Of a stretch of 64,000 nucleotides of DNA, positions 1-64,000 are shown in pieces. The number at the start of each line of letters is the position of its first letter. Positions within the stretch are counted from its first letter, which is position 1. Location of the stretch: assembly GCA_016926235.1 (NCBI GenBank), contig JAFGOZ010000064.1, positions 7,415 through 71,414 of the forward strand, given 5' to 3'. The position numbers and the translations under genes were made by a program. This DNA is from Bacteroidales bacterium (GTDB lineage Bacteria; Bacteroidota; Bacteroidia; Bacteroidales; UBA10428). The notes under the pieces were generated by a model. It was not told the DNA's origin, made no database searches, and saw nothing but the letters and a program-made list of their open reading frames with translations.

Positions 1-1695
1 TTTATTCCCTTTAATTTTAACAGGAATTTTATCACCCATTAATAATTCCGCTTTTTTCGCACTCAGATTCAATGTAAATTCAGCTTTTTCAATGCGGTCA
101 GCCGGATTAAAGATGGCAATGATAACCTCTTTATCAGCTGCACGTGCATAAATAAATGGATATATATTTTCTTTTGCATATATCGGAATGAACCCGGAAT
201 ATCCCCAAAGTGCTTTTTCCGAATGTCTTAAAGCTATGAGCTTGCGGGTTTTATTAAGGAGAGAATTTGGGTCATTTTCCTGGGTAGCAACATTTGGTGC
301 ATCAGGGTCAGAATCGACCGGTAAGTAAAGGTTGGCAGGATCACCTGTTGAAAATCCCAGGTTTTTTCCCGTTGACCATTGCATGGGAGTACGGTTTCCT
401 GCACGGGGTTTGTAGGCTCCTTCAACATATGGTAAACCGTAAAGTTGCTTCATCCCGATTTCATTGCCATAATAAATAAAAGGGATACCAGGCATGGTAA
501 GTGCGAAGGCGTAGATCATTTCGAGTTCCTTTGGAGTACGCTTTATGTTAATACGTGCGTTATCATGATTTCCTAACGGAATAACAATATACCCTTTGTC
601 ATGTGTGGCGGTATATTGTTCCATATAGCTGTTGACGAAATTGGCAATATTCCCTTTACCCTCTTTGTCAAAGAAACTGTGCCCTTCAGAGTAGCCATTT
701 AGTATGCGCCAGCTTTCCTTCTGTGTAAGGTCGTTATATCCGGCAAACCAGTGAAAGAAATCGGCATGAAAGGCATTATCCATGGCATCTTTAGGCCCTG
801 ACCATTCGGCAATCATGAAAGCATCGGGGTATTCATTAATAAATAGTTGCCTTATCTCCTGCCAGAATTCTTTGGTAGCTTCATCTTTGGTATTGAAAAA
901 CTGGTCATTACCGGTAATATTGGCATTTTTAACCAGAGCACCTGCCATATCTGCCCTAAAACCATCTGCACCCATGTCCATCCAGAACCGAAGCATACGT
1001 TTTAATTCCTCACGTAAAGCAAGCACATCCGGGTGTTCAACAGGCAGCATCCAGGGTTCTTCCGGCTTAGCGAATCCAAAGTTTAAAGCGGGCTGACACC
1101 AGTAAAAGTTACGCATAAATTGTCCGTTACGGCGGCTATATCCTTTAATGAAAGCATCCTTATAGGCATCAGGCGGATTTTTCCAGGTGTTATCATTCCA
1201 TATATACCAGTTAGAGTATTTGTTTGTATCCTGTTTGGCCGATTCTTTAAACCATGGGTGTTCAATGGATGTATAACTTACAACGTAATCAAAAATTACT
1301 TTCATGCCACGTTTATGAGCTTCTTCAAAAAGTCGCTTTGCATCTTCGTTTGTGCCATAGCGGGGGGCAACTTTATAATAATCTGAAATGTCGTAACCGG
1401 CATCACAAAAAGGGGATTCAAAAAACGGATTTAACCAGATAGCATTTACTCCCAGGCTTTTCACATAATCCAGTTTTTCAATAATACCCTTTAAATCTCC
1501 GATACCATCACCATCTGTATCATAAAAAGTTTGTGGATATATTTGATAAAATACTGCAGTATGAACCCATTCGGGACAATTTGGAATTACATAGTCACCA
1601 CTTATTTTTATCTCATTATTATTGCTTTGCGCAACTAGCTGTCCTGTTAACAAAAATCCAAAAAGAATTTTTAGCAACGGTTTAAATCCTGTCAT
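1..1695 (-). CDS. GH13 alpha-amylase-family glycosidase (3' end outside window)
   Basis: Secreted GH13 glycoside hydrolase that would act on alpha-glucans or maltooligosaccharides. 565 residues are visible and the frame stays open to base 1, so the C-terminus is missing. A signal peptide starts MTGFKPLLKILFGFLL and probably ends near LVAQ-S. Catalytic regions are readable: GFRADMAG holds the Asp nucleophile, MIAEW the Glu acid/base, and GNHDNAR is region IV. Region I reads DYVVSYTS where the family usually has DxVxNH, so the canonical Asn and His are replaced. The N-terminal YQIYPQTFYDTDGDGIGDL stretch is typical of the alpha-glucosidase/trehalose-synthase side of GH13. A -7 box lies 24 bases upstream of the start. 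Exact substrate is not predictable; family assignment is secure. Confidence 0.9.
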   Translation of the reverse strand, partial: MTGFKPLLKILFGFLLTGQLVAQSNNNEIKISGDYVIPNCPEWVHTAVFYQIYPQTFYDTDGDGIGDLKGIIEKLDYVKSLGVNAIWLNPFFESPFCDAGYDISDYYKVAPRYGTNEDAKRLFEEAHKRGMKVIFDYVVSYTSIEHPWFKESAKQDTNKYSNWYIWNDNTWKNPPDAYKDAFIKGYSRRNGQFMRNFYWCQPALNFGFAKPEEPWMLPVEHPDVLALREELKRMLRFWMDMGADGFRADMAGALVKNANITGNDQFFNTKDEATKEFWQEIRQLFINEYPDAFMIAEWSGPKDAMDNAFHADFFHWFAGYNDLTQKESWRILNGYSEGHSFFDKEGKGNIANFVNSYMEQYTATHDKGYIVIPLGNHDNARINIKRTPKELEMIYAFALTMPGIPFIYYGNEIGMKQLYGLPYVEGAYKPRAGNRTPMQWSTGKNLGFSTGDPANLYLPVDSDPDAPNVATQENDPNSLLNKTRKLIALRHSEKALWGYSGFIPIYAKENIYPFIYARAADKEVIIAIFNPADRIEKAEFTLNLSAKKAELLMGDKIPVKIKGNK

Positions 1696-1718
1696 TCAAT
1701 CACTTTTTAAATTCAGCC

Positions 1719-1726
1719 CAAAAATA
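1719..1726 (-). promoter_or_regulatory. -7 promoter box of the GH13 gene
   Basis: On the minus strand TATTTTTG matches the Bacteroidota -7 consensus TAnnTTTG exactly. It lies about 24 bases upstream of the start codon at 1695. No clear -33 TTTG was found at the usual spacing. Confidence 0.45.
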
Positions 1727-1850
1727 TAAATCATTGATGTTAAAAAAAAATATTAATTGAGTTATAATTCATGTTTTACATTTTGTAACAACAGACAGTA
1801 TTTAATGCTACTATATAAAATAATAAAGATTTTGAATTTTTTTTTTTGAA

Positions 1851-1866
1851 ATGAACTTATGTGCAT
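1851..1866. promoter_or_regulatory. operator-like inverted repeat before the DUF134 gene
   Basis: ATGAAC-TTAT-GTGCAT is a 6-4-6 inverted repeat with one mismatch. It matches the two better copies at 3885-3900 and 4018-4033. It ends 8 bases before a -7 box (1875-1882), the same placement as the 4018-4033 copy relative to its promoter (9 bases). Shared control of the three promoters is inferred. Confidence 0.5.
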
Positions 1867-1874
1867 TTATTTTG

Positions 1875-1882
1875 TAATTTTG
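1875..1882 (+). promoter_or_regulatory. -7 promoter box of the DUF134-cobO pair
   Basis: TAATTTTG matches TAnnTTTG exactly and lies 26 bases before the ATG at 1909. No convincing -33 element; the operator-like repeat 1851-1866 occupies the spacer. Confidence 0.5.
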
Positions 1883-1908
1883 TATAACTTATAAATGAAA
1901 TAAAAATA

Positions 1909-2337
1909 ATGCCCAACAGGAAGAGAAACAGGAGGGTAACAGGGCCTCCAGTGATGGAGGGATTTAAACCTTTCGGTATTCCCATGCGTGAGCTTGAATC
2001 AATTATGCTTTTGTATGAAGAGTATGAAGCTATCAGGCTTGCGGATTATGAAAACCTGACGCAGGAGGAGGCAGCAAAAAAAATGAACATTTCAAGGCCT
2101 ACTTTTACCCGTTTGTATGATAAAGCACGCAAAAGTATAGCCAAAGCTTTTATTGAGGGGAAAGCAATTATAATACAGGGGGGAAATTATTTTACAGAAG
2201 ATTATTGGTACAAGTGCAACAATTGTAATGAAACTATGGTTACATTGAAACCGGCAAAACATTGCAGAAAATGCGATTCTGAGGACATTGATCAGCTAAA
2301 TAAAAATAGTGAGGATACTGATAAGTTAGAAAAATAA
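1909..2337 (+). CDS. DUF134 (UPF0251) HTH/zinc-ribbon regulator
   Basis: 142 residues. The N-terminal RRVTGPPVMEGFKPFGIPMR segment and the following helix-turn-helix (LTQEEAAKKMNISRPTFTRL, about residues 50-70) match the DUF134/UPF0251 family, whose HTH resembles sigma-70 region 4. The C-terminal part has a putative metal ribbon, CNNC at about 104-107 and CRKC at about 124-127, which could sense a metal or bind an Fe-S cluster. It precedes cobO by 28 bases and probably forms an operon with it. In other genomes this family often sits beside DUF5320 proteins and iron-sulfur/FeMo-cofactor-type proteins (recalled knowledge), matching the DUF5320 and radical SAM genes 2 kb downstream. It is the natural candidate for the factor acting at the shared ATGAAC-N4-GTTCAT sites, but that is inference. 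Confidence 0.85.
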   Translation: MPNRKRNRRVTGPPVMEGFKPFGIPMRELESIMLLYEEYEAIRLADYENLTQEEAAKKMNISRPTFTRLYDKARKSIAKAFIEGKAIIIQGGNYFTEDYWYKCNNCNETMVTLKPAKHCRKCDSEDIDQLNKNSEDTDKLEK

Positions 2338-2365
2338 GTCTTCAAACATTAAGTAAGAAGTTATT

Positions 2366-2881
2366 ATGACAGGGAAAATTCATCTATATACAGGAAACGG
2401 AAAAGGCAAGACTACTGCTGCATTAGGATTGTCTTTACGTGCAATGGGTGCCGGCAAAAAGGTTTTTTTTGCTCAATTTGTAAAAGGGAAAACCTATAGC
2501 GAGATTGATACCATAGAGAAGCATTTGCCTGGTATAGTTGTGAAACAATATGGTTTAGGATGTTTTATTGTTAATAGTCCTACACAGAAAGATGTTGATG
2601 CTGCCCGGCAAGGATTGGCAGAAGTTTCCGAAATGCTTGTTTCAGGTGACTATGATATGGTAGTGATGGATGAGGCATGTATAGCCATTTATTATCAATT
2701 GTTTTCTGCTGAAGAATTAGTAGATGCGTTAAACAAAAGAAAGGAAGAAACAGAAGTTATTATTACAGGGAGATATGCACCTGATGAGCTAATTGAAATA
2801 GCAGACCTGGTAACTGAAATGAAAGAAGTTAAGCATTATTATAATGATGGGTTGGAGGCCAGGAAAGGGGTGGAGTTTTAA
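2366..2881 (+). CDS. cobO: cob(I)yrinic acid a,c-diamide adenosyltransferase
   Basis: 171 residues, the normal length for the CobA/CobO/BtuR family, which transfers the adenosyl group of ATP to Co(I) corrinoid to make adenosylcobalamin precursors in the cytoplasm. The P-loop TGNGKGKTTAALGL is at residues 9-22, and VVMDEAC (about 99-105) is the Walker-B-like segment; the C-terminal IITGRYAPDELIEIADLVTEM is characteristic. It follows the DUF134 gene by 28 bases on the same strand. No cobalamin riboswitch was seen upstream and no other corrin genes are present in the window, so it likely serves salvage. Confidence 0.93.
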   Translation: MTGKIHLYTGNGKGKTTAALGLSLRAMGAGKKVFFAQFVKGKTYSEIDTIEKHLPGIVVKQYGLGCFIVNSPTQKDVDAARQGLAEVSEMLVSGDYDMVVMDEACIAIYYQLFSAEELVDALNKRKEETEVIITGRYAPDELIEIADLVTEMKEVKHYYNDGLEARKGVEF

Positions 2882-2959
2882 ACAATTACAGTATACATTC
2901 AGTTTTTTTACTTTGTCTTTGTTATCAGGACTTTGGTGAAGGGTTTACTATTATTAAAC

Positions 2960-3457
2960 TTATAGTGTATTGTTATTACTAAAACGCCCGTCATTTAACG
3001 TATTTGATAATTTATCAGCTGAATTACCCAGCCATCCTGATTTGATATCGTGTGCTTCGTCAAAAACGGGAACATATGGTTTAATATCAATAAGCGGGGT
3101 TCCGTTAACAATATCCACGTTTTCAATGTATAGTATATTATCAGTCCGGTAATTTAATTTCACAACGGACAATCCTATTTGGTTAGGCCTTCGCGGGGCA
3201 CGCGTGGCAAATATACCATGTTTCACATTATCAAGGAATGGTGTGACTTCGAGATTATATCCTTCTGACAGATGAAATTGAAATAGAATTATCAGATGAG
3301 AGAAACCTTCAATATCTTTTAGCCCGGCAGCAAATTCAGGGAATATCTCTATTTCCCCTTGTATCCCCTTAGCTGATGCAGGTTGAATAGGCATCCCTTC
3401 CGGTTTATTGAATGGAGAATGAATGATCCCAATGGGTTGATAAATAATATTGTCCAT
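2960..3457 (-). CDS. trmO: tRNA (N6-threonylcarbamoyladenosine-37) methyltransferase TrmO
   Basis: 165 residues of the TsaA/YaeB/UPF0066 family, a SAM-dependent beta-barrel enzyme that N6-methylates t6A37 in tRNA-Thr. Diagnostic stretches are IGIIHSPF near the N-terminus, GFSHLIILFQFH, TRAPRRPNQIGLSVVKL (the SAM-binding loop) and GTPLIDIKPYVP. It starts 20 bases after the stop of the VOC gene on the same strand, so both probably share the promoter at 3876-3883. Confidence 0.92.
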   Translation of the reverse strand: MDNIIYQPIGIIHSPFNKPEGMPIQPASAKGIQGEIEIFPEFAAGLKDIEGFSHLIILFQFHLSEGYNLEVTPFLDNVKHGIFATRAPRRPNQIGLSVVKLNYRTDNILYIENVDIVNGTPLIDIKPYVPVFDEAHDIKSGWLGNSADKLSNTLNDGRFSNNNTL

Positions 3458-3477
3458 TTTACTAATATCCTGATTTT

Positions 3478-3855
3478 TTAATACAATTCTTTAATTTCAA
3501 ACATATTACCACTTTTGTCCCATAAAAAATAAATGTTTGTGTTATCTTCTTTTCTCCTGACCACGGTTTTATATCCTGATCCGGATGCTTGTTTGTATAT
3601 CAATTCTGCTTGCTTATAACTAAGGCATACATGGGAAAATGTTTTTATTTCTTTATGGGGGGCAATAAACATTTCAAACAAGCTGCCATTGCATTCCATC
3701 ATTTGAACATCAACAGCATTATTTTCTGAAAATATGTGATGGGTTATTTCCTTATCTATTGTAAAAGAGTATTTTTTATTAAATAGTAATATATTTTCAT
3801 ATAAGTTCTCAATATCAGTTGTATCGTTGATCGTTAAAGCAATATGAGTTAACAT
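3478..3855 (-). CDS. VOC (glyoxalase/bleomycin-resistance fold) family protein
   Basis: Start taken at MLTHIALTINDTTDIENLYE, giving 125 residues. The reading frame extends upstream to 3900, but that upstream ATG lies inside the operator palindrome and before the -7 box, so it cannot be on the transcript from that promoter. The N-terminal HIALTINDTTDIENLYENIL beta-alpha unit and C-terminal NIYFLWDKSGNMFEIKEL are typical of paired betaalphabetabetabeta VOC modules. Metal ligands would be His4 and the last Glu, as in glyoxalase relatives. Substrate unknown. It heads a two-gene unit with trmO. Confidence 0.65.
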   Translation of the reverse strand: MLTHIALTINDTTDIENLYENILLFNKKYSFTIDKEITHHIFSENNAVDVQMMECNGSLFEMFIAPHKEIKTFSHVCLSYKQAELIYKQASGSGYKTVVRRKEDNTNIYFLWDKSGNMFEIKELY

Positions 3856-3875
3856 GTTAAATAGTATTTTGTTTT

Positions 3876-3883
3876 CAAAGGTA
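3876..3883 (-). promoter_or_regulatory. -7 promoter box of the VOC-trmO unit
   Basis: Minus-strand TACCTTTG matches TAnnTTTG exactly. It directly abuts the operator-like repeat 3885-3900 and lies 20 bases before the chosen ATG at 3855, so transcription would begin near 3869. Confidence 0.55.
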
Positions 3884-3884
3884 T

Positions 3885-3900
3885 ATGAACTTTTGTTCAT
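3885..3900. promoter_or_regulatory. operator-like palindrome before the VOC gene
   Basis: ATGAAC-TTTT-GTTCAT, perfect 6-bp arms with a 4-base centre, one base upstream of the -7 box. Same arms as at 4018-4033 in the divergent promoter. The inner form TGAA-N6-TTCA resembles ArsR/SmtB-family sites, but no regulator can be assigned from sequence alone. Confidence 0.6.
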
Positions 3901-4011
3901 TTAAAAATATTTGGAAAAGATTTTTAAATTTTGTCCGTAATTCATTGGAGCTTTATATATGGAATAATAGCACATTTTGATTAAAAAATTAGCTTAAATA
4001 AAAAAAACATG

Positions 4012-4039
4012 ATTTAAATGAACATATGTTCATTTAAAT
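4012..4039. promoter_or_regulatory. 28-bp perfect palindrome, operator of the DUF5320 gene
   Basis: Bases 4012-4039 are a perfect palindrome; its core is ATGAACATATGTTCAT (4018-4033) flanked by ATTTAA / TTAAAT. It ends 3 bases before the -7 box 4043-4050 and so covers the spacer and -33 region, the position of a repressor site. Third and best member of the ATGAAC-N4-GTTCAT set. Confidence 0.7.
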
Positions 4040-4042
4040 TTG

Positions 4043-4050
4043 TATCTTTG
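4043..4050 (+). promoter_or_regulatory. -7 promoter box of the DUF5320-radical SAM cluster
   Basis: TATCTTTG matches TAnnTTTG exactly, 40 bases before the ATG at 4091, immediately downstream of the 28-bp palindrome. Confidence 0.6.
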
Positions 4051-4090
4051 TAGAGTATTAACTAATAATGAAATTTAAAAAATTAACATT

Positions 4091-4426
4091 ATGCCATTTG
4101 GAGATCGTACTGGTCCTATGGGACAAGGTCCTATGACCGGGAAATCATTAGGTTTATGTACAGGTTATGATACCCCTGGGTATACTAAAGGATTTGGTGG
4201 AGGAATGGGTAAAGGGTTTGGATTTGGCAGAGGTCGTGGTCGTGGTTTTGGGCGTGGTCGTGGTTTTGGAAGATCATTTGCCGGTTTTAACAATGTGTTT
4301 CCTTTTCAACAAACTGCAAGTAAAAATGATGAGATAAAAATGCTTAAATTACAAGCAGAAAATCTTGGTCAGATGCAAAAAGACATAGAGAAAAGAATAA
4401 GTGAGCTGGAAAAGTCAAAAGAATAA
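4091..4426 (+). CDS. DUF5320-family Gly/Arg-rich small protein
   Basis: 111 residues. The start MPFGDRTGPMGQGPMTGKSL matches the DUF5320 signature (MPxGDxTGPxGxGPMTGR) and is followed by a single Cys. Residues about 35-70 are a low-complexity Gly-Phe-Arg tract (repeats of GRGRGFG), and the last 30 residues form a charged coiled-coil (EIKMLKLQAENLGQMQKDIE) like that of other DUF5320 proteins. Function unknown; the family usually sits near metal-cofactor and Fe-S assembly genes. It is first in a run with the radical SAM gene (47 bases downstream) and a second short relative at 5426, behind the 28-bp palindrome. Confidence 0.8.
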   Translation: MPFGDRTGPMGQGPMTGKSLGLCTGYDTPGYTKGFGGGMGKGFGFGRGRGRGFGRGRGFGRSFAGFNNVFPFQQTASKNDEIKMLKLQAENLGQMQKDIEKRISELEKSKE

Positions 4427-4473
4427 AGAGTCTTGGGCTTACTTTTTCCTTTACCTGTCAAATAAAGATAGAT

Positions 4474-5418
4474 ATGATTGCATTTGGTCCGGTTTTATCA
4501 CGTAGATTAGGTTTAAGTTTGGGGATAAATAATATTACCTCACCCAAAACATGTTCGTATAATTGTGTATACTGCCAGGTAGGAAAGACTTATAAGCATG
4601 TTCCTGAAAGGCAGCATTTTTATGACCCTCAGTATTTGTTAAAAAATGTAGATGAGCATTTACAAAAATTACAAAAATCTCACAAGCCTGACTATCTCAC
4701 ATTTGTATCTAATGGGGAACCTACAATGGATATGGGATTGGGGGAAGACATACTATTATTAAAGAAGTTTAATATACCTGTTGCCGTGATTACAAATTCA
4801 TCATTTTTATACGATAAAAATGTAAGGAAAGAATTGATGCTTGCAGATTGGGTTTCCGTTAAAATGGATGTTTTGGATGAGAATATATGGAGCAGGTTAA
4901 ATCGTGCAGCTAATGGTCTGAAATTAAATACAGTTCTTCGGGGAGTTAAGGAATTTGCATCTGAATATCATGGCCAATTGCACACAGAAACAATGCTGGT
5001 TGAGGGTTTTAATGATTCTTTAGAACATTTACAAGAACTTGCAAATTTTATTTCAGAATTACAGCCTCAGAAAGCCTTTCTTTCTATTCCAACCCGGCCC
5101 TCTGCAGAAAATAATGTAAAACCGGTTAATGAGGCAGTTTTGTTAGAGGCATGGCAGATATTTACAAATGCCGCCATAACAACTGAATTATTAACGGGCT
5201 TTGAGGGCACCAATGTTGGTTTTACGGGTAATGTTTTTGATGATATCTTAAATATTACCGCGGTACATCCTTTAAGGGAAGATTCAATGACGGAACTCCT
5301 GAAGAATAATAAAGCGGATATGTCTGTTGTGCATTCATTGATTTCACAAAGGCTCATAGAAAGCATAAAGCACGATGGCATGAATTATTATGTAAGAAAA
5401 TATAACATTATAAAATGA
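4474..5418 (+). CDS. radical SAM protein of the COG0731 type
   Basis: 314 residues. FGPVLSRRLGLSLGINNI followed by CSYNCVYCQVG gives the CxxxCxxC ligands of the radical SAM [4Fe-4S] cluster at about residues 27-34, a signature of the COG0731 group (wyosine-synthase-like radical SAM proteins). SNGEPTMD is the SAM-binding GGE-like motif. The last 60 residues (from about 250) resemble a small winged-helix domain (MTELLKNNKADMSVVHSLIS). Flanked by two DUF5320-type genes on the same strand, suggesting a common function, perhaps maturation of a metal or peptide cofactor. In Bacteria the group has no firmly established substrate, so no symbol is given. Confidence 0.85.
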   Translation: MIAFGPVLSRRLGLSLGINNITSPKTCSYNCVYCQVGKTYKHVPERQHFYDPQYLLKNVDEHLQKLQKSHKPDYLTFVSNGEPTMDMGLGEDILLLKKFNIPVAVITNSSFLYDKNVRKELMLADWVSVKMDVLDENIWSRLNRAANGLKLNTVLRGVKEFASEYHGQLHTETMLVEGFNDSLEHLQELANFISELQPQKAFLSIPTRPSAENNVKPVNEAVLLEAWQIFTNAAITTELLTGFEGTNVGFTGNVFDDILNITAVHPLREDSMTELLKNNKADMSVVHSLISQRLIESIKHDGMNYYVRKYNIIK

Positions 5419-5425
5419 TTGTATT

Positions 5426-5605
5426 ATGCCACAAATGAATGGAAGCGGCCCTGAAGGTAAGGGGCCAAAAACAGGCAGAGGTCTTGGAAAATGTAAAAAA
5501 ACCACCTCTGATGAAAACACAAACAAACTGGGTAAAGGCTTAGGCAAACGCCGTAAATCAGGTGGAGGAAATGGCAAGGGGAAACGCTTAAAGTATAATC
5601 AGTAA
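5426..5605 (+). CDS. short DUF5320-like basic protein (59 aa)
   Basis: 59 residues starting MPQMNGSGPEGKGPKTGRGL and then GKC. The repeated pattern GP-x-GxGPxTGRGLGxC is the same N-terminal signature as the gene at 4091, including the single Cys, but the rest is a Lys/Gly-rich tail with no coiled coil. It begins 7 bases after the radical SAM stop codon, so it is almost certainly cotranscribed. The conserved signature strongly supports a real gene despite its length. Confidence 0.75.
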   Translation: MPQMNGSGPEGKGPKTGRGLGKCKKTTSDENTNKLGKGLGKRRKSGGGNGKGKRLKYNQ

Positions 5606-5660
5606 ATCTCTTGATTACTAAAACTGTTTTTTCTGAAATGAGGAATGCGATGTTTCAGAA

Positions 5661-6515
5661 TTACTTTAGTTGTTTTATAAGGATCTTATCCAGCATCTTT
5701 TTTGAAAGAAGCCTTTTGAATAGAAAGGTCATTTTGCCGTTTTTCTCCGGGATATAAGAGATCCTGGGTTTTGGTGATTGCAGGCATTTAAGAATACAAT
5801 TTGCAATTACTTCCGGTTCAACTCCTTTACTGACCATTTTGTTAATTACCTTAACGAAGTTGTCAAATTCATTTCGATATAATTCTTGTTTCTCCGGATC
5901 ATTTGTTTCAATTTCGATATAGGTAAGGGGGATAGTCTTTTCAAAAATGGGTGTTTTCACCACATCCGGGTATATAACACTCACGGGTATCCCCCATTTT
6001 TTTAGTTCCAGTCTCAGTGAGTCGGATATAGCATCAAGTGCAAATTTAGTGGCAGAGTATATTCCCAGATAGGGTAGGGATACCACTGCGTTAGTAGAAC
6101 TTATATTGATTATTCTTCCTTTATCTTTTCTTAAAATTGGTAATAAATGCTGAATCAGTTCGATAATACCAAATACGTTTACATCAAATGAATTTTTAAT
6201 GGTATGACGGTTCATGAGCTCAATCGGACCGCCTAACGCAGATGCTGCATTATTAATTATGGCATAAAAATTTTTTTCACCATTACAATGCTTTTCAATT
6301 ACTTTTACAGCATTTGTTATTTGTTCAGGATCAGTAAGGTTTAACCTGACAGGTTCAATATTTTTTATATTTTGACTGGTTAAAAAATCAAAACCTCGAT
6401 CATCCCTTACACCGGCAAAAATGTAATATCCATTATCAGATAGTAATTTACAAGTTGATAGTCCAATACCGGAATTAGCTCCGGTGAGCAAGATGCATTG
6501 TGTTATGGTTGTCAT
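5661..6515 (-). CDS. short-chain dehydrogenase/reductase
   Basis: 284-residue classical SDR, NAD(P)-dependent. The Rossmann motif TGANSGIG is at about residues 11-18, NNAAS at about 89-93, the catalytic Ser in INISSTNA and the YSATK pair (Tyr, Lys) at about 153-157. The C-terminal extension (about 60 residues, ending KRLLSKKMLDKILIKQLK) is basic and may contact membrane, as in lipid-acting SDRs. Lies downstream of the alpha-oxoamine synthase gene on the same strand but behind a hairpin at 6613-6651. A 3-keto-reductase role after the synthase is possible but speculative. Confidence 0.88.
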   Translation of the reverse strand: MTTITQCILLTGANSGIGLSTCKLLSDNGYYIFAGVRDDRGFDFLTSQNIKNIEPVRLNLTDPEQITNAVKVIEKHCNGEKNFYAIINNAASALGGPIELMNRHTIKNSFDVNVFGIIELIQHLLPILRKDKGRIINISSTNAVVSLPYLGIYSATKFALDAISDSLRLELKKWGIPVSVIYPDVVKTPIFEKTIPLTYIEIETNDPEKQELYRNEFDNFVKVINKMVSKGVEPEVIANCILKCLQSPKPRISYIPEKNGKMTFLFKRLLSKKMLDKILIKQLK

Positions 6516-6612
6516 TCTAATAAATTATAATTGATACAAAAGAACCAAAAATTGTTTAATTATACTCATGTTTATTTAAAAACATCAAAATGAATACCAA
6601 TTATATATGAAA

Positions 6613-6651
6613 AAACCGGAATTCTTTTGTGAGTTTGTAAAATTCCGGTTT
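6613..6651 (-). terminator. hairpin terminator after the alpha-oxoamine synthase gene
   Basis: AAACCGGAATT (6613-6623) pairs perfectly with AATTCCGGTTT (6641-6651), a 11-bp stem with a 17-base loop, 30 bases past the stop codon. T-tract after it on the minus strand is short (TTTTTC), so read-through to the SDR gene is possible. Confidence 0.65.
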
Positions 6652-6680
6652 AATAAATATTCACACTTTCAGATGGACTC

Positions 6681-7982
6681 CTATTGCTCTTTTATATGAT
6701 TTGTCTTCTTTGATGTGGCCCCCATAAGCTTTTCAAATTGCTTAATAATGTCCTCAGGTACAACATTATTTTCATGCATTGCCTGGAAAATAGAAAGTTG
6801 CATGGATAGTACAAATTCTTTTATTTCCTCTTTTGTATGGTTGCGTGTTATGGTTACCCTAATACCCGTATTATTTACCGGCATTGCAGGGTGCATCGCC
6901 AGACTTGGATAAAATCCTTTATCAACAATGAGTTTTAAACTCCGTATGCCGACCTCAGGTTTTCCTACTCCAAAGAAGAAAATCGGAGAGTTGGTTTTAT
7001 CGATCCTTAGGACCTTAAGCAGATCATATTTTTGAAGTTCTGAAATAAAAAGATCTACTTTTGAACGCAATTCCTGTTGCAGTGATTTTATTTCTTCAGA
7101 AATATGGATTTTTGCACTGGCAATAGAGGCTCCAAGAACTGCTGGCATATTAGGAGTTGAAAAAATCAATGTACTGCCGAGCTTTCTGAATATCCGCTTG
7201 GTTTCTTTATCAGGACATACAAGAACACCGCCAAAGCTGCCAAATCCTTTACCAAGAGAAGCTGCCATGATCATCTGTGGATGGAAATCGATTTTATCCA
7301 ACACGTAGCCACTGCCATTCTTTCCACACCATCCAATTCCATGTGCATCATCAAGATATACCCTGAACCGGGGATATTTATTCATTAAAAGATATAGTTC
7401 TTTTGCTTCCACTGCATCTCCCATCATTGAATAAATCCCGTCTCCTAAAAACCATACATTTTCATGTTTTTCCTGTAGTTGTATGATTCGTTCTTCCAAT
7501 AGATCCATCCGGTTATGCCTTAGGGGTTCGGCATACGTTCCTCCCCCTTTACAGATCATAAAGGCATTTCGTACACTATTATGTACCTGGTGGTCAAATA
7601 TTATTGCATCATTTTTGTTGATTAAAATAGGTAATGCTGCAATATGTGCCAGGCTTGTAGATGTAGCGTGGATACAAGGTTTGCCAAACATTTGTTCAAG
7701 CAAAAGTTCAAGATCATCCAGGATCTTAAGTTTATAGTATGATCTGGAGGTCGGGAAGGCTGTGCCATAGCGTGTTACCATTTCAATGGCTTCCTTTTTT
7801 AACCGTTCATCAAGATCTAATCCGAGGTAGGAACATGAGGCAAAAGAGATTAATTTCTGGTCGTTGAACCGGATTGTACGACCTTTAAGAGTATGGTCAT
7901 CAATGTTGCGATATACTAACGCCTGATTTTCAACAATATCAGTATACTTTAGCACATCATTGAGGTTGTAGGAATTGTCCAT
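6681..7982 (-). CDS. alpha-oxoamine synthase family PLP enzyme
   Basis: 433 residues from the ATG at 7982 (MDNSYNLNDVLKYTDIVENQ); an in-frame ATG at 8036 adds a poor 18-residue leader. Fold-type I aminotransferase of the BioF/KBL/SPT/HemA group: DAIIFDHQVHNSV, FLGDGIYSMMGDAV, YLDDAHGIGWCGKNGSG (PLP-binding Asp and His), and AASLGKGFGSFGG with the Schiff-base Lys. The sequence TSRSYYKLKILDDLELLLEQ replaces the GSGGSR-type substrate loop of BioF and serine palmitoyltransferase, so the acyl-CoA and amino acid are uncertain. It is 30-50 residues longer than BioF or SPT, mainly at the C-terminus. Followed by a terminator and an SDR gene. Confidence 0.8.
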   Translation of the reverse strand: MDNSYNLNDVLKYTDIVENQALVYRNIDDHTLKGRTIRFNDQKLISFASCSYLGLDLDERLKKEAIEMVTRYGTAFPTSRSYYKLKILDDLELLLEQMFGKPCIHATSTSLAHIAALPILINKNDAIIFDHQVHNSVRNAFMICKGGGTYAEPLRHNRMDLLEERIIQLQEKHENVWFLGDGIYSMMGDAVEAKELYLLMNKYPRFRVYLDDAHGIGWCGKNGSGYVLDKIDFHPQMIMAASLGKGFGSFGGVLVCPDKETKRIFRKLGSTLIFSTPNMPAVLGASIASAKIHISEEIKSLQQELRSKVDLFISELQKYDLLKVLRIDKTNSPIFFFGVGKPEVGIRSLKLIVDKGFYPSLAMHPAMPVNNTGIRVTITRNHTKEEIKEFVLSMQLSIFQAMHENNVVPEDIIKQFEKLMGATSKKTNHIKEQ

Positions 7983-8193
7983 AATGTTTTGTTTTTGAAT
8001 TAAGTAACTTATGAATGAATTTGAGCAGTTATACAATAATATACAAGTACTTCTCTATTGAATACAATAATAAAAACTTAGGAAAAAGCAATTACTATCC
8101 CCGCTGTGCAATTTAAACCAGTAACGATTGAAATGTAATTACGTTAGCTAGTCTGATTACCAGTATTGGGTATAGCTTTATGTATAGAAATGC

Positions 8194-8547
8194 TTAAGTA
8201 ACCAGGTACTCCTTGGCAGTTATCTCGTTTTCAAAAACTTTCACATGCTGTCCGGTAAAGGAAGCATAACCATTAATTAATATTTTCTTTAACCCGGTTA
8301 TCCCCAATACAGCAGCCTTATCTGTTTTATCCTTTGTTGCTTTTCCTAATTCTGTGACTTTGTTCATAAAGTTATTCGAAACCACAGAATCCCGGTAATC
8401 ATTTAGGGATAAAATCTTAAAATTGGATTTGGCATAAAAATCGGCTTCAGTTCTTAAGTTTTGAAGCATAGCATCTTCCGTTTTTAGCCCTCGGTAATCA
8501 GCGTAAAGAATTTTACGCCCTTTGTAGTCAATCCATGAAACTGGCAT
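8194..8547 (-). CDS. SpoIIAA-like (STAS/CRAL-TRIO fold) protein, paralogue 1
   Basis: 117 residues, no signal peptide. The opening MPVSWIDYKGRKILYADYRG, central SNNFMNKVTELGKATKD and KKILINGYASFTG match the SpoIIAA-like group. A paralogue at 20989-21351 shares the same layout (I-x-HKGKEIFFIDYDG, TSNFMNEAKKVARET, RKILLQAYN), with F-N-E/D-x-A-K-Y like ending. Unusually for this genome a good Shine-Dalgarno AGGAGGA (8555-8561) sits 7 bases before the ATG, supporting this start. Function unknown; in other bacteria members are often annotated STAS/SEC14-like. Confidence 0.7.
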   Translation of the reverse strand: MPVSWIDYKGRKILYADYRGLKTEDAMLQNLRTEADFYAKSNFKILSLNDYRDSVVSNNFMNKVTELGKATKDKTDKAAVLGITGLKKILINGYASFTGQHVKVFENEITAKEYLVT

Positions 8548-8775
8548 AACTTTGTCCTCCTATATTAATGTGTGTGTGTAAATATTATGTTTTAAATATA
8601 GTAATGAATTTCGAAAATATGAAGTATTAAAACGTTTGAAGTGGTGATATATCTCATTATTCATGATGATGTTTTGCCAATACATAATCAATATACTATT
8701 ATTATTGCCATTAGGATTAATTTGCATTAAGGAATAATAAAAGATGTTTTATGGAGTGAGTTTGTGAGATAATAA

Positions 8776-8827
8776 AAATCAGAGTGGAGTGATCACTCGT
8801 ACCTAGCTCTCACTCTCATTCTGATTT
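8776..8827 (-). terminator. terminator downstream of tRNA-Pro
   Basis: On the minus strand AAATCAG (8821-8827) pairs with CTGATTT (8776-8782), followed by a T-tract; the interior contains further complementarity (GAGTGATCACTC). It starts 4 bases after the tRNA 3' end. Confidence 0.6.
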
Positions 8828-8830
8828 AAA

Positions 8831-8903
8831 TCGGGGTAGGGCGACTCGAACGCCCGACCTCTACGTCCCGAACGTAGCGCGCTACCAACTGCGCTATACC
8901 CCG
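8831..8903 (-). tRNA. tRNA-Pro (anticodon CGG)
   Basis: 73 nt that fold as a cloverleaf: acceptor CGGGGTA / TACCCCG with discriminator A at 8831, D arm GCGC-AGTTGGTA-GCGC, anticodon arm CTACG-TTCGGGA-CGTAG (anticodon CGG), variable AGGTC, T arm GGGCG-TTCGAGT-CGCCC. CCA is not encoded. Reads codon CCG. Three partial copies follow on the 5' side. Confidence 0.95.
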
Positions 8904-8920
8904 TAATTATAATTCAAATA

Positions 8921-9123
8921 ACCTCTGCGTCCCGAATCCCGATTGCATCGGGACTACCAACAACGCTACTCCGGTATAAGTATAATTGTTATTTCAATGA
9001 CCTCTGCGTCCCGAATCCCGATTGCATCGGGACTACCAACTGCGCTATACTGCGGTATAAGTATAATTGTTATTTCAATGACCTCTGTGTCGTGAATCCC
9101 GATTGCATCGGGACTACCAACTA
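8921..9123 (-). repeat. three tandem tRNA-Pro-derived repeat units
   Basis: Units begin at 8921 (79 bp), 9000 (81 bp) and 9081 (truncated at about 9123). Each contains ACCTCTGCGTCCCGAA and CTACCAACTGCGCTATA-like stretches identical or nearly identical to the variable/anticodon and D-arm parts of the adjacent tRNA-Pro, but the anticodon stem is replaced by a hairpin CCCGAT-TGC-ATCGGG, and the T arm is replaced by an AT-rich linker GTATAATTGTTATTTCAATG. They cannot make functional tRNA. The last unit overlaps the TAG stop codon of the heptose kinase gene. Confidence 0.85.
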
Positions 9124-10116
9124 TTTACCTATATTTAGTTTAATGCATTCTTCTAGTAGCAGATCCTTATCAATCGGCACTACGCCCACTTTTTCACAGA
9201 CCAATCCTCCGGCTACATTTGATATCATAGCTGTTGTTTCAGCATTCAGGCCGGCAGCCATACATACTCCGGCAACACTTATCACGGTGTCCCCTGCTCC
9301 TGAAACATCAGCAATATCCCTTATTTCTGCAGGAAATGTTTTATATCCGTCTTTACTGCTTATGAATACACCTTTTTCAGATAATGTAATAAGAATATTT
9401 TGGATATTCTTTTCTGCGTGTAATTTTTGAGCATTTTTGAAAAGCACATCCACATCATTTTTGCTGATGTCTAATCCAAGTCCCTCGATAAACTCTTTAA
9501 AGTTTGGTTTAAACAATGTGGTGTTACTATATGCAAAAAAGTTCTTTTTCTTAGGGTCAACCAGGACAGGAATGTAATAGCTTTGAGCAAGTTTTACAAC
9601 ATTTTCAATGATATGGGTTGTTAGCACGCCTTTGTTATAATCCTGAAATATGACTGCGTCTATCTTGGTATTTTTCATGGATCCTTCAATGCGTTGCAGA
9701 AGCTCGGTTTCGAGCCCGCAAGCAATGTCATTAGTTGTCTCCTGATCTACCCTTAGTAATTGCTGATCGTTACTTATTATCCTGGTTTTACTTGTGGTAG
9801 TCCTTGAAACATCCCGGAAGATTCCTTCTGTAGAAAGTCCATTTTCTTTCATGAGGTCCATGTAAATTTCACCCTTCTCATCATATCCGATAATTGAACA
9901 AATAATGGGTGTTGCACCTAAGGCAAGCACATTTAAACCTACATTGGCAGCTCCACCCAGCCGGTTTTCCCTTTTTGTACAAGAAACAATGGGTACAGGG
10001 GCTTCGGGAGATATACGGTTTACATTGCCCCACAGGTAGGCATCAACCATAACATCCCCAATAATAAGTATCTTCAGCTTATTGAAGGAGTCAAATATTT
10101 GTGATAGTTTTTTCAA
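9121..10116 (-). CDS. D-glycero-D-manno-heptose-7-phosphate kinase (PfkB family)
   Basis: 331 residues equal to the kinase half (domain I) of RfaE/HldE, which phosphorylates heptose-7-phosphate at C1 for ADP-heptose and LPS-core synthesis. Motifs: ILIIGDVMVDAYLWGNVNRISPEAPVPIV at the N-terminus (substrate), GGAANVGLN at about 54-62, and the PfkB signature DVSGAGDTVISV near 268-279 with the catalytic Asp. No nucleotidyltransferase domain is fused, as is usual in Bacteroidota. A -7 box lies 20 bases upstream. The stop codon is embedded in a tRNA-derived repeat, so the native C-terminus may have been altered by repeat insertion. Confidence 0.9.
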   Translation of the reverse strand: MKKLSQIFDSFNKLKILIIGDVMVDAYLWGNVNRISPEAPVPIVSCTKRENRLGGAANVGLNVLALGATPIICSIIGYDEKGEIYMDLMKENGLSTEGIFRDVSRTTTSKTRIISNDQQLLRVDQETTNDIACGLETELLQRIEGSMKNTKIDAVIFQDYNKGVLTTHIIENVVKLAQSYYIPVLVDPKKKNFFAYSNTTLFKPNFKEFIEGLGLDISKNDVDVLFKNAQKLHAEKNIQNILITLSEKGVFISSKDGYKTFPAEIRDIADVSGAGDTVISVAGVCMAAGLNAETTAMISNVAGGLVCEKVGVVPIDKDLLLEECIKLNIGK

Positions 10117-10135
10117 TTTAAAATAAATTGGCTAG

Positions 10136-10143
10136 CAAAGATA
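10136..10143 (-). promoter_or_regulatory. -7 promoter box of the heptose kinase gene
   Basis: Minus-strand TATCTTTG, exact TAnnTTTG match, 19 bases before the ATG at 10116. Confidence 0.55.
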
Positions 10144-10163
10144 TATATTTTAGTCAAAACAAA

Positions 10164-10191
10164 AAGCCTATTTAGTTTCCCAAATAGGCTT
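10164..10191 (-). terminator. terminator after secreted paralogue A
   Basis: AAGCCTATTT (10164-10173) pairs with AAATAGGCTT (10182-10191), 10-bp stem and 8-base loop; on the minus strand it is followed by TTTTTGTTTT. Confidence 0.8.
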
Positions 10192-10228
10192 AATATCTAT
10201 TTTATATACCTGCTAACTTTTATTCTGG

Positions 10229-10639
10229 CTATTTTATATCAGTGGCAAATGAAGCTTTAGATCCGGTTTCTTCATGTGTATTAACATCCGAATCATAAAG
10301 CGTCCCCATCATTTTTTGGAACGTGTAAGCGATCCTTTCAACATCGGCTCTGCTATTGATGTTGATTTCATTACACTGATATGCCAGTAAAATAAACCTA
10401 ACTGTGGGCCAATCGTATTGAGAACACATTTCATACCATGATAAATAGTCCTCATCAACCGGGATACTGTAAAAACGATCAACCTTCTCCTTGTCAATGA
10501 TGATCTTTACGGTTCCGTCTGTGTTGTAAGTAATAATTTTAGCAGGGTTCAGGGTCTCATTTCGTGATTTTTGCGCCTCAACTGTTGCGGAACATAATAT
10601 TCCCACGGCAACTAAGCTGAAGAGTAATAGCGTTTTCAT
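10229..10639 (-). CDS. secreted protein of unknown function, paralogue A
   Basis: 136 residues with a signal peptide (MKTLLLFSLVAVGILCSATVEAQ). Mature part has no recognised domain. It is clearly homologous to the next gene upstream (10915-11334): KIITYNTDGTVKIIIDKEKVDRF versus a matching stretch there, VDEDYLSWYEMCSQYDW, and ADVERIAYTFQKMM. The conserved order AKII.Y...G.VK.I..K..(I/V)DRF.SI.VDEDY..W....S.YDW suggests a small alpha/beta domain. Possibly cotranscribed with paralogue B across a 275-base gap, and ends in a strong terminator. Confidence 0.7.
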   Translation of the reverse strand: MKTLLLFSLVAVGILCSATVEAQKSRNETLNPAKIITYNTDGTVKIIIDKEKVDRFYSIPVDEDYLSWYEMCSQYDWPTVRFILLAYQCNEININSRADVERIAYTFQKMMGTLYDSDVNTHEETGSKASFATDIK

Positions 10640-10914
10640 AGTCCATAGAGTTAAAGTTTAGTTAATTATTACACTCCTCATATCCCAGTTATTCGATTTT
10701 ACGTTATGATTTATTGTTTGTTCGGAAAGTCGGGGTGTTTATTGCTAAAACTGTTGACAAACATAGTATGCCGATGATCTGGATTACCTTCTTAAGAAGT
10801 AATGGGGAAAAAAAGAAGTTGTCTTAATAATTGACTTTAAATACTACTGATGCTTCAAAAAAAATGTCTGCGAAATTGCTTTTTGAATATCTGTTTTGAT
10901 AGGATTTTATTATC

Positions 10915-11334
10915 TTATTCAGTTTTGGACATCAGTGAGGTAGATACTTCCACAGATGAAGATGGTTGTGCCGGATTAGTATTGGCATTAAATAAAGTCT
11001 CCATTGTTTTCTGATATACATAGGCAATGCGTTCTACGTCCTTTTTACTGGTGATCTGCACTTCGTTATTATGATAGGCTGCTACAATAAACTGAATTGT
11101 GGCCCAATCGTATGTTGAATATAAATAATTCCAGGTTATATAATCTTCATCTACTTCTATGCTGTTGAAACGATCAATCATATCTTTATTAACAATCATT
11201 TTTACTTCACCTGTTTCAGTATAAGCAATAATTTTTCCAATTTCAGAAGCTTCATTATTGCTTTTTTGTGCCATTAGATTAATTGAACAAAATAATGCTG
11301 CGACTACCATCCCTGCTGCTATGCTCTTTTTCAT
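10915..11334 (-). CDS. secreted protein of unknown function, paralogue B
   Basis: 139 residues with a signal peptide (MKKSIAAGMVVAALFCSINL, then MAQ). Homologous to the gene at 10229-10639 over its full length, with conserved VDEDYITWNYLYSTYDWATI and KKDVERIAYVYQKTMETL, so the pair arose by tandem duplication. The C-terminal 20 residues are Ser/Thr-rich and not conserved. Its upstream region 11403-11461 carries three adjacent inverted repeats resembling CRP/FNR-family sites. No function can be assigned. Confidence 0.7.
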   Translation of the reverse strand: MKKSIAAGMVVAALFCSINLMAQKSNNEASEIGKIIAYTETGEVKMIVNKDMIDRFNSIEVDEDYITWNYLYSTYDWATIQFIVAAYHNNEVQITSKKDVERIAYVYQKTMETLFNANTNPAQPSSSVEVSTSLMSKTE

Positions 11335-11402
11335 ATTATTGTTGTTTTAATGATTATTCTACCCAAATATACATTATTAAAGAGGCGTTTGTTCCAAAAT
11401 TA

Positions 11403-11461
11403 TGATGAGCGTCATCCCGGGTGATATAAATCACCATTTTTTGATGATTAATATCATCAAA
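11403..11461. promoter_or_regulatory. cluster of three CRP/FNR-like inverted repeats
   Basis: GATGA-GCG-TCATC (11403-11415), GGTGAT-ATAA-ATCACC (11420-11435) and TTTGATGAT-TAAT-ATCATCAAA (11440-11461). The last two share the core [A/G]TGAT-N4-ATCA[C/T], the form of CRP/FNR-superfamily sites, and their centres are 23 bp apart, about two helix turns. They lie 70-130 bases upstream of the start at 11334 on the minus strand, an activator-like position. Regulator unknown. Confidence 0.55.
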
Positions 11462-11555
11462 TACAGTGGCTATTTTCAAAAGACCAAATTATAGAAAACT
11501 TTATTACAGAAATACTAAAGAAATTTGGCATGAGTATGTGTGAATTGCCAGATGG

Positions 11556-12326
11556 TTATTTTAGAAGAATGCCTGAAATAATTCTTCCCGTCTCACTTCC
11601 TTCTTTGCGTGCGGAGTAAAAAAGATCAGTATGTTCATAAGTACACAAATATGCTATTTCAATGTTATTTTCTCTTATTCCTGATTTCAATAACTGCTGT
11701 TTGTTTGCTTCCTGAAGATTTAAGAAAGATCTCGTGTTATCATAGGATATAATTTTATCCCAATACGGCAGGTCTTTTTTTACTATTTCAACAATTTCGG
11801 GGCCTATTTCATAACAGTGCATACATATAGAAGGGCCAATACAGGCTATGATATTTTCAGGGTTTGATTGATATGTATTTGTCATAGTATTGATCGAGAG
11901 TTCCAGTATTCTTTTAACGGTACTGCGCCATCCTGCATGTACCGCTGCAATAACTTTGAGCTTTGTATCATACAACAATATAGGAACACAATCAGCAGAT
12001 TTTACTATGATACATACTTCTTTATCGTCCGTAACAAAAGCATCCACATCCTCAATTCCTTTATTTTCCATTCCTTTATGTACCAAAAGCACGTTTTTAC
12101 TGTGAGTTTGATGGGAAATATAAACGGAATCCTTTGCAATCTCCAGATGAAAGGCGATTTTTGCAATGCTATCATAAAAATCGGGACTGGTATTTCTGAA
12201 ATTTAATGTATTTTGGTTTGCTCTTCCGAATGAATCTTTATAAGAGACAAAGTGCAGTATGTCCTTTTGTTTTGCCAATGACTTAAATTGCCAGAAAGAA
12301 AAATCATTTTTACTTGAAAGGATCAT
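11556..12326 (-). CDS. pgeF: peptidoglycan editing factor PgeF (laccase-domain, YfiH family)
   Basis: 256 residues of the COG1496/DUF152 family, formerly called polyphenol oxidase or laccase-like; the E. coli member removes wrongly inserted L-Ser from UDP-MurNAc precursors. Zinc-site motifs are visible: SHQTHSKNV (His), KSADCVPILLYD (Cys), VAAVHAGWRSTVKRIL (His), and IGPSICMHCYEIGPEIV. Length is standard. A TAnnTTTG box precedes it. Transcribed alone. Confidence 0.9.
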   Translation of the reverse strand: MILSSKNDFSFWQFKSLAKQKDILHFVSYKDSFGRANQNTLNFRNTSPDFYDSIAKIAFHLEIAKDSVYISHQTHSKNVLLVHKGMENKGIEDVDAFVTDDKEVCIIVKSADCVPILLYDTKLKVIAAVHAGWRSTVKRILELSINTMTNTYQSNPENIIACIGPSICMHCYEIGPEIVEIVKKDLPYWDKIISYDNTRSFLNLQEANKQQLLKSGIRENNIEIAYLCTYEHTDLFYSARKEGSETGRIISGILLK

Positions 12327-12355
12327 GGAATAGGATTATTTGTTCTATCTGGTTA

Positions 12356-12363
12356 CAAATATA
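12356..12363 (-). promoter_or_regulatory. -7 promoter box of pgeF
   Basis: Minus-strand TATATTTG, exact TAnnTTTG match, 29 bases before the ATG at 12326. Confidence 0.5.
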
Positions 12364-12435
12364 TAAATTGTCAATCATTGATTATTTTACCAGAGAATAA
12401 CAACACATTACAAAACATACTACCTAACCCGGTTA

Positions 12436-13257
12436 TTAGTAGAGTGTAAACTGTACTCCGGCTGCAGCCTGATTTAACCATATAGCCTGGTAATATTCAC
12501 TTCCCATATAGTTTGCAAAAACATAGAGATGAGATCGTTTCCATTTTGCTACCTTATAATATACGCCGGCATTTACCTCATTCCTGACTATGGTTTTTGT
12601 TTTGTAATCCGGAGTTATTCTGTATTCCAGGTTGAATTTTAAGGATTCGTTAGGGTAAATGTCAAGGATGGCAGTATGTTCATTAAAAACGATGTTGCTG
12701 TTAGGCTCATATAAAATACCGGTACCGATGCGAAAATTTGTCTCATCAAGTATTACAAGGTTAAACATTAATATTTGCCAGTCAAGGGTTGTATACGTGC
12801 TTATTTCATTAATATCTCCTTCATAGTTTGTATAGAGACGCAGGTCAGTACTATAGATTGCGGCATTATATCGAAAGCGGGGGACCGTTATTCCATTATC
12901 AGGGAATGAAATGCCAGCCATGCCAATAAAATCAGCACTTCCAATTCGCGGCTTTTCTTCTTTTTGATCCCAGAGATCAGCACTGATATCAGATACTATA
13001 TCGCTGATAATATCTGAAATAATGCTTGTGCAGCAATCGGTTATCAGATCTGAAAAACAATTGTCTGTTTCATCACCGTCACCATCATCATAATAACCAT
13101 AGTCCGGATTTGAATCATTATGGTTTTTATTTCTTGCTTCCTTATTTTTATCCGACCGGTCTTTTATTTCGTCGACTTGTGCAATAACTGTTAGTTGTGA
13201 GAGTGTTGCTAATGCAACAATAACACAAGATTGTTTAATGAAGGCGTAAAAACGCAT
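12436..13257 (-). CDS. secreted/outer-membrane-type protein coupled to the sensor gene
   Basis: 273 residues, signal peptide ending near TVIAQ. An acidic, low-complexity stretch (about residues 28-65, rich in Asp/Asn/Lys/Tyr) is followed by CFSDLITDCCTSIISDIISD, an unusual Cys/Ile/Ser/Asp repeat, and then a C-terminal part of alternating hydrophobic strands ending in VQFTLY with a terminal aromatic, typical of a small outer-membrane beta-barrel. The ATG overlaps the stop of the upstream sensor gene by one base (TAATG), so translation is coupled to it. Function unknown; it may report on or be monitored by the sensor. Confidence 0.65.
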   Translation of the reverse strand: MRFYAFIKQSCVIVALATLSQLTVIAQVDEIKDRSDKNKEARNKNHNDSNPDYGYYDDGDGDETDNCFSDLITDCCTSIISDIISDIVSDISADLWDQKEEKPRIGSADFIGMAGISFPDNGITVPRFRYNAAIYSTDLRLYTNYEGDINEISTYTTLDWQILMFNLVILDETNFRIGTGILYEPNSNIVFNEHTAILDIYPNESLKFNLEYRITPDYKTKTIVRNEVNAGVYYKVAKWKRSHLYVFANYMGSEYYQAIWLNQAAAGVQFTLY

Positions 13258-15362
13258 TAGGATAGTTTTTTGATGGTATCTTCTAATTCTTTTACCTTTT
13301 TCTCCAAAGATTTCTCTTTTGTTGTGTAAAAGGCAAGTTCTCCTGTTAAACGTTCTATTTCTTTAATAGATTCTTCCTGACCTTCCGTTAATCGAAGTCC
13401 CTGGGACTGATCCACGGAAATGCCCAATATGTTTGGATTTTTAGTCAATTCATTAATGATAGGAATTTTAACAGTGTAAACGGTTTTTTCAATACCGTGG
13501 GGTGTGGATATTTTTTGCGTTGGAAGAGTAATTTTCTGGTTCTCATGTAATACTTTAAAATCTGATTCTTTGATAATCATTATTTCTTCCGGATTTGGAA
13601 GTATCTCGTCATCTGCTTTACCCATTATCTGCTCAGGCGTTAAGCCTATGAGCTTACAATGTTCCTGGTTTACAATAATATATCTTGAGTTGATATCTTT
13701 CACGAATATGGGGAATGGGAGGAGTTCAATGATCCGCCTAAGCATCAAAAGGTTTGCTTCAGCGTCAGTCCGCGATTTGCCCATTTCTTCCTGTGTAGCA
13801 GCAAGCTCTTCGAGGTTTTGCCGCATTTCTTCTTCCTGGGCGTTCATTTCTTCTGCCTGTTGTTTTGATTTTTCAAGTAATAAGCTGGTTTGTATGCTTA
13901 TTTTAACATTAGCAATTGTTCCTGCGATAGATTCACCTACTTTTTCAACAAATTCGATTTGAAAAGGTAAAAACTCTTTAAAAGATGCAATTTCAATAAC
14001 GCCAAATACTTTTTCATTAGAGATAAGTGGTATAATAAGTAATGTTGAAGGATTTGCATCACCGAGTCCAGATGTAACATATACATAATCCTGAGGCAGG
14101 TCTTTTATATATGTTGTTTCCTTTTCAAGGACACATCGGCCGATCAAACCTTCTCCCATCTCAATTCGTGTTTGCATCATTTTTCTTCTGTCGTAAGCAT
14201 AAGATGCAACCTGTTCGATGTGAATATCTGATTCAATGTCATCATTAATAAGGAACAAACCACCCTGGTTAGCTTCGAGATACAACACAAGATTGTGGAT
14301 AACATTATAGGAAAGTTCTTCAAGATTGTCGTTGTTTTTTCGAAGGATTTCTCCAAACATAGCCATTCCGTGTGTAGCCCAGTTTCGCTGCTCATCTTCT
14401 TCTTTCCTTTTTTTCTCTTCCTCAGCTGCAACTTTAAGTTCTTCTCTCATAGTAATAAGAGAATTTCCCAAAGCATCTTTTTCGCTCAGGGGTGTAAAGT
14501 CAGTATTATAATCACCCTTGCCAATGTGAGTAGCAAATTCAGATATAGCAATAAGTCCGCGAACCAGGGCATTTAATGCTTTTGACATTTGGCCTATTTC
14601 ATCTGTCCCTTCTTTGATTTCATTTTCAGGCATTATCCCTTTCGCCATTGAAAAGAGTGTACGTTTAATAAAATTGATAGGTCTGACTTGCGATCTTATT
14701 GTTACTATTGACACCATTAATGCAACAATAACCAAACCAATACCCATATATAGAATGATTTTATAAAGTTTTTCAAATGAGGCATTCATTTCAACACGGG
14801 CCTGGTCAACAATAATTCTTTGATCGTTTATAAAGGAATTAAGTCGTTTTAGAATACTTGAAGTAAGTTTTATAAGTTCCCCGTCTTCTTCGACCATTGG
14901 TTGCACTTCAAACAGCACCATAGGATCATTATAGCTTTCGAAACCGCTCAATTGCTCCATTATGAAATTGTGCATCCGAAATAAAGAATCATTAATTGCA
15001 TAATAAATGCTCTCATACTTGTTGCGATAATCCATGGTCCAGTTGGCAGACATTTTACTTAACTCCTGGTGTATTTTGGGAAAAGAAGTATGATGAAGTT
15101 GACGAAGTCTTAATTTATCCGGAGTGTCATCTTTCTTGTCTATGAAAACCCAGCTTTTGATAAGCATTTTAGAGTCGCTTATCATTTCCCTAAGCTCATT
15201 TAAATAGTCAACAGATGGTGAATATATTTCAGATATCCTCTTATTTACCTGAATACTGTCATTAAGTGTTTTTAATGTTAAGAAAGTATTTATAACAACA
15301 CCAAGTGTAAGTATTCCGAATCCTAATCCTATTTTCCCTGCAATCGAGAGGTTCCTTTTCAT
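13257..15362 (-). CDS. membrane sensor: 4HB-type periplasmic domain, HAMP, GAF, PAS, no output domain
   Basis: 701 residues. TM1 about 9-30, a helical periplasmic domain about 31-199 of the four-helix-bundle type, TM2 about 200-222, HAMP about 223-276 (PINFIKRTLFSMAKG ... DEIGQMSKALNALVRGL), a charged coiled coil, GAF about 335-485 (GLIGRCVLEKETTYIKDLP, LLIIPLISNEKVFGVIEIAS), a second coiled coil with EEMNAQEEEMRQNLEELAAT, PAS about 541-655 (LPFPIFVKDINSRYIIVNQE), and a last coiled coil. No histidine kinase, GGDEF, or methyl-accepting domain is present. The EEMNAQEEEMRQNLEEL linker recurs in Bacteroidota sensor proteins. It would pass a signal through partner proteins. Coupled by a 1-base overlap to the secreted gene downstream. 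Confidence 0.8.
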   Translation of the reverse strand: MKRNLSIAGKIGLGFGILTLGVVINTFLTLKTLNDSIQVNKRISEIYSPSVDYLNELREMISDSKMLIKSWVFIDKKDDTPDKLRLRQLHHTSFPKIHQELSKMSANWTMDYRNKYESIYYAINDSLFRMHNFIMEQLSGFESYNDPMVLFEVQPMVEEDGELIKLTSSILKRLNSFINDQRIIVDQARVEMNASFEKLYKIILYMGIGLVIVALMVSIVTIRSQVRPINFIKRTLFSMAKGIMPENEIKEGTDEIGQMSKALNALVRGLIAISEFATHIGKGDYNTDFTPLSEKDALGNSLITMREELKVAAEEEKKRKEEDEQRNWATHGMAMFGEILRKNNDNLEELSYNVIHNLVLYLEANQGGLFLINDDIESDIHIEQVASYAYDRRKMMQTRIEMGEGLIGRCVLEKETTYIKDLPQDYVYVTSGLGDANPSTLLIIPLISNEKVFGVIEIASFKEFLPFQIEFVEKVGESIAGTIANVKISIQTSLLLEKSKQQAEEMNAQEEEMRQNLEELAATQEEMGKSRTDAEANLLMLRRIIELLPFPIFVKDINSRYIIVNQEHCKLIGLTPEQIMGKADDEILPNPEEIMIIKESDFKVLHENQKITLPTQKISTPHGIEKTVYTVKIPIINELTKNPNILGISVDQSQGLRLTEGQEESIKEIERLTGELAFYTTKEKSLEKKVKELEDTIKKLS

Positions 15363-15582
15363 TATCCAGTCTTTTTGTATTGTACGATCCTTTGCATCAA
15401 TAAGTTTACAGATGCATATGAGCTAATTTATATTTAAATAGTAAATTGGTACAAAATAGTAAATATAATAAATAGAATTTAAAAAGTCTTTTTCATCGTA
15501 CAATAATTCACAAGTGCAATTCTTGTTTGATTACTTTTTATGTAAATATCCTTTTTCCACAAATATTTGACGGGGTAAGTAA

Positions 15583-16119
15583 TCAATAACTATTTTCATT
15601 AAAAGAGTTGAAAAACACGATTTCGTCCAAAGGTTTTCTCTTTGAGAGATGCCTGTTAATATCACATTCATCTTCCGGATATCCAAGGGGGAGCATTACT
15701 ATAGGTTCAATATGTTTTGGAAGGTTTAAAAGTTTCATAATTTTTACCGGATCAAAGTTGCATACCCAACATGTTGCTAAACCCAGGTTTGTTGCCGCCA
15801 GTGTCATATGATCAGTGGCAATTGCAATATCAATATCGGCATGATCTTTACCATCACTGCGTTTCCAGGATTTGTTATGATCACTGCATAAAAGAATAAC
15901 GATAGGTGCGGTTCTGAGCCATTCCCGGTGATAACATTCTTTTATTCCGCTCAAATAGGGCTCTTCGTCAAAAACAATAAAATGCCAGGGCTGGTAATTT
16001 ACTGCCGATGGAGCAATGCGACCCGCTTCTAATACTTGAAGCAAGGTGTCTTTATCAATTTTTCTGGAGGAAAATTTCCTGCATGAATACCTGCTTTTTG
16101 CCAGTTTATTGAATTCCAT
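15583..16119 (-). CDS. nitroreductase-family FMN oxidoreductase
   Basis: 178 residues. SRYSCRKFSSRKIDKDTLLQ and EAGRIAPSAVNYQPWHFIVF are the FMN-binding N-terminal motifs of the NfsB/FRase superfamily; ATDHMTLAATNLGLATCWV and MLPLGYPED are the later signatures. Short members such as this reduce nitroaromatics, quinones or flavins; the physiological substrate is unknown. A perfect 18-bp palindrome lies 17 bases upstream of the start. Confidence 0.88.
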   Translation of the reverse strand: MEFNKLAKSRYSCRKFSSRKIDKDTLLQVLEAGRIAPSAVNYQPWHFIVFDEEPYLSGIKECYHREWLRTAPIVILLCSDHNKSWKRSDGKDHADIDIAIATDHMTLAATNLGLATCWVCNFDPVKIMKLLNLPKHIEPIVMLPLGYPEDECDINRHLSKRKPLDEIVFFNSFNENSY

Positions 16120-16136
16120 AAGATTTTTTTTTGTAA

Positions 16137-16154
16137 AAATATAACGTTATATTT
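16137..16154. promoter_or_regulatory. 18-bp perfect palindrome before the nitroreductase gene
   Basis: AAATATAACGTTATATTT is perfectly self-complementary and lies 18-35 bases upstream of the nitroreductase ATG, where a promoter core would be. Likely operator of an unidentified repressor; AT-rich composition lowers its significance. Confidence 0.45.
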
Positions 16155-16252
16155 GAACAAAGCAATAAAAAAGTACATTAGCTAAGAAAATATAGCATAT
16201 TTGAAAAGGAAACTTTAACATTTGTTTAACAGTTAATTTGCAGATAATTATC

Positions 16253-16260
16253 TAATTTTG
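16253..16260 (+). promoter_or_regulatory. -7 promoter box of the Cys/Lys-rich peptide gene
   Basis: TAATTTTG, exact TAnnTTTG match, 28 bases before the ATG at 16289. Confidence 0.5.
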
Positions 16261-16288
16261 ATTTGGAATAAATAAAAATAATAGTATT

Positions 16289-16558
16289 ATGAAAAAAATA
16301 TTTGTTTTATTAGCATTAGTAGCTTTTACAGGTACCATTGTTGTATCTGCAGTTACAACCAAAGGAGAGGAAGTTGTATCAGTATATAACAATCCGGTTC
16401 AAAATATTCTACAATCAGCAGATCAGGGATATCAGCCAACAGATACCATTAAATCTGAATGTCCTAAAAAAGCAGCTGAGGGTGATAAAAAATGTTCTCC
16501 TGATTGCAAAAAGAAATCTAGTGAGAAAAAATCAGAGTGTCCGAAGAATGCTGAATAA
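16289..16558 (+). CDS. small exported Cys/Lys-rich protein
   Basis: 89 residues. Signal peptide MKKIFVLLALVAFTGTIVVS with cleavage near SAVT. The mature protein is about 65 residues; its last 35 are rich in Lys, Ser and Cys, with four Cys in the pattern ECPKKAAEGDKKCSPDCKKK and a repeated ECPK/ECPKN. Looks like a small metal-binding or disulfide-bonded periplasmic peptide. Own promoter and own terminator, so it is monocistronic. No family recognised. Confidence 0.7.
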   Translation: MKKIFVLLALVAFTGTIVVSAVTTKGEEVVSVYNNPVQNILQSADQGYQPTDTIKSECPKKAAEGDKKCSPDCKKKSSEKKSECPKNAE

Positions 16559-16589
16559 TTAGATACTAACAGCCTAATATTTTTTGAAG

Positions 16590-16614
16590 GACCTCTGAAA
16601 GGAGGTCTTTTTTT
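16590..16614 (+). terminator. terminator of the Cys/Lys-rich peptide gene
   Basis: GACCTC (16590-16595), loop TGAAAG, GAGGTC (16602-16607), then seven T. Begins 31 bases after the stop. Confidence 0.85.
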
Positions 16615-16661
16615 GTATTATATCCACTATAAAAATTCCATTATTCATGATGTGTTTTCAT

Positions 16662-16669
16662 TATCTTTG
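16662..16669 (+). promoter_or_regulatory. -7 promoter box of the flavodiiron gene
   Basis: TATCTTTG, exact TAnnTTTG match, 36 bases before the ATG at 16706. Its position rules out the earlier in-frame ATG at 16613. Confidence 0.55.
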
Positions 16670-16705
16670 TTCATCTCATATTATTTTAGAAAAATTGTAA
16701 ACTGG

Positions 16706-17923
16706 ATGCGTATGAATAACAAAAAAATATTGGAAGTAACAAAAGATGTAAAGTGGATTGGAGTTTTAGATTTTGATATTGTGACATTTGATATTGTTAT
16801 GGAAACAAAGTATGGCACGACCTACAATTCATATTTTATAAATGCAAAGAAGAAGGCGGTGGTTGAAACGGTTAAGGAGAAATTTAAAGATGTATATTTT
16901 GAGAAATTGGTGCAGCTAACGAATCCTGCTGACATTGAGTATATTATATGTAATCATACTGAGCCCGATCATTCAGGTTCAGTAAAGCATTTACTGGAAA
17001 TTGCGCCCAATGCCACAGTTGTTGGTAGTGGCCAGGCCATAAATTATCTTACCGAGATGATTGCTAAGCCTTTCAAATCCATGAAGGTAAAGGACGGAGA
17101 CATCATTGATCTCGGAAACAAAAAGCTCAGGGTAATTGGTGCACCAAACCTGCATTGGCCCGATTCTATTTATACTTACCTTGAAGAAGACAAAATTCTC
17201 TTTACCTGCGACTCATTTGGTGCCCATTTTTGTGATGAAGAAATGTATGATGATAAAGTGGGTGATTATACTGATGCATTCAAATATTATTTTGATGTCA
17301 TACTTAAACCTTTCAGCAAGTTTATGTTGAAAGCCATTGAAAAGATTCGCCCGCTGGATATTACTGCAATATGTACCGGGCACGGTCCTGTATTGAGATC
17401 GACATGGAAAGAAAAGGTTGCCTTATCTGAAAAATATTCAAATCTTTATCTGGCTGACTGTGAAGGACAAAAACCTGTTGTTCTGGTTGCCTACGTGTCA
17501 GCTTACGGATTTACCGGACAAATGGCAGAGCAAATTGCCGAAGGAATTAAATCAGAAGGAGGAAATCCCGAAGTTGTTGATATTGAAAATATTCTTTTAG
17601 GTGACCTTGATGAAAAGCTGGTGAAAAGCAAAGGGATAGTTCTGGGGTCCCCCACAATCAACCAAAATACATTATTGCCTGTTTATAAGATGTTTGCATT
17701 AATTAACCCGATACGTGATAAAGGGAAATTAGCCGCTTCGTTTGGTTCATATGGCTGGAGTGGCGAAGCCGTTGGTATTATAGATGCAAACCTGAAAGCA
17801 TTAAAGTTGAAGCTGGCATTTGAAGGGAAAGCAGCCAAGTTTGTTCCATATAATGGTAAAGCAGAGGATTTTGTAAACTTTGGGAAGGAATTTGCAAAAC
17901 AACTGGTTGCTGAACAAGCATGA
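16706..17923 (+). CDS. flavodiiron protein (FprA / A-type flavoprotein)
   Basis: 405 residues. Reduces O2 to water and/or NO to N2O in the cytoplasm, protecting anaerobes. The N-terminal metallo-beta-lactamase-like domain has the di-iron ligand set: NHTEPDHSGS (H-x-E-x-D-H), then SFGAHFCDE and CTGHGPVLRS (Asp and His ligands). The C-terminal flavodoxin domain starts at about residue 260 (VLVAYVSAYGFTGQMAEQIA) with the FMN phosphate loop. No rubredoxin or flavin-reductase fusion, so it is a class A enzyme needing an external rubredoxin-type donor, not seen here. Start chosen at 16706 because the frame's earlier ATG at 16613 lies in the preceding terminator and before the -7 box. A 26-codon ORF overlaps its stop codon. 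Confidence 0.92.
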   Translation: MRMNNKKILEVTKDVKWIGVLDFDIVTFDIVMETKYGTTYNSYFINAKKKAVVETVKEKFKDVYFEKLVQLTNPADIEYIICNHTEPDHSGSVKHLLEIAPNATVVGSGQAINYLTEMIAKPFKSMKVKDGDIIDLGNKKLRVIGAPNLHWPDSIYTYLEEDKILFTCDSFGAHFCDEEMYDDKVGDYTDAFKYYFDVILKPFSKFMLKAIEKIRPLDITAICTGHGPVLRSTWKEKVALSEKYSNLYLADCEGQKPVVLVAYVSAYGFTGQMAEQIAEGIKSEGGNPEVVDIENILLGDLDEKLVKSKGIVLGSPTINQNTLLPVYKMFALINPIRDKGKLAASFGSYGWSGEAVGIIDANLKALKLKLAFEGKAAKFVPYNGKAEDFVNFGKEFAKQLVAEQA

Positions 17924-18000
17924 ATAGTGGTCTCGTCATAATACTCTTTGCGTTCATTGCGATACTTTTCGGCCTTTTCGTGAAAAAGTATTGTTTCTAA
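17920..18000 (+). CDS. putative 26-residue membrane micro-protein overlapping the flavodiiron stop
   Basis: ATG at 17920 overlaps the flavodiiron stop in an ATGA junction. The product MNSGLVIILFAFIAILFGLF then VKKYCF has one clean hydrophobic helix (about residues 5-20) followed by two Lys and a C-terminal Cys, the layout of a single-pass small membrane protein with a positive cytoplasmic end. Its stop overlaps the tail of the convergent rlmD gene. Supported only by the coupling junction and amphipathic order; it could be chance. Confidence 0.4.
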   Translation: MNSGLVIILFAFIAILFGLFVKKYCF

Positions 18001-19409
18001 AACTTTTCTAATAAAACAACATTTTCCACATGATCCGTATGAGGAAACATATCCACCGGCTGGGCTTTAGCCATTTTGTATCTTTCAGAGAGTAAGGCAA
18101 TATCTCTTGCTTGTGTGGCGGGGTTACAACTTACGTATACAATTCTTTCCGCATCGCAGTATATAAGCGCATCGATCACATCCTTATGAACTCCGGCACG
18201 TGGGGGATCAAGTATGACGACATCCGGTTTGCCCTGTTCATTAATGAATTTTTCACTCAAAATATCTTTCATGTCACCGGCAAAGAAAGAAGTATTGGTA
18301 ATACCATTTAATTCAGAATTTGTTTTTGCATCTTCAATTGCCTCAGGAACATACTCGATACCAATGACTTTTTTAGCATAACGGGCAATAAAATTTGCAA
18401 TAGTCCCGGTTCCGGTGTACAGGTCATATACTATTTCAGTCCCTGTTAATCCGGCATAATTCCGGGTAATTTCATATAAATTTAAACCTTGTTCCGTATT
18501 GGTCTGAAAAAAGGATTTAGGCCCGATTTTGTAACGCAAACCGTCCAATTCTTCAAAAATATGATCCCTGCCCGAAAACAGGATGATATCCTGGTCATCA
18601 ATAGTGTCATTGGCCTTTTGGTTTACAACATACATAAGCGATGTTATTTCCGGAAACTGTTTTTTCAGAAAAGACATCACACCTTCAATTTCCTGTTCGT
18701 CATTCCTGAAAAAACATACAATAAGCATTAACTCACCGATAGATGACGTGCGGATGATGAGGTTACGCAACAATCCCTGCTTTTCCCTAATGTCATAAAA
18801 TGACAACTCATGGTCAATAGCCCATTGCTTAAGGGCCAGACGGATAGTATTTGACGGATCTTTTTGAAGGTAACACTTTTCAATGTCCAGAACCTTGTCA
18901 AACATGCGTGGAATGTGAAACCCCAGGGCATTTCGATCATCAAAATCATGCCCGCTTTGTATTTCCTGTTGTGTAAGCCAACGTTTATTTGAAAAAGTGA
19001 ATTCAAGTTTATTCCTATAATACGTTGTATTAGAAGAAGGTACAATATCTAAAATGTTTTCAGCCGGAGCTTTGCCAATTCTTGTCAGGTTTGCAGCTAC
19101 GCGATTTTGTTTGAACTTAAGCTGAGCTTCGTATTTCATATATTGCCATTTGCATCCGCCACAAACCCCAAAATGACTGCAAAATGGCTCCTGACGTAAT
19201 TCTGAGTATGAGTGCCATGCAACCACCTGCCCTTCGTAATATTTCTTTCTTTTTTTTCGAACTTGTATGTCAACAATATCACCTGGTACCGCATTATTTA
19301 CAAAAACAACCGGACCTTCTTCTGATTTTGCAACCGCTTTACCTTCGTCTGCGATGTCTGTAATCAGAACTTTCTCAATAAGTTTGGTATTCTTTTTCTT
19401 GTTACTCAT
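17997..19409 (-). CDS. rlmD: 23S rRNA (uracil-1939-C5) methyltransferase RlmD-type (TrmA/RumA family)
   Basis: 470 residues. An N-terminal TRAM/OB domain (about 10-70) precedes the [4Fe-4S] motif CSHFGVCGGCKWQ (with an earlier or later fourth Cys near KCYLQ). The SAM domain has SFFQTNTEQ, YDLYTGTGTIANFIA, VVILDPPRAG and the catalytic Cys in IVYVSCNPAT. Family members make m5U in 23S rRNA or tRNA; the Fe-S motif favours RlmD/RlmCD. A -7 box ends 9 bases before the ATG, implying an almost leaderless mRNA. Confidence 0.9.
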   Translation of the reverse strand: MSNKKKNTKLIEKVLITDIADEGKAVAKSEEGPVVFVNNAVPGDIVDIQVRKKRKKYYEGQVVAWHSYSELRQEPFCSHFGVCGGCKWQYMKYEAQLKFKQNRVAANLTRIGKAPAENILDIVPSSNTTYYRNKLEFTFSNKRWLTQQEIQSGHDFDDRNALGFHIPRMFDKVLDIEKCYLQKDPSNTIRLALKQWAIDHELSFYDIREKQGLLRNLIIRTSSIGELMLIVCFFRNDEQEIEGVMSFLKKQFPEITSLMYVVNQKANDTIDDQDIILFSGRDHIFEELDGLRYKIGPKSFFQTNTEQGLNLYEITRNYAGLTGTEIVYDLYTGTGTIANFIARYAKKVIGIEYVPEAIEDAKTNSELNGITNTSFFAGDMKDILSEKFINEQGKPDVVILDPPRAGVHKDVIDALIYCDAERIVYVSCNPATQARDIALLSERYKMAKAQPVDMFPHTDHVENVVLLEKF

Positions 19410-19417
19410 CAGGTGTG

Positions 19418-19425
19418 CAAAGGTA
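19418..19425 (-). promoter_or_regulatory. -7 promoter box of rlmD
   Basis: Minus-strand TACCTTTG, exact TAnnTTTG match. Only 8 bases separate it from the ATG at 19409, so the transcript would start within 1-3 bases of the start codon. Confidence 0.5.
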
Positions 19426-19589
19426 GTGTTTTGTGATTGGTAAACAAGTAAAAAAGCATGTTGAAATGAGTAAAGTTATTTAAATATCAAACAACCGTAA
19501 AGTTGATTTTTAATGAAAAATGGTGTAACTTAATGTCTGTTTAGAAAAACCAAAAGACTTTAAAATACTTAAAATGGGAGGAATGAATT

Positions 19590-20405
19590 ATGAAAACTTT
19601 ATTACTTAGGAATGTTGTTTTGTTGATGTCCGTTGTTGTTGTTTTTGGCTGTAAAAATAATGCAAAAACTGAAAATGTATCGGAAAATGTTGACTCAACG
19701 CGCGTTGAAGCTATCAGTGAAGATTGCAGTACTGTTCATTGGGGATATGAAGGCCATGAAGCACCTGAAAACTGGCCCAATTTGTGTTCTGCATTTACAC
19801 CGTGCGGAGGAGAGTCCCAGTCCCCTATAAACATTGAAAACCCTGTTACAGGCACTTCTCTTACAGCACTTGATTTTGAGTATACGACCACCCCGGTGAA
19901 TATTGTCAATAACGGTCATACTGTGCAGTTTAATGTTTCAGATGGCAGTAAGCTTATTATAAATGGAAAAGAATATACACTCCTTCAGTACCATTTTCAT
20001 GGATTGAGCGAACACACAGTGGGAGGAGAGCACTATCCACTTGAGGTTCACTTTGTTCACAAACATGCAGATAATGATTTTGCTGTTGTTGGTATATTTT
20101 TTAAGGAAGGAGAGGAGAATGCCTTGTTTAAACAGTATCTTGAAAAATTCCCAAAAACAAAAGGAGACTACTCGGAAGATGCGAAAATTGATTTAATGGG
20201 CCTCTTACCAAAGGATCAATCATACTATTATTACAGTGGCTCGCTTACAACACCACCATGCTCAGAAATTGTAAGCTGGTATGTATTAAGTACTCCACTT
20301 ACAGCATCTGCAGAGCAGATAGCTGAATTTTCAGAAATATTACATAGCAATTATCGTCCGGTAATGCCGCTGAATGACAGGATCATCTATTCGTTTCAAA
20401 ATTAA
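19590..20405 (+). CDS. alpha-class carbonic anhydrase, lipoprotein
   Basis: 271 residues. Signal peptide with lipobox VVVFGC (Cys21-22 region), so it is an outer/periplasmic-membrane lipoprotein that hydrates CO2. Alpha-CA motifs: HWGYEGHEAPENWP, QSPINIENP, the zinc histidines in LLQYHFHGLSEH and PLEVHFVHKH, and SLTTPPCSEIVSW near the C-terminus. Two Cys (in LCSAF and PPCSE) match the usual disulfide. An uncommon Shine-Dalgarno GGGAGGA (19576-19582) sits 7 bases before the ATG. Lipocalin gene follows after 7 bases. Confidence 0.95.
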   Translation: MKTLLLRNVVLLMSVVVVFGCKNNAKTENVSENVDSTRVEAISEDCSTVHWGYEGHEAPENWPNLCSAFTPCGGESQSPINIENPVTGTSLTALDFEYTTTPVNIVNNGHTVQFNVSDGSKLIINGKEYTLLQYHFHGLSEHTVGGEHYPLEVHFVHKHADNDFAVVGIFFKEGEENALFKQYLEKFPKTKGDYSEDAKIDLMGLLPKDQSYYYYSGSLTTPPCSEIVSWYVLSTPLTASAEQIAEFSEILHSNYRPVMPLNDRIIYSFQN

Positions 20406-20412
20406 TTACAGG

Positions 20413-20970
20413 ATGAAATCCTGGAAGACATGCATTATTCAATTAAATTTGACGGTTATCATCTTTTCATTCACTTGTCTGTCATCGTGCGGACAAAAAC
20501 AAGAACCAATGGTTGAGACCGTTAAAAATGTTGATATAAACCGCTATATGGGGACCTGGTATGAGATTGCCAGGTTTCCGCATAGCTTTGAAAAAGGCCT
20601 GGTTGGAGTTACTGCAACTTATACATTGAGGAAGGATGGTAAAATTGATGTGCTTAACCAGGGATATAAGGGCTCGCTAAACGGTAAACACAGCAAGGCT
20701 ACTGCCAAAGCCAAGATTCCCAATCCCGATGATCCCGGAAAGCTCAAGGTGTATTTTTTCTTCCTGTTTGGTGCCGATTATTTTATTCTTGAATTGGACC
20801 AGGAAAATTATCAATGGGCACTGGTGGGCAGTTCATCAATGAACTATTTGTGGATACTTTCCAGACAACCGCTTATGGATGAGGGAGTATATCAGATGCT
20901 TTTAAATAAGGCTAAAGAAAGAGGATATGATACCAGAAAACTAATTGAGGTTGAACAGAAAGAGCTATGA
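20413..20970 (+). CDS. blc: outer-membrane lipocalin (Blc family)
   Basis: 185 residues from the ATG at 20413; an upstream in-frame ATG at 20374 would overlap the carbonic anhydrase gene and hide the signal peptide. Lipobox LSSC makes it a lipoprotein. Lipocalin motifs: NVDINRYMGTWYEIARFPHS (SCR1, GxW), KAKIPNPDDPGKLKVYFF, YFILELDQENYQWALVGSSS (SCR2-like) and LWILSRQP. Blc proteins bind lysophospholipids/fatty acids. Cotranscribed with the carbonic anhydrase. Confidence 0.92.
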   Translation: MKSWKTCIIQLNLTVIIFSFTCLSSCGQKQEPMVETVKNVDINRYMGTWYEIARFPHSFEKGLVGVTATYTLRKDGKIDVLNQGYKGSLNGKHSKATAKAKIPNPDDPGKLKVYFFFLFGADYFILELDQENYQWALVGSSSMNYLWILSRQPLMDEGVYQMLLNKAKERGYDTRKLIEVEQKEL

Positions 20971-20988
20971 AGGATATTTGTTTTTGCC

Positions 20989-21351
20989 TTATTCTACCAG
21001 CCAATCCTTTGCTTCTTCCAAAGTATTAAATGGTTTCATTCCATTAGATCCAATTATAAGGTTGTAGGCTTGCAGAAGGATTTTTCTTGCCGGATTATCT
21101 ACACCTACAATAGCTCTTTTTTTCGCTGTCCTTGGTGTTTCCCTGGCTACTTTTTTTGCTTCGTTCATAAAATTTGAAGTAGCAAAAGCATTCTTGAGGT
21201 TAGTTAGTTGCAGATAGCCTGGTTGTTCTTTCAATATTTCCTGTTGAGCTTTTTTAAGGATAGCGACCATTTCCTCTTCATTTGCACAACCATCATAGTC
21301 GATAAAAAAGATTTCTTTTCCTTTGTGTTCTATCTTGCTTATTCCAGCCAT
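20989..21351 (-). CDS. SpoIIAA-like (STAS/CRAL-TRIO fold) protein, paralogue 2
   Basis: 120 residues, cytosolic. Matches the gene at 8194-8547 in layout: N-terminal ISKIEHKGKEIFFIDYDGC, central NAFATSNFMNEAKKVARET, and NPARKILLQAYNLIIGSNGM, ending with a short EEAKDWLVE helix. Convergent with the lipocalin gene. No Shine-Dalgarno, unlike paralogue 1. Function unknown. Confidence 0.7.
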   Translation of the reverse strand: MAGISKIEHKGKEIFFIDYDGCANEEEMVAILKKAQQEILKEQPGYLQLTNLKNAFATSNFMNEAKKVARETPRTAKKRAIVGVDNPARKILLQAYNLIIGSNGMKPFNTLEEAKDWLVE

Positions 21352-21443
21352 AACTATTTGATTTATATGTTTATTCTTACTTTTCTAAAAGTTAATAACG
21401 TTTAATTTTCAAAAAGGTTATATTCCTTTTGGTCAATATCTAC

Positions 21444-21755
21444 TTATTTTTCCTTCAGGCTTACTTCATTAGTGCAGCCTGTAAATTTCCCCACGCAAAT
21501 GAGTTCAGCCTGACAATGCGGGCAGGATAATGGAATTTCATAGTCTGACATGGCAAATTTTTCGTAAATCAATCTTACCGGCTCAAAGCATGAAGGACAA
21601 TCGAGATCTGTAAACCCTACATTTCGTGGCAATGCTATCTTTTTGTCAATTATTCTCCAGTTTTCCTCAGGTGAAGCCAGGTTGGTAAATTCCTGCATAT
21701 TATCTGAAGATTTTACAAGATTTCTTATTTGATGATTTAATTCCTCAGCGTTCAT
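21444..21755 (-). CDS. small protein with two CxxC zinc-ribbon knuckles
   Basis: 103 residues. The N-terminal half is helical and charged; the C-terminal half holds DLDCPSCFEPVRLIYEKF and LSCPHCQAELICVG, two CxxC knuckles about 27 residues apart, a rubredoxin-like zinc ribbon; a fifth Cys follows in FTGC. No family recognised. Confidence 0.65.
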   Translation of the reverse strand: MNAEELNHQIRNLVKSSDNMQEFTNLASPEENWRIIDKKIALPRNVGFTDLDCPSCFEPVRLIYEKFAMSDYEIPLSCPHCQAELICVGKFTGCTNEVSLKEK

Positions 21756-21828
21756 TGCTGTACAATGGGAAAATTCATAATTAAAGTTAGCAACATTTTA
21801 TTATTTTCACTACTTTAAATATTATACA

Positions 21829-22155
21829 ATGAAGAAAAAGGATACTATAAAAACAGGACTGTGCGCATTGCTTAGATTAGGTCTTATATTGGTAGTACCC
21901 GTTGAGATATTCATTTTTGTTTATTTTAAATATATAGTCCGGCCTGTTGGATTTATGGGTGAAGCTTTTTTAGGACTGGCCTGGTTTTTGACAGCTATAT
22001 TTTCTTTTTTTATTTGTTTGTGGCTGGCATCCATTATAAATATTTTTTACTTTTTGAAGTCGAAATATTCTATTAGGCCAAATATTGTTATGTTTTTCAT
22101 AGCTATTACAGCTTTTATCCTTTTTTATCTTTACATAAACAGGTTTAGATTATAA
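21829..22155 (+). CDS. small three-helix membrane protein
   Basis: 108 residues with three hydrophobic segments (about 10-32, 46-72 and 83-105) and a basic N-terminus MKKKDTIKTG. Lies just upstream of the arsR promoter but outside the ArsR operators. No family recognised. Confidence 0.55.
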   Translation: MKKKDTIKTGLCALLRLGLILVVPVEIFIFVYFKYIVRPVGFMGEAFLGLAWFLTAIFSFFICLWLASIINIFYFLKSKYSIRPNIVMFFIAITAFILFYLYINRFRL

Positions 22156-22169
22156 TCCTCATAAAAATG

Positions 22170-22187
22170 TGACGTTTTTTTACGTCA
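22170..22187. promoter_or_regulatory. ArsR operator 1
   Basis: TGACGT-N6-ACGTCA, perfect arms, upstream of the arsR -7 box. Same sequence recurs 29 bp downstream (22199-22216). Confidence 0.7.
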
Positions 22188-22198
22188 TATGAAAAATA

Positions 22199-22216
22199 TG
22201 ACGTATATTTGCGTCA
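22199..22216. promoter_or_regulatory. ArsR operator 2, overlapping the promoter
   Basis: TGACGT-ATATTT-GCGTCA, one mismatch from operator 1; flanks ATA/TAT extend the symmetry. The -7 box 22204-22211 lies inside it, so a bound repressor would block RNA polymerase. The arsR ATG is 16 bases downstream. Confidence 0.75.
22204..22211 (+). promoter_or_regulatory. -7 promoter box of the ars operon
   Basis: TATATTTG, exact TAnnTTTG match, embedded in operator 2 and 20 bases before the arsR ATG at 22232. Confidence 0.65.
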
Positions 22217-22231
22217 TATTTTTAATCCATC

Positions 22232-22564
22232 ATGTCAAAAATTGAACTCTTTGAAAAGGAACTACAGGATACTGCCTTGCTTTTCAAAGCATTGGCTCAT
22301 CCCGCAAGGCTGGCTATTTTAAAATACCTGGCCGAAGCCAAGGTGTGTATTTCAGGGGATATATCCAATGAGTTGCCTCTTAGCAGAACTACTGTAAACC
22401 AGCATTTAAAGGAATTGAAAGAAATTGGATTAATACAGGGGGAGATTGAAGGAGTGAAGGTGAATTATTGCCTGAATCAAACCAGTGTAAAAAATTTGGT
22501 AAAAGTACTAAGTGGTTTTTTTGAAAACTTTGACTGTTGTAAAAAAACGGATTGTTGTAAATAA
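22232..22564 (+). CDS. arsR: ArsR-family arsenic-responsive repressor
   Basis: 110 residues. Winged helix with KALAHPARLAILKYLAEAKV, then VCISGDISNELPLSRTTVNQHLKELKE as recognition helix region and GEIEGVKVNYCLN as wing. Arsenite-binding Cys are likely VC (about residue 38) and the unusual C-terminal tail FDCCKKTDCCK with two Cys pairs; the classic ELCVCDL motif is absent. It is first in an eleven-gene operon, preceded by two TGACGT-N6-ACGTCA operators, so autorepression is expected. Confidence 0.9.
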   Translation: MSKIELFEKELQDTALLFKALAHPARLAILKYLAEAKVCISGDISNELPLSRTTVNQHLKELKEIGLIQGEIEGVKVNYCLNQTSVKNLVKVLSGFFENFDCCKKTDCCK

Positions 22565-22574
22565 ATAAAGAGTC

Positions 22575-22991
22575 ATGCGAATATTAATATTATGTACAGG
22601 CAATAGTTGTAGAAGTCAAATGGCTCATGGCTTTTTACAGTCTTTTGATCCAAATCTGGAAGTATGCTCTGCAGGAACTGACATTGCCGAAAGAGTTAAT
22701 CCCAAAGCTATTGAGGTAATGAAAGAGGTTGGTATAGACATAAGTCACCATACCCCAAAACCTGTTGAGATATATGAAAAGGAGGAGTGGGACTATGTTA
22801 TAACCGTATGCAAAGGGGCAAAGGTAACCTGCCCAACCTTCAGTGGTAAAGTTAAAACCAGGTTGCATATTGGTTTTGAGGATCCTTCAGATGCTGTTGG
22901 CCCGGAGGAATTCATTATGAATGAGTTCCGCAGGGTCAGGGATGAGATCAGGGAGGGCTTTTATAAGTTTTATACAGATAACATCATTTAG
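22575..22991 (+). CDS. arsC: arsenate reductase, low-molecular-weight phosphatase type
   Basis: 138 residues. Reduces arsenate to arsenite with thioredoxin. The P-loop CTGNSCRS (Cys8-X5-Arg) and the redox Cys pair VCKGAKVTC (about 82 and 89-90) are the three catalytic Cys of the Bacillus/S. aureus-type enzyme, and FEDPSDAVG carries the general-acid Asp. Starts 10 bases after arsR. Confidence 0.93.
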   Translation: MRILILCTGNSCRSQMAHGFLQSFDPNLEVCSAGTDIAERVNPKAIEVMKEVGIDISHHTPKPVEIYEKEEWDYVITVCKGAKVTCPTFSGKVKTRLHIGFEDPSDAVGPEEFIMNEFRRVRDEIREGFYKFYTDNII

Positions 22992-22994
22992 CAT

Positions 22995-23363
22995 ATGAAA
23001 GGATTCTATACGATTGGTTTACTGGTGTTATCAAACACCTTTATGACTTTTGCCTGGTACGGCCACCTTAAGTTTAAGGAAATGAAATGGTTCAGTGCCT
23101 TACCACTGGTTTTAATAGTCTTAATAAGCTGGGGCATTGCTCTTTTTGAATACTTTTTCCAGGTGCCGGCCAACAGGATTGGGTTCAAAGAGTATGGTGG
23201 TCCGTTTTCACTTGTGGAACTAAAGGTAATTCAGGAAGTCATCACTTTGATCGTATTCACTCTCTTTACACTGCTGGTATTCAGAACAGAAACCTTTAAA
23301 ATAAATCATCTGATTGGTTTTGTTTTCCTGGTACTGGCTGTATATTTTATTTTTAAAAAATAG
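22995..23363 (+). CDS. DMT-superfamily DUF486 membrane protein
   Basis: 122 residues, four hydrophobic helices. KGFYTIGLLVLSNTFMTFAWYGHLKF, LISWGIALFEYFFQVPANRIG and FSLVELKVIQEVITLIVFTLF match the DUF486 family of small membrane proteins of the drug/metabolite transporter clan. Starts 3 bases after arsC, so it belongs to the ars transcript. DUF486 genes occur in many genomic contexts; an arsenic role is suggested only by position. Confidence 0.8.
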   Translation: MKGFYTIGLLVLSNTFMTFAWYGHLKFKEMKWFSALPLVLIVLISWGIALFEYFFQVPANRIGFKEYGGPFSLVELKVIQEVITLIVFTLFTLLVFRTETFKINHLIGFVFLVLAVYFIFKK

Positions 23364-23438
23364 TTGAATATCATTATGAAGAGCTGACTTTAGCAAGCCA
23401 GATATTATGAACAAAATAAATAGTAACAGATAATATTG

Positions 23439-23458
23439 CCGCTGGCTTTAACCAGCGG
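23439..23458. repeat. intra-operon hairpin 1
   Basis: CCGCTGG-CTTTAA-CCAGCGG, 7-bp GC-rich stem, in the 150-base gap between the DUF486 gene and arsM. No T-tract follows, so it looks like a processing/attenuation structure rather than a terminator. Confidence 0.7.
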
Positions 23459-23480
23459 ATAATAAAACATAAAAAAATAA

Positions 23481-23494
23481 GGGGCTTTAGCCCC
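23481..23494. repeat. intra-operon hairpin 2
   Basis: GGGGC-TTTA-GCCCC, a 5-bp GC stem 22 bases after hairpin 1 and 20 bases before the arsM ATG. Type of small GC stem with TTTA loop that also occurs as dispersed repeats in other genomes. Confidence 0.65.
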
Positions 23495-23513
23495 ATAAAG
23501 CAATAAAAAAATT

Positions 23514-24311
23514 ATGAAAACTTCAGATGAGCTAAAAAATATAGTAAAAGAAACCTATGCTGAAATTGCTACTCAAAAACCATCTTGTGGTTGTGGGTGC
23601 AGTTGCTCCGGGGATACTCAGGATTTTTCAGTATTTGTAGAGAATTACACTAATTTACCCGGATATGTAAGAGAAGCTGATTTAGGCCTGGGGTGTGGAT
23701 TGCCAACGGAATATGCCGGTATAAAGGCTGGAGATGCTGTTCTGGACCTCGGTTCGGGGGCCGGAAATGATTGTTTTGTCGCAAGTGCAATTGTTGGAGA
23801 CACCGGGCATGTTACAGGCCTCGATTTTACTGAGGAGATGGTTCAAAAGGCCAATCTAAACAAAAGATGGAGGGGCACAAACAATATCGATTTTGTGCTT
23901 GGAGATATTGAATCTATGCCCTTTGAAGATAATAGTTTCGATGTAATAATCAGTAATTGTGTTCTAAACCTGGTACCAGACAAAACCGTTGCATTTTCAG
24001 AAATGTACCGTGTATTAAAGTCTGGTGGCCATTTTTGTATTTCTGACATCATATTGAAAGGTGAATTACCTGAAGCTATCCTTGAAGCTGCAAACATGTA
24101 TGCAAGCTGTGTGTCCGGAGCATTGAAGAAAGAGGAGTATCTGACGATAATTGAAGAAGCAGGATTTTCTCATGTTGAAGTAAAAAAAATTGTGCGCAGT
24201 GACCTGCCCGATGAAGTTTTGTTGCAATACCTATCAAAAGATATTGTTGAAGCTTATCGAAAATCCGGTGCAGGTATTTTCAGCATTACCGTGGTGGGAC
24301 ATAAAATCTAG
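23514..24311 (+). CDS. arsM: arsenite S-adenosylmethionine methyltransferase
   Basis: 265 residues. Converts As(III) to methylated species using SAM. N-terminal Cys-rich CGCGCSCSG (about 24-32), SAM site VLDLGSGAGNDCFVA, and the As-binding Cys in IISNCVLNLVPDK and YASCVSGALKKEEY match ArsM. The following GNAT and ACR3 genes start 3 and 463 bases later in the same operon. Alternative: a generic methyltransferase, but the three Cys positions argue for ArsM. Confidence 0.92.
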   Translation: MKTSDELKNIVKETYAEIATQKPSCGCGCSCSGDTQDFSVFVENYTNLPGYVREADLGLGCGLPTEYAGIKAGDAVLDLGSGAGNDCFVASAIVGDTGHVTGLDFTEEMVQKANLNKRWRGTNNIDFVLGDIESMPFEDNSFDVIISNCVLNLVPDKTVAFSEMYRVLKSGGHFCISDIILKGELPEAILEAANMYASCVSGALKKEEYLTIIEEAGFSHVEVKKIVRSDLPDEVLLQYLSKDIVEAYRKSGAGIFSITVVGHKI

Positions 24312-24314
24312 AAT

Positions 24315-24755
24315 ATGAAAAACGCTATCATCTCAGAAGCTTTTGAAACAGATATGGCAAATATTATCACCTTGTTAAACGGGGCTAATTTGCCAACAGC
24401 GGATGTTTTGCCCGGTAATCAAAAATTTTGGGTAATGAGGCAATCTGGTACTATAACAGGTTGTGTTGCACTTGAAGAATATGGCGAATATGGTTTATTT
24501 CGTTCGTTTGCCATTAGGGAAGATTTGAGAAATAAGGGATTGGGAACGATGCTTTACAAAAAATCAATAGAGCATATAAAGTTATCCGGAATAAAGGTTT
24601 TGTACCTTCTAACTACTAAAGCTGATAAATATTTCGGCAGGACCGGATGGGAGACTATTTCCCGGGCTGATGTGCCTGAGCTCATAAAATCCTCTGGCGA
24701 ATTTTCATCTATTTGTCCGCAAAGTGCGGTGTGTATGCGATTAAAGATCGATTAA
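24315..24755 (+). CDS. arsN2: GNAT acetyltransferase, ArsN2 type
   Basis: 146 residues. Acetyl-CoA fold with FRSFAIREDLRNKGLGTMLYKKS (motif A), and VLYLLTTKADKYFGRTGWETISRADVPELI and CPQSAVCMRLKI at the C-terminus, the pattern of the ArsN2 family found in ars operons. The related ArsN1 N-acetylates arsinothricin; the substrate of ArsN2 is not established. Between arsM and acr3 with 3- and 16-base gaps. Confidence 0.8.
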   Translation: MKNAIISEAFETDMANIITLLNGANLPTADVLPGNQKFWVMRQSGTITGCVALEEYGEYGLFRSFAIREDLRNKGLGTMLYKKSIEHIKLSGIKVLYLLTTKADKYFGRTGWETISRADVPELIKSSGEFSSICPQSAVCMRLKID

Positions 24756-24771
24756 AAGAACTTATTAAGAA

Positions 24772-25821
24772 ATGGAAACATCCGCTATACGAAAATTAGC
24801 TTTTTTAGATCGCTACCTGACTCTATGGATATTTCTTGCCATGTTCATCGGGGTTATTTCCGGGTATTTGTTTAAAGGTATATCCGCTTTTTGGGAGTTG
24901 TTAAGTTCGGGTACTACAAACATACCAATTGCCATTGGCCTCATTATTATGATGTACCCGCCTCTAGCCAAAGTCAAGTATGACGAACTTAAGGATGTAT
25001 TTAAAAACTTCAGGATATTGGGTCTTTCGCTTGTGCAAAACTGGATAATTGGGCCGGTACTTATGTTTGGATTAGCATTGCTGTTTTTACAGGATTACCC
25101 GCATTATATGGCAGGCCTCATCCTGATTGGTCTGGCGCGTTGTATTGCCATGGTCATTGTTTGGAACGAACTGGCCAAAGGAGATAATGAATATGCTGCC
25201 GGACTTGTGGCATTTAATTCCATTTTCCAGGTGCTTTTCTTTTCCGCTTATGCCTATTTTTTCCTTACGGTAATACCCAAATGGCTGGGTATTCAATCTT
25301 TTAAAGTTGATATCACCATGTTACAGATTGCAAAAAGTGTGTTCATTTACCTGGGAATACCTTTTATAGCTGGTTTTTTTACTCGTTTCATCCTTATCCG
25401 GGTTAAAGATAAGGAATGGTATCAACAACGGTTTATACCAAAAATAAGTCCGTTAACACTTATTGCACTTCTTTTTACAATCATCGTAATGTTTTCACTC
25501 AAAGGGGAATATATTGTAAAAATTCCATTGGACGTGGTTCGTATTGCCATACCATTGGTAATATATTTTATCGTAATGTTCCTGCTCTCGTTTATTATGG
25601 GAAAGCGCATTGGAGCCGATTATCCCAAAACGGCTACTATTTCATTTACTGCTGCCAGTAATAATTTTGAATTGGCTATAGCATTGGCTGTGGCAGTGTT
25701 TGGTATTAACTCAGGTGAGGCATTTGCGGCTGTCATTGGACCATTGGTTGAGGTACCTGTACTTATATCGCTTGTAAATGTGGCATTATATTTTAAGAGG
25801 AGATTTTTTAATAACAATTAA
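24772..25821 (+). CDS. acr3: ACR3-family arsenite efflux permease
   Basis: 349 residues with ten hydrophobic helices. [41 protein letters not shown] (the conserved Cys and Glu of ACR3), [20 protein letters not shown] and [19 protein letters not shown] are diagnostic of ACR3/ArsB-type carriers, which expel As(OH)3 by proton exchange. Sits in mid operon. Confidence 0.95.
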
Positions 25822-25832
25822 TTTATTGTATT

Positions 25833-26078
25833 ATGGACATAAAAGTTTTAGGAACAGGCTGTAGCCGTTGCAATAGCCTTGAAAAAGTAACCAAACAAGC
25901 TGTAGAAGAACTGGGAATACCTGCTTCTATAGAAAAAATTGAAGATATACAACAGATAATGAGCTATGGTATTTTAAGAACCCCCGGCTTAATCATTGAC
26001 GGGAAAGTAGTAATAACAGGTCAGGTACCTGGTATTGCTGAGATGAAAGAAATGATTAAAAAACACGATTCAAATTAA
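25833..26078 (+). CDS. small thioredoxin-fold protein (possible ArsE counterpart)
   Basis: 81 residues. MDIKVLGTGCSRCNSLEKV has a CxxC (CSRC) on a glutaredoxin-like fold, with cis-Pro RTPGLIIDGKVVITGQVPG, the MTH895/redox-active disulfide protein 2 family. 11 bases after acr3 and 18 before arsF. In known arsEFG clusters a small thiol protein accompanies ArsF and ArsG; calling this one ArsE is inference. Confidence 0.75.
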   Translation: MDIKVLGTGCSRCNSLEKVTKQAVEELGIPASIEKIEDIQQIMSYGILRTPGLIIDGKVVITGQVPGIAEMKEMIKKHDSN

Positions 26079-26096
26079 ACTTAATAAATCACAACC

Positions 26097-26504
26097 ATGA
26101 AAAACATTAACATTTTACTCGTTTCAATATTGCTTGTAACAACAGCATTAACATGTCGTTCCCAATCTAACCAGAATGATGCAACTTCTTCAACTGAGGA
26201 TAAAGTGAAGATGTATTACTTCCATTTTTCCCGTCGTTGTGCAACCTGTGTTGCAGTTGAGGAGGAATCGCAAAAGGCTGTTAATGAATTGTATGGTGAT
26301 AATATATCATTTGCATCATTGAACCTGGAAGAGGAGGATGGTAAAAAAATAGGTGATAAATTAGGAGTTTCCGGCCAGACTTTACTTATTGTTTCGGGAG
26401 ATAAAAAGATAGACATCACCAATGAAGGATTTATGAATGCACGCAGTAATCCGGATAAACTAAAGCAGATTATTAAAGAGAAGATAGATCCTTTGGTAAA
26501 ATAA
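26097..26504 (+). CDS. arsF: ArsF-family exported thioredoxin-like protein
   Basis: 135 residues, with an N-terminal signal/lipoprotein-like segment (LLVTTALTC). KMYYFHFSRRCATCVAVEEES holds the CxxC (CATC) of a periplasmic thioredoxin fold, NEGFMNARSNPDKLKQIIKEKI is the C-terminal helix. Matches the family annotated as nitrophenyl-compound nitroreductase subunit ArsF, partner of the ArsG permease for trivalent aromatic arsenicals. Precise biochemistry not established. Confidence 0.75.
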   Translation: MKNINILLVSILLVTTALTCRSQSNQNDATSSTEDKVKMYYFHFSRRCATCVAVEEESQKAVNELYGDNISFASLNLEEEDGKKIGDKLGVSGQTLLIVSGDKKIDITNEGFMNARSNPDKLKQIIKEKIDPLVK

Positions 26505-26510
26505 AGAAAT

Positions 26511-26960
26511 ATGGAAATATTACATATTTGTCCACAGTGTGGAATACCTGCTATTCATGTTGGTGAAAAGGTTGTATTGTTTTATATAAAAACTGCTGAT
26601 TCACTTCCCACAGGAAAGAAATGGAGTGCTTGTCCGAATTCAGAATGTGAAATAGCTTATTTTACAAAAGGATATGACATTTATCAAAAAGACTTAACAG
26701 TAAAGTTATTTTATAAAAGAGGTGATATCGATGTGCCAATTTGTTATTGTTCAAATCTTAAACGTGGAGAAATTCACGAAGCAGTAAAAGCTGGTTGCTT
26801 AAGCATTGATCAGGTGCAGGAGTATACAGGGAAGGATATTACCGGCTATTGCGAGGAGAAAAATCCATTGGGAAAATGTTGCAGAAATGCATTTCTTTTT
26901 GAAATACGAAAGGCTGTTAGCCAAATAAATAATGATTTATCAAACACTTTGAGCAAATAA
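26511..26960 (+). CDS. CopZ-type 2Fe-2S/zinc-binding protein
   Basis: 149 residues without a signal peptide. N-terminal half: CPQCGIPAIHVG, and CPNSECEIAYF, a zinc ribbon. C-terminal half: YCSNLKRGEIHEAVKAGC and CEEKNPLGKCC, a BFD-like [2Fe-2S] motif. This is the zf_CopZ architecture seen in Archaeoglobus CopZ, but with no HMA metal-chaperone domain. It ends exactly at arsG's start (stop 26960, next ATG 26961), so it is translationally linked to it; it could deliver electrons or As(III) thiolate to ArsG. Role in arsenic handling is inference. Confidence 0.75.
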   Translation: MEILHICPQCGIPAIHVGEKVVLFYIKTADSLPTGKKWSACPNSECEIAYFTKGYDIYQKDLTVKLFYKRGDIDVPICYCSNLKRGEIHEAVKAGCLSIDQVQEYTGKDITGYCEEKNPLGKCCRNAFLFEIRKAVSQINNDLSNTLSK

Positions 26961-27662
26961 ATGGAAGAAATTTTAAACTACCTCTATACAAACACAAGTG
27001 TACCGATACTTTCAGCTTTATTACTTGGATTAATGACAGCTATTAGTCCCTGTCCCCTGGCTACAAATATTACAGCAATCGGATTTTTAAGTAAGGATAT
27101 TGAGAACCGGAACAGGGTTTTTATTAATGGTCTGGTGTATACCCTGGGGAGGGCTTTATCCTATACGGGACTGGCTGTGATCCTGTTTATTGGGGCCGAT
27201 CAGTCTAAAATATCGGGTTATTTTCAGCAATACGGAGAAAAAATTTTAGGACCATTATTAATTGTGATTGGTGTTTTCATGCTTGGAATAATAAAATTTA
27301 ACTTTCCGGGTTTCAACCGATTTTCGGAGAAGGTTGGTAATAAGACAAAGCATAGCTACAGGGATGTGCTGTTACTGGGAGTGGTATTTGCGCTTGCATT
27401 TTGTCCCTACAGCGGGGTGCTTTATTTTGGATGCCTTATCCCCCTGTCCATCAAGAGTGCTTCAGGATTATTTCTGCCTTTTGCCTTCGCCCTAGCCTCA
27501 GCCCTGCCGGTAATCATTATTTCATGGTTGCTGGCCTATTCTGTTTCCGGTGTTGGAAGGTTTTACAATAATCTTAAAATTTTTGAGAAATGGTTCAGGA
27601 GGATAGTTGCAGTGCTATTTATCGGAGTGGGAATTTATTTTACAGTAATTATTTGGTTTTAA
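26961..27662 (+). CDS. arsG: ArsG-type organoarsenical efflux permease (DsbD/CcdA-like)
   Basis: 233 residues, six hydrophobic helices. LMTAISPCPLATNITAIGFLS has the Pro-Cys-Pro loop and FCPYSGVLYFGCLIPLS the second Cys/Pro loop, the CcdA/DsbD-like fold used by ArsG. Same neighbour set as arsEFG. In Shewanella this permease exports trivalent aromatic arsenicals. Distinguished from heme/DsbD transporters by the ArsF and CopZ-like neighbours. Confidence 0.78.
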   Translation: MEEILNYLYTNTSVPILSALLLGLMTAISPCPLATNITAIGFLSKDIENRNRVFINGLVYTLGRALSYTGLAVILFIGADQSKISGYFQQYGEKILGPLLIVIGVFMLGIIKFNFPGFNRFSEKVGNKTKHSYRDVLLLGVVFALAFCPYSGVLYFGCLIPLSIKSASGLFLPFAFALASALPVIIISWLLAYSVSGVGRFYNNLKIFEKWFRRIVAVLFIGVGIYFTVIIWF

Positions 27663-27674
27663 GGATTTAAGATT

Positions 27675-28688
27675 ATGAAGAAGAGATTGGTTTTGACTGG
27701 GATTTTGTTAATAGTATGGGTTGTATTCTATTATTATTTACATCAGATTGCTGATTTTATAGTTTTTAGCTTACTTAGACTGGAAGAGGGAACACATCTG
27801 ACAGAATCTATCCGTTTCTTTATCTATGAGGTTCCTAAGGTCATGCTACTACTAATGCTCATCGTTTTCTTAGTTGGGATAATCAGGTCCTGGTTTTCCC
27901 CGGAGAAAACACGTAAAGCGCTTGAGGGCAAGTCTTTGTTTTTAGGTAATGTAATGGCTGCTTCTCTCGGTATAGTTACTCCCTTTTGTTCGTGTTCGGC
28001 TATTCCTTTGTTTCTTGGATTTGTAGAAGCCGGGATTCCTATTGGAGTTACTTTTTCATTTCTTATAGCAGCACCGATGATAAATGAAGTGGCATTGGTC
28101 CTTTTAGTTGGAATGTTTGGCTGGAAAGTTGCTGCATTTTATGTATTGACAGGACTGGTCATAGCCATAATATCAGGATTTATACTTGAAAAACTTAAGC
28201 TTCAAAAATATGTTGCAGACTGGGTGTTTAAGATGCAAGCTAACAAAATAGATATGGAAGTGCAGAGAATTACTTTTAATGACAGGTTAAATGCAGGATT
28301 CCGTGCCGTAAAGGAAATTGTTGGGAAAATATGGATATTTATACTTATCGGTATTGCCGTTGGTGCAGGGGCGCACGGCTATGTGCCGGACGAGTACCTC
28401 GCAAATGCACTTGGTGATAAAAACTGGTATTCAGTGCCACTGGCTATCATGGTGGGTATTCCATTATATTCTAATGCAGCAGGAATAGTCCCGGTAGTAA
28501 GTGTACTTATGGAAAAAGGAGTTTCGATGGGTACAGCCCTGGCATTTATGATGTCTGTCATTGGCCTTTCCCTTCCTGAGGTTATAATTCTAAAAAAAGT
28601 ATTGAAATGGCAATTGATTGCTGTTTTTATTGGTGTTGTGGCTGTGGGGATTATTATTGTGGGCTATGTTTTTAATTGGGTGATGTGA
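27675..28688 (+). CDS. arsP: ArsP-type permease (PF03773)
   Basis: 337 residues, eight hydrophobic helices. VTPFCSCSAIPLFLGFVEAG (with FCSCS, the As-binding Cys of ArsP), FSFLIAAPMINEVALVLLVGMFG, and GIPLYSNAAGIVPV and MMSVIGLSLPEVIILKKVLK fit ArsP, a trivalent methyl- and aromatic-arsenical exporter. Last gene of the ars operon, 12 bases after arsG; converges on the metallo-beta-lactamase gene 9 bases away. Confidence 0.85.
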   Translation: MKKRLVLTGILLIVWVVFYYYLHQIADFIVFSLLRLEEGTHLTESIRFFIYEVPKVMLLLMLIVFLVGIIRSWFSPEKTRKALEGKSLFLGNVMAASLGIVTPFCSCSAIPLFLGFVEAGIPIGVTFSFLIAAPMINEVALVLLVGMFGWKVAAFYVLTGLVIAIISGFILEKLKLQKYVADWVFKMQANKIDMEVQRITFNDRLNAGFRAVKEIVGKIWIFILIGIAVGAGAHGYVPDEYLANALGDKNWYSVPLAIMVGIPLYSNAAGIVPVVSVLMEKGVSMGTALAFMMSVIGLSLPEVIILKKVLKWQLIAVFIGVVAVGIIIVGYVFNWVM

Positions 28689-28697
28689 AATAGTATC

Positions 28698-29444
28698 TCA
28701 CTTTTTAGTCTTAGCGCACAATTCCATTGTATGCTCAACTAACTCCATTCCACCATGATTTCCATGTCCGGGAATTATAATTTTTGCTTCAGGAAATTTT
28801 GCTTTCACTTTTTGTAGTGTTTCAGGATATGCAGAAAGATCTCCGTCTGCTGTATTTCCAAGATTTCCAGCTCTAATTTCTTTAATCATACAACCGGCAA
28901 ACAGAATCTTTTCTGATGGAACCCAAACTACAATGTTATCCAAAGAATGAGCAGCACCCGGGTAATAGCAGAGAATATCAATAGTACCCAATTTTAAAGA
29001 AAGTGAATCATTAAATCCATGTTGAGGCACAGGCAGTCCTTTATCCTTTGCAAATTGAATGGTCATATTATTAGCATATGAAGGGATGCCGTAACCATGA
29101 ACAATATCCAGTCCTTCCATACAGTCACTATGCCAGTGATTGGGCACAAAACCAATAATTTTGTTTCCAAGACTATCCTGTATATAGTCAATCAGATCAA
29201 CTGTTAATGAATCGCTCATGGGTGTATCAAAGAGATAAGCTTCATTATTTTGAACTAATAGCATGCCATTTGAAGGGAATCTCTTGTATCGGGGTGATGT
29301 AGAATATGAAACATGGATATAAGCATTCTTTGAAAGCTGTATCAGTTCAATATCTTTAGAAATAAAGATGGTACTGGGTAATTCTTGGGAGAAAGAAAAA
29401 ATGGTTTGTACTAAAACAGCTAGTACGAATAAAATTGTTTTCAT
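28698..29444 (-). CDS. class B1 metallo-beta-lactamase, CfiA/CcrA-like
   Basis: 248 residues, secreted (MKTILFVLAVLVQTIFSFSQ). Zinc ligands are complete: H103-W-H105-S-D107-C108 (Zn1 H/H, Zn2 D), H166 in GAAHSLDN, C185 in LFAGCMIK, H227 in IPGHGNHGG. The segment SYANNMTIQFAKDKGLPVPQ and KVKAKFPEAKIIIPGHG are very close to recalled CcrA of Bacteroides fragilis, including the Cys after Asp in HxHxDC. It should hydrolyse carbapenems and other beta-lactams. Transcribed convergently with the ars operon; no IS element or promoter insertion upstream. Confidence 0.9.
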   Translation of the reverse strand: MKTILFVLAVLVQTIFSFSQELPSTIFISKDIELIQLSKNAYIHVSYSTSPRYKRFPSNGMLLVQNNEAYLFDTPMSDSLTVDLIDYIQDSLGNKIIGFVPNHWHSDCMEGLDIVHGYGIPSYANNMTIQFAKDKGLPVPQHGFNDSLSLKLGTIDILCYYPGAAHSLDNIVVWVPSEKILFAGCMIKEIRAGNLGNTADGDLSAYPETLQKVKAKFPEAKIIIPGHGNHGGMELVEHTMELCAKTKK

Positions 29445-29585
29445 GTTCAGTCATTTTATTATGCTGAAATTTATGTTGTTTTTTATGAATATTTTAATTT
29501 TTAATAAAAAATTATTTATAGTGAGTTACAATGGATTATTTTATTATCTACATTTAACGCTATCAAACCAAAATACCAATAGAAC

Positions 29586-30929
29586 ATGAAAAAGATGAAT
29601 ATTTCAATTATGATGTTATTAATGCTCGGAGCATTAATATTGAGTAAAACCGCAAATTGTGGGAATAATCCTGGAAAAGAATCAATCAGGCAGATTAATG
29701 GCATATATGAAGCACCTCCGGTTTTAGATACCATTATGTTTATTTCTAACAATGTCGATTATGACTCAACGGCTATACAAAAGCTTGAAGCCCAGGGTTA
29801 TGTTGTAATTACTACCTATCCATCGTTAAAAAATAATCAGACGATGATTGATAGTTTAAATAAGGCAGATTTAGTAATTATTGGCAGATCTACTGTAAGT
29901 GGAGATATTGCACCTGCAAAGGCTGAGTGGAACGGGCTTACTGTACCACTGCTACTAATGTCTCAGCATTCTTCAGCAAATAACAAACTTAACTGGTTCA
30001 ATAGCAGTAATATGCAGCATGTAAATAAAACAGATACTATTGAGGCCCTTGTTGAAGTTCCTGAAGATACTATATTTTATGGAGTTAATTTTGCATCGGG
30101 AGACTCGATGGATTGGGCGTATTCACCTGAAGATCTTATGATACTGACTTATCCTGCAAACGGGACTATTCTGGTGTCTACAGATTATCTGGCAAATGCA
30201 GTATTGGTTGCACGTTTTGAACCAGGTGTTTCTTTTTACGATTCAATATGCGATAAGCCTTATGGACCCAGAACTTATTTTGGCGCAGGTTTAAATACCG
30301 GAGGAGTAGAGCATCCCTATACTTTTACAAGTGAATCAGAAAAGGTCTGGCTGGCAGAAGTAAAGCGTTTAATAAACGATCCATACACTCCATATACGCC
30401 AAATTCTGATGTAGGTATAATAAACATAACATTAAGTGTTGGAGATTTAAGCCCTGAATTTCATCCGGATTCATTAACCTATAATGTATTACTCCCCTAT
30501 GGAGCTACCTCTGTTCAGGCAGTGGCAACAACTTCCTGTTCATGCGCTACTGTGACCGGGGCCGGAACTATCAATGTTTCAAGTGGAACCGGTGTAGCTA
30601 ATATTGTAGTAACTGCTGAAGATAAAACAGCAGTTTCAGAAACCTATACAATTCATTTTACAGTTAATCCAACCGTTGTGGATGTACAGGAAGTAAATAA
30701 TTTCAACATCCATCCAAATCCAGCAGAATCTTACATTCAACTGGAAGTCAGTGAATCGTTAATCGGGAAGCGATTACATATATATAACATTTTAGGTACA
30801 ATGGTCGTGGAAAGAACAATAACAACACAAGTTGAAAGAATTGAGATGAGCAAATTATCTAAGGGTATATATTTTGTAGGATTTGAAGGTAATAAAGGTA
30901 ATTTGATACAACGACTTATTATCCAATAA
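29586..30929 (+). CDS. secreted protein with cadherin-like beta-sandwich and T9SS sorting domain
   Basis: 447 residues with an N-terminal signal peptide (MKKMNISIMMLLMLGALILS). Residues about 60-260 hold a GATase/flavodoxin-like alpha/beta segment (MFISNNVDYDSTAIQKLEAQ, LVIIGRSTV) of unknown function. About 275-360 (SDVGIINITLSVGDLSPEFHP) is a cadherin-like beta-sandwich (PF12733 type). The last 75 residues (INVQEVNNFNIHPNPAESYI ... KLSKGIYFVGFEG) are the Por/T9SS C-terminal sorting domain, so the protein is sent to the surface. Divergent from the metallo-beta-lactamase gene, followed by a bidirectional terminator. Confidence 0.85.
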   Translation: MKKMNISIMMLLMLGALILSKTANCGNNPGKESIRQINGIYEAPPVLDTIMFISNNVDYDSTAIQKLEAQGYVVITTYPSLKNNQTMIDSLNKADLVIIGRSTVSGDIAPAKAEWNGLTVPLLLMSQHSSANNKLNWFNSSNMQHVNKTDTIEALVEVPEDTIFYGVNFASGDSMDWAYSPEDLMILTYPANGTILVSTDYLANAVLVARFEPGVSFYDSICDKPYGPRTYFGAGLNTGGVEHPYTFTSESEKVWLAEVKRLINDPYTPYTPNSDVGIINITLSVGDLSPEFHPDSLTYNVLLPYGATSVQAVATTSCSCATVTGAGTINVSSGTGVANIVVTAEDKTAVSETYTIHFTVNPTVVDVQEVNNFNIHPNPAESYIQLEVSESLIGKRLHIYNILGTMVVERTITTQVERIEMSKLSKGIYFVGFEGNKGNLIQRLIIQ

Positions 30930-30945
30930 AATTCGTTTATATCAG

Positions 30946-30978
30946 AACAGTATGCTTTCATTTTTGAAGCATACTGTT
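30946..30978. terminator. bidirectional terminator
   Basis: AACAGTATGCTT (30946-30957) pairs perfectly with AAGCATACTGTT (30967-30978), 12-bp stem and 9-base loop, between convergent genes ending at 30929 and 30990; T-rich on the plus side. Confidence 0.85.
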
Positions 30979-30989
30979 TTAATAAAAAA

Positions 30990-32960
30990 TCAATTCTTCT
31001 CGTTTTCTGCTTTTTTAAACAATTGGTTGTAATAAAACCGTGTAATAGCCATACGTGCGTTTACAATGCGATTTGCTTCTTCATCAGTTAATCCGTCATT
31101 ATGAAAAATTGAATATTGATTAATGCTATAAAATGTATTTGAATTGGCTGTAGTATCAAAAATATTCTGCCCCATAGCAAAGTATTTAGTATCAGAGAGG
31201 ACCAAAGGAATAATTGAAGAAAAAATATCGTAATGGGACGCCCAGCGGTCAGTGTTAACAACGAGGTTTTCACGAATATTTTCCGGCAAGTAAATATAAA
31301 GAGGAACGGCATTCTTATATCTCAATGTTTCCGGAGTATTATAGGGAATGATAGAACGTACATTATGATCCCCTGTTACGATTACAATTGTATTTGTTTT
31401 TAGCTCTGAGTTTTTAATCTTGGTCATAAAATCACCCAATGCCCTATTGCTATATTGAAATGCTGTCAGGTAATCATGTGCAATTTTTTCTTCAACACAG
31501 AACTGAGCCAACATATCAGGAGTTAGTGAGAATTCCGGGAGCTCATAATCCGGGGGTAGTTCAAAGGGTGTATGGCTGGTAGTGGTTAAGCAAAGTGTAA
31601 ATTGAGGTTTCTCTGCTTTTTCATGCTTATCAAATATATAATCAAGAACGTAGTGATCGTAAATACCCCAGGTTTCATTACTTTTTGCATCAGTTTTTTC
31701 ATTTAAAATAGTATTCTTTCCAATCGCGTTATCAAAGCCCTGGACAGGCATTGCTTCGTTCAAATGCCTCCAGTTAAGGGCAAGGCCTGTAATAAAATTG
31801 GTTTCATAACCGGCTTCCTTAAAAGGCATGGCAATAGAAGCAGGACTGGCTATATAACGATATTTTGAATCAAATACGGGGTGATAAGGACTACTTAATA
31901 TTAGGTTTTCAAGACTTGAAAGAGTCCCGTTTGCAGATGATTGAAAATTTCTGAAAAGTATATCGTCTTTCAGATGTTGTTTCATTGAACATAATAAATC
32001 AACATTCTCATTATCAAAGTCTATAAGTTGATTACTCCAGCTTTCAACCAGGATAAAAATTATGTTTGGATGTATTATGCTGTCGTTTTTTGGAGCAGTT
32101 TTGTAAACCAGATCATCAAGTGATTTATTTTTTAGCGAATCAACAGGCAAGGCAAAGTAAAGGGATAATGCCTCATCCATATTCTTAAAACCATACATTT
32201 TGTATATGGCCCGCTCATCTTCTGAAGTGAAGTCGTTTTTAGCCTCTTTATAGGCTTCTTTAAACATGAAAATTCCGTTTGGTACGCATTGGTTAATAAA
32301 TTCATTATCGGAGATGTTTATTACCTTCAGCTGCAAAGGGAATGTTCCTAAAGAACCTCTCATTGCAATAGCATAAATTCCAAAGATTGTTAGTACTGAA
32401 GCAATTTTGAGAATAATGTTATGTTTTTTCGGGCTATCTTTTGTTTTTGCAACAATTCGTTTTGTTAAACGGAATATTCCATAATAAACTGCTGCAGTAA
32501 TTAGAAATACCATGATAACCGGGTGTTCCTGCCAGATACTTTTCATAAGTACCAGTGGTTCTTCCCTGAAAAAATCAAACAAAACCGTATTATAATGTTG
32601 TTTAAAATTGGCGTAAAACTGTTGGTCTGCAAGCAGTGCAAAAGTTAAAACAGTATATATGATGGAGGAGTAATATATCAGTGTTTTATTCATTCCTCGC
32701 ACAAATCCGGAACGTTTAATCAATAGCAAAAGAAAGCTTACTAAAAAGCATGGGAGAAACAAATAGGTGAGCGTTTGAACATCAAAACGAAATCCTGTGA
32801 AGTATATTTTCCAGATATATTTTGAATATTCTTTAATTGTAGCCATATCACCATAACGAAACATAAAAACAATTCGAAATAATGTAAAGAGGATTATACC
32901 TGAGATAATTACTTTTAAAAGTTTCTTTTGAAAAGAAATAAATGTCTGATAATTGCCCAT
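30990..32960 (-). CDS. LTA-synthase-family membrane sulfatase-fold enzyme
   Basis: 656 residues. Five hydrophobic helices in the first ~200 residues, then an extracytoplasmic alkaline-phosphatase/sulfatase domain: IHPNIIFILVESWSNQLIDF (metal Asp/Glu and, at the nucleophile position, Ser/Thr in SWSN), TTSHTPFELPPDYELPE and VIVTGDHNVRSIIP (metal Asp/His). The Gram-negative members act as phosphoglycerol or phosphoethanolamine transferases on glycans and lipids. Substrate not predictable. Single gene. Confidence 0.85.
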   Translation of the reverse strand: MGNYQTFISFQKKLLKVIISGIILFTLFRIVFMFRYGDMATIKEYSKYIWKIYFTGFRFDVQTLTYLFLPCFLVSFLLLLIKRSGFVRGMNKTLIYYSSIIYTVLTFALLADQQFYANFKQHYNTVLFDFFREEPLVLMKSIWQEHPVIMVFLITAAVYYGIFRLTKRIVAKTKDSPKKHNIILKIASVLTIFGIYAIAMRGSLGTFPLQLKVINISDNEFINQCVPNGIFMFKEAYKEAKNDFTSEDERAIYKMYGFKNMDEALSLYFALPVDSLKNKSLDDLVYKTAPKNDSIIHPNIIFILVESWSNQLIDFDNENVDLLCSMKQHLKDDILFRNFQSSANGTLSSLENLILSSPYHPVFDSKYRYIASPASIAMPFKEAGYETNFITGLALNWRHLNEAMPVQGFDNAIGKNTILNEKTDAKSNETWGIYDHYVLDYIFDKHEKAEKPQFTLCLTTTSHTPFELPPDYELPEFSLTPDMLAQFCVEEKIAHDYLTAFQYSNRALGDFMTKIKNSELKTNTIVIVTGDHNVRSIIPYNTPETLRYKNAVPLYIYLPENIRENLVVNTDRWASHYDIFSSIIPLVLSDTKYFAMGQNIFDTTANSNTFYSINQYSIFHNDGLTDEEANRIVNARMAITRFYYNQLFKKAENEKN

Positions 32961-33111
32961 AAATGAAGAGTTTGGTTTAAGTAATTAAAATAACGGATGC
33001 TAATATAAATAATTTTTTCATTCACAATATCAAATATTGAAATAAGAAATGCTTAATAGAACTGCTTTTACTATAATTGTCTGGTTCCTAATTATTAAAT
33101 AAAGTGAGAAC

Positions 33112-33711
33112 TTATTCTTTTTCGCATTTTATAATATATCCATGCTCAACCATATTATATCCAACTTTTTTAAAGCCAGAAAGTTTCAATTTTTCTACAA
33201 CCTCTTCAATGGAATACTTTTGAAATAGTTTTTCAGTAAATTTCAACCTGCTTAACTCATCCTTATGGGCCATGTAAAAACAGAACATACCATTATCTTT
33301 TAATCCATCTTTTATTTTTTGAAAAGGGACATCCAGGTTATCCCAAAAATAAATAACATTGATACAGAAGATTTTATCGTATTGACGTGCAATCATCTCG
33401 TAAGTAAGGAAGTCTCCGTAACTCAATGAAACATTTTTATCCTTTATTAATTTCCTATTGCGCTTTGCAGCTTCTTTGTACATAAGTTCAGAAAAATCAA
33501 TCCCTGATATGCAACAATTATTCTGTTTGGCAATCATCTTAATACCTACGCCATGACCGTAGCCTATTTCAAATAATTTATCGGTTTCCTTAATTTCTAA
33601 CTCAGGAATTAGCTTGTGGTATATCTTTATATTCCCCTTTTTCATTAAAAAGGATACAATTCTTCCTAAAAAACCTGAGGGTTTGCGAAACTGGTTGGCT
33701 AGTTTGCTCAT
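33112..33711 (-). CDS. class I SAM-dependent methyltransferase
   Basis: 199 residues. LFEIGYGHGVGIKMIAKQNN is the SAM-binding motif I, with ISGIDFSELMYKEAAKRN (motif post-I), YGDFLTYEM and DKIFCINVIYFWDNL following. The C-terminus (EVVEKLKLSGFKKVGYNMVE) is the usual methyltransferase beta hairpin. Basic N-terminus KLANQFRKPSGFLG is as in small ubiquinone/menaquinone-type methyltransferases. Substrate unknown. A TAnnTTTG box lies 29 bases upstream. Confidence 0.8.
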   Translation of the reverse strand: MSKLANQFRKPSGFLGRIVSFLMKKGNIKIYHKLIPELEIKETDKLFEIGYGHGVGIKMIAKQNNCCISGIDFSELMYKEAAKRNRKLIKDKNVSLSYGDFLTYEMIARQYDKIFCINVIYFWDNLDVPFQKIKDGLKDNGMFCFYMAHKDELSRLKFTEKLFQKYSIEEVVEKLKLSGFKKVGYNMVEHGYIIKCEKE

Positions 33712-33739
33712 ACTTTATACTCTTGCTTGTGAAAAGAAT

Positions 33740-33747
33740 CAAAAATA
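33740..33747 (-). promoter_or_regulatory. -7 promoter box of the methyltransferase gene
   Basis: Minus-strand TATTTTTG, exact TAnnTTTG match, 28 bases before the ATG at 33711. Confidence 0.45.
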
Positions 33748-33787
33748 ATACGACTCCCAATAAAAAGCACATATAAAACAAAAAACT

Positions 33788-33810
33788 CGATAGCTATTTA
33801 TATGCTATCG
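33788..33810 (-). terminator. terminator of the outer-membrane protein gene
   Basis: CGATAGC (33788-33794) pairs with GCTATCG (33804-33810); minus-strand continuation AGTTTTT and plus-strand GTGTTTTTG are both T-rich. Confidence 0.7.
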
Positions 33811-33835
33811 TGTTTTTGTTTCAATTAAAATAAAA

Positions 33836-35290
33836 TTATAAGATACTATAAGTTAGTTTTATTGTGAACCGGTGTGAAATTTCCTTTTCGCGGTATTCAA
33901 AATTCATCAAATCTCCCGCGTGATAATAAGGAAGATCAGTATCTGCTAAATAGATAGTACTTATATTGGCATTATCATCGGAGTTCTGCCATATGTGGTA
34001 TAAACTGGAATTAATATTTAACCTTAATTGTGGAGTAATATAATAATTAACTGATAGGCCTGCATATGTTCTGATACCCTTACCCTCAAATCCCCTGATA
34101 TCTTTTTTAAGATCGGTTGCATCAAAGAATTGAGCATAGGCTGATGAGCAATACAATCCAGCATATGTTCTTGTGTTTGGATAATATCCGATTTTTTCAT
34201 TTACGGCAAATACAATATTAGGAATACGAAAGTTTTCCTGATCTATAATTTCCTCAGTCTCATACCTTCCATCCATTATACCTGCATAGCCATTAATTCC
34301 AAGTGAATTTTGCCAATAAAGATTTAATGGTTTATCATAGATAAATTCAACTCCACTTTTTAACAGAAATGCATAAATGTCATCATCTGTATAATTAAGC
34401 GGTTCATAAAAATCTTCATTTGAATAATCGTTTCTATAATATCCTGGATATATAGCAAAAGCAAGACAAATTCCACTACTTCTTATCGGGCCATTACCAT
34501 ATACCCATATATCATTAAGGGTAGTAAAATACCTTGCATCGGGAGAAGTAACAAAGCTATTGTCCTGTAAAAAGGAATCGATAGCTTCTATTTCATATAT
34601 CTTTCTTATTCTGGTGTCAAAGAATCGTTTATTTTTTAATCTTGATATTATATAGGCCAATTGGGTTACGTCTTCATCTGTTTTATCAGCGCTAGTCCTT
34701 TCCTGCTTAGACAATTCATCATAAATATATATGGCATGTCTTGCATCCTGAACTTGTTCAATTCGCCCTATGCCGGTTTTAAGCGGGACATAACCAATAA
34801 AATTATGAGATTTTGATTTATAAAAAATATTATCATTCTTACGATAATAATAATCGTAACCATAACGTGTATCAATATCAGCTTCAACATAAAAGTTAGA
34901 AAGAATATAGATGCGGTTTTCTACTCTAGCATATATATCTGGAAGGAGTGAATAGCCTTTATAATTATTATTGTTCTTATCGTAATTAAAATAAAAACTG
35001 CTTCCAACATCAGATGTATGTTGAAGAAATGTATTATTTATATACGATCTGTAATTTAAGCTTATATTACCATAATATTCATTCGATTTGTATTTGGGAT
35101 CATTATAAGGATTATAATTTATTATTTTCTTAAAATAATTATTCCCGGTTGCATCCAAATTAATTTCTAAAGAATGCCTTTTTAAATCAGGTAATTTGTA
35201 ATTAGAGAGATCGTAGGTGTTCAATTGGCCATACACATGGCTGAAGGCACATGTTAAAATAACGATAATGCTACTGACTTTTCGTTTCAT
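33836..35290 (-). CDS. secreted beta-rich outer-membrane-type protein, unknown
   Basis: 484 residues, signal peptide MKRKVSSIIVILTCAFSHVY then GQ. Mature sequence is dense in Tyr and Asn with alternating hydrophobic beta strands throughout (NYRSYINNTFLQHTSDVGSS, TPQLRLNINSSLYHIWQN), ending in FTIKLTYSIL, a pattern of outer-membrane beta-barrels. A helical region about 170-240 (ELSKQERTSADKTDEDVTQL) interrupts. No family recognised. Monocistronic with its own terminator. Confidence 0.65.
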   Translation of the reverse strand: MKRKVSSIIVILTCAFSHVYGQLNTYDLSNYKLPDLKRHSLEINLDATGNNYFKKIINYNPYNDPKYKSNEYYGNISLNYRSYINNTFLQHTSDVGSSFYFNYDKNNNNYKGYSLLPDIYARVENRIYILSNFYVEADIDTRYGYDYYYRKNDNIFYKSKSHNFIGYVPLKTGIGRIEQVQDARHAIYIYDELSKQERTSADKTDEDVTQLAYIISRLKNKRFFDTRIRKIYEIEAIDSFLQDNSFVTSPDARYFTTLNDIWVYGNGPIRSSGICLAFAIYPGYYRNDYSNEDFYEPLNYTDDDIYAFLLKSGVEFIYDKPLNLYWQNSLGINGYAGIMDGRYETEEIIDQENFRIPNIVFAVNEKIGYYPNTRTYAGLYCSSAYAQFFDATDLKKDIRGFEGKGIRTYAGLSVNYYITPQLRLNINSSLYHIWQNSDDNANISTIYLADTDLPYYHAGDLMNFEYREKEISHRFTIKLTYSIL

Positions 35291-35447
35291 ACGGATTACG
35301 GTTTAAGTTAATACTGTAGGTTTTGAGATTTTGCTAGCTCCAGCATACTTAAAGTTAATCCTTCCGTAATAAAAAACAACTACTTTACATAACAGGCCCG
35401 AATATGTTTTTATTGTTCCAATACAAAAATTCTTAAAACCAAATATT

Positions 35448-35531
35448 ATGCCAAAAAAAGATATTGTCAATTATCTTCCAGGTAAACATGTTGATAATCT
35501 GACAATTATTTTTATAAATGTAATTCAGTAA
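35448..35531 (+). CDS. possible 27-residue ORF in the ABC-F upstream gap
   Basis: MPKKDIVNYLPGKHVDNLTI then IFINVIQ. It lies in the 312-base interval 35291-35602 that otherwise holds no gene. The first 18 residues are polar, the last nine hydrophobic; no relative known and no ribosome-binding site. Could be a leader peptide or a gene remnant; chance ORF is equally likely. Confidence 0.2.
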   Translation: MPKKDIVNYLPGKHVDNLTIIFINVIQ

Positions 35532-35602
35532 TCCTTGCTTTTAACTTTCCCCATATTTTCCTACCTTGCGCCATTAATTTTTAAGGCATAAAAGAGTAAG
35601 CA

Positions 35603-37546
35603 ATGCTTTCGGTTGAAAACATTACAGTTAGTTTTGGAGGGTTTGACCTTTTTAAGGATGTGTCATTTTTAGTGAATAAGAATGATAAAATAGGTCTTGT
35701 GGGAAGAAATGGAGCCGGAAAATCAACGCTAATGAAAATGTTCGCCGGTTTGCAGCGACCTGCTGAAGGAAGGGTGGTGGTACCTGGCGGTGTTACTGTT
35801 GGCTATCTGCCTCAGCAGATGGTGCACAAGGGTAACAATACGGTTATTGACGAAGTGAAAGGGGCTTTTAAGGAGGTATTAGCAATCGAAGCACAGACTC
35901 ATAAAATAAATACCGAAATCAATGAGCGGACTGATTATGAATCAAAAGAATACTTTGCTTTATTAGATAAGCTTGCTGAATTAAACGACCGTCATCAGTT
36001 GCTGGGCGGGTTTAATATAGAAGAAGATATTGAAAAAACGCTGTTGGGACTGGGTTTTATGCCCAAAGATTTTAACCGCAAGCTCACTGAGTTTAGCGGT
36101 GGATGGCGTATGCGGGTAGAGCTGGCTAAAATCCTGTTAAAACAGCCATCAGCATTTCTTTTGGATGAACCTACAAACCACCTGGATATTGAATCTATCC
36201 AATGGCTGGAAGAGTATTTGCAGGTATATGACGGGGCATTAGTACTTATCTCACACGACCGGGCATTTCTTGATAATGTTACTAATCGTACCATTGAACT
36301 TTCCCTGGGTAAAGCTTATGATTACAAGGTTCCCTATTCAAAATATGTTGAATTGAGTAAGGAGCGCAGGGCCACTCAATTAGCAGCCTATCGAAATCAA
36401 CAAAAGATGATCGAAGATACCGAGCAGTTTATAGAACGTTTTAGATATAAGGCTACTAAAGCAGTGCAGGTACAATCGCGGATTAAGCAATTGGATAAGA
36501 TCGAACGTATTGAAGTGGAAGAAGAAAACAATGCCTCTATGAATATTAAATTTGCACCGGCACCACGTTCAGGGAAAATTGTTTTAGAAGCTAAAGAACT
36601 CGATAAAGCTTATGGAAACCATCAGGTGCTTGATAAAATTGATCTGGTTGTGGAGCGGGGAGAACGGGTTGCTTTTGTTGGTAAAAATGGAGAAGGCAAA
36701 ACTACACTGTCAAAGATTATCGTAGGTGAATTGGACTATGCCGGGAAATTTCAACTGGGCTACAATGTAAGCCTGGGTTACTTTGCACAGAATCAGGATG
36801 AGCTTTTAGATGAGAATATAACCGTTCTGGAAACCATTGACAGGGTGGCAGTTGGGGATATTCGTACAAAAATAAGGGATATACTCGGAGCCTTCCTTTT
36901 TAGCGGCGAAGATGTGGATAAGAAGGTGAAGGTGTTATCCGGCGGTGAGAGGTCGCGCCTTGCCATGGCAAAATTATTATTACAACCTTACAATTTGCTG
37001 ATTCTTGACGAACCTACCAACCATCTGGATATGCATTCGAAAGATCTTTTAAAAATAGCTCTGCAAAAATATGATGGCACACTAATTGTGGTGTCTCACG
37101 ACAGGGAGTTTTTAGATGGATTAGTTGAAAAAGTTTATGAATTCAGGAATAAAAAGATTAAAGAAAACCTGGGTGGAATTTACGATTTCTTAAAAAAGAA
37201 GAAGATTGACTCACTACGTGAACTGGAGCGAAAAACAAAGGATTTAGTTACCAAAGTTGATGAACATGGTGTAAAAGAAAGCAAACTAAATTATGAGCAG
37301 AAAAAGGAATTTGACAGGAATTTGAGGAAAATTAGTAACCAGGTGACAAAATCTGAGCAGAGGATTTCGGGATTGGAAGCAGAAATTGAGAAAATGAAAG
37401 TATTGATGGCAGATACGGAGAAAATAGCTGATCAGCCTGAAATTTTCAAAAGCTACGAAAGACTGAATGCCGAACTAGAAAATGAAATGCAAAAATGGGA
37501 ACATTTAAGTTTTGAACTTGAAGAATTCATGAAAACTAAAAACTAA
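35603..37546 (+). CDS. ABC-F family ATPase
   Basis: 647 residues, two ATP-binding domains without membrane helices: GRNGAGKSTLM, GGWRMRVELAKILL, LLDEPTNHLD and, in the second, GKNGEGKTTLSK, LSGGERSRLAMAKLLL, LILDEPTNHLDM. A linker of about 80 residues between them (ERRATQLAAYRNQQKMIEDT) and a C-terminal coiled-coil tail (about 560-647) are typical. ABC-F proteins act on ribosomes in translation quality control or antibiotic protection; the long tail and lack of toxic-arm motif suit the Uup/YheS-like housekeeping branch. Confidence 0.9.
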   Translation: MLSVENITVSFGGFDLFKDVSFLVNKNDKIGLVGRNGAGKSTLMKMFAGLQRPAEGRVVVPGGVTVGYLPQQMVHKGNNTVIDEVKGAFKEVLAIEAQTHKINTEINERTDYESKEYFALLDKLAELNDRHQLLGGFNIEEDIEKTLLGLGFMPKDFNRKLTEFSGGWRMRVELAKILLKQPSAFLLDEPTNHLDIESIQWLEEYLQVYDGALVLISHDRAFLDNVTNRTIELSLGKAYDYKVPYSKYVELSKERRATQLAAYRNQQKMIEDTEQFIERFRYKATKAVQVQSRIKQLDKIERIEVEEENNASMNIKFAPAPRSGKIVLEAKELDKAYGNHQVLDKIDLVVERGERVAFVGKNGEGKTTLSKIIVGELDYAGKFQLGYNVSLGYFAQNQDELLDENITVLETIDRVAVGDIRTKIRDILGAFLFSGEDVDKKVKVLSGGERSRLAMAKLLLQPYNLLILDEPTNHLDMHSKDLLKIALQKYDGTLIVVSHDREFLDGLVEKVYEFRNKKIKENLGGIYDFLKKKKIDSLRELERKTKDLVTKVDEHGVKESKLNYEQKKEFDRNLRKISNQVTKSEQRISGLEAEIEKMKVLMADTEKIADQPEIFKSYERLNAELENEMQKWEHLSFELEEFMKTKN

Positions 37547-37551
37547 TTTGA

Positions 37552-37559
37552 TACTTTTG
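37552..37559 (+). promoter_or_regulatory. -7 promoter box of the GWxTD gene
   Basis: TACTTTTG, exact TAnnTTTG match, 30 bases before the ATG at 37590. Confidence 0.5.
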
Positions 37560-37589
37560 CTAAACCGTCACAATTAACATTTTTACCGG

Positions 37590-38867
37590 ATGAGGACTTT
37601 ACGAATATTACTTTCCGTGTTATTGGTTCTGTTTTTTTCTTTTGGATGTGCTTCAAAGAAGAAAACCGTGAAGAGTAAAGTTCACGAAGTAAAATTATAT
37701 AATCCTACAAGCAATGAGATACATCCGGCCCTTAAAATGTTTCATCACAAGGACAATTCTTCCTTGCTTTATATAAGCTTTATAACAAGTGAGTTTTTGT
37801 TTAATCAGGCGAATGAAAAAGGCGAGTATATGGCCCGTGCAAAATTAGTTTATGAACTCATAGAATTAGGTGATAAAGGAGAAAAAGAACCATTGATTGA
37901 CACGCTGAAGATGGAAATCATACTAGATAAAACCAGTAATAAATATCTGGCTACTATTCCTTTAAATGTTAAATCAGGCAAGAAATATTTCCTGAAATTG
38001 TTTACATATGATTTAAATAGTGAAAAGAGCGGTCAAAGTTTCCTCTATATAGATAAAACATCGGAAAACACTTCCCAAAACTATATGATTCTTTCACCTG
38101 AAAATAGTTTTCCTTTATTTAATAATGTTTTAAAAGCTGATGAAACATTTAAACTGCAGAACAGGAAGCATAGAAAAGGAAAACTTTATGTTAGTTTTTT
38201 CAAAAGAGAGGAACAAATGCCAAATCCAACTTTTTCACTTACCGGCTCGCCAACTATTAGTTTGAAGGCCGATAGTGTCTGGGAATATGAATATTCTGAT
38301 ACAATGTTGTTTTATTTGCCTTATCAGGGTAAGTACTTCTTTAGATTCGACACCACAGTGAATGAAGGGTTTACGCTTTTTAATTTTGGGCCTTACTTCC
38401 CGCGTTTCATGACTGCTGAAGAAATGATACCTCCGATAGCATATATCAATACATCTGTTGATCAGAAAAAACTAATGGCTGCAAAAAACAAAAAGTTGGC
38501 CCTCGATGATTTCTGGTATAACCTGGCCGGGAATATGGATGTGGCCAGGGAATTAATCCGTATATACTATAATCGTGCACATTTTTCGAACTATTATTTT
38601 ACCTGCGACCGCGAAGGATGGATGACAGACCGTGGAATGATATACATAGTATACGGATTACCAGATAAAGTTTTAAAAGAAACTGGTCAGGAAAAATGGC
38701 AATATTTTGATAAACAGAATACCGTGACCATTTCATTTGTATTTAAGCAAAGAGAGAATCCTTTTACAGATAATGACTTTGAACTGGTAAGAGATGCTTC
38801 GTACGACTCTCACTGGCGCAGGGCAGTTGAATCCTGGAGATCAGGAAAAGTATTTATTATTGAATGA
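37590..38867 (+). CDS. GWxTD-domain lipoprotein
   Basis: 425 residues. Lipobox FSFGCASKKK marks a lipoprotein. The motif DREGWMTDRGMIYIVYGLPD (about 345-365) is the GWxTD signature of a family common in Bacteroidota and Acidobacteria. The first 270 residues are beta-rich, consistent with a periplasmic scaffold. Biochemical function unknown. Overlaps or abuts the rlmB start. Confidence 0.88.
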   Translation: MRTLRILLSVLLVLFFSFGCASKKKTVKSKVHEVKLYNPTSNEIHPALKMFHHKDNSSLLYISFITSEFLFNQANEKGEYMARAKLVYELIELGDKGEKEPLIDTLKMEIILDKTSNKYLATIPLNVKSGKKYFLKLFTYDLNSEKSGQSFLYIDKTSENTSQNYMILSPENSFPLFNNVLKADETFKLQNRKHRKGKLYVSFFKREEQMPNPTFSLTGSPTISLKADSVWEYEYSDTMLFYLPYQGKYFFRFDTTVNEGFTLFNFGPYFPRFMTAEEMIPPIAYINTSVDQKKLMAAKNKKLALDDFWYNLAGNMDVARELIRIYYNRAHFSNYYFTCDREGWMTDRGMIYIVYGLPDKVLKETGQEKWQYFDKQNTVTISFVFKQRENPFTDNDFELVRDASYDSHWRRAVESWRSGKVFIIE

Positions 38868-38874
38868 TTACAAT

Positions 38875-39606
38875 TTGAAATCAGACTTTATATTTGGCAT
38901 AAGGCCTGTGATAGAAGCTATCAATGCAGGTAAACAAGTTGAAAAAATCCTGTTCAGAAAGGATTTACAGGGCGAATTATATAAAGGGTTATTATCACTG
39001 GCCCGTGAGAACAAGATTCTCTATCAGTTTGTTCCACTTGAGAGACTTAACCGTATTACCAGGAAAAATCACCAGGGAGTGGTTGCTTTTATCTCTCCCA
39101 TTGAATATACTTCGTTGGAGCAGTTGATACCTCTTTTATTTGAGAAAGGGCAGTCTCCTTTTATTATAATGTTGGATGGCATTACCGATGTACGCAACTT
39201 CGGGGCAATTGCACGAACTGCTGAATGTGCCGGAGCCCATGCTATTGTGCTGGCTGCAAAAGGTTCGGCACAAATAAATGCTGACGCTATGAAAGTCTCT
39301 GCAGGGGCATTGCATAGCCTGCCGGTTTGTAAAGTAGATGATTTGGCTAAAGCTGTTAAGTTTATGAAAGAAAGTGGTTTGGAAGTTGTTGCAGCCAGCG
39401 AAAAAGCAACTGAAGCACATTTTTCATTTGACTATACGAAGCCATTGGTTATAATAATGGGTGCTGAAGATACAGGAGTGTCGCCTGTATTATTACGTAA
39501 TGCAGATAACCTGGTGCGCATTCCTCTGCTGGGATCAATTGAATCATTGAATGTTTCTGCTGCTGCCGCAGTACTTATGTACGAAGTAGTGAGGCAGCGG
39601 AGTTAA
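38875..39606 (+). CDS. rlmB: 23S rRNA (guanosine-2251-2'-O) methyltransferase RlmB type
   Basis: SPOUT methyltransferase of the TrmH family, about 243 residues. FIFGIRPVIEAINAGKQVEK and EKILFRKDLQGELYKGLLSL form the substrate-binding N-terminal domain; LDGITDVRNFGAIARTAECA, VIIMGAEDTGVSPVL and IPLLGSIESLNVSAAAAVLM are the knot motifs. The reading frame has no ATG before the conserved region except one at 38794 inside the GWxTD gene. The TTG at 38875, 7 bases after the GWxTD stop, is the likely start; TTG 38860 is an alternative. Confidence 0.85.
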   Translation: MKSDFIFGIRPVIEAINAGKQVEKILFRKDLQGELYKGLLSLARENKILYQFVPLERLNRITRKNHQGVVAFISPIEYTSLEQLIPLLFEKGQSPFIIMLDGITDVRNFGAIARTAECAGAHAIVLAAKGSAQINADAMKVSAGALHSLPVCKVDDLAKAVKFMKESGLEVVAASEKATEAHFSFDYTKPLVIIMGAEDTGVSPVLLRNADNLVRIPLLGSIESLNVSAAAAVLMYEVVRQRS

Positions 39607-39686
39607 TAAAAATTGTTTCATACATTCCAAACAAACTTTTCTTTAATTATGTTGTTTACTATGTAGAATTTAAAATAAATTATGGA

Positions 39687-40181
39687 ATGATAAAATTAAG
39701 TGTAAAAATAACACTTGTTGTTTTAATTACTACTACAACGATTTTAGGACAAAAATCATCTGTCAGGGTTTTCGATTTTAATGGATTGGAACCTTATTTA
39801 CACAAGGATTTCGATTCCATTTATGTAATAAATTTCTGGGCTACATGGTGTGCTCCTTGTATTAAAGAGATGCCAGATTTTCAAAAAGCAGCACAAAAAT
39901 ATAAGGATGAAAAAGTCTCATTTCTATTTGTGAGTTTAGATTTGCCATCTGAAATAGATGGCCGGTTAAAAACATTTTTGAAACAATATGGTATAACCTC
40001 TGAAGTTGCAGTACTAGATGATCCTAATAGTAATGCATGGATTGACAAGGTAGATCCCGGCTGGTCTGGTTCAATTCCGGCTACATTAATATATAGCAAA
40101 CATACACGTATATTTTATGAAAAAGCAATGGATTTTAGCGAATTGGATTCTATTATTCACACAAAACTCAATGAACTATGA
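39687..40181 (+). CDS. periplasmic TlpA/ResA-type thioredoxin
   Basis: 164 residues. Signal sequence MIKLSVKITLVVLITTTTIL. VINFWATWCAPCIKEMPDFQ has the active WCAPC motif; SIPATLIYSK holds the cis-Pro. Thiol-disulfide reductase acting on exported or cytochrome c proteins. Its stop codon overlaps the next gene's ATG. Confidence 0.88.
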   Translation: MIKLSVKITLVVLITTTTILGQKSSVRVFDFNGLEPYLHKDFDSIYVINFWATWCAPCIKEMPDFQKAAQKYKDEKVSFLFVSLDLPSEIDGRLKTFLKQYGITSEVAVLDDPNSNAWIDKVDPGWSGSIPATLIYSKHTRIFYEKAMDFSELDSIIHTKLNEL

Positions 40182-40786
40182 GAAAAAGTATTGTATTATC
40201 AACGTATTTCCTTCTTTTAATGAGCGTTCTGAACGCGCAGGGTTACAAGGTAGGAGATGAAGCTGAAGATTTCAGCCTGAAAAATGTAGATGGTAAACAG
40301 GTATCATTGGTTGATTATCCTGACGCAAAAGGTTTTGTGGTTGTGTTCACATGCAACCATTGTCCGTATGCACAGGCTTATGAACAGAGAATTATCGATA
40401 TTCATAAGATTTACGAACCAAAAGGTTATCCTGTAATTGCAATAAATCCTAATGATCCCGAAATTCAACCTGGTGATAGTTATGAAGCAATGCAACAAAG
40501 GGCTTCGGAAAAGCATTATCCTTTTCCATATTTATTTGATGCCTCCCAGGAAGTATATCGAAAATATGGCGCAACACGAACTCCGCATGTATTCTTACTC
40601 AATAAGGTGGGAGGGAAGCTTATGGTTGCTTATATAGGAACGATTGATGATAATTATAAAGACGAATCGGCAGTTACTCAAAAATATCTGTCTGATGCAA
40701 TAGATGCGGTTATTGCAGGTAAGACTCCGGATCCGTCTTTTACAAAGGCAATCGGATGTAGCATTAAGGATAAGAGGAACCAATAA
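40178..40786 (+). CDS. exported peroxiredoxin-like thioredoxin protein
   Basis: 202 residues, overlapping the TlpA gene by an ATGA junction. Signal peptide MRKSIVLSTYFLLLMSVLNA. AKGFVVVFTCNHCPYAQAYE has a CxxC (CNHC) at the peroxiredoxin Cys position, with TRTPHVFLLNK as cis-Pro loop, the AhpC/TSA-type family found in Bacteroidota. Translational coupling suggests a joint periplasmic redox function. Confidence 0.82.
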   Translation: MRKSIVLSTYFLLLMSVLNAQGYKVGDEAEDFSLKNVDGKQVSLVDYPDAKGFVVVFTCNHCPYAQAYEQRIIDIHKIYEPKGYPVIAINPNDPEIQPGDSYEAMQQRASEKHYPFPYLFDASQEVYRKYGATRTPHVFLLNKVGGKLMVAYIGTIDDNYKDESAVTQKYLSDAIDAVIAGKTPDPSFTKAIGCSIKDKRNQ

Positions 40787-40819
40787 GGTGTGATAATTGG
40801 ATCAATGGATAAATGGATA

Positions 40820-40900
40820 AATGGAGTGATGTATTGATAGGTTGATGGGAATGCACTTCCCATTAATCCATATATCCATTTACGTAATACTCCAAAAGAA
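40820..40900. repeat. imperfect inverted repeat with ATGGATAAATGG units
   Basis: The 243-base gap after 40786 holds GGATAAATGGATAAATGGAGT on the left and ATCCATATATCCATTTACG on the right, with a central hairpin GGGAA-TGCAC-TTCCC (about 40850-40864). Arms match only in part. It could fold as a long hairpin or be a remnant of a repetitive element. Nothing else is seen in the gap. Confidence 0.35.
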
Positions 40901-40994
40901 TTCAGACTTTTCAAAAAGTTCAGAAATAATATATGGCAGTGAATGAATTCTCTGCCGTAATCTTGGTGATTGATTAACTGGAAAGTTGATCAGT

Positions 40995-41027
40995 GAAGGG
41001 ACACAATAACTGGTTTGGTGTCCCTTC
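40995..41027. terminator. terminator of the Lrp-type gene
   Basis: GAAGGGACAC (40995-41004) pairs perfectly with GTGTCCCTTC (41018-41027); 10-bp stem, 13-base loop, 3 bases past the stop codon of the Lrp gene. Also usable from the plus strand. Confidence 0.8.
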
Positions 41028-41029
41028 TA

Positions 41030-41503
41030 TTATTTTGAAGGTTCAATGGGTACTTGTCTGTTTATTATCTCTTCTAATGAAATAAATGTTTCTGTACGTG
41101 AAATACCTGGTATTGCCTGCAATCCATCTGCAAGAACGATCCGCAAATGGTCATTGTTTTTAGCATATACTTTAATAAAGAGCGAATATTGTCCTGTAGT
41201 ATAATGAATCTCTGTTATTTCAGGAATTTTTTTCAAACCACTTACCACATGCTTAAACATCCCTGCATTATCAAGGAACACTCCAACATAGGCGCAGGTA
41301 TGAAATCCCATACGAATCGGATCGATAAAATATCCGGAACCTGTTAATATTCCTAAACGGTTTAATCTTTGTACTCTCTGGTGTACTGCAGCACCTGAAA
41401 TCTTACATTCTCTGGCAATTTCAAGAAATGGTATTCTTGCATTGCTTAGAAGTAGTGTGATGATTTTTCTATCTAAACTATCAATTTGAAACTTATCAGC
41501 CAT
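41030..41503 (-). CDS. Lrp/AsnC-family transcriptional regulator
   Basis: 157 residues. N-terminal HTH LDRKIITLLLSNARIPFLEI, ECKISGAAVHQRVQRLNRLG, and the C-terminal RAM ligand domain (YVGVFLDNAGMFKHVVSGLK, TGQYSLFIKVYAKNNDHLRI, GISRTETFISLEEIINRQVP). Divergent from amtB/glnK, so control of nitrogen genes by an amino acid effector is likely but inferred. Confidence 0.92.
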   Translation of the reverse strand: MADKFQIDSLDRKIITLLLSNARIPFLEIARECKISGAAVHQRVQRLNRLGILTGSGYFIDPIRMGFHTCAYVGVFLDNAGMFKHVVSGLKKIPEITEIHYTTGQYSLFIKVYAKNNDHLRIVLADGLQAIPGISRTETFISLEEIINRQVPIEPSK

Positions 41504-41658
41504 TTTTAAATATAATTACTAATACATTATTCAAAAATAACTAAATTAAGTAATAAAATGAAAGTAAAAATCATTTTATTAAAACAAAGTATAGTTAAAA
41601 ATTGGATATTACTAATATTATGAAATATTTTTGTAAAAGTTTACCTGGTCAATCTAAT

Positions 41659-41718
41659 AAGGGAACTTGAGCAGTCGTTCTTTAAAACATTGTAGCTTTT
41701 CCTGCTCAGTTTCCTTTT
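41659..41718. ncRNA. long hairpin, possible small RNA end or leader
   Basis: In the 404-base gap 41504-41907, AAGGGAAC-TTGAGCAG (41659-41674) pairs with CTGCTCA-GTTTCCTT (41702-41716), a 15-bp stem with one bulge and a 27-base loop, followed by TTTT. It sits about 190 bases before amtB and 155 after the divergent Lrp start. Reads as a Rho-independent terminator of a short transcript, or a leader structure. Another inverted repeat AGAGGAT-TAT-ATCCTCT lies at 41837-41853. Confidence 0.4.
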
Positions 41719-41867
41719 AACATATTCAACCTAATATTCCAAATTTTCCATTTTAATTATTGGTGGAATTTTTTTAACTTATTAGTTTTAATTAATCACA
41801 AATAAGATGAAAGAATTCCAAATAAGTTTATTCCTGAGAGGATTATATCCTCTTGGGCATGGAATGT

Positions 41868-41891
41868 TTTGACCTGATTTTTATTGTCAAA
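41868..41891. promoter_or_regulatory. TTTGAC-N12-GTCAAA inverted repeat before amtB
   Basis: TTTGAC (41868-41873) and GTCAAA (41886-41891) with 12 bases between, 17 bases before the amtB ATG. Possible regulatory site; the AT-rich surroundings make chance symmetry fairly likely. Confidence 0.3.
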
Positions 41892-41907
41892 TATAAAATT
41901 TATTAAC

Positions 41908-43236
41908 ATGGTAAAAAGAAAAAGGTTATCACTTGTGCTCTTCTTTCTGGTTGCAATCTCGGGTATTACATTTGCCGGAGACGGTACCGCGATAGATTCA
42001 GGGGCAACTTCATGGATGCTTACGTCCACAGCCCTTGTATTATTAATGGTACCAGGTCTGGCAATGTTTTATGGGGGATTAGTCAGGACGAAGAACGTAT
42101 TAGGAACCATGATGCATAGTTTTGCAGCCATGGGAATTATGAGCGTACTATGGGTACTTGTCAGCTATAGTATGTGCTTTGGTGAAAACACGCTGGGGGG
42201 CTGGATTGGATGGAACCCCAATTTTGTTTTGCTAAAGGGCATTGATAATTCTATTATGGATGCCGGTATACCTGAATATGTGTTTTCCATGTTTCAGGGT
42301 AAATTTGCAATTATTACACCTGCCCTTATTGCGGGTGCATTTGCAGAAAGGGTTTCTTTTAAGGCCTATGCTATTTTTATTGCTCTTTGGGGACTTTTGG
42401 TATACAATCCGCTTTGCCACTGGGTTTGGGCATCAGACGGCTTTCTGTTTAATTTAGGAGCAAATGGTGCTATAGATTTTGCCGGGGGAACAGTTGTCCA
42501 TATTTCTGCGGGTGTTAGTGGCCTTGTAGCAGTACTCTACATTGGAGCTCGCAGGGGCTATCCAAAAACGAATATGCCGCCCAGTAATTTGGTAATGACA
42601 ATGATGGGTGCAGGTTTACTTTGGGTTGGCTGGTTTGGGTTTAACGCAGGTAGTAGTGTATCCAGCGGATTAAGCACAGCTCAGGCATTAACTGCTACGC
42701 AGGTTGCGGCGGCGGCGGGTGCACTAACATGGATGATTATAGAAGGGTTTCATCAGGGCAAAGCAACAGCATTGGGTTTTGCCAGTGGTATTTTGGCAGG
42801 TCTGGTGGCAGTTACCCCTGCAGCAGGTGTTGTTCAACCCGCAGGAGCTCTTGCATTGGGAGCAATAGCAGCAAGCATTTGCTATTTAGCAATTATTGTT
42901 AAAAATAAACTCGGTTACGATGATAGTCTGGATGCTTTTGGAGTACACGGTGTTGGAGGTATTGTGGGTGCTATTATGCTTACTTTCTTTATTCGTAAAA
43001 GTTGGATGGACGATGCAGCTATAGCTGCCGGTGGTTCATGGACTGTATGGCAACAATTAGGAGTTCAGGCTGCTGCTGTTGGTATAGCCATTGCATATGC
43101 AGCTGTTGTAACTCTGATTCTTATTTTTATTATTGATAAGATATTTAAGATACGGGCTACATCCATGGAAGAAAGAATGGGACTTGATCACTCATTCCAT
43201 GGTGAACATGGCTACGGAATGCTTAATGCCAGCTAA
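41908..43236 (+). CDS. amtB: ammonium transporter AmtB
   Basis: 442 residues, signal peptide plus eleven helices. Start taken at ATG 41908; the frame extends a little upstream only with a TTG. DGTAIDSGATSWMLTSTALV, MFYGGLVRTKNVL, GGTVVHISAGVSGLVAVLY (pore His), FGVHGVGGIVGAIML (second His) and FGFNAGSSV are Amt signatures. Followed by PII after 30 bases, the universal Amt-GlnK pair. Confidence 0.96.
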   Translation: MVKRKRLSLVLFFLVAISGITFAGDGTAIDSGATSWMLTSTALVLLMVPGLAMFYGGLVRTKNVLGTMMHSFAAMGIMSVLWVLVSYSMCFGENTLGGWIGWNPNFVLLKGIDNSIMDAGIPEYVFSMFQGKFAIITPALIAGAFAERVSFKAYAIFIALWGLLVYNPLCHWVWASDGFLFNLGANGAIDFAGGTVVHISAGVSGLVAVLYIGARRGYPKTNMPPSNLVMTMMGAGLLWVGWFGFNAGSSVSSGLSTAQALTATQVAAAAGALTWMIIEGFHQGKATALGFASGILAGLVAVTPAAGVVQPAGALALGAIAASICYLAIIVKNKLGYDDSLDAFGVHGVGGIVGAIMLTFFIRKSWMDDAAIAAGGSWTVWQQLGVQAAAVGIAIAYAAVVTLILIFIIDKIFKIRATSMEERMGLDHSFHGEHGYGMLNAS

Positions 43237-43266
43237 TTTTTAGTATAAATTTTAAAAGCTAATAAT

Positions 43267-43611
43267 ATGAAATTAATAACAGCTATCATACGTGAAAACA
43301 TGCTGGATGTTGTACGTGAAGCCTTGATTGAAGCTGAAATAACCAGAATTACTGTTCAGAGAGTGTCAGGCCATGGACAACAAAAGCGTGAAGAAATATA
43401 CAGAGGAAGGAAAGTAATCCCTTCTCTTATTCCTAAAATTAAACTTGAAATTGCCGTAAATGACGAATTTGTTGATATTACAGTAGATACTATTATAAAA
43501 TCTGCAAAATCTGATGGCGAAGGACAAGTTGGGGATGGTAAAATATTTATTACTCCACTGGAAGAATGCATTCGTATACGTACAAATGAAAGGGGAGGTA
43601 AAGCAATATAG
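43267..43611 (+). CDS. glnK: PII nitrogen regulatory protein (GlnK/GlnB)
   Basis: 114 residues. T-loop GHGQQKREEIYRGRKVIP; C-loop signature DGKIFITPLEECIRIRTNE. The Tyr of E. coli GlnB that is uridylylated (Tyr51) corresponds here to Val in YRGRKV, so uridylylation is not expected; ATP/2-oxoglutarate sensing and AmtB blocking probably remain. 30 bases after amtB. Confidence 0.95.
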   Translation: MKLITAIIRENMLDVVREALIEAEITRITVQRVSGHGQQKREEIYRGRKVIPSLIPKIKLEIAVNDEFVDITVDTIIKSAKSDGEGQVGDGKIFITPLEECIRIRTNERGGKAI

Positions 43612-43644
43612 ATTAATATCTTAAGATCATTAAAGCTTTGCAAA

Positions 43645-43689
43645 AGGCGGGGTAGTAGCTTACTTAAGGTTTATTACCTCGCTTTTTTT
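43645..43689 (+). terminator. terminator of the amtB-glnK operon
   Basis: AGGCGGGGTA (43645-43654) pairs with TACCTCGCTT (43675-43684) with a 20-base loop and two wobble pairs, then TTTTT. Also usable from the minus strand side. Confidence 0.7.
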
Positions 43690-43690
43690 A

Positions 43691-44923
43691 TTATAAAAAC
43701 CTCAATCCGGCACTAAATCCGAACCAGCCATCCGTTCTGTTATATTGTCTGTCGGTTATCTCAAATGCCCATGAAGGCTTTATGGGATTGGTATATTCGG
43801 AGTAACGTGAGGTGAGTAAGCTAATTGAAGGACCAGCAAACACACATGTTTTTTCTGCAAAATGGTAGTTAAAAAGTATCCTGATTTTATGCAAAGAGTG
43901 CTCATATGCATACTTATTCATATCATCATTAAACAATTGTTGTGAAAGGTATTCAATACTTAATGATTTTTTAGGATCCAGAATAACATTAGTACCCCCT
44001 CCAAATCCATATGAATAGTAATTGTTCCCTTCATCTAAATGCATCCCAAGATTGATGAAAGTATAGAATTTTTCGACACCCATCTTAAAAGCGGTATTAA
44101 AATAAAACGTTTCATCACTGCTAATTTCAATTTTCCTGTATCCATTTTTCCTGACAATATTGACGACTGCAATGGGCACTCCGTCTATTGAATCGCAAAT
44201 ATTTAGAAAACCTGCAATTTGAAAGCCTTTTACATTTTTGGCAAGGTTAATGAAACCAGCTGCCTGTCCTCCTTCTACATCATTGGCAATATTAACAAAT
44301 CCTGCAACTTGACCACCTGTTATGTCTTTTGCCTGGTTGTAAAATCCTGCTCCCTGTCCTCCGGATAAGTCTCCCGCAAGGTTGAAAAATCCTGCGGCCT
44401 GTCCGCCAGTTATATTACCCGAGATATTAAAAAAACCTGACGCTTGTCCACCCTCAACATCGCCGGCTATGTTTCCAAATCCTGCTGCCTGGATTCCCTC
44501 AAAATTTCGGGATGTATTAAAAAAACCAGCGGCTTCAATTCCCTTAATGTCACCCCCATTGATATTGACAAAACCTGCTCCCTGAATTGCAACACCTGAG
44601 CCTTTGTTTATATTAAAAAAGCCTGAAAATTGCATAGCCTCAATATCTCCACCATTAATATTGCCAAAGCCGGCATATTGCATACCTTTAACAAAATCTC
44701 TTTCCATATTCACAAATCCGCCAAACTCAAATCCATGCACACCAGAAGCAACGCCGGCAAATAAGTTGAGAGAAAAATAATTTACTGTATTTGCTGCGTG
44801 GATGCCATTCGAGCTTATTGGTGGGAACAAGGTTACTTGAAATGGCCTGTACTCAACGGTCCCCTGTGAGTATATATACAAAAAATGAATTGTCGAAATC
44901 AGGATTAGTATAATTCTTTTCAT
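43691..44923 (-). CDS. surface/exported protein with twelve 15-16-residue AGFxN repeats
   Basis: About 410 residues from the ATG at 44923 (earlier in-frame ATGs exist). Signal peptide MKRIILILISTIHFLYIYSQ. Residues about 67-256 are twelve tandem units of consensus AGFxNIxxDVxGGQA (first four 16 residues, next eight 15), resembling the LA_2272-type repeat families of Leptospira and Bacteroidota. The rest (about 260-410) is beta-rich and ends with GFSAGLRFL, an outer-membrane-like terminus. Function unknown; repeats probably form an elongated beta-solenoid. Confidence 0.75.
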   Translation of the reverse strand: MKRIILILISTIHFLYIYSQGTVEYRPFQVTLFPPISSNGIHAANTVNYFSLNLFAGVASGVHGFEFGGFVNMERDFVKGMQYAGFGNINGGDIEAMQFSGFFNINKGSGVAIQGAGFVNINGGDIKGIEAAGFFNTSRNFEGIQAAGFGNIAGDVEGGQASGFFNISGNITGGQAAGFFNLAGDLSGGQGAGFYNQAKDITGGQVAGFVNIANDVEGGQAAGFINLAKNVKGFQIAGFLNICDSIDGVPIAVVNIVRKNGYRKIEISSDETFYFNTAFKMGVEKFYTFINLGMHLDEGNNYYSYGFGGGTNVILDPKKSLSIEYLSQQLFNDDMNKYAYEHSLHKIRILFNYHFAEKTCVFAGPSISLLTSRYSEYTNPIKPSWAFEITDRQYNRTDGWFGFSAGLRFL

Positions 44924-45013
44924 CATAGCACACATATTAATCATTTATAATTAAGGACTACAATTCCTCTAATAGGTTGCATGTAAAGATGAAAATATTT
45001 TGGGAAAATAAGC

Positions 45014-47893
45014 TTATACTTTTAAACCAATAACCAGAATATCATCCATTTGTTCCATGTTTCCCTTCCATTCATTAAAATGGTTATCCAGCATAACCTT
45101 TTGGTCTTGCATCGAATGTCCATGTATATCTACTAACAGGTTTTGGAAGCGCCTGATCATGAATTTTTTATGGTCAGGTCCTCCAAATTGATCAGCGTAT
45201 CCATCAGAAAACATATATATTATGTCGTCTTTCAGCACCTTTATACGCTGGCTGGAAAATGGGATATCTGCTTTTTCATGAATAGCTATGGGCATTTTAT
45301 CACCTTTATATATACTTAGTTCATTTTTCCGGATGAGGTAGATGGGATTATATGCTCCTGAAAATTGCAATTCTTGTTTATTCTTATCGATTACACATAT
45401 TGTAATATCCATTCCGTCTTTTGATTCTTCAAATCCTTTGCCGCTTTGATGCAAAGAGGTGATCACTCTTTCTCTAAGTTCATTGAGTATCTCAGCCGAA
45501 TCAAAATGAGATGATCTGTTTACTATTTCATTCAAAAAAGCAAAACCGAGCATGCTCATAAAAGCTCCCGGGACACCATGTCCGGTGCAATCTGCCGCTA
45601 CTATGACTGTCCGGCCATTTCTTTGATCAATCCAGTAAAAATCGCCACTCACAATATCCCTTGGTTTATATAGAATAAAAAAGTCTGATAAAGCTTTATT
45701 CAGAATATTTAAAGGGGGCAAAAGAGCATTTTGTATTCTCGATGCGTAGGTGATACTATCCAAAATATTCTTTTTCTGGGCAGAGATTTGCTGATTTTTA
45801 ATTTTTAGTTGTTCATTTGATTTTCTTTTTGCAGTATATTCCCTGTATAGAAAGAGGGAGAAGATTAAAACTCCAAACAGACCTCCTATTGAAGCAAAAG
45901 CAATGATTTTTCGTTTTTTTGCAATAGCTTCATTTTTGCGAATTTCTAAATTTTTAATTGCCACTTCTTTCTCTCTTCTGTCTGCCTCATATCGGGTTAA
46001 TAATTTTTGTTTTTCGAGTTCTCTTTTTAACCTGGAAATACGAACATCCTTTTCCCTTGCGTTTGTATTCATAGCAGTCATTTGTTCATGCTTTTGTGTT
46101 TCATCATAATTCCATCTTACATTATTATATAGATCAACATATTTTAAGGTTAAGGCACAGTTGTTTTGTGAAAAATATGTCGTGTAAAGTGCCTGATAGT
46201 TTTTACCCAATAATTCATAATAGTTCGTCATAGTTGCTAATTCGCTGCTTTTAATATAGGTCTCTATCGCTTTATCAATTTTGTTTAGCTTAATATATAC
46301 GTTAGCAATATTATGTAGTACAGATGCTTCACCTTCTATTTTTCCGGTTTCTTTATTTAATGTTAAAGATTGTTTGTAATATTCTAAAGCCTTTTTGTAC
46401 TTCTCAAGATCATATTGAATATTCCCGATATTAATTAAGGTACTTGCCATTCCTTCTTTATCTCCTTTCTCCATTTCTATCGCATAAGCTTTATCATAAT
46501 AATCACCCGCTTTATTCATTTCTCCCATATCATAATATACTACACCTATATTATTAAGAGTGTTAGCCATGCCTCCGCTATTATTTTGTTTTGTATCCAA
46601 TTCAAGCGATTCTTCAAAAGCCTGAATGGTATTTTCATAATCATTTTGCATATAATATACAAGCCCAAGGTCACTTAGTAAAACAGAAGTTTCAATATAA
46701 TCGTTGATATCTTTTGAAACATCAATGGCCTTATTGTAATAGGTAACAGCTTCATTATACTCGTAATTATTTTCATAAACTGTGGCGATATCACTTAATG
46801 ATGCGATGATGCCTTCTTTATCCCCAATTTTTTCCCTTGTCTGAAGTGATTGTTTTAAGTAATCGATCGTTTGTTCATATTGGCCTGAATCATAAAAAGC
46901 CAATGCGATATTGCTCTGAAGTTCAGCAATTGCACTATCGTTCCCCTGCTTCATTTCAATGTTCAGGCTTTGATTATAGCAATCAATTGCTTTGGCAATA
47001 TTATTTGATTGGAGATATGCGTCTGCAAGCTGTGGTAAAATAATTGATATTTTTTTCTCATCCTTACTGCCTTTCAATTCTTTTAGTGAAGCTTCCATTT
47101 CGGAAATGGATTCTTTCAGGGAATCATTTTTCATTTTGCTTTCATCTTCGATGGTTTTATTTTCGGTTATTATCGCTATATCTTTAGTTTCTTTATTATT
47201 ATCGGCTTGTTCTGGATTTTTCAGACTATCTGTTTTGTTTTCTGTTTTCTTTATCTTTTCGTCTTTATAATATTTATAGTATGATTCCCGGTAATTTTCA
47301 AATGCTTTCTTTAAATCTCCTTCACGGGCTAAGTTTTTTGAGTTTTCAATGGCTTCATTATAAGCTTTTTCTCTTAATTCAGCTAATTCAGCCTGGACTT
47401 CTTTTATTTTTTTATCAATATTCTTTTTGTAGTTAATATCTTCACTTATTCTTCCATTTTCGGCATTAAAATAATATTTGGATATCGGTTTATTGAAAAG
47501 ACTGGTATTGAGATCTTCAAAATCTTCAATAAGGTAAAATGTAAAGGTAAAATTCCAATTTTGTATAGTAGCTGGATCTGTGTTATTTAGATTTGTTGAA
47601 ATTTCTGCAATTTGCGGTATAAAACCTGTTTTTATAACTTTAATGTTATATAATTGGTTTATTTCCAATAAAGTGCTGAATGTGCCATTCACCTTTGTTG
47701 GTAATGTATTTATTAAATGGTCTCCCGAATATATTTCAATATTAGCTCTTGCTATGGCTTCATTGTTATTCAATACTTTTCCATTTAGTATAAAAGATTG
47801 ATTTTGTGCTATTATATTAGAATAAAAGAAAATCAGAATAGCTAACGGTATAATGGTAATTCTTAGTTTTACGCTATGCAATCGAAATGTCAT
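45014..47893 (-). CDS. TPR-containing SpoIIE-type protein phosphatase
   Basis: 959 residues. N-terminal signal/TM (LAILIFFYSNIIAQ) and a carboxypeptidase-like beta-sandwich (FILNGKVLNNNEAIARANIE), then a Lys/Glu coiled coil, eight or so TPRs (about 290-620; repeats such as AEDCYNQSLNIEMKQGN and ALEYYKQSLTLNKETGKIEG), one TM (about 665-690), a short coiled coil, and C-terminal PP2C/SpoIIE phosphatase (IVSGDFYWIDQRNGRTVIVA, ADCTGHGVPGAFMSMLGFAF, metal-binding Asp). Likely regulates an anti-sigma-factor antagonist or similar switch. No anti-sigma partner nearby. Confidence 0.88.
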   Translation of the reverse strand: MTFRLHSVKLRITIIPLAILIFFYSNIIAQNQSFILNGKVLNNNEAIARANIEIYSGDHLINTLPTKVNGTFSTLLEINQLYNIKVIKTGFIPQIAEISTNLNNTDPATIQNWNFTFTFYLIEDFEDLNTSLFNKPISKYYFNAENGRISEDINYKKNIDKKIKEVQAELAELREKAYNEAIENSKNLAREGDLKKAFENYRESYYKYYKDEKIKKTENKTDSLKNPEQADNNKETKDIAIITENKTIEDESKMKNDSLKESISEMEASLKELKGSKDEKKISIILPQLADAYLQSNNIAKAIDCYNQSLNIEMKQGNDSAIAELQSNIALAFYDSGQYEQTIDYLKQSLQTREKIGDKEGIIASLSDIATVYENNYEYNEAVTYYNKAIDVSKDINDYIETSVLLSDLGLVYYMQNDYENTIQAFEESLELDTKQNNSGGMANTLNNIGVVYYDMGEMNKAGDYYDKAYAIEMEKGDKEGMASTLINIGNIQYDLEKYKKALEYYKQSLTLNKETGKIEGEASVLHNIANVYIKLNKIDKAIETYIKSSELATMTNYYELLGKNYQALYTTYFSQNNCALTLKYVDLYNNVRWNYDETQKHEQMTAMNTNAREKDVRISRLKRELEKQKLLTRYEADRREKEVAIKNLEIRKNEAIAKKRKIIAFASIGGLFGVLIFSLFLYREYTAKRKSNEQLKIKNQQISAQKKNILDSITYASRIQNALLPPLNILNKALSDFFILYKPRDIVSGDFYWIDQRNGRTVIVAADCTGHGVPGAFMSMLGFAFLNEIVNRSSHFDSAEILNELRERVITSLHQSGKGFEESKDGMDITICVIDKNKQELQFSGAYNPIYLIRKNELSIYKGDKMPIAIHEKADIPFSSQRIKVLKDDIIYMFSDGYADQFGGPDHKKFMIRRFQNLLVDIHGHSMQDQKVMLDNHFNEWKGNMEQMDDILVIGLKV

Positions 47894-48028
47894 GAATGTA
47901 GGGTATAGCTTTATATAAATTTACATAACAATTTTGTAAAACCCTAATGGAACCATACATATTTGCTTCATTTGCAATGAATATCTATTTATAAAAGAGA
48001 CAAAAATATTCATTACATTATGTAAATA

Positions 48029-48103
48029 ATGCCTGAAAAACGGAATAATCTAAAGAAACGATTTTTGAAGTGGTTACAATTGCTTATAAGTAAAAACAAA
48101 TAA
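48029..48103 (+). CDS. possible 24-residue basic peptide ORF
   Basis: MPEKRNNLKKRFLKWLQLLI then SKNK. Strongly basic and amphipathic (KKRFLKWLQLLIS). It sits in the 635-base interval between the SpoIIE gene and the M64 gene and has no clear ribosome site. Could be a chance ORF. Confidence 0.2.
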   Translation: MPEKRNNLKKRFLKWLQLLISKNK

Positions 48104-48130
48104 TGATTTGTTTTTATGCTCTATTGCAAA

Positions 48131-48301
48131 TTATTTCCCTGCAAACATCCTGTTCTTTAACTGGTATAATAGCTTCCTTGTACCCTGGTTTTGATACTGG
48201 GTAACAATTCCTCCCTCCTGATGATAAACGACGTTACTCGGTTTTTTGATCCTTTTAGTCGACTCAAGCAGGGGAAGCAAGTTTTGAATTTGTAACTTCA
48301 T
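48131..48301 (-). CDS. unannotated 56-residue conserved-looking small protein
   Basis: MKLQIQNLLPLLESTKRIKK is followed by PSNVVYHQEGGIVTQYQNQG and TRKLLYQLKNRMFAGK. Sequence is a plausible mix of helix and turn with no low complexity, and GAGG lies just before the ATG (AGGAG about 3 bases upstream). Same strand as the M64 gene (ends 48529) 230 bases away. No family recognised. Nothing else is seen in 47894-48528 apart from the 48029 ORF. Confidence 0.45.
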   Translation of the reverse strand: MKLQIQNLLPLLESTKRIKKPSNVVYHQEGGIVTQYQNQGTRKLLYQLKNRMFAGK

Positions 48302-48528
48302 CTCCTCAAATTTTAAAGTTAAACACTAAATCCCCTTGTTTATAATATAATACGAATGAAACAGAAAAATGTTTTTTTTGATTTAACATTTTTTTTCGCA
48401 TCATATTAAAATTGTTAAAAAATTACGAAATTTTGATGAAATGTGCAACAGGAATATATCAACAAGCAAAATGATTTAAATTACCAGTGTTTAACATTTG
48501 TGTATGTAATAATAAGACAATCAGTGCG

Positions 48529-49806
48529 TTACTCGATATAAAACCTAATCATCTGAATGATAGCTCTTTCGTTGACCGGGCCAAAATTGTTAATAACTCC
48601 TGATTTCATCGAACTGTTATATGTGGGTCGATAGATGCCATTCTGTACATATCCGCCTCCCTCAAAAACACCAATTTTATCTATAAACTCTGGTGTTTCA
48701 GGAGTTGGTATTGGGGTTAGGCTATCAACAAGGTCTGCCCATTTTAAGTTAAAATCGACTATTGTAGTAATGTTGGGTTGATAAGGTTCAATATCGAGGT
48801 TATAAAAGTCAATATAAGTTGTTTCATCATCGTAATACTCATCTGCTAATGCGGCAAACGAATGTCCAAATTCATGACAAAATACGAACTCCGAATTCTC
48901 ATTATCGGCAGATAATATCGCATAAAAATTATATATTCCTCCGCCACCATAAATTCCTGAGTTAACTAATATTACTATCTGGTCATAGGGCACATGACCT
49001 GCTGCATCCCTTACGTTTTTTATACTTTGTGTAGATAAATATCGTTCGCTGTTGAAAGTGTTAAATGTAGTATTCAGGGCTGTGTTTGCCCAGATGTTTT
49101 CACCTGGAATATCAGTGCCGCTTTCAGCAGATGGTACATTAACTGCCCAAAAATTAAAACTGTTTTTATATTGTTCAAAGGGTTTCCATGTTAGCATACT
49201 TTGTGCAAATATTTCTGCATCCATTTTGAATTTGGCCATCTCTTCCAATGTATACCCATCGGGAATAAAGACAATATCCACAGCGTTTTGAGATTCTGCA
49301 ACCTTTATTATTGATTCTGTTATATAAATATTGCATTTATCCTTAATGATGGAGAGGCTATGAGGATTAATCCTATATTCAAAAACCTTATGGAATTGGT
49401 TGAGATCATCTCTGCTTAGTATTTCAATACGTATTGCTCTTTTGGGAAAAGGTACTATAACTGTTTCTTCAAAACTTCTGCAAACAGATTTTGCTTCTTT
49501 TGTTTTTTGCCATTCTGAGCACAATGTTGCATAACCCCTCGAATAGATAAGTTTATTAGTGGCTGAATCATATACTTCTACTACGTTTGTGCCATATCTG
49601 AATGTGTCAATAAGATTGTTCATTGATCCTCCCCAGTAAGGTTCTTGCTTAATTTGACTAAGGGCATAGAGGGAACTGTCCGCATTTGCTGTTTGTATAT
49701 AATCGATCCGCATACTGCAGTTCATAAAGAATTCATTAAACGATATTTGATTATATGAACGGATCGGAACTATGAAAAATATTATGGTTAGGATGCTTGC
49801 CCTCAT
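48529..49806 (-). CDS. M64-family secreted metallopeptidase
   Basis: 425 residues from ATG 49806, which gives a signal peptide MRASILTIIFFIVPIRSYNQ; the frame extends upstream to 49872 into the divergent channel gene. HEFGHSFAALADEYYDD is the HExxHxxxxLADEY zinc site of IgA-peptidase M64. VDIVFIPDGYTLEEMAKFKM and MLTWKPFEQYKNSFNFWAVN are conserved. A short beta-sandwich precedes the catalytic domain (about 60-190). Secreted protease; substrate unknown. Divergent from MscS with 40 bases between starts. Confidence 0.9.
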   Translation of the reverse strand: MRASILTIIFFIVPIRSYNQISFNEFFMNCSMRIDYIQTANADSSLYALSQIKQEPYWGGSMNNLIDTFRYGTNVVEVYDSATNKLIYSRGYATLCSEWQKTKEAKSVCRSFEETVIVPFPKRAIRIEILSRDDLNQFHKVFEYRINPHSLSIIKDKCNIYITESIIKVAESQNAVDIVFIPDGYTLEEMAKFKMDAEIFAQSMLTWKPFEQYKNSFNFWAVNVPSAESGTDIPGENIWANTALNTTFNTFNSERYLSTQSIKNVRDAAGHVPYDQIVILVNSGIYGGGGIYNFYAILSADNENSEFVFCHEFGHSFAALADEYYDDETTYIDFYNLDIEPYQPNITTIVDFNLKWADLVDSLTPIPTPETPEFIDKIGVFEGGGYVQNGIYRPTYNSSMKSGVINNFGPVNERAIIQMIRFYIE

Positions 49807-49846
49807 TTTACTATTTTTGAAAAATAACATAAAAAAATTGTTCATT

Positions 49847-51103
49847 ATGATCTCAAATTTAAAGGATTCCATTCGAATTTGGTTGGAAAATGCAGAATTA
49901 TCGGATAAGAATGTGAATATAATACAGGCATTAATCCTCTCTATTATTGTACTTACCGCGGCTATATTGGTTACTTTTATAGTAAGAAAATTATTATTGA
50001 CACTTTTCAGAAGGCTTATTCGAAAGAGTGAAACACAATGGGATGATATTTTAATTCAAAGAAAAATTCTTAGAAAATTAGCTCTTTTAGCACCTGCAAT
50101 TGTTATATACTACCTTGTTGAATATGCGTTATTTAATTTTCCTGAATGGATGGCATTTGTTCGCTCTTGCACATATATTTATATGGTGCTGGTTGTAATG
50201 TTAGCTGCTCTTTCCTTTGTTGATGGGTTGCATGATATTCTCATGGGCTTTAAGTTTGCCAAAGACAAATCAATTAAAGGATATATACAGGTTTTAAAGA
50301 TCCTTGTTTCTTTTGCCGGAATAATAATAATACTATCAATAATTCTTGGAAAAGCTCCCAATAAATTGTTGACAGGGCTGGGTGCATTGGCAGCGGTGTT
50401 GATGCTGGTTTTTAAAGACAGTATCCTTGGATTGGTAGGGGGAATTCAACTTTCAGCCAATGATATGGTAAGGCTTGGAGACTGGATATCCATGCCAAGT
50501 AGAAATGCTGATGGGGATGTAATTGATATTTCACTAAATACGGTAAAAGTGCAGAACTTTGACAAAACTATTACCACAATACCTACATATTCGATGATTA
50601 CAGAGTCATTTACAAATTGGAGAGGTATGTCAGAATCGGATGGCCGGCGAATTAAACGAGCAATTAATATCGATATGCAAAGTGTAACATTTTGTGATGA
50701 TGAGAGGATTAATAAGTTTCGTAAAATACATTATTTGAAAGAATATATCGATTCAAAATTAGAAGAATTGAAGAAGTTTAATCAAGCGAACAATGTTGAT
50801 GATTCTGTACTTGTAAATGGAAGGCGATTGACAAACCTTGGAACTTTTCGCAGGTATATTGAAGAATATCTGTCAAACCATCCAAAAATTAATACGAATA
50901 TGACGTTTCTGATACGTCAGTTACAACCTACCGAGCGTGGGTTGCCAATTGAAATTTATGTTTTCAGTAGTGATAAGCGCTGGATTCAATACGAAGGTAT
51001 TCAGGCCGATATTTTTGACCATATAATAGCCGTGATTCCGGAATTTGATTTACGTGTATTTCAAAATCCTTCGGGTATGGATTTTCAAAAAATTGTTAAA
51101 TAA
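49847..51103 (+). CDS. MscS-family mechanosensitive ion channel (YbdG-like)
   Basis: 418 residues. Start taken at ATG 49847 (MISNLKDSIRIWLENAELSD); an earlier in-frame ATG at 49772 would overlap the divergent gene's coding region. Five hydrophobic helices in the first ~220 residues, pore helix GLGALAAVLMLVFKDSILGL, then the beta domain GGIQLSANDMVRLGDWISMP. C-terminus is an alpha/beta domain with conserved PIEIYVFSSDKRWIQYEGIQ. Protects against hypo-osmotic stress. Confidence 0.88.
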   Translation: MISNLKDSIRIWLENAELSDKNVNIIQALILSIIVLTAAILVTFIVRKLLLTLFRRLIRKSETQWDDILIQRKILRKLALLAPAIVIYYLVEYALFNFPEWMAFVRSCTYIYMVLVVMLAALSFVDGLHDILMGFKFAKDKSIKGYIQVLKILVSFAGIIIILSIILGKAPNKLLTGLGALAAVLMLVFKDSILGLVGGIQLSANDMVRLGDWISMPSRNADGDVIDISLNTVKVQNFDKTITTIPTYSMITESFTNWRGMSESDGRRIKRAINIDMQSVTFCDDERINKFRKIHYLKEYIDSKLEELKKFNQANNVDDSVLVNGRRLTNLGTFRRYIEEYLSNHPKINTNMTFLIRQLQPTERGLPIEIYVFSSDKRWIQYEGIQADIFDHIIAVIPEFDLRVFQNPSGMDFQKIVK

Positions 51104-51120
51104 AGGATATTTACTCTCCT

Positions 51121-52161
51121 TTAAAGTAGTATTATATTATATTTTTTGCATTCAGTAATCTGATCTTCAGGCCATATGTTTGCCTGCACTTCACCAACAT
51201 GAGCTTTGCGTAAAAAGAACATACAAACCCTTGATTGTCCAATACCTCCTCCAACAGATTGTGGCAATTCTCCATTTAATAATCGTTTATGAAATAGCAA
51301 TTCTTTACGATCGTTTGCATTTCGCATTTCAAGCTGCTTTAATAAAGATTCTTTATTAACTCTGATACCCATAGAAGAGACTTCAAATGCCATTTCAAGA
51401 ATTGGATTCCAAAGTATAATATCTCCATTTAATCCTTTTTTGCCATCAACTGTTAGAGTATCCCAATCGTCATAATCAGGTGCACGGCCATCATGAATAG
51501 TTCCGTCCGGGAGCTCACCTCCAATACCAATAATGAAAATTGCCCCATATTTTTTTGCCGCTTCAGTTTCTCTTTCTTTGACGGTTTTCCCCGGATATTC
51601 TTTCAGCAAATCTTCAGAATGAATAAATGTTATTTTATCAGGTAACATGGGTTTAATATTGTGATAATGCTCAAAAACTGTAAATTCAGTACGTTTAAAT
51701 ACTTCGTATATTTTATTTACAATAAATTTCAGAAAATCAAGATTTCTGTCTTTAGGTTCCATCGTGAGTTCCCAATCCCACTGGTCTACATAAAGCGAAT
51801 GAAGATTGTCCATCACTTCATCCGGCCGTATTGCATTCATGTCAGTATAAATACCGTATCCTTCTTCTATTTCATAATCTGCAAGGACCATTCTTTTCCA
51901 TTTTGCCAATGAATTAACAACCTCAGCTTCCCTGCCACCCAGGTCTTTTATTGGGAATGTAACCTTTCTTTCTATTCCATTCAAATCGTCATTTATACCT
52001 GTCCCTTTTAATACGAAAAGAGGGGCTGTAACCCTGCGGAGCTTTAGTTCCGAGGATAAATTTGATTGAAAGGTGTCTTTCACAAGTTTTATGGCCTTCT
52101 CTGTATCTTTCAGGTTTAGTACAGGCTTGTAGTTTTTTGGAATTATTAGATTGCTCTTCAT
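51121..52161 (-). CDS. asnA: aspartate-ammonia ligase AsnA
   Basis: 346 residues, ATP-dependent ammonia-using asparagine synthetase with aminoacyl-tRNA-synthetase-like fold. SELKLRRVTAPLFVLKGTGI, DDLNGIERKVTFPIKDLGGR, LYVDQWDWE, and the C-terminal class-II motif LPQSVGGGIGQSRVCMFFLR are diagnostic. Uses ammonia, in keeping with the AmtB/PII module nearby. Monocistronic. Confidence 0.96.
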   Translation of the reverse strand: MKSNLIIPKNYKPVLNLKDTEKAIKLVKDTFQSNLSSELKLRRVTAPLFVLKGTGINDDLNGIERKVTFPIKDLGGREAEVVNSLAKWKRMVLADYEIEEGYGIYTDMNAIRPDEVMDNLHSLYVDQWDWELTMEPKDRNLDFLKFIVNKIYEVFKRTEFTVFEHYHNIKPMLPDKITFIHSEDLLKEYPGKTVKERETEAAKKYGAIFIIGIGGELPDGTIHDGRAPDYDDWDTLTVDGKKGLNGDIILWNPILEMAFEVSSMGIRVNKESLLKQLEMRNANDRKELLFHKRLLNGELPQSVGGGIGQSRVCMFFLRKAHVGEVQANIWPEDQITECKKYNIILL

Positions 52162-52265
52162 AGTTTGGATGTTGTTTTTGTATGAAAAATTACATAAAAA
52201 TATAAGTATCTGTTAATTTTTGCAACGGTTTAAGTTATATTACGAGTTTTACTTAAAATACATGA

Positions 52266-53675
52266 CTATAATTCTCCTCTTTCTTTTAATAAATTGTAGA
52301 AATAATAGTCAAAATTTTCGAGAGGACTTGGACTTGGAGAAAAAATCAGTTTTCCATCCGGGCTAATCAGGTAATATGTTGGAAATCCTCTTATATCATA
52401 ATCGTTTAGGATTTCAGGTTGGTTGCCATAATGCAGGAATGTCCATTTGTAACCATATTTTTCCTTTACACTTTTTGAAAAATTAAAATCCTCATCAACA
52501 GCTATGGTTACTATTCGGAGATATTTTTGAAGTCTTTCATCCAAATCTTTAAGCAGTTCATATTCTTTAAGACATGCATAACTTGAAGACATACAAAAGT
52601 TAAGATAAACATATTTCCCCTTGAAATTTTCGATGCTGACCAGTTCATTATTTTCATTATATAATCGGAAGGCAGGTGGTGAATAACCTTTTAAAAGCTT
52701 TGTTACTTTTTCTTTTATGTTTAAGCCAATGTCTCGGTGGGTTGGAATTGTGGTTTTTTGGATCAGGCTATCTAAAACTTGCAGAAGAGCCTGATGGGAG
52801 AATGCATCCGAGTAAAATCCATCATACAGGTTTTTTAAAATGACTAATTCTTTCAGGGTGTCATTTGCCAATACCTGATCTTTTCCCAATGTATTTAAAA
52901 GGCCTTCATAATCGCCGTTTGCAATATCGGTATATAGTTTTTTCCCATATTCTGCCCGTCCATAAAAAATAAAATATCTATCGTATACCTGGTTGAAAAA
53001 CTCCATGTATGCGGGGTTATTGTAATGAATTTTTTTGTTCAGGAAATAGGTTTCAGAAATAGTATTTACCTTAAATTGAAGTGCCATATGTCGCAAAGTG
53101 CCAAATTTATAGTAGATATAAGTATGTATATAAGGACACTTTACATCGCGAAATGGGAAGTAAATTGAATCAAGGTCAGAGTCTAATTTAGTATAGTTTG
53201 GCATCCTCAAAATATATCCGATATTATGGTCATAATAATTATTGAATGTGTCCGTAAATTGCCCTATAATATTGTTAATTAATAATCCTTCTGATTTTGT
53301 TACATTTATATAAAAAGTAGTATGATCAAAATAGGGATTTAACTTATCTGCTTTTGTTTTTTCAAGTTTTTCAGGGAGTTCAATTTCATAATTTTTCCCT
53401 GGTTCAACAATTAAAATTCCTCTATATTTTCCTATGTCAAGAAAAGTTTCTGTTATCGAGTTTAATTTAAATGAACAATTAAACGTACCGGTTGAGTCAA
53501 CCAAACAGGAACCTATATCTGCTTTAACATATGAAATATAATCTTTATGTGAATAAAAAGTAAGTGTTTCTCCTTTATAGGAAGGGGCTTCCCCTTTAAT
53601 TGTAACATTTTGTGAAAATGAAAATTGAAACAGTATACTTCCCAGAATCAATAATCCAATGTGAATTCTCATCAT
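52266..53675 (-). CDS. TlpA-like protein with degenerate active site
   Basis: 469 residues, signal peptide ending FSFS-Q. N-terminal beta-rich domain (about 25-120), central helical region, and C-terminal thioredoxin fold (about 330-469): YVYLNFCMSSSYACLKEYEL, RIVTIAVDEDFNFSKSV, DIRGFPTYYLISPDGKLIF. In the place of WCxxC there is S-S-Y-A-C, so only the second Cys remains; the first Cys lies seven positions upstream (NFC). This resembles other Bacteroidota TlpA/AhpC-like proteins with lost thiols, perhaps a binding or scaffold protein. Start codon overlaps coaD stop (ATGA). Confidence 0.82.
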   Translation of the reverse strand: MMRIHIGLLILGSILFQFSFSQNVTIKGEAPSYKGETLTFYSHKDYISYVKADIGSCLVDSTGTFNCSFKLNSITETFLDIGKYRGILIVEPGKNYEIELPEKLEKTKADKLNPYFDHTTFYINVTKSEGLLINNIIGQFTDTFNNYYDHNIGYILRMPNYTKLDSDLDSIYFPFRDVKCPYIHTYIYYKFGTLRHMALQFKVNTISETYFLNKKIHYNNPAYMEFFNQVYDRYFIFYGRAEYGKKLYTDIANGDYEGLLNTLGKDQVLANDTLKELVILKNLYDGFYSDAFSHQALLQVLDSLIQKTTIPTHRDIGLNIKEKVTKLLKGYSPPAFRLYNENNELVSIENFKGKYVYLNFCMSSSYACLKEYELLKDLDERLQKYLRIVTIAVDEDFNFSKSVKEKYGYKWTFLHYGNQPEILNDYDIRGFPTYYLISPDGKLIFSPSPSPLENFDYYFYNLLKERGEL

Positions 53676-54148
53676 ACCTTTATATACTTATTTATATCAA
53701 TATTTGCAGGTAAAAAGCTGGAGGCATCACCCCCATTTCTAATAATATCCCTTACAATTGAAGAATTTATAAATGAATGCTCCGGATTTGTCAGGAGAAA
53801 AATAGTTTCAATATCATTGTTCAGGCTTTTGTTAACCTGACCGTAGGCTCTTTCATATTCAAAATCTGAAGAAGTTCTTACTCCCCGTAAAATATAATCT
53901 GCCTTTACTTGTTTACAGTATTCCACGGTAAGACACTGATACTTGTCAACTACTATTTGATTATTCATCGCAAATACATCCTTTATGAGTTGCATTCTCA
54001 TATCTAACGGAAAAAAATCCTGTTTATTGATATTAATTCCTATGGCAACAATTATTTTATCAAATAAATTCATTGCTCTTCTTACAATGGACTCATGTCC
54101 TGCTGTAAAAGGATCGAATGAACCCGGGAATACTGCAATTTTTTCCAT
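53672..54148 (-). CDS. coaD: phosphopantetheine adenylyltransferase
   Basis: 158 residues, the fourth step of CoA synthesis. AVFPGSFDPFTAGHESIVRR has the HxGH-like TxxGH nucleotidyltransferase motif; LRGVRTSSDFEYERAYGQVN and PEHSFINSSIVRDIIRNGGD are substrate-binding stretches. Standard length. Lies 7 bases downstream of the transporter gene and overlaps the TlpA-like gene. Confidence 0.96.
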   Translation of the reverse strand: MEKIAVFPGSFDPFTAGHESIVRRAMNLFDKIIVAIGININKQDFFPLDMRMQLIKDVFAMNNQIVVDKYQCLTVEYCKQVKADYILRGVRTSSDFEYERAYGQVNKSLNNDIETIFLLTNPEHSFINSSIVRDIIRNGGDASSFLPANIDINKYIKV

Positions 54149-54155
54149 AGTTGTA

Positions 54156-56381
54156 TTATTTTATTTCTTTTTCCTTATTTGAGCTAATAAACAATATATT
54201 TCCAACATCTTTATAGCCGGTAAAAAGATCCATCCCTTTTATTTTTACTAATTCTTTACGAAATCCTACAATAGCGAGATCGGCCTCCTTAGATTTTTCA
54301 GAAATTAATTCTTTTGGATCGCTATTGCTATTAGAAGCGATCAATGTTACGTTGTTTGTAGAAATTGGGAGCCTGCCGGAATGAATCAGTTGGATTAAAT
54401 TATCTCTTTTATCGTGGAGCTCTTTTTCATCATAAATGGCAAATATTTTAATTAGTCCTTTGCTCCATTCAGGATGTCCCAAAATTATATATGCCATAAG
54501 TATCATCAGGTTTGCATTTTCATAATCATAGGATGTTATCCAGATATGAATTTCCCGATGATATCCAAATCCTTTGTAGGAAGTGTTGAGAATGCATACA
54601 TCAAATCCTGTGGCTACAAGCAATGAGTAATTTTTCAGGGCTGTATCAAGTGCTTCAGGTTCAGTTCGCGAAAATTCGAAGAGTATCATGTTGTTGCTTT
54701 TTCCCGAAATACTTGTAAGTTGAATTACCTGGGCTATTGCCGAAGTGTATGATGGGCTTATCATTGTATCAACATATACCCTGTTTTGTTGTCCTGCTGC
54801 CAGGTTTAAGAGGCTCGCGAGGGCTCCTTTTGATTTTTCATTTGTTTCTGAGGACAAGTAACCTTCAATATAGTGGATATAGGTTCCGAAACCATATTTG
54901 TATGATATCCAGCGTAATAGATCGAAAGCAGATATTCTTTTAAAAGTGTCTGGCGATATGCATACTACAAAAGGTCTCCAATATTGCTCTGAGTCTTCTT
55001 TATTTGCACGCTGGGCAATAACCTGTAATTGTCTTGTGAGTTGAAAAATTACTCCTTTAAACAGCTTTTCAAGCCCCTTCTTGTCTTCACTGTAGAAGCT
55101 GATCATATAATAGATGAGCCCCATGATTATAAGGGATATAATGGCGTACGGAGTATTCATCTTAAACATTAGCCAGAATGAACCTACTGCTCCAATAAAT
55201 GAAATAATCCATCGTGAACGAAATTTTGGCCTGTATGATGGATCTGCAGCAAAGTGCTCAAAAAAGGATATCAGGCATATTGCTCCGTAAGTTAACATAA
55301 AAAACATGGAGATTATTTTTGCAACGGAGTCGATATCACCCATAAAAATAAAGGAGAATGCAATGATAATACTTATTAATGAAGCGTTTACAGGTTCGTC
55401 AGAGACGGGTTTACCCTTTGCAATCCATCGGTTAAAGAAATTTCCCGGCAAAATGTTGTCTTTTCCAATGGCTTGTAGAGTCCGGGGAGCTATAAGAATA
55501 GATCCGATGGCCGATGATAAACTGGCTGCTGCCAATCCAATAGGAATAATTGGCCCCCAGGTAGCAATTTTTTGCATGTATAAAAAATCTGCACCCAATT
55601 GCTCTGGTGTAGCAGAATAAGTTAGTTTTAGTGTCACACCCAGGTAAACAAAAAAACCTGCCACTGTTGCCCAAATGGTCCCCCTGGGAATGGATTTGGA
55701 TGGGTCGCGTAAATCACCTGACAGGCCAAGGCCAGCTGCCAGACCAGTAAAAGCCGGAAATACAATAGTGAAAACATAAAAAAAACTATCGGGATTATCA
55801 ATACGTGCGTTTAGCAGAAAAGATTCTGGCGTATCTGTTGGTTTGCCTGCAAAAAACATAGCAAGTGAGGTAAAAAGTATTGCAACAACAACATAGAGGG
55901 CTTTCATGCCCATATTGGCACCTCTTATCAATACTATAACCGAAAGTATTGCCATGGCACCAATACTTACGTATTGACTATTTATGACCGGCAGGTCATA
56001 TTGTATCTGAAAGTATTGCAGTAGGGGAGGTACTGATTCGCCAAAAGCAATAATATAAAATGCAACACTTATGGCCTGTGATAAATATAATGCAATGCCA
56101 ATAGCTCCTCCGATTTTAAATCCAAATGAGCGTGAAATAATGTAGTATGCTCCTCCACCCAATACTTTTTGATTTGTGGCAATTTCGGCCACAGCAAGGG
56201 CAGTTGGTACAGTTACCATGTGTCCAATAATGATAATTCCTACAACGCCTATAAATCCAACATTAGCTACTGCATATCCGAAACGCAGGAATAAAATTGC
56301 TCCTAAAATTGTGGAAATAGCCGTCATAAAAACCGGCATAGTCCCAAAGTTCGCTTTTTTATTTGATAAGGATTTAGGCAT
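54156..56381 (-). CDS. APC/CCC-type cation-chloride or amino-acid transporter
   Basis: 741 residues. Twelve helices (about 15-440), opening FGTMPVFMTAISTILGAILF, LSQAISVAFYIIAFGESVPP, GLAAGLGLSGDLRDPSKSIP and IWATVAGFFVYLGVTLKL; long cytoplasmic C-terminus (about 445-741) with two Usp/SLC12-like segments. The G-x-x-GLSGDLRDP block resembles prokaryotic Na-K-Cl cotransporter relatives. Substrate could be K+/Cl- or amino acids. First of three genes in an operon. Confidence 0.85.
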   Translation of the reverse strand: MPKSLSNKKANFGTMPVFMTAISTILGAILFLRFGYAVANVGFIGVVGIIIIGHMVTVPTALAVAEIATNQKVLGGGAYYIISRSFGFKIGGAIGIALYLSQAISVAFYIIAFGESVPPLLQYFQIQYDLPVINSQYVSIGAMAILSVIVLIRGANMGMKALYVVVAILFTSLAMFFAGKPTDTPESFLLNARIDNPDSFFYVFTIVFPAFTGLAAGLGLSGDLRDPSKSIPRGTIWATVAGFFVYLGVTLKLTYSATPEQLGADFLYMQKIATWGPIIPIGLAAASLSSAIGSILIAPRTLQAIGKDNILPGNFFNRWIAKGKPVSDEPVNASLISIIIAFSFIFMGDIDSVAKIISMFFMLTYGAICLISFFEHFAADPSYRPKFRSRWIISFIGAVGSFWLMFKMNTPYAIISLIIMGLIYYMISFYSEDKKGLEKLFKGVIFQLTRQLQVIAQRANKEDSEQYWRPFVVCISPDTFKRISAFDLLRWISYKYGFGTYIHYIEGYLSSETNEKSKGALASLLNLAAGQQNRVYVDTMISPSYTSAIAQVIQLTSISGKSNNMILFEFSRTEPEALDTALKNYSLLVATGFDVCILNTSYKGFGYHREIHIWITSYDYENANLMILMAYIILGHPEWSKGLIKIFAIYDEKELHDKRDNLIQLIHSGRLPISTNNVTLIASNSNSDPKELISEKSKEADLAIVGFRKELVKIKGMDLFTGYKDVGNILFISSNKEKEIK

Positions 56382-56472
56382 TTGTTATACTTTCTTAAAA
56401 GCTAAAGTAATATAAATATTTGAATTGCTTATTATAGAACTGTTTTGATGATATGTATAGTATATAAAGATA

Positions 56473-56523
56473 TAAAATGACAAAATGGCATATAATAAAA
56501 TTTTAAAATGACAGAATGACATA
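56473..56523. repeat. two 20-bp direct repeats upstream of Hsp20
   Basis: TAAAATGACAAAATGGCATA (56473-56492) and TAAAATGACAGAATGACATA (56504-56523), 18 of 20 identical, start-to-start 31 bp. They lie 130-180 bases before the Hsp20 ATG and could be binding sites for a heat-shock regulator. Confidence 0.5.
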
Positions 56524-56652
56524 ATTTATTATTGCTTTTCAGAAAAAATGTCCTGAAATACCAAAAAAAAACCATTGGCATGTAAATTGAAAATGGTAAT
56601 TAAGAATGTAAAAATTTAAAATGTATAACTAAAAATAATGGAGGATTTAATC

Positions 56653-57078
56653 ATGTCACTATTAGTAAAAAAATCATATGTTCCCAATGTTTGGGATAAT
56701 TTTTGGAATACCAACTGGTTATCAGATTTTGGTTTTGAAAACAACAAGTCTACCCCTGCAGTAAATGTAATCGAAAACAACGATGACTATCGTATTGAGG
56801 TCGCTGCTCCGGGTTTGCGTAAAGATGATTTTCATATTAATGTTGAAAACAGAGTACTGACCATTTCTTCAGAAAAGGAAAATAAAGTAGATGAAAATAC
56901 AGGGAGGTACGTAAGGAAAGAGTTTTCCTACAGCACTTTTACCCGTTCATTTTCATTACCCGAATCCGTTTCTGAGGATAAGATTAAAGCAAATTATTAT
57001 GAAGGGGTATTAAGTATTGAATTACCCAAGAGAGAGGAAGCAAAGGTAAAACCTGCAAGAGAGATTAAGATTTCGTAG
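56653..57078 (+). CDS. Hsp20 / alpha-crystallin small heat-shock protein
   Basis: 141 residues. Start chosen at ATG 56653 because GGAGGA (56640-56645) lies seven bases before it; the frame has an ATG 15 bases earlier. ACD domain about 33-130: PAVNVIENNDDYRIEVAAPG, ENRVLTISSEKENK, YEGVLSIELPKRE; C-terminal IKIS replaces the usual I-x-I/V (IKI). Prevents aggregation of unfolded proteins. Own terminator. Confidence 0.95.
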   Translation: MSLLVKKSYVPNVWDNFWNTNWLSDFGFENNKSTPAVNVIENNDDYRIEVAAPGLRKDDFHINVENRVLTISSEKENKVDENTGRYVRKEFSYSTFTRSFSLPESVSEDKIKANYYEGVLSIELPKREEAKVKPAREIKIS

Positions 57079-57100
57079 GGGTTCTTTTTTTACAGTAAGA

Positions 57101-57125
57101 GGGGGTGGGCTTACCCCCTTTTTTT
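57101..57125 (+). terminator. terminator of the Hsp20 gene
   Basis: GGGGGT (57101-57106), loop GGGCTT, ACCCCC (57113-57118), then seven T; 22 bases after the stop. Confidence 0.85.
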
Positions 57126-57247
57126 ATAACCCGGCCAAAGATTTTGCGTATATACAAAGGTATAGAATTTATTATGGAATTATTGGTTAAGAAATATTGT
57201 ATATTTTCAATAAACTGAGTAAATTTAATAAAAGGAACGCAGGGTAT

Positions 57248-57448
57248 ATGAAGACGAAGTTATTTATTGAAAACAGAGCGATGGGAGGGTATTCGGTTGC
57301 AGTACAGAGTGACTGGTTTTATCGGATACGCCGGGAACATCTTACAGATGAGCAACGTAAAATCTATGAGGAAGAGATTGGTCATGAAGTTCTAAGTGAA
57401 AAGGCATTTAATGAATGGTGGTTTAAGGTTAATAATTTGAAAACCTAA
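57248..57448 (+). CDS. small protein of unknown function (66 aa)
   Basis: 66 residues from ATG 57248 (MKTKLFIENRAMGGYSVAVQ). Compact charged sequence with DWFYRIRREHLTDEQRKIYE and EKAFNEWWFKVNNLK; likely alpha/beta. No signal peptide or known family. Own region; weakly supported promoter. Confidence 0.55.
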   Translation: MKTKLFIENRAMGGYSVAVQSDWFYRIRREHLTDEQRKIYEEEIGHEVLSEKAFNEWWFKVNNLKT

Positions 57449-57514
57449 TGTTTTGTTGATAGGTGTAATGTTATTATTTCTATACGTTTTTTGTTGTTAA
57501 AAAATCAAAAAAAC

Positions 57515-57530
57515 TACGAATATGTTCGTA
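57515..57530. promoter_or_regulatory. TACGAA-N4-TTCGTA palindrome before the ABC operon
   Basis: TACGAA-TATG-TTCGTA, perfect 6-bp arms, about 140 bases upstream of the ABC operon start at 57669. Second TTCGTAC-like half-site at 57551-57557. Possible TetR-type operator; no regulator gene adjacent. Confidence 0.4.
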
Positions 57531-57668
57531 TTTGTACGGGAATTGTAATAAATTCGTACATCCATACGGATAGCAATATTTTGTTAACTTCAATGAAATG
57601 AGATATTTTGTTGAAAACGGCATAATAATTGTACTTTAATTGAGTTTAATAAGAAACACGTTGAACAC

Positions 57669-58367
57669 ATGATAAATGTCAAAAGCCTTCATAAATCCTA
57701 TGTTACTGGAGCTAACAGTCTGCATGTATTAAAAGGAATTGATCTGACGATTGAAAAAGGAGAGATGGTTTCTATTATGGGATCGTCCGGTTCAGGTAAA
57801 TCTACCCTTCTTAATGTTCTTGGTTTACTTGATAATTACGACAAAGGGGAATATTACCTTGATGGAAAGTTAATGGTAAATTTAAGCGAGAAGCAAGCTG
57901 CTGCACTCAGGAATCAGATGATCGGATTTGTTTTCCAATCATTTAATCTGATTTCATTTAAGAATGCAATGGAAAATGTAGCATTACCTTTATACTACAA
58001 AAGTGTAAGCCGAAAAAAAAGAAATATGATGGCCATGGAATACCTTGAAAAGTTCGGATTAAAGGAATGGTGGCATCATACACCCAGTGAGCTCTCCGGT
58101 GGTCAGAAACAACGAGTTGCCATTGCCAGGGCTTTGGCTGCAAATCCAAAAATCATTCTGGCAGATGAACCTACAGGAGCTCTTGATTCAAAGACTTCAA
58201 GCGAAATGATGGATATTTTCCAGGAAATTAATGATAGTGGGATCACATTGATCATTGTAACACACGAGAATGATATAGCACACAGGACTAAGCGGATTAT
58301 CCACCTGACAGATGGGGTAATTGATCGAGAAATAATACCATCCCAAAAGAAAGCTGCATATGTTTGA
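57669..58367 (+). CDS. ABC transporter ATPase, MacB/LolD type
   Basis: 232 residues. GSSGSGKSTLLNVLGLLDNY (Walker A), FVFQSFNLISFKNAMENVAL (Q-loop), LSGGQKQRVAIARALAANPK (signature), IILADEPTGALDS (Walker B) and VTHE (H-switch). Export family. Its stop overlaps the first permease start by 8 bases. Confidence 0.94.
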   Translation: MINVKSLHKSYVTGANSLHVLKGIDLTIEKGEMVSIMGSSGSGKSTLLNVLGLLDNYDKGEYYLDGKLMVNLSEKQAAALRNQMIGFVFQSFNLISFKNAMENVALPLYYKSVSRKKRNMMAMEYLEKFGLKEWWHHTPSELSGGQKQRVAIARALAANPKIILADEPTGALDSKTSSEMMDIFQEINDSGITLIIVTHENDIAHRTKRIIHLTDGVIDREIIPSQKKAAYV

Positions 58368-59601
58368 TATTGACAAATGGCAGGAGATATTCTCTACTAT
58401 ACGGAATAACAGGCTTAGGACCTTCCTCACCGGTTTCAGTATTGCCTGGGGTATCTTTATGCTTATGATTTTATTAGGGACAGGGAAAGGTCTTGAAAAT
58501 GGTGTAATTAGCGAGTTTAAGGATGATGCTATAAACAGTGTTAAAATTACGGGAGGAACTACCAGCATGCCCTATAAAGGGATGCAAAAAGGCAGAGATA
58601 TCCGGTTTACAAATGAGGATTATGATCTTACATTGGAATTGAATGACGATGTTGTTGAAGAAAGTTCGGGAAGGTATTTTGTCGGCAGGGAGGTTCAGGG
58701 AATGTTTACCAGCTATAAAGATGCTACTTCATTTTTTGATATACGCTGCACCCATCCGGGGCATCAGGTTATGGAACAAACCGTGATGCTTGAGGGACGG
58801 TTTATAAATGAAATGGACCTAAAATTAAAACGCAAAGTAGTAGTGATAGGGGATATAGTTCGGGAAACCTTATTTAAAGACGAGGAACCTATAAACAAGT
58901 ATATTAATATAAATAATGTTGCATTTAAGGTAGTTGGTGTTTTCACGGATGAAGGAGGATATTACGAAAGAGAAAAGATATACATGCCTATAAACACTGC
59001 CCAATTGATATTTGGTCAAAGTCAAAGAGTGCATGAAATATTAATAACCACAGCATTAACTCCTGATGAAAGTGAAAAGCTTGTTGAACGACTCAGGATG
59101 CAATTTGCACGCAGGCATATTTTTGATCCTCAAGACCATGATGCAGTTTATATTGATAACCGTATGGAATTTTATAAAAGGACTATGAGCTTATTTGCCG
59201 GTATCCGGATTTTTATCTGGATAATAGGGATAGGAACACTTATAGCCGGGATTGTTGGAGTAAGTAATATTATGCTGGTTGTGGTAAAGGAGAGAACAAG
59301 GGAAATAGGGATCAGGAAGTCCATCGGAGCTACTCCATGGTCCATTATTGCATTGATTCTACAGGAAGCACTTTTAATTACTATAGTATTCGGATATTTT
59401 GGACTGGTTCTTGGAGTGATGATTATAGAGGGGTTAGCTAAAGCAATACCTTCTGCTCCATTTTTTAAGGCACCAGGAGTTGAAATGAGGGTTGCTATTG
59501 GTGCCACTGTATTGTTAGTAATAGCAGGTGTGATAGCAGGTTTTTTCCCGGCAAAGAAAGCAGCATCAGTAAAGCCAGTTGAAGCACTTAGAGATGAATA
59601 A
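58360..59601 (+). CDS. ABC exporter permease 1 (MacB type)
   Basis: 413 residues. One N-terminal helix (LTGFSIAWGIFMLMILLGTG), a periplasmic MacB_PCD-like domain (about 45-285), then three FtsX-type helices (FIWIIGIGTLIAGIVGVSNI, LILQEALLITIVFGYFGLVL, VAIGATVLLVIAGVIAGFFP). It pairs with the next permease; both are half-transporters fused to no ATPase. Confidence 0.9.
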   Translation: MFDIDKWQEIFSTIRNNRLRTFLTGFSIAWGIFMLMILLGTGKGLENGVISEFKDDAINSVKITGGTTSMPYKGMQKGRDIRFTNEDYDLTLELNDDVVEESSGRYFVGREVQGMFTSYKDATSFFDIRCTHPGHQVMEQTVMLEGRFINEMDLKLKRKVVVIGDIVRETLFKDEEPINKYININNVAFKVVGVFTDEGGYYEREKIYMPINTAQLIFGQSQRVHEILITTALTPDESEKLVERLRMQFARRHIFDPQDHDAVYIDNRMEFYKRTMSLFAGIRIFIWIIGIGTLIAGIVGVSNIMLVVVKERTREIGIRKSIGATPWSIIALILQEALLITIVFGYFGLVLGVMIIEGLAKAIPSAPFFKAPGVEMRVAIGATVLLVIAGVIAGFFPAKKAASVKPVEALRDE

Positions 59602-59618
59602 TTCCAAACACATATACC

Positions 59619-60887
59619 ATGATTAATATCGAGAAATGGCAGGAAATATTTCATACCCTTAAAAAGAATAAAAGCCGTTCTATACTAACTGCTTTCGGAG
59701 TCTTTTGGGGTATCTTTATGCTGGTAATTATGCTAGCAGCCGGTAATGGTTTGCAGCATGGGGTATATGATGGGATGGGCGACTTTGCTACGAATAGCGC
59801 CTTTTTGTGGGGAGAGCAAACATCAATTGCTTACAAAGGATATCCTGAAGGCAGGGGAATACATTTCAATAATTCTGATATCAGGGCCATCAGGGATGGT
59901 GTTCCCGAAATAGACATTCTTGCTCCTCGTATTTACCACTGGAAAGGATATGGGGATGATATGGTAGTTAGAGGATTAAAAGCTGGTTCATACACAGTTT
60001 TTGGTGACTATCCTGATTACAACCGTATAGACCCTGTTACAATGTTATATGGAAGATACATTAATGAATTTGATATAATGGGATGCCGAAAGGTTTGCGT
60101 TATAGGACAAAAAGTATTTGAAGAGTTATTCAATAATAATGAGGATCCTTTAAATCAATATATTCGTATCCAAGGGGTTTATTTCAAAATAGTGGGTGTA
60201 TACCAATCCAAACACAAAGCGGGATGGGGTGACTGGCAGAATTCAAATATTAATGTGCCTTTAACAACATTACAAAGAGCATATAATTATGGCGATGAAA
60301 TTGGATGGTTTGGTATGGTCTCAGATCCCGGAATCAGCGTTACAGCAACGCTGGAAAAGGTGAAAGATATTTTACGGGAAAGACATAGCATTCATCCGGA
60401 TGATGATTTGGCTTTTGGCAATGATAATCTGGAAGAAGAATTTCGGCAAATATCAGGTCTGTTTATTGCAATTGGTGCAATTATATGGTTTGTTGGAATA
60501 GGCACTCTTATTGCCGGTATTGTTGGTGTTAGCAATATCATGCTTGTGATAATCCGTGAAAGAATTAAAGAAATAGGCATTCAAAGAGCTTTAGGTGCCC
60601 CTCCAAGAAGAATCATTAATCAAATACTTACAGAGTCAGTATTTCTTACTTTTGTTGCTGGACAAGCTGGTTTGGTATTTGGTACATTGATCGTGGAATT
60701 ATTAAATAAGACTGTTTTTGCCGGAGGGGGAAGTGATGAGGCTATGTTTACCAATCCGGAAATTAATTTCGGGGTAGCAATTACTGCTTTGATAATACTT
60801 GTTTTGTCCGGACTAATTGCAGGAATAATTCCTTCTAAGCGGGCAATAAAAATTAAACCTATTGAAGCAATTCGTTTTGAATTATAA
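59619..60887 (+). CDS. ABC exporter permease 2 (MacB type)
   Basis: 422 residues, paralogous to the preceding gene: ILTAFGVFWGIFMLVIMLAA at the N-terminus, and IIWFVGIGTLIAGIVGVSNI and VAITALIILVLSGLIAGIIP at the C-terminus. Extra Asp-rich segment about 260-285. The two permeases probably form a heterodimer with the single ATPase. 17 bases after permease 1. Confidence 0.9.
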   Translation: MINIEKWQEIFHTLKKNKSRSILTAFGVFWGIFMLVIMLAAGNGLQHGVYDGMGDFATNSAFLWGEQTSIAYKGYPEGRGIHFNNSDIRAIRDGVPEIDILAPRIYHWKGYGDDMVVRGLKAGSYTVFGDYPDYNRIDPVTMLYGRYINEFDIMGCRKVCVIGQKVFEELFNNNEDPLNQYIRIQGVYFKIVGVYQSKHKAGWGDWQNSNINVPLTTLQRAYNYGDEIGWFGMVSDPGISVTATLEKVKDILRERHSIHPDDDLAFGNDNLEEEFRQISGLFIAIGAIIWFVGIGTLIAGIVGVSNIMLVIIRERIKEIGIQRALGAPPRRIINQILTESVFLTFVAGQAGLVFGTLIVELLNKTVFAGGGSDEAMFTNPEINFGVAITALIILVLSGLIAGIIPSKRAIKIKPIEAIRFEL

Positions 60888-60935
60888 TTAACAGAAGATA
60901 AAATTAAAAAAATCGAAATAAAAACTAATTACACT

Positions 60936-62057
60936 ATGAGAAAATTCTTTCGTATCCTGTTGGTTATCTTAATCATCGCGCTGTTTTTAGGAACACTGAT
61001 GATGTTATATAAGAAGTCAAAAAAGAAACCGGTAATTTATGAAACGGAATCTCCAACTATAAATAACATAGTTAAGAAAACTGTTGCAACAGGTTCTATT
61101 GTACCGCGTGATGAGATATTAATTAAACCACAGGTATCTGGGATATTGGAAAAAGTATACATCGAGGCCGGACAATTTGTTAAAGCGGGTGACCTTATTG
61201 CCAAAGTAAGAATAATACCCAATATGGTTAATCTTAATGAGGCAGAATCAAGGGTGGCAAAGGCCAAATTAAATTTTGAAGAAGCTCGTTTAGAATATAA
61301 TCGCCAAAAGAAGCTATTTGAGCAGGGAGTTATTCCTCAGGCGGAATTTGAGAATGTGCGAATTGCATTTGAAACTGCTAAGGAAGAGCAGGAGACTGCT
61401 GAGAATAACTTACAAATAATTAAAGAAGGAGTTGCAAAAAGAGCCGGGCAAGCTACAAATACATTAGTTAAATCAACGATATCAGGTATGGTACTGGATG
61501 TACCGGTGAAGGAAGGGAATTCGGTAATTGAAACCAATACATTTAACGAAGGAACTACTATTGCTTCCGTGGCAGATATGGGAGAAATGATATTTGAGGG
61601 GAAGATTGACGAAACCGAGGTAGGTAAAATAAAAAATGGCATGGATCTGATTCTCACAGTGGGTGCCATAGAAAATGAAACTTTTAATGCAAAATTAGAA
61701 TACATATCTCCTAAAGGGAATGAGGAAAACGGGGCTATTCAATTTGCCATTAAAGCTGCTGTGGAGTTGCGTAAGGACTTTTTCATCCGTGCAGGTTATA
61801 GTGCAACAGCTGATATTGTTTTGGATAGACGGGATAGTGTGATGGTAATTCCTGAAAGCCTTCTGCGATTTGAGGAAGGCAATGATACGATGTATGTAGA
61901 AGTTGAAACCGCTGACCAGGTATATGAAAAACGGGTTATAAAGACCGGCCTTTCTGATGGTGTATCCATAGAAGTGCTTGAAGGCCTTTCGTTGGATGAC
62001 AAAATTAAAGGGAACGAGAAGATTGATGAGAAGTTGAAGAATTTGCCCCAGAGATAA
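60936..62057 (+). CDS. HlyD/MacA-type periplasmic membrane-fusion protein
   Basis: 373 residues. One N-terminal TM (FRILLVILIIALFLGTLMML), lipoyl-like domain KPQVSGILEKVYIEAGQFVK, alpha-helical hairpin (about 85-160), barrel domain and C-terminal MPD region. MacA-like adaptor linking the exporter to an outer-membrane channel; no TolC-type gene follows, so an unlinked one is needed. 48 bases after permease 2. Confidence 0.93.
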   Translation: MRKFFRILLVILIIALFLGTLMMLYKKSKKKPVIYETESPTINNIVKKTVATGSIVPRDEILIKPQVSGILEKVYIEAGQFVKAGDLIAKVRIIPNMVNLNEAESRVAKAKLNFEEARLEYNRQKKLFEQGVIPQAEFENVRIAFETAKEEQETAENNLQIIKEGVAKRAGQATNTLVKSTISGMVLDVPVKEGNSVIETNTFNEGTTIASVADMGEMIFEGKIDETEVGKIKNGMDLILTVGAIENETFNAKLEYISPKGNEENGAIQFAIKAAVELRKDFFIRAGYSATADIVLDRRDSVMVIPESLLRFEEGNDTMYVEVETADQVYEKRVIKTGLSDGVSIEVLEGLSLDDKIKGNEKIDEKLKNLPQR

Positions 62058-62179
62058 TCCTCTGATTTAAATCGATAGATCATTGTAATTCTTGAAAACA
62101 TATAGTTTTATACGATAAGTTTTTTATTAGTCTCCGTTGAATTCTGTTATATTTGTTTTTCACAACAAATATTGAGCAG

Positions 62180-63883
62180 ATGCAACAGATTAACTCATTT
62201 CTTGAGAATATTGACAGACATATTGGTGGCGCAGAATGGTTTGTGATCCTGCTATTATTTACAGGAATTCTATTTACCTTCTATCTTAAGTTTCCGCAAA
62301 TCCGCTATTTTAGGCATGCTTTTCGTATTGTACGCGGAAAGTATGATAAGGCAGGTGATGAGGGAGACACGTCCCACTTTCAGGCACTGGCAACAGCCTT
62401 ATCTGGAACTGTTGGGACGGGAAATATTGCGGGAGTAGCACTTGCAGTTCATCTGGGTGGTCCTGCAGCTTTGTTCTGGATGCTTGTCACTGCGTTTCTG
62501 GGAATGACCACAAAATTTGTGGAAGTAACACTTAGCCACAAATACAGAGAAAAAGCACAGGACGGAACTATTGCAGGCGGACCTATGTACTACATGAAAA
62601 AACGATTGAATATCAAAAAAAAGAATGGTAAGATAATAAAAACCGGAGCTGTAACAGGGGTTGTATTTGCCCTGGCAACAATACTTTCCTCTTTTGGAAC
62701 GGGAAGTTTACCCCAGATAAATAGTATTTCCAATTCTATATTTGCCACATTTGGACTTAAACATATTGTTACCGGCGGTGTATTAGCAATCTTATTAGGA
62801 CTCGTAATTGTAGGTGGTATAAAAAGGATTGCAAAAGTTACTTCAAAGCTTGTGCCTGCCATGGCCCTTATTTATTTTATAGGAGCCATCCTGGTGATAG
62901 GGACCAATTATCAAAACATAATCCCTTCTTTTGTGGCAATTTTTAAAGATGTATTTACAGGGACCGCTGCAACAGGAGGATTTTTAGGTGCCGGCTTAAT
63001 TTTTGCATTTAACAGGGGAGTAAATCGTGGCCTTTTTTCAAATGAAGCAGGACAGGGATCTGCTCCAATTGCCCATGCTGCGGCTCGTGCACATGAACCC
63101 GTTTCTGAAGGAATGGTAGCTATTCTGGAACCCTTTATTGATACCATAATCATTTGTACTCTTACTGGTCTGGTTTTACTATCATCAGGTGTTTGGAATG
63201 AAAAGATTGAGAATCGGTTCCAGGAAACAGACATGATTGTATTGTCTGATAAATATGATAATACTAGTAAGAAGGATGCAAAATTAATCTATAATTTTTA
63301 TAGGGGAAGAGCTGAAATAGGTTTGTTTACCGGAGAGCTGGCTATTGAAAACGGTGATGTGAAAAACAACATTACAATTCTTAATTCCCGTTCAATTGCA
63401 GAAGACATTAAAGTAAGGAAGAACCAACAATTATTTACCGGTATTATCCGGGTGGAAGATGGAAAAATACAATCTGACGGCAGCATCTCATTTGATGGGA
63501 AGTCATTAATGCATAGTGCTCCCTTAACAACTGAGGCTTTTAAAAGAAGTATAATCGGAGACTGGGGTAAATATATTGTAGCTATAGGGTTACTTCTGTT
63601 TGCTTTTTCAACTGCAATTTCGTGGTCATACTATGGTGACAGGGCAGTTACTTTTTTATGGGGCAGTAAATATGTAATATTTTATCGTTTGTTTTACGTG
63701 GTTGCATTCTTTTTTGCTTCTTTTACCGATACCACTATCATTTGGACACTTTCAGGGATTACCGTTGCACTTATGACAATTCCCAACTTGTTTGGATTAC
63801 TCATTCTCCACAAAGAAGTTAAATCAACAATTGATAAATATTGGGAAGATTTTAAGGAGGAATTTGGTTCGGATAATGGATAA
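62180..63883 (+). CDS. sodium:alanine symporter (AgcS) with insertion
   Basis: 567 residues from ATG 62180 ([20 protein letters not shown]). [40 protein letters not shown] and [20 protein letters not shown] are AgcS/AlsT motifs. Compared with the usual ~450 residues it has an extra block of about 110 residues (about 341-451; [40 protein letters not shown]) between the eighth and ninth helices, probably extracytoplasmic. Imports alanine/glycine with Na+. Ends in a strong terminator. Confidence 0.9.
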
Positions 63884-63921
63884 TAATGTTCTGCAAACTT
63901 TGATCAATGATATAAAAAAGG

Positions 63922-63954
63922 GGCTGTCTAAAAAGTATTAGGCAGCCTTTTTTT
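63922..63954 (+). terminator. terminator of the symporter gene
   Basis: GGCTGTCTAA (63922-63931) pairs with TTAGGCAGCC (63938-63947) with one wobble, followed by seven T. Confidence 0.85.
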
Positions 63955-63960
63955 GTTGAA

Positions 63961-63993
63961 AAAAGGTTACAAATCAAGGATATGTAACCTTTT
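63961..63993. repeat. second hairpin after the terminator
   Basis: AAAAGGTTAC (63961-63970) pairs with GTAACCTTTT (63984-63993), a 10-bp stem with 13-base loop, just past the terminator at the window end. May be the terminator of a convergent gene beyond 64000. Confidence 0.6.
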
Positions 63994-64000
63994 ATGTCAC

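Follow-up and report, generated by a model that had tools for sequence, protein, structure and literature searches.

Why does a small protein resembling the N-terminal part of CopZ, with predicted zinc and [2Fe-2S] domains, sit between arsF and arsG in a bacterial arsenic operon, and how unusual is the operon around it? We address this question by comparing the genes of one 64-kb stretch of DNA (hereafter, the window) with their relatives, including those in 140 ArsG regions sampled from a single order of Bacteroidota.

An arsenic operon largely typical of its clade

The open reading frame read-out of the window places 11 genes at 22232-28688, all on the plus strand and separated, in order, by 10, 3, 150, 3, 16, 11, 18, 6, 0, and 12 bases, the same order and spacing that a first-pass annotation had described. 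Scans with NCBIfam and Pfam profiles match 10 of the 11 genes to described families; the arsEFG set is complete, and alongside it are arsP, arsC, arsM, arsN2, acr3, and arsR. The features are as follows (scores in bits).

22170-22187 and 22199-22216 (span 22170..22216), plus strand: two tandem operator-like dyads, TGACG-N8-CGTCA, from a pattern scan
22232..22564, plus strand: arsR, repressor of the ArsR/SmtB type ending in a CC...CC tail (NF033788, 66.1; cut-off 55)
22575..22991, plus strand: arsC, arsenate reductase of the LMW-phosphatase type (PF01451, LMWPc, 79.8; cut-off 23.2)
22995..23363, plus strand: DUF486/DMT_6 small membrane protein (PF04342, 146; cut-off 25)
23364..23513, plus strand: 150-base gap with two perfect hairpins (from the spacing; fold z -3.13)
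23514..24311, plus strand: arsM, As(III) S-adenosylmethionine methyltransferase (NF008823, 312.2; cut-off 263)
24315..24755, plus strand: arsN2, GNAT acetyltransferase (NF040501, 137.8; cut-off 125)
24772..25821, plus strand: acr3, arsenite efflux permease (TIGR00832, 454.8; cut-off 282.8)
25833..26078, plus strand: arsE, thioredoxin-like, 81 aa, without an export signal, CxxC at 10/13 (TIGR00412, 107.3; cut-off 62)
26097..26504, plus strand: arsF, thioredoxin-like with a signal-like N-terminus, CxxC at 48/51 (NF040494, 92.1; cut-off 60)
26511..26960, plus strand: protein like the CopZ N-terminal part, with a zinc domain and a predicted BFD-type [2Fe-2S] domain and without HMA (Pfam, profile, and model)
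26961..27662, plus strand: arsG, DsbD/CcdA-related membrane protein (NF040495, 306.5; cut-off 200; DsbD_2, PF13386, 72.4; cut-off 24.9)
27675..28688, plus strand: arsP, ArsP_1 permease with a conserved CxC, 105/107 (PF03773, 256.6; cut-off 32.3)

These assignments support a single arsenic gene cluster that spans the inorganic, methylated, and organoarsenical branches. The ArsC protein scores below the cut-off of each of the NCBIfam ArsC models TIGR02691 (119.8 versus 174.3), NF010053, and TIGR02689. The gene previously taken for a CxxC mini-thioredoxin is present, but its identity had been missed: it passes the cut-off of the 'MTH895/ArsE family' model TIGR00412 and is arsE. The clade of the operon's relatives suggests a Bacteroidota bacterium as the host, and the operon is probably chromosomal.

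Within the Bacteroidota-order sample, ArsE is found in 126 of the 140 ArsG regions, ArsF in 132, and ArsP in 112; all four proteins are encoded together in one run in 105/140, and ArsP directly follows ArsG in 83. For this order, then, the earlier statement that arsEFG and arsP normally stand apart does not hold. The run is accompanied by ArsC and Acr3 in 32 of the 140 regions and, additionally, by ArsM in 16. Operons of the form arsR-arsE-arsF-arsG-arsP (for example, L119, L130, and L237) carry the same module as the window, and the order in L119, ArsR ArsC ArsM Acr3 ArsE ArsF ArsG ArsP, reproduces 8 of the 11 window genes without rearrangement, whereas ArsN2, DUF486, and the CopZ-like gene were not detected there. 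Most of the operon is, therefore, ordinary for its clade. Known arsEFG systems reduce nitroaromatic arsenicals and export the amino products. Chen, Zhang and Rosen reportedly linked an arsEFG operon to roxarsone and nitarsone detoxification in 2019. The window shares with that operon the E-F-G order on one strand, with all three proteins over their NCBIfam cut-offs, but differs in the zinc/[2Fe-2S] protein placed between ArsF and ArsG and in the inorganic, methylation, and ArsP genes that lie in the common operon.

Upstream of arsR, both TGACG-N8-CGTCA dyads are perfect, and a scan of all 64 kb that allowed one mismatch found no third; shuffled controls gave at least two matches in 6 of 100 cases. 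ArsR probably binds these tandem dyads. Inside the second dyad, at 22204, begins a copy of TAnnTTTG, the -7-like motif of Bacteroidota promoters; across 22100-28700 the motif has three copies (shuffled mean 5.9), two of them inside acr3. When TT[TG] is demanded 18-23 bases upstream of it, three starts are obtained (22178, 22179, and 25640) against a shuffled mean of 2.7, so that, by this test alone, a promoter before arsR does not rise above chance. A scan for sigma-70-type promoters revealed no excess (25 found, shuffled mean 30.1). The two hairpins of the 150-base gap are CCGCTGG-CTTTAA-CCAGCGG and GGGGC-TTTA-GCCCC, the latter with a T run on the minus strand only, and the terminator scan yielded 14 sites versus 6.0 expected, a count that pools both strands and includes many sites within genes. 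The whole operon would seem to be read as one transcript.

Cooperation of the DUF486 protein with arsenic efflux, which had also been proposed, finds little echo in the relatives. The family is common (124/247 genomes, 127 matches by per-genome counts), yet it appears in 1 of the 140 ArsG regions (L148), and 1 of the 30 DUF486 loci examined has ars genes within about 1.5 kb (L249, near ArsR/ArsC). When the coordinate lists were compared by eye, a single DUF486 match fell within 10 kb of ArsG, and it is the one in L148 (G521). These counts do not support DUF486 as an arsenic partner.

A predicted zinc/[2Fe-2S] protein among thiol proteins

The CopZ-like protein (149 aa) passes the Pfam cut-off for zf_CopZ (32.9 versus 28.4), falls just under that for Fer2_BFD (25.7, cut-off 26), stays below the NCBIfam CopZ-N cut-offs (NF047645, 60.1 versus 100; NF045877, 64.5 versus 190), and has no match to an HMA domain in the Pfam scan. 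Nine cysteines are invariant across 21 aligned rows, and all nine align in the profile match to 2hu9, the N-terminal domain of Archaeoglobus fulgidus CopZ; 2hu9 is likewise the best PDB match of the predicted structure (pLDDT 84), with a weaker match to Bfd. The two proteins have in common a zinc domain (4 Cys) and probably a BFD-type [2Fe-2S] domain, but the window protein is without the C-terminal copper-binding HMA domain, and its setting is arsenic rather than copper. Judged by sequence and model, it is a predicted cytosolic zinc/[2Fe-2S] protein without HMA. Its four Bacteroidota relatives in named genomes (L001-L004) are 45-51% identical and have no ArsG in the flanks fetched, and relatives on 12 plasmid records are at most 34.5% identical. 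Closer CopZ-like proteins, 51-69% identical, are encoded on metagenome contigs (P0002-P0009). Selenoprotein forms exist among CopZ-family [2Fe-2S] proteins, and the passages that describe them name no link to an arsenic operon (PMC13188914).

The neighbors of this protein are rich in conserved thiols. ArsE matches 1ilo (MTH895) in the profile search, and each cysteine of its CxxC is conserved in 99% of 137 rows; the same holds for the CxxC of ArsF in 161 rows, and 156 of these 161 relatives have a hydrophobic N-terminus. In ArsG, Cys31 and Cys148, both within hydrophobic stretches, are conserved in 140/140 aligned relatives. Like the DsbD and CcdA electron carriers, ArsG passes the Pfam DsbD_2 model, and its gene neighbors encode one cytosolic and one exported thioredoxin-like protein; Cys31 aligns with the PC motif of these relatives, whereas Cys148 is offset and lies in C-P rather than P-C order. 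The structure model of ArsG is poor (pLDDT 54), and PDB profile searches gave only CheW chains for ArsG at E 0.05 and above, with no convincing chain, nothing for ArsF below E 0.06, and nothing for ArsP up to 0.01. The ArsP cysteines C105 and C107 are conserved in 99% of 113 rows; its NCBIfam matches, SaoE and SO_0444, are each below cut-off.

Recurrence of the [2Fe-2S] domain in arsenic operons

The CopZ-like gene ends exactly where arsG begins, its stop codon abutting the arsG ATG, as had been noticed before, but the suggestion that this junction signals joint action loses its force because tight junctions are usual between ArsF and ArsG in the relatives (62/111 measured are within 5 bases). 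The exact arsF-CopZ-like-arsG arrangement occurs in none of the 140 ArsG regions of the Bacteroidota-order sample, and ArsG is missing from the fetched flanks of all 32 CopZ-like loci examined. Support for the proposed linkage is mixed, for related [2Fe-2S] domains do recur in such operons, in other positions. They are present in 5 of the 140 regions (L126, L137, L190, L213, and L216) and absent from 135, and they take the form of a free gene between arsG and arsP, a fusion to ArsC, or a protein joined with HMA and zinc domains, as in L137 (the same as L099), where the [2Fe-2S] domain is joined to an HMA domain. Matches to the domain model (A1) at E<=1e-8 were found in 11 genomes among 393, and 7 of the 11 lie inside an operon with arsE/F/G/P genes, where chance, roughly estimated, would account for 0.2% per match, a figure that takes no account of kinship between genomes. 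Five of the six ars-operon proteins tested exceed the Pfam cut-off for Fer2_BFD. Together, the 5/140 regions and the 7/11 matching genomes indicate a recurrent [2Fe-2S] accessory of arsEFG-arsP operons, and literature passages retrieved by term searches contained no description of one.

The free BFD genes directly precede an ArsP-type permease gene in all seven loci (L102/L190, L126, L216, L245, L246, L247, and L248). Those between arsG and that gene (the same loci except L247) resemble the window in bringing a [2Fe-2S] BFD protein into an arsEFG-arsP operon, but these proteins have about 75 aa and no zinc domain, often end in a Cys-rich tail, and are encoded after arsG rather than before it. 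With L247, they form their own branch of the BFD tree, and their origin may differ from that of the window protein; with 62 columns, AU tests (p 0.33 and 0.30) neither establish nor rule against one origin for all ars-linked BFD domains. Mapped onto the ArsG tree, the loci with a BFD domain show nearly the scatter of randomly assigned labels (8 changes, shuffled mean 8.8, 78/500 shuffles as low), so that no inherited association is visible.

A putative role for the accessory protein

The best explanation of the locus as a whole, which we favor with moderate confidence together with the mechanism that follows, is an arsenic-responsive operon equipped with a recurrent BFD-type [2Fe-2S] accessory of arsEFG-arsP operons, seen in four architectures, of which the CopZ-like protein would be this lineage's version. 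With functions read from family membership, ArsR most likely acts at the two tandem operators to repress a single promoter, ArsC would produce As(III), Acr3 would export it, ArsM would methylate it, and ArsP would export trivalent methyl or aryl arsenicals. The arsEFG set would comprise a cytosolic thioredoxin-like ArsE, an exported thioredoxin-like ArsF, and the DsbD/CcdA-related membrane protein ArsG, and the CopZ-like protein most likely supplies the ArsE/ArsG/ArsP machinery with electrons or with an arsenical that it has bound.

It is conceivable, although we doubt it, that the CopZ-like gene is a passenger that encodes a zinc/[2Fe-2S] protein for heavy metals in general (copper or mercury) with no arsenic-specific role. 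This would fit the other contexts of its relatives, namely, L003 amid genes that, judged from the ORFs, look like RND/CDF-type efflux genes; L001 and L004, whose fetched flanks hold no ars genes; and clostridial proteins encoded beside P-type ATPases or, in L023 and L026, next to an ORF of 481 aa that resembles a flavin disulfide reductase gene. It would also fit the lack of the exact arrangement in the 140 ArsG regions. Against it stand the tight packing of the gene (gaps of 6 and 0), its nine retained cysteines, and the presence of related domains, one of them ArsC-fused, in arsEFG-arsP operons of several layouts, far above rough chance. Somewhat more doubtful still is a metal- or arsenical-binding chaperone that, rather than carrying electrons, would bring As(III) or organoarsenicals to ArsP, the CxC permease, or else to ArsG. 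The position of free BFD genes immediately 5' of the permease gene in all seven loci, the Cys-rich tails (e.g., CSCC or CCCC) of several free BFD proteins and of L001-L003, the near-universal CxC of ArsP, and the HMA fusion in L137 all point that way, but the window protein lacks such a tail, and its gene precedes arsG rather than arsP. The first-pass reading, a novel joining of two separate export systems with DUF486 as a further part, is very improbable: the window genes are indeed contiguous, but arsEFG-arsP contiguity is the rule in the sampled order, and DUF486, for all its abundance, turns up in 1 of the 140 ArsG regions.

Beyond the favored account, one might speculate, quite tentatively, that ArsEFG works not as a simple efflux pump but as a thiol relay of the DsbD kind, running from cytosolic ArsE through membrane ArsG to exported ArsF and reducing arsenicals on the outer side of the inner membrane, with BFD-type [2Fe-2S] proteins, such as the CopZ-like one, repeatedly recruited as dedicated redox partners.

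The survey of the clade corrects the idea of two newly joined arsenic systems and draws attention, instead, to a small [2Fe-2S] protein without an assigned role that is found repeatedly beside thioredoxin-like and DsbD-like partners in arsenic operons. This accessory offers a testable handle on the working of arsEFG and on the source of its electrons.

Gene content and probable promoter region

All eleven open reading frames of the arsenic operon lie on the plus strand, in the order and with the spacing of the first-pass annotation, separated by gaps of 10, 3, 150, 3, 16, 11, 18, 6, 0 and 12 bases. Family scans assign ten of the eleven to described families, namely, ArsR, ArsC (LMW phosphatase type), DUF486, ArsM, ArsN2, Acr3, ArsE, ArsF, ArsG and ArsP. 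The gene initially described as a CxxC mini-thioredoxin is present, and its product is identified as ArsE (TIGR00412; 107.3 bits, cut-off 62), so that the arsEFG set is complete. In a protein search, the ArsG relatives at 68-70% identity carried source names such as Bacteroidales and the like, so the host is probably a member of the Bacteroidota. Directly downstream of arsP, and convergent with it, lies a subclass B1 metallo-beta-lactamase gene (28698-29444, minus strand; NF033088, 259 against 200 bits), and at 8888-9122, a 75-base repeat is present in three tandem copies, the first starting inside a tRNA-Pro gene (8831-8903).

A motif scan of the window identified the following just 5' of arsR:

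22170-22187: perfect TGACG-N8-CGTCA dyad
22199-22216: perfect TGACG-N8-CGTCA dyad

Allowing one mismatch, the scan detected no further such dyad in the window; at this tolerance, 6 of 100 shuffles yielded two or more matches. The -7 motif of Bacteroidota promoters, TAnnTTTG, starts at 22204, within the second dyad, and occurs twice more inside acr3, the total of 3 being below the shuffled mean of 5.9. A single arsenic-controlled transcript for the operon is therefore plausible. The sole long gap, the 150 bases before arsM (23364-23513), contains two perfect hairpins (fold z -3.13); GGGCTTTAGCCC, from this gap, has one more copy, with a mismatch, at 18062, and is perhaps a dispersed repeat.

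The operon in related genomes

Within its clade, the operon is an ordinary one. Sampling covered one Bacteroidota order, reached via the Gaoshiqia sediminis genome (locus L001, genome G001), where ArsG scores above the cut-off in 132 of 247 genomes, compared to just 6 of 296, G001 included, in a whole-phylum draw; the ArsG system is therefore much denser in the sampled order. We took 140 of the 142 listed ArsG places, including as much as 7 kb of either flank, labelled the genes by means of profiles built up from the proteins of the window, and defined runs by a common strand and gaps below 300 bases, with regions reaching contig ends kept in the counts. Runs with ArsG include ArsR in 114, ArsE in 126, ArsF in 132 and ArsP in 112 of the 140 regions; ArsE, ArsF, ArsG and ArsP all share one run in 105, are joined by ArsC and Acr3 in 32, and by ArsM too in 16. 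The gene directly before ArsG is ArsF in 126/140 regions, and the next one is ArsP in 83/140. Locus L119, with ArsR, ArsC, ArsM, Acr3, ArsE, ArsF, ArsG and ArsP, keeps 8 of the 11 window genes in order. DUF486 occurs in one of the 140 regions (L148), and a single-sequence search of these regions for ArsN2 gave no match below E 0.07.

Many arsEFG-arsP operons contain additional small ORFs, those of loci L114, L115, L107, L118, L128, L160, L197, L123, L148 and L199 presumably resembling carboxymuconolactone decarboxylases, rhodanese-like or putative zinc-binding proteins. At L129, L191, L223, L111 and L123, there is an ORF of 115-119 aa between ars genes, which we take to resemble 23S rRNA intervening-sequence proteins.

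The CopZ-like protein

The product of the remaining gene scores above the zf_CopZ cut-off and slightly under that of Fer2_BFD. Nine cysteines are invariant in its alignment (21 rows), and all nine align with the N-terminal domain of Archaeoglobus CopZ (2hu9) in a profile comparison (E 7e-12). The predicted structure (pLDDT 84) also has 2hu9 as its top match (E 2.4e-6, TM 0.61/0.68), followed by weaker matches to bacterioferritin-associated ferredoxins (E of at least 0.035), and a family scan found no HMA domain in the protein. Given the cysteine conservation, the 2hu9 matches and the lack of HMA, this is probably a zinc/[2Fe-2S] protein akin to half of CopZ, without the HMA domain of Archaeoglobus CopZ, and it is not classed as CopZ.

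Linkage of the [2Fe-2S] domain to ars operons

Two peptide patterns of the CopZ-like family recovered 31 loci in an 84,980-species genome collection and one in viral contigs. ArsG was found in none of the fetched flanks of these 32 loci, which spanned at most 9 kb, or 6 kb in the viral case, and were often ended by contig ends; the patterns are narrow and missed the divergent ars-linked domains treated below. The four Bacteroidota pattern loci (45-51% identical) lie in other settings, with apparent metal-efflux genes around one of them, L003. In the clostridial loci L023, L024, L026 and L030, the relative of the CopZ-like gene comes after an ArsR-type regulator gene and an ORF of 481 aa, interpreted at L023 and L026 as a flavin disulfide reductase; at L017, L018 and L021, it comes after a P-type ATPase gene, facing one for ArsM.

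A profile of the domain, A1, matches 5 of 247 genomes at E<=1e-12; in three of them (G344, G362, G502), ArsG is no more than 3 kb away. A second draw, larger and overlapping the first, gives at least 11 matching genomes of 393 at E<=1e-8, a lower bound because up to 10 first-look candidates were scored in each genome. The matches inside operons with arsE/F/G/P genes are as follows:

G362, G559, G554, G580: BFD protein of 74-76 aa, encoded after arsG and ahead of an ArsP-type permease gene
G528: BFD gene between arsE and arsP
G344: HMA-zinc-BFD protein ahead of arsP-arsE-arsF-arsG
G502 (L101/L213): BFD-type [2Fe-2S] domain fused to the ArsC C-terminus, in an ars operon

The G580 permease is a 438-aa SaoE/SO_0444-like protein. 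Fer2_BFD scores above the Pfam cut-off in 5 of the 6 ars-linked proteins tested, the ArsC fusion falling slightly short. The G502 operon also has small CC-motif and GKGGVGKT-type genes, presumably ArsD/ArsA-like.

The linkage to ArsG proposed at first does not hold in its exact form: a CopZ-like gene exactly between arsF and arsG recurs in 0 of the 140 ArsG regions. What holds is a wider linkage of the [2Fe-2S] domain to ars operons, in 7 of the 11 matching genomes. This is far beyond expectation at about 0.2% chance per match, for genomes that, being within one order, are not independent. Two more [2Fe-2S] loci, L126 and L216, together with L137, L190 and L213, make 5 of 140 ArsG regions. The remaining four A1 genomes are G001 and a near-identical trio (G486, G574, G640), in which the gene adjoins an RNA methyltransferase gene in a viewed flank of about 1.5 kb or less. 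Loci L100, L243 and L244, in three genomes, share a nearly identical zinc/[2Fe-2S] gene adjoining an RNA methyltransferase gene; a similar-looking methyltransferase lies in the window at 17997-19409, about 3 kb 5' of arsR, a likeness that is possibly a coincidence.

History and possible role of the accessory

A BFD domain tree, built on 62 columns and with many of its forks open, puts all seven free ars-linked BFD proteins on a single branch (99/96) and pairs the window protein with the metagenome protein P0002 (97/87); on these columns, neither forcing all ten ars-linked sequences together (AU p 0.33) nor forcing the window protein together with the seven free ones (AU p 0.30) is rejected. 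A quick tree of 144 ArsG rows requires 8 changes for the nine loci with a BFD domain, the window among them, at least 6 of the changes being forced by starred branches. Labels placed by shuffling scatter about as much (mean 8.8 changes, with 78 of 500 shuffles reaching so low a count). The [2Fe-2S] accessory comes and goes among these operons, through repeated gain, transfer or loss.

The published role of ArsG is arsenical export. A Pfam scan relates ArsG to DsbD/CcdA, and DsbD-sized frames match the ArsG model below cut-off; ArsG keeps Cys31 and Cys148 in 140 of 140 rows, the first aligning with its DsbD/CcdA counterpart and the second offset. The CxxC cysteines of ArsE and ArsF relatives are 99% conserved, and a strongly hydrophobic N-terminus is present in 6 of 137 ArsE relatives versus 156 of 161 ArsF relatives. 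A cytosolic thioredoxin (ArsE), a DsbD-like membrane protein (ArsG) and an exported thioredoxin (ArsF) would have the same layout as a thiol relay. ArsE-ArsG-ArsF might be such a relay, and ArsG might be an arsenical exporter; for the [2Fe-2S] protein, what fits best is a role on the cytosolic side, where it would either take part in redox steps as a partner or carry arsenicals.

Term searches of a limited literature collection found no description of a recurrent [2Fe-2S] accessory in ars operons. The operon is real but largely ordinary, with one interesting accessory gene that is part of a recurrent pattern.
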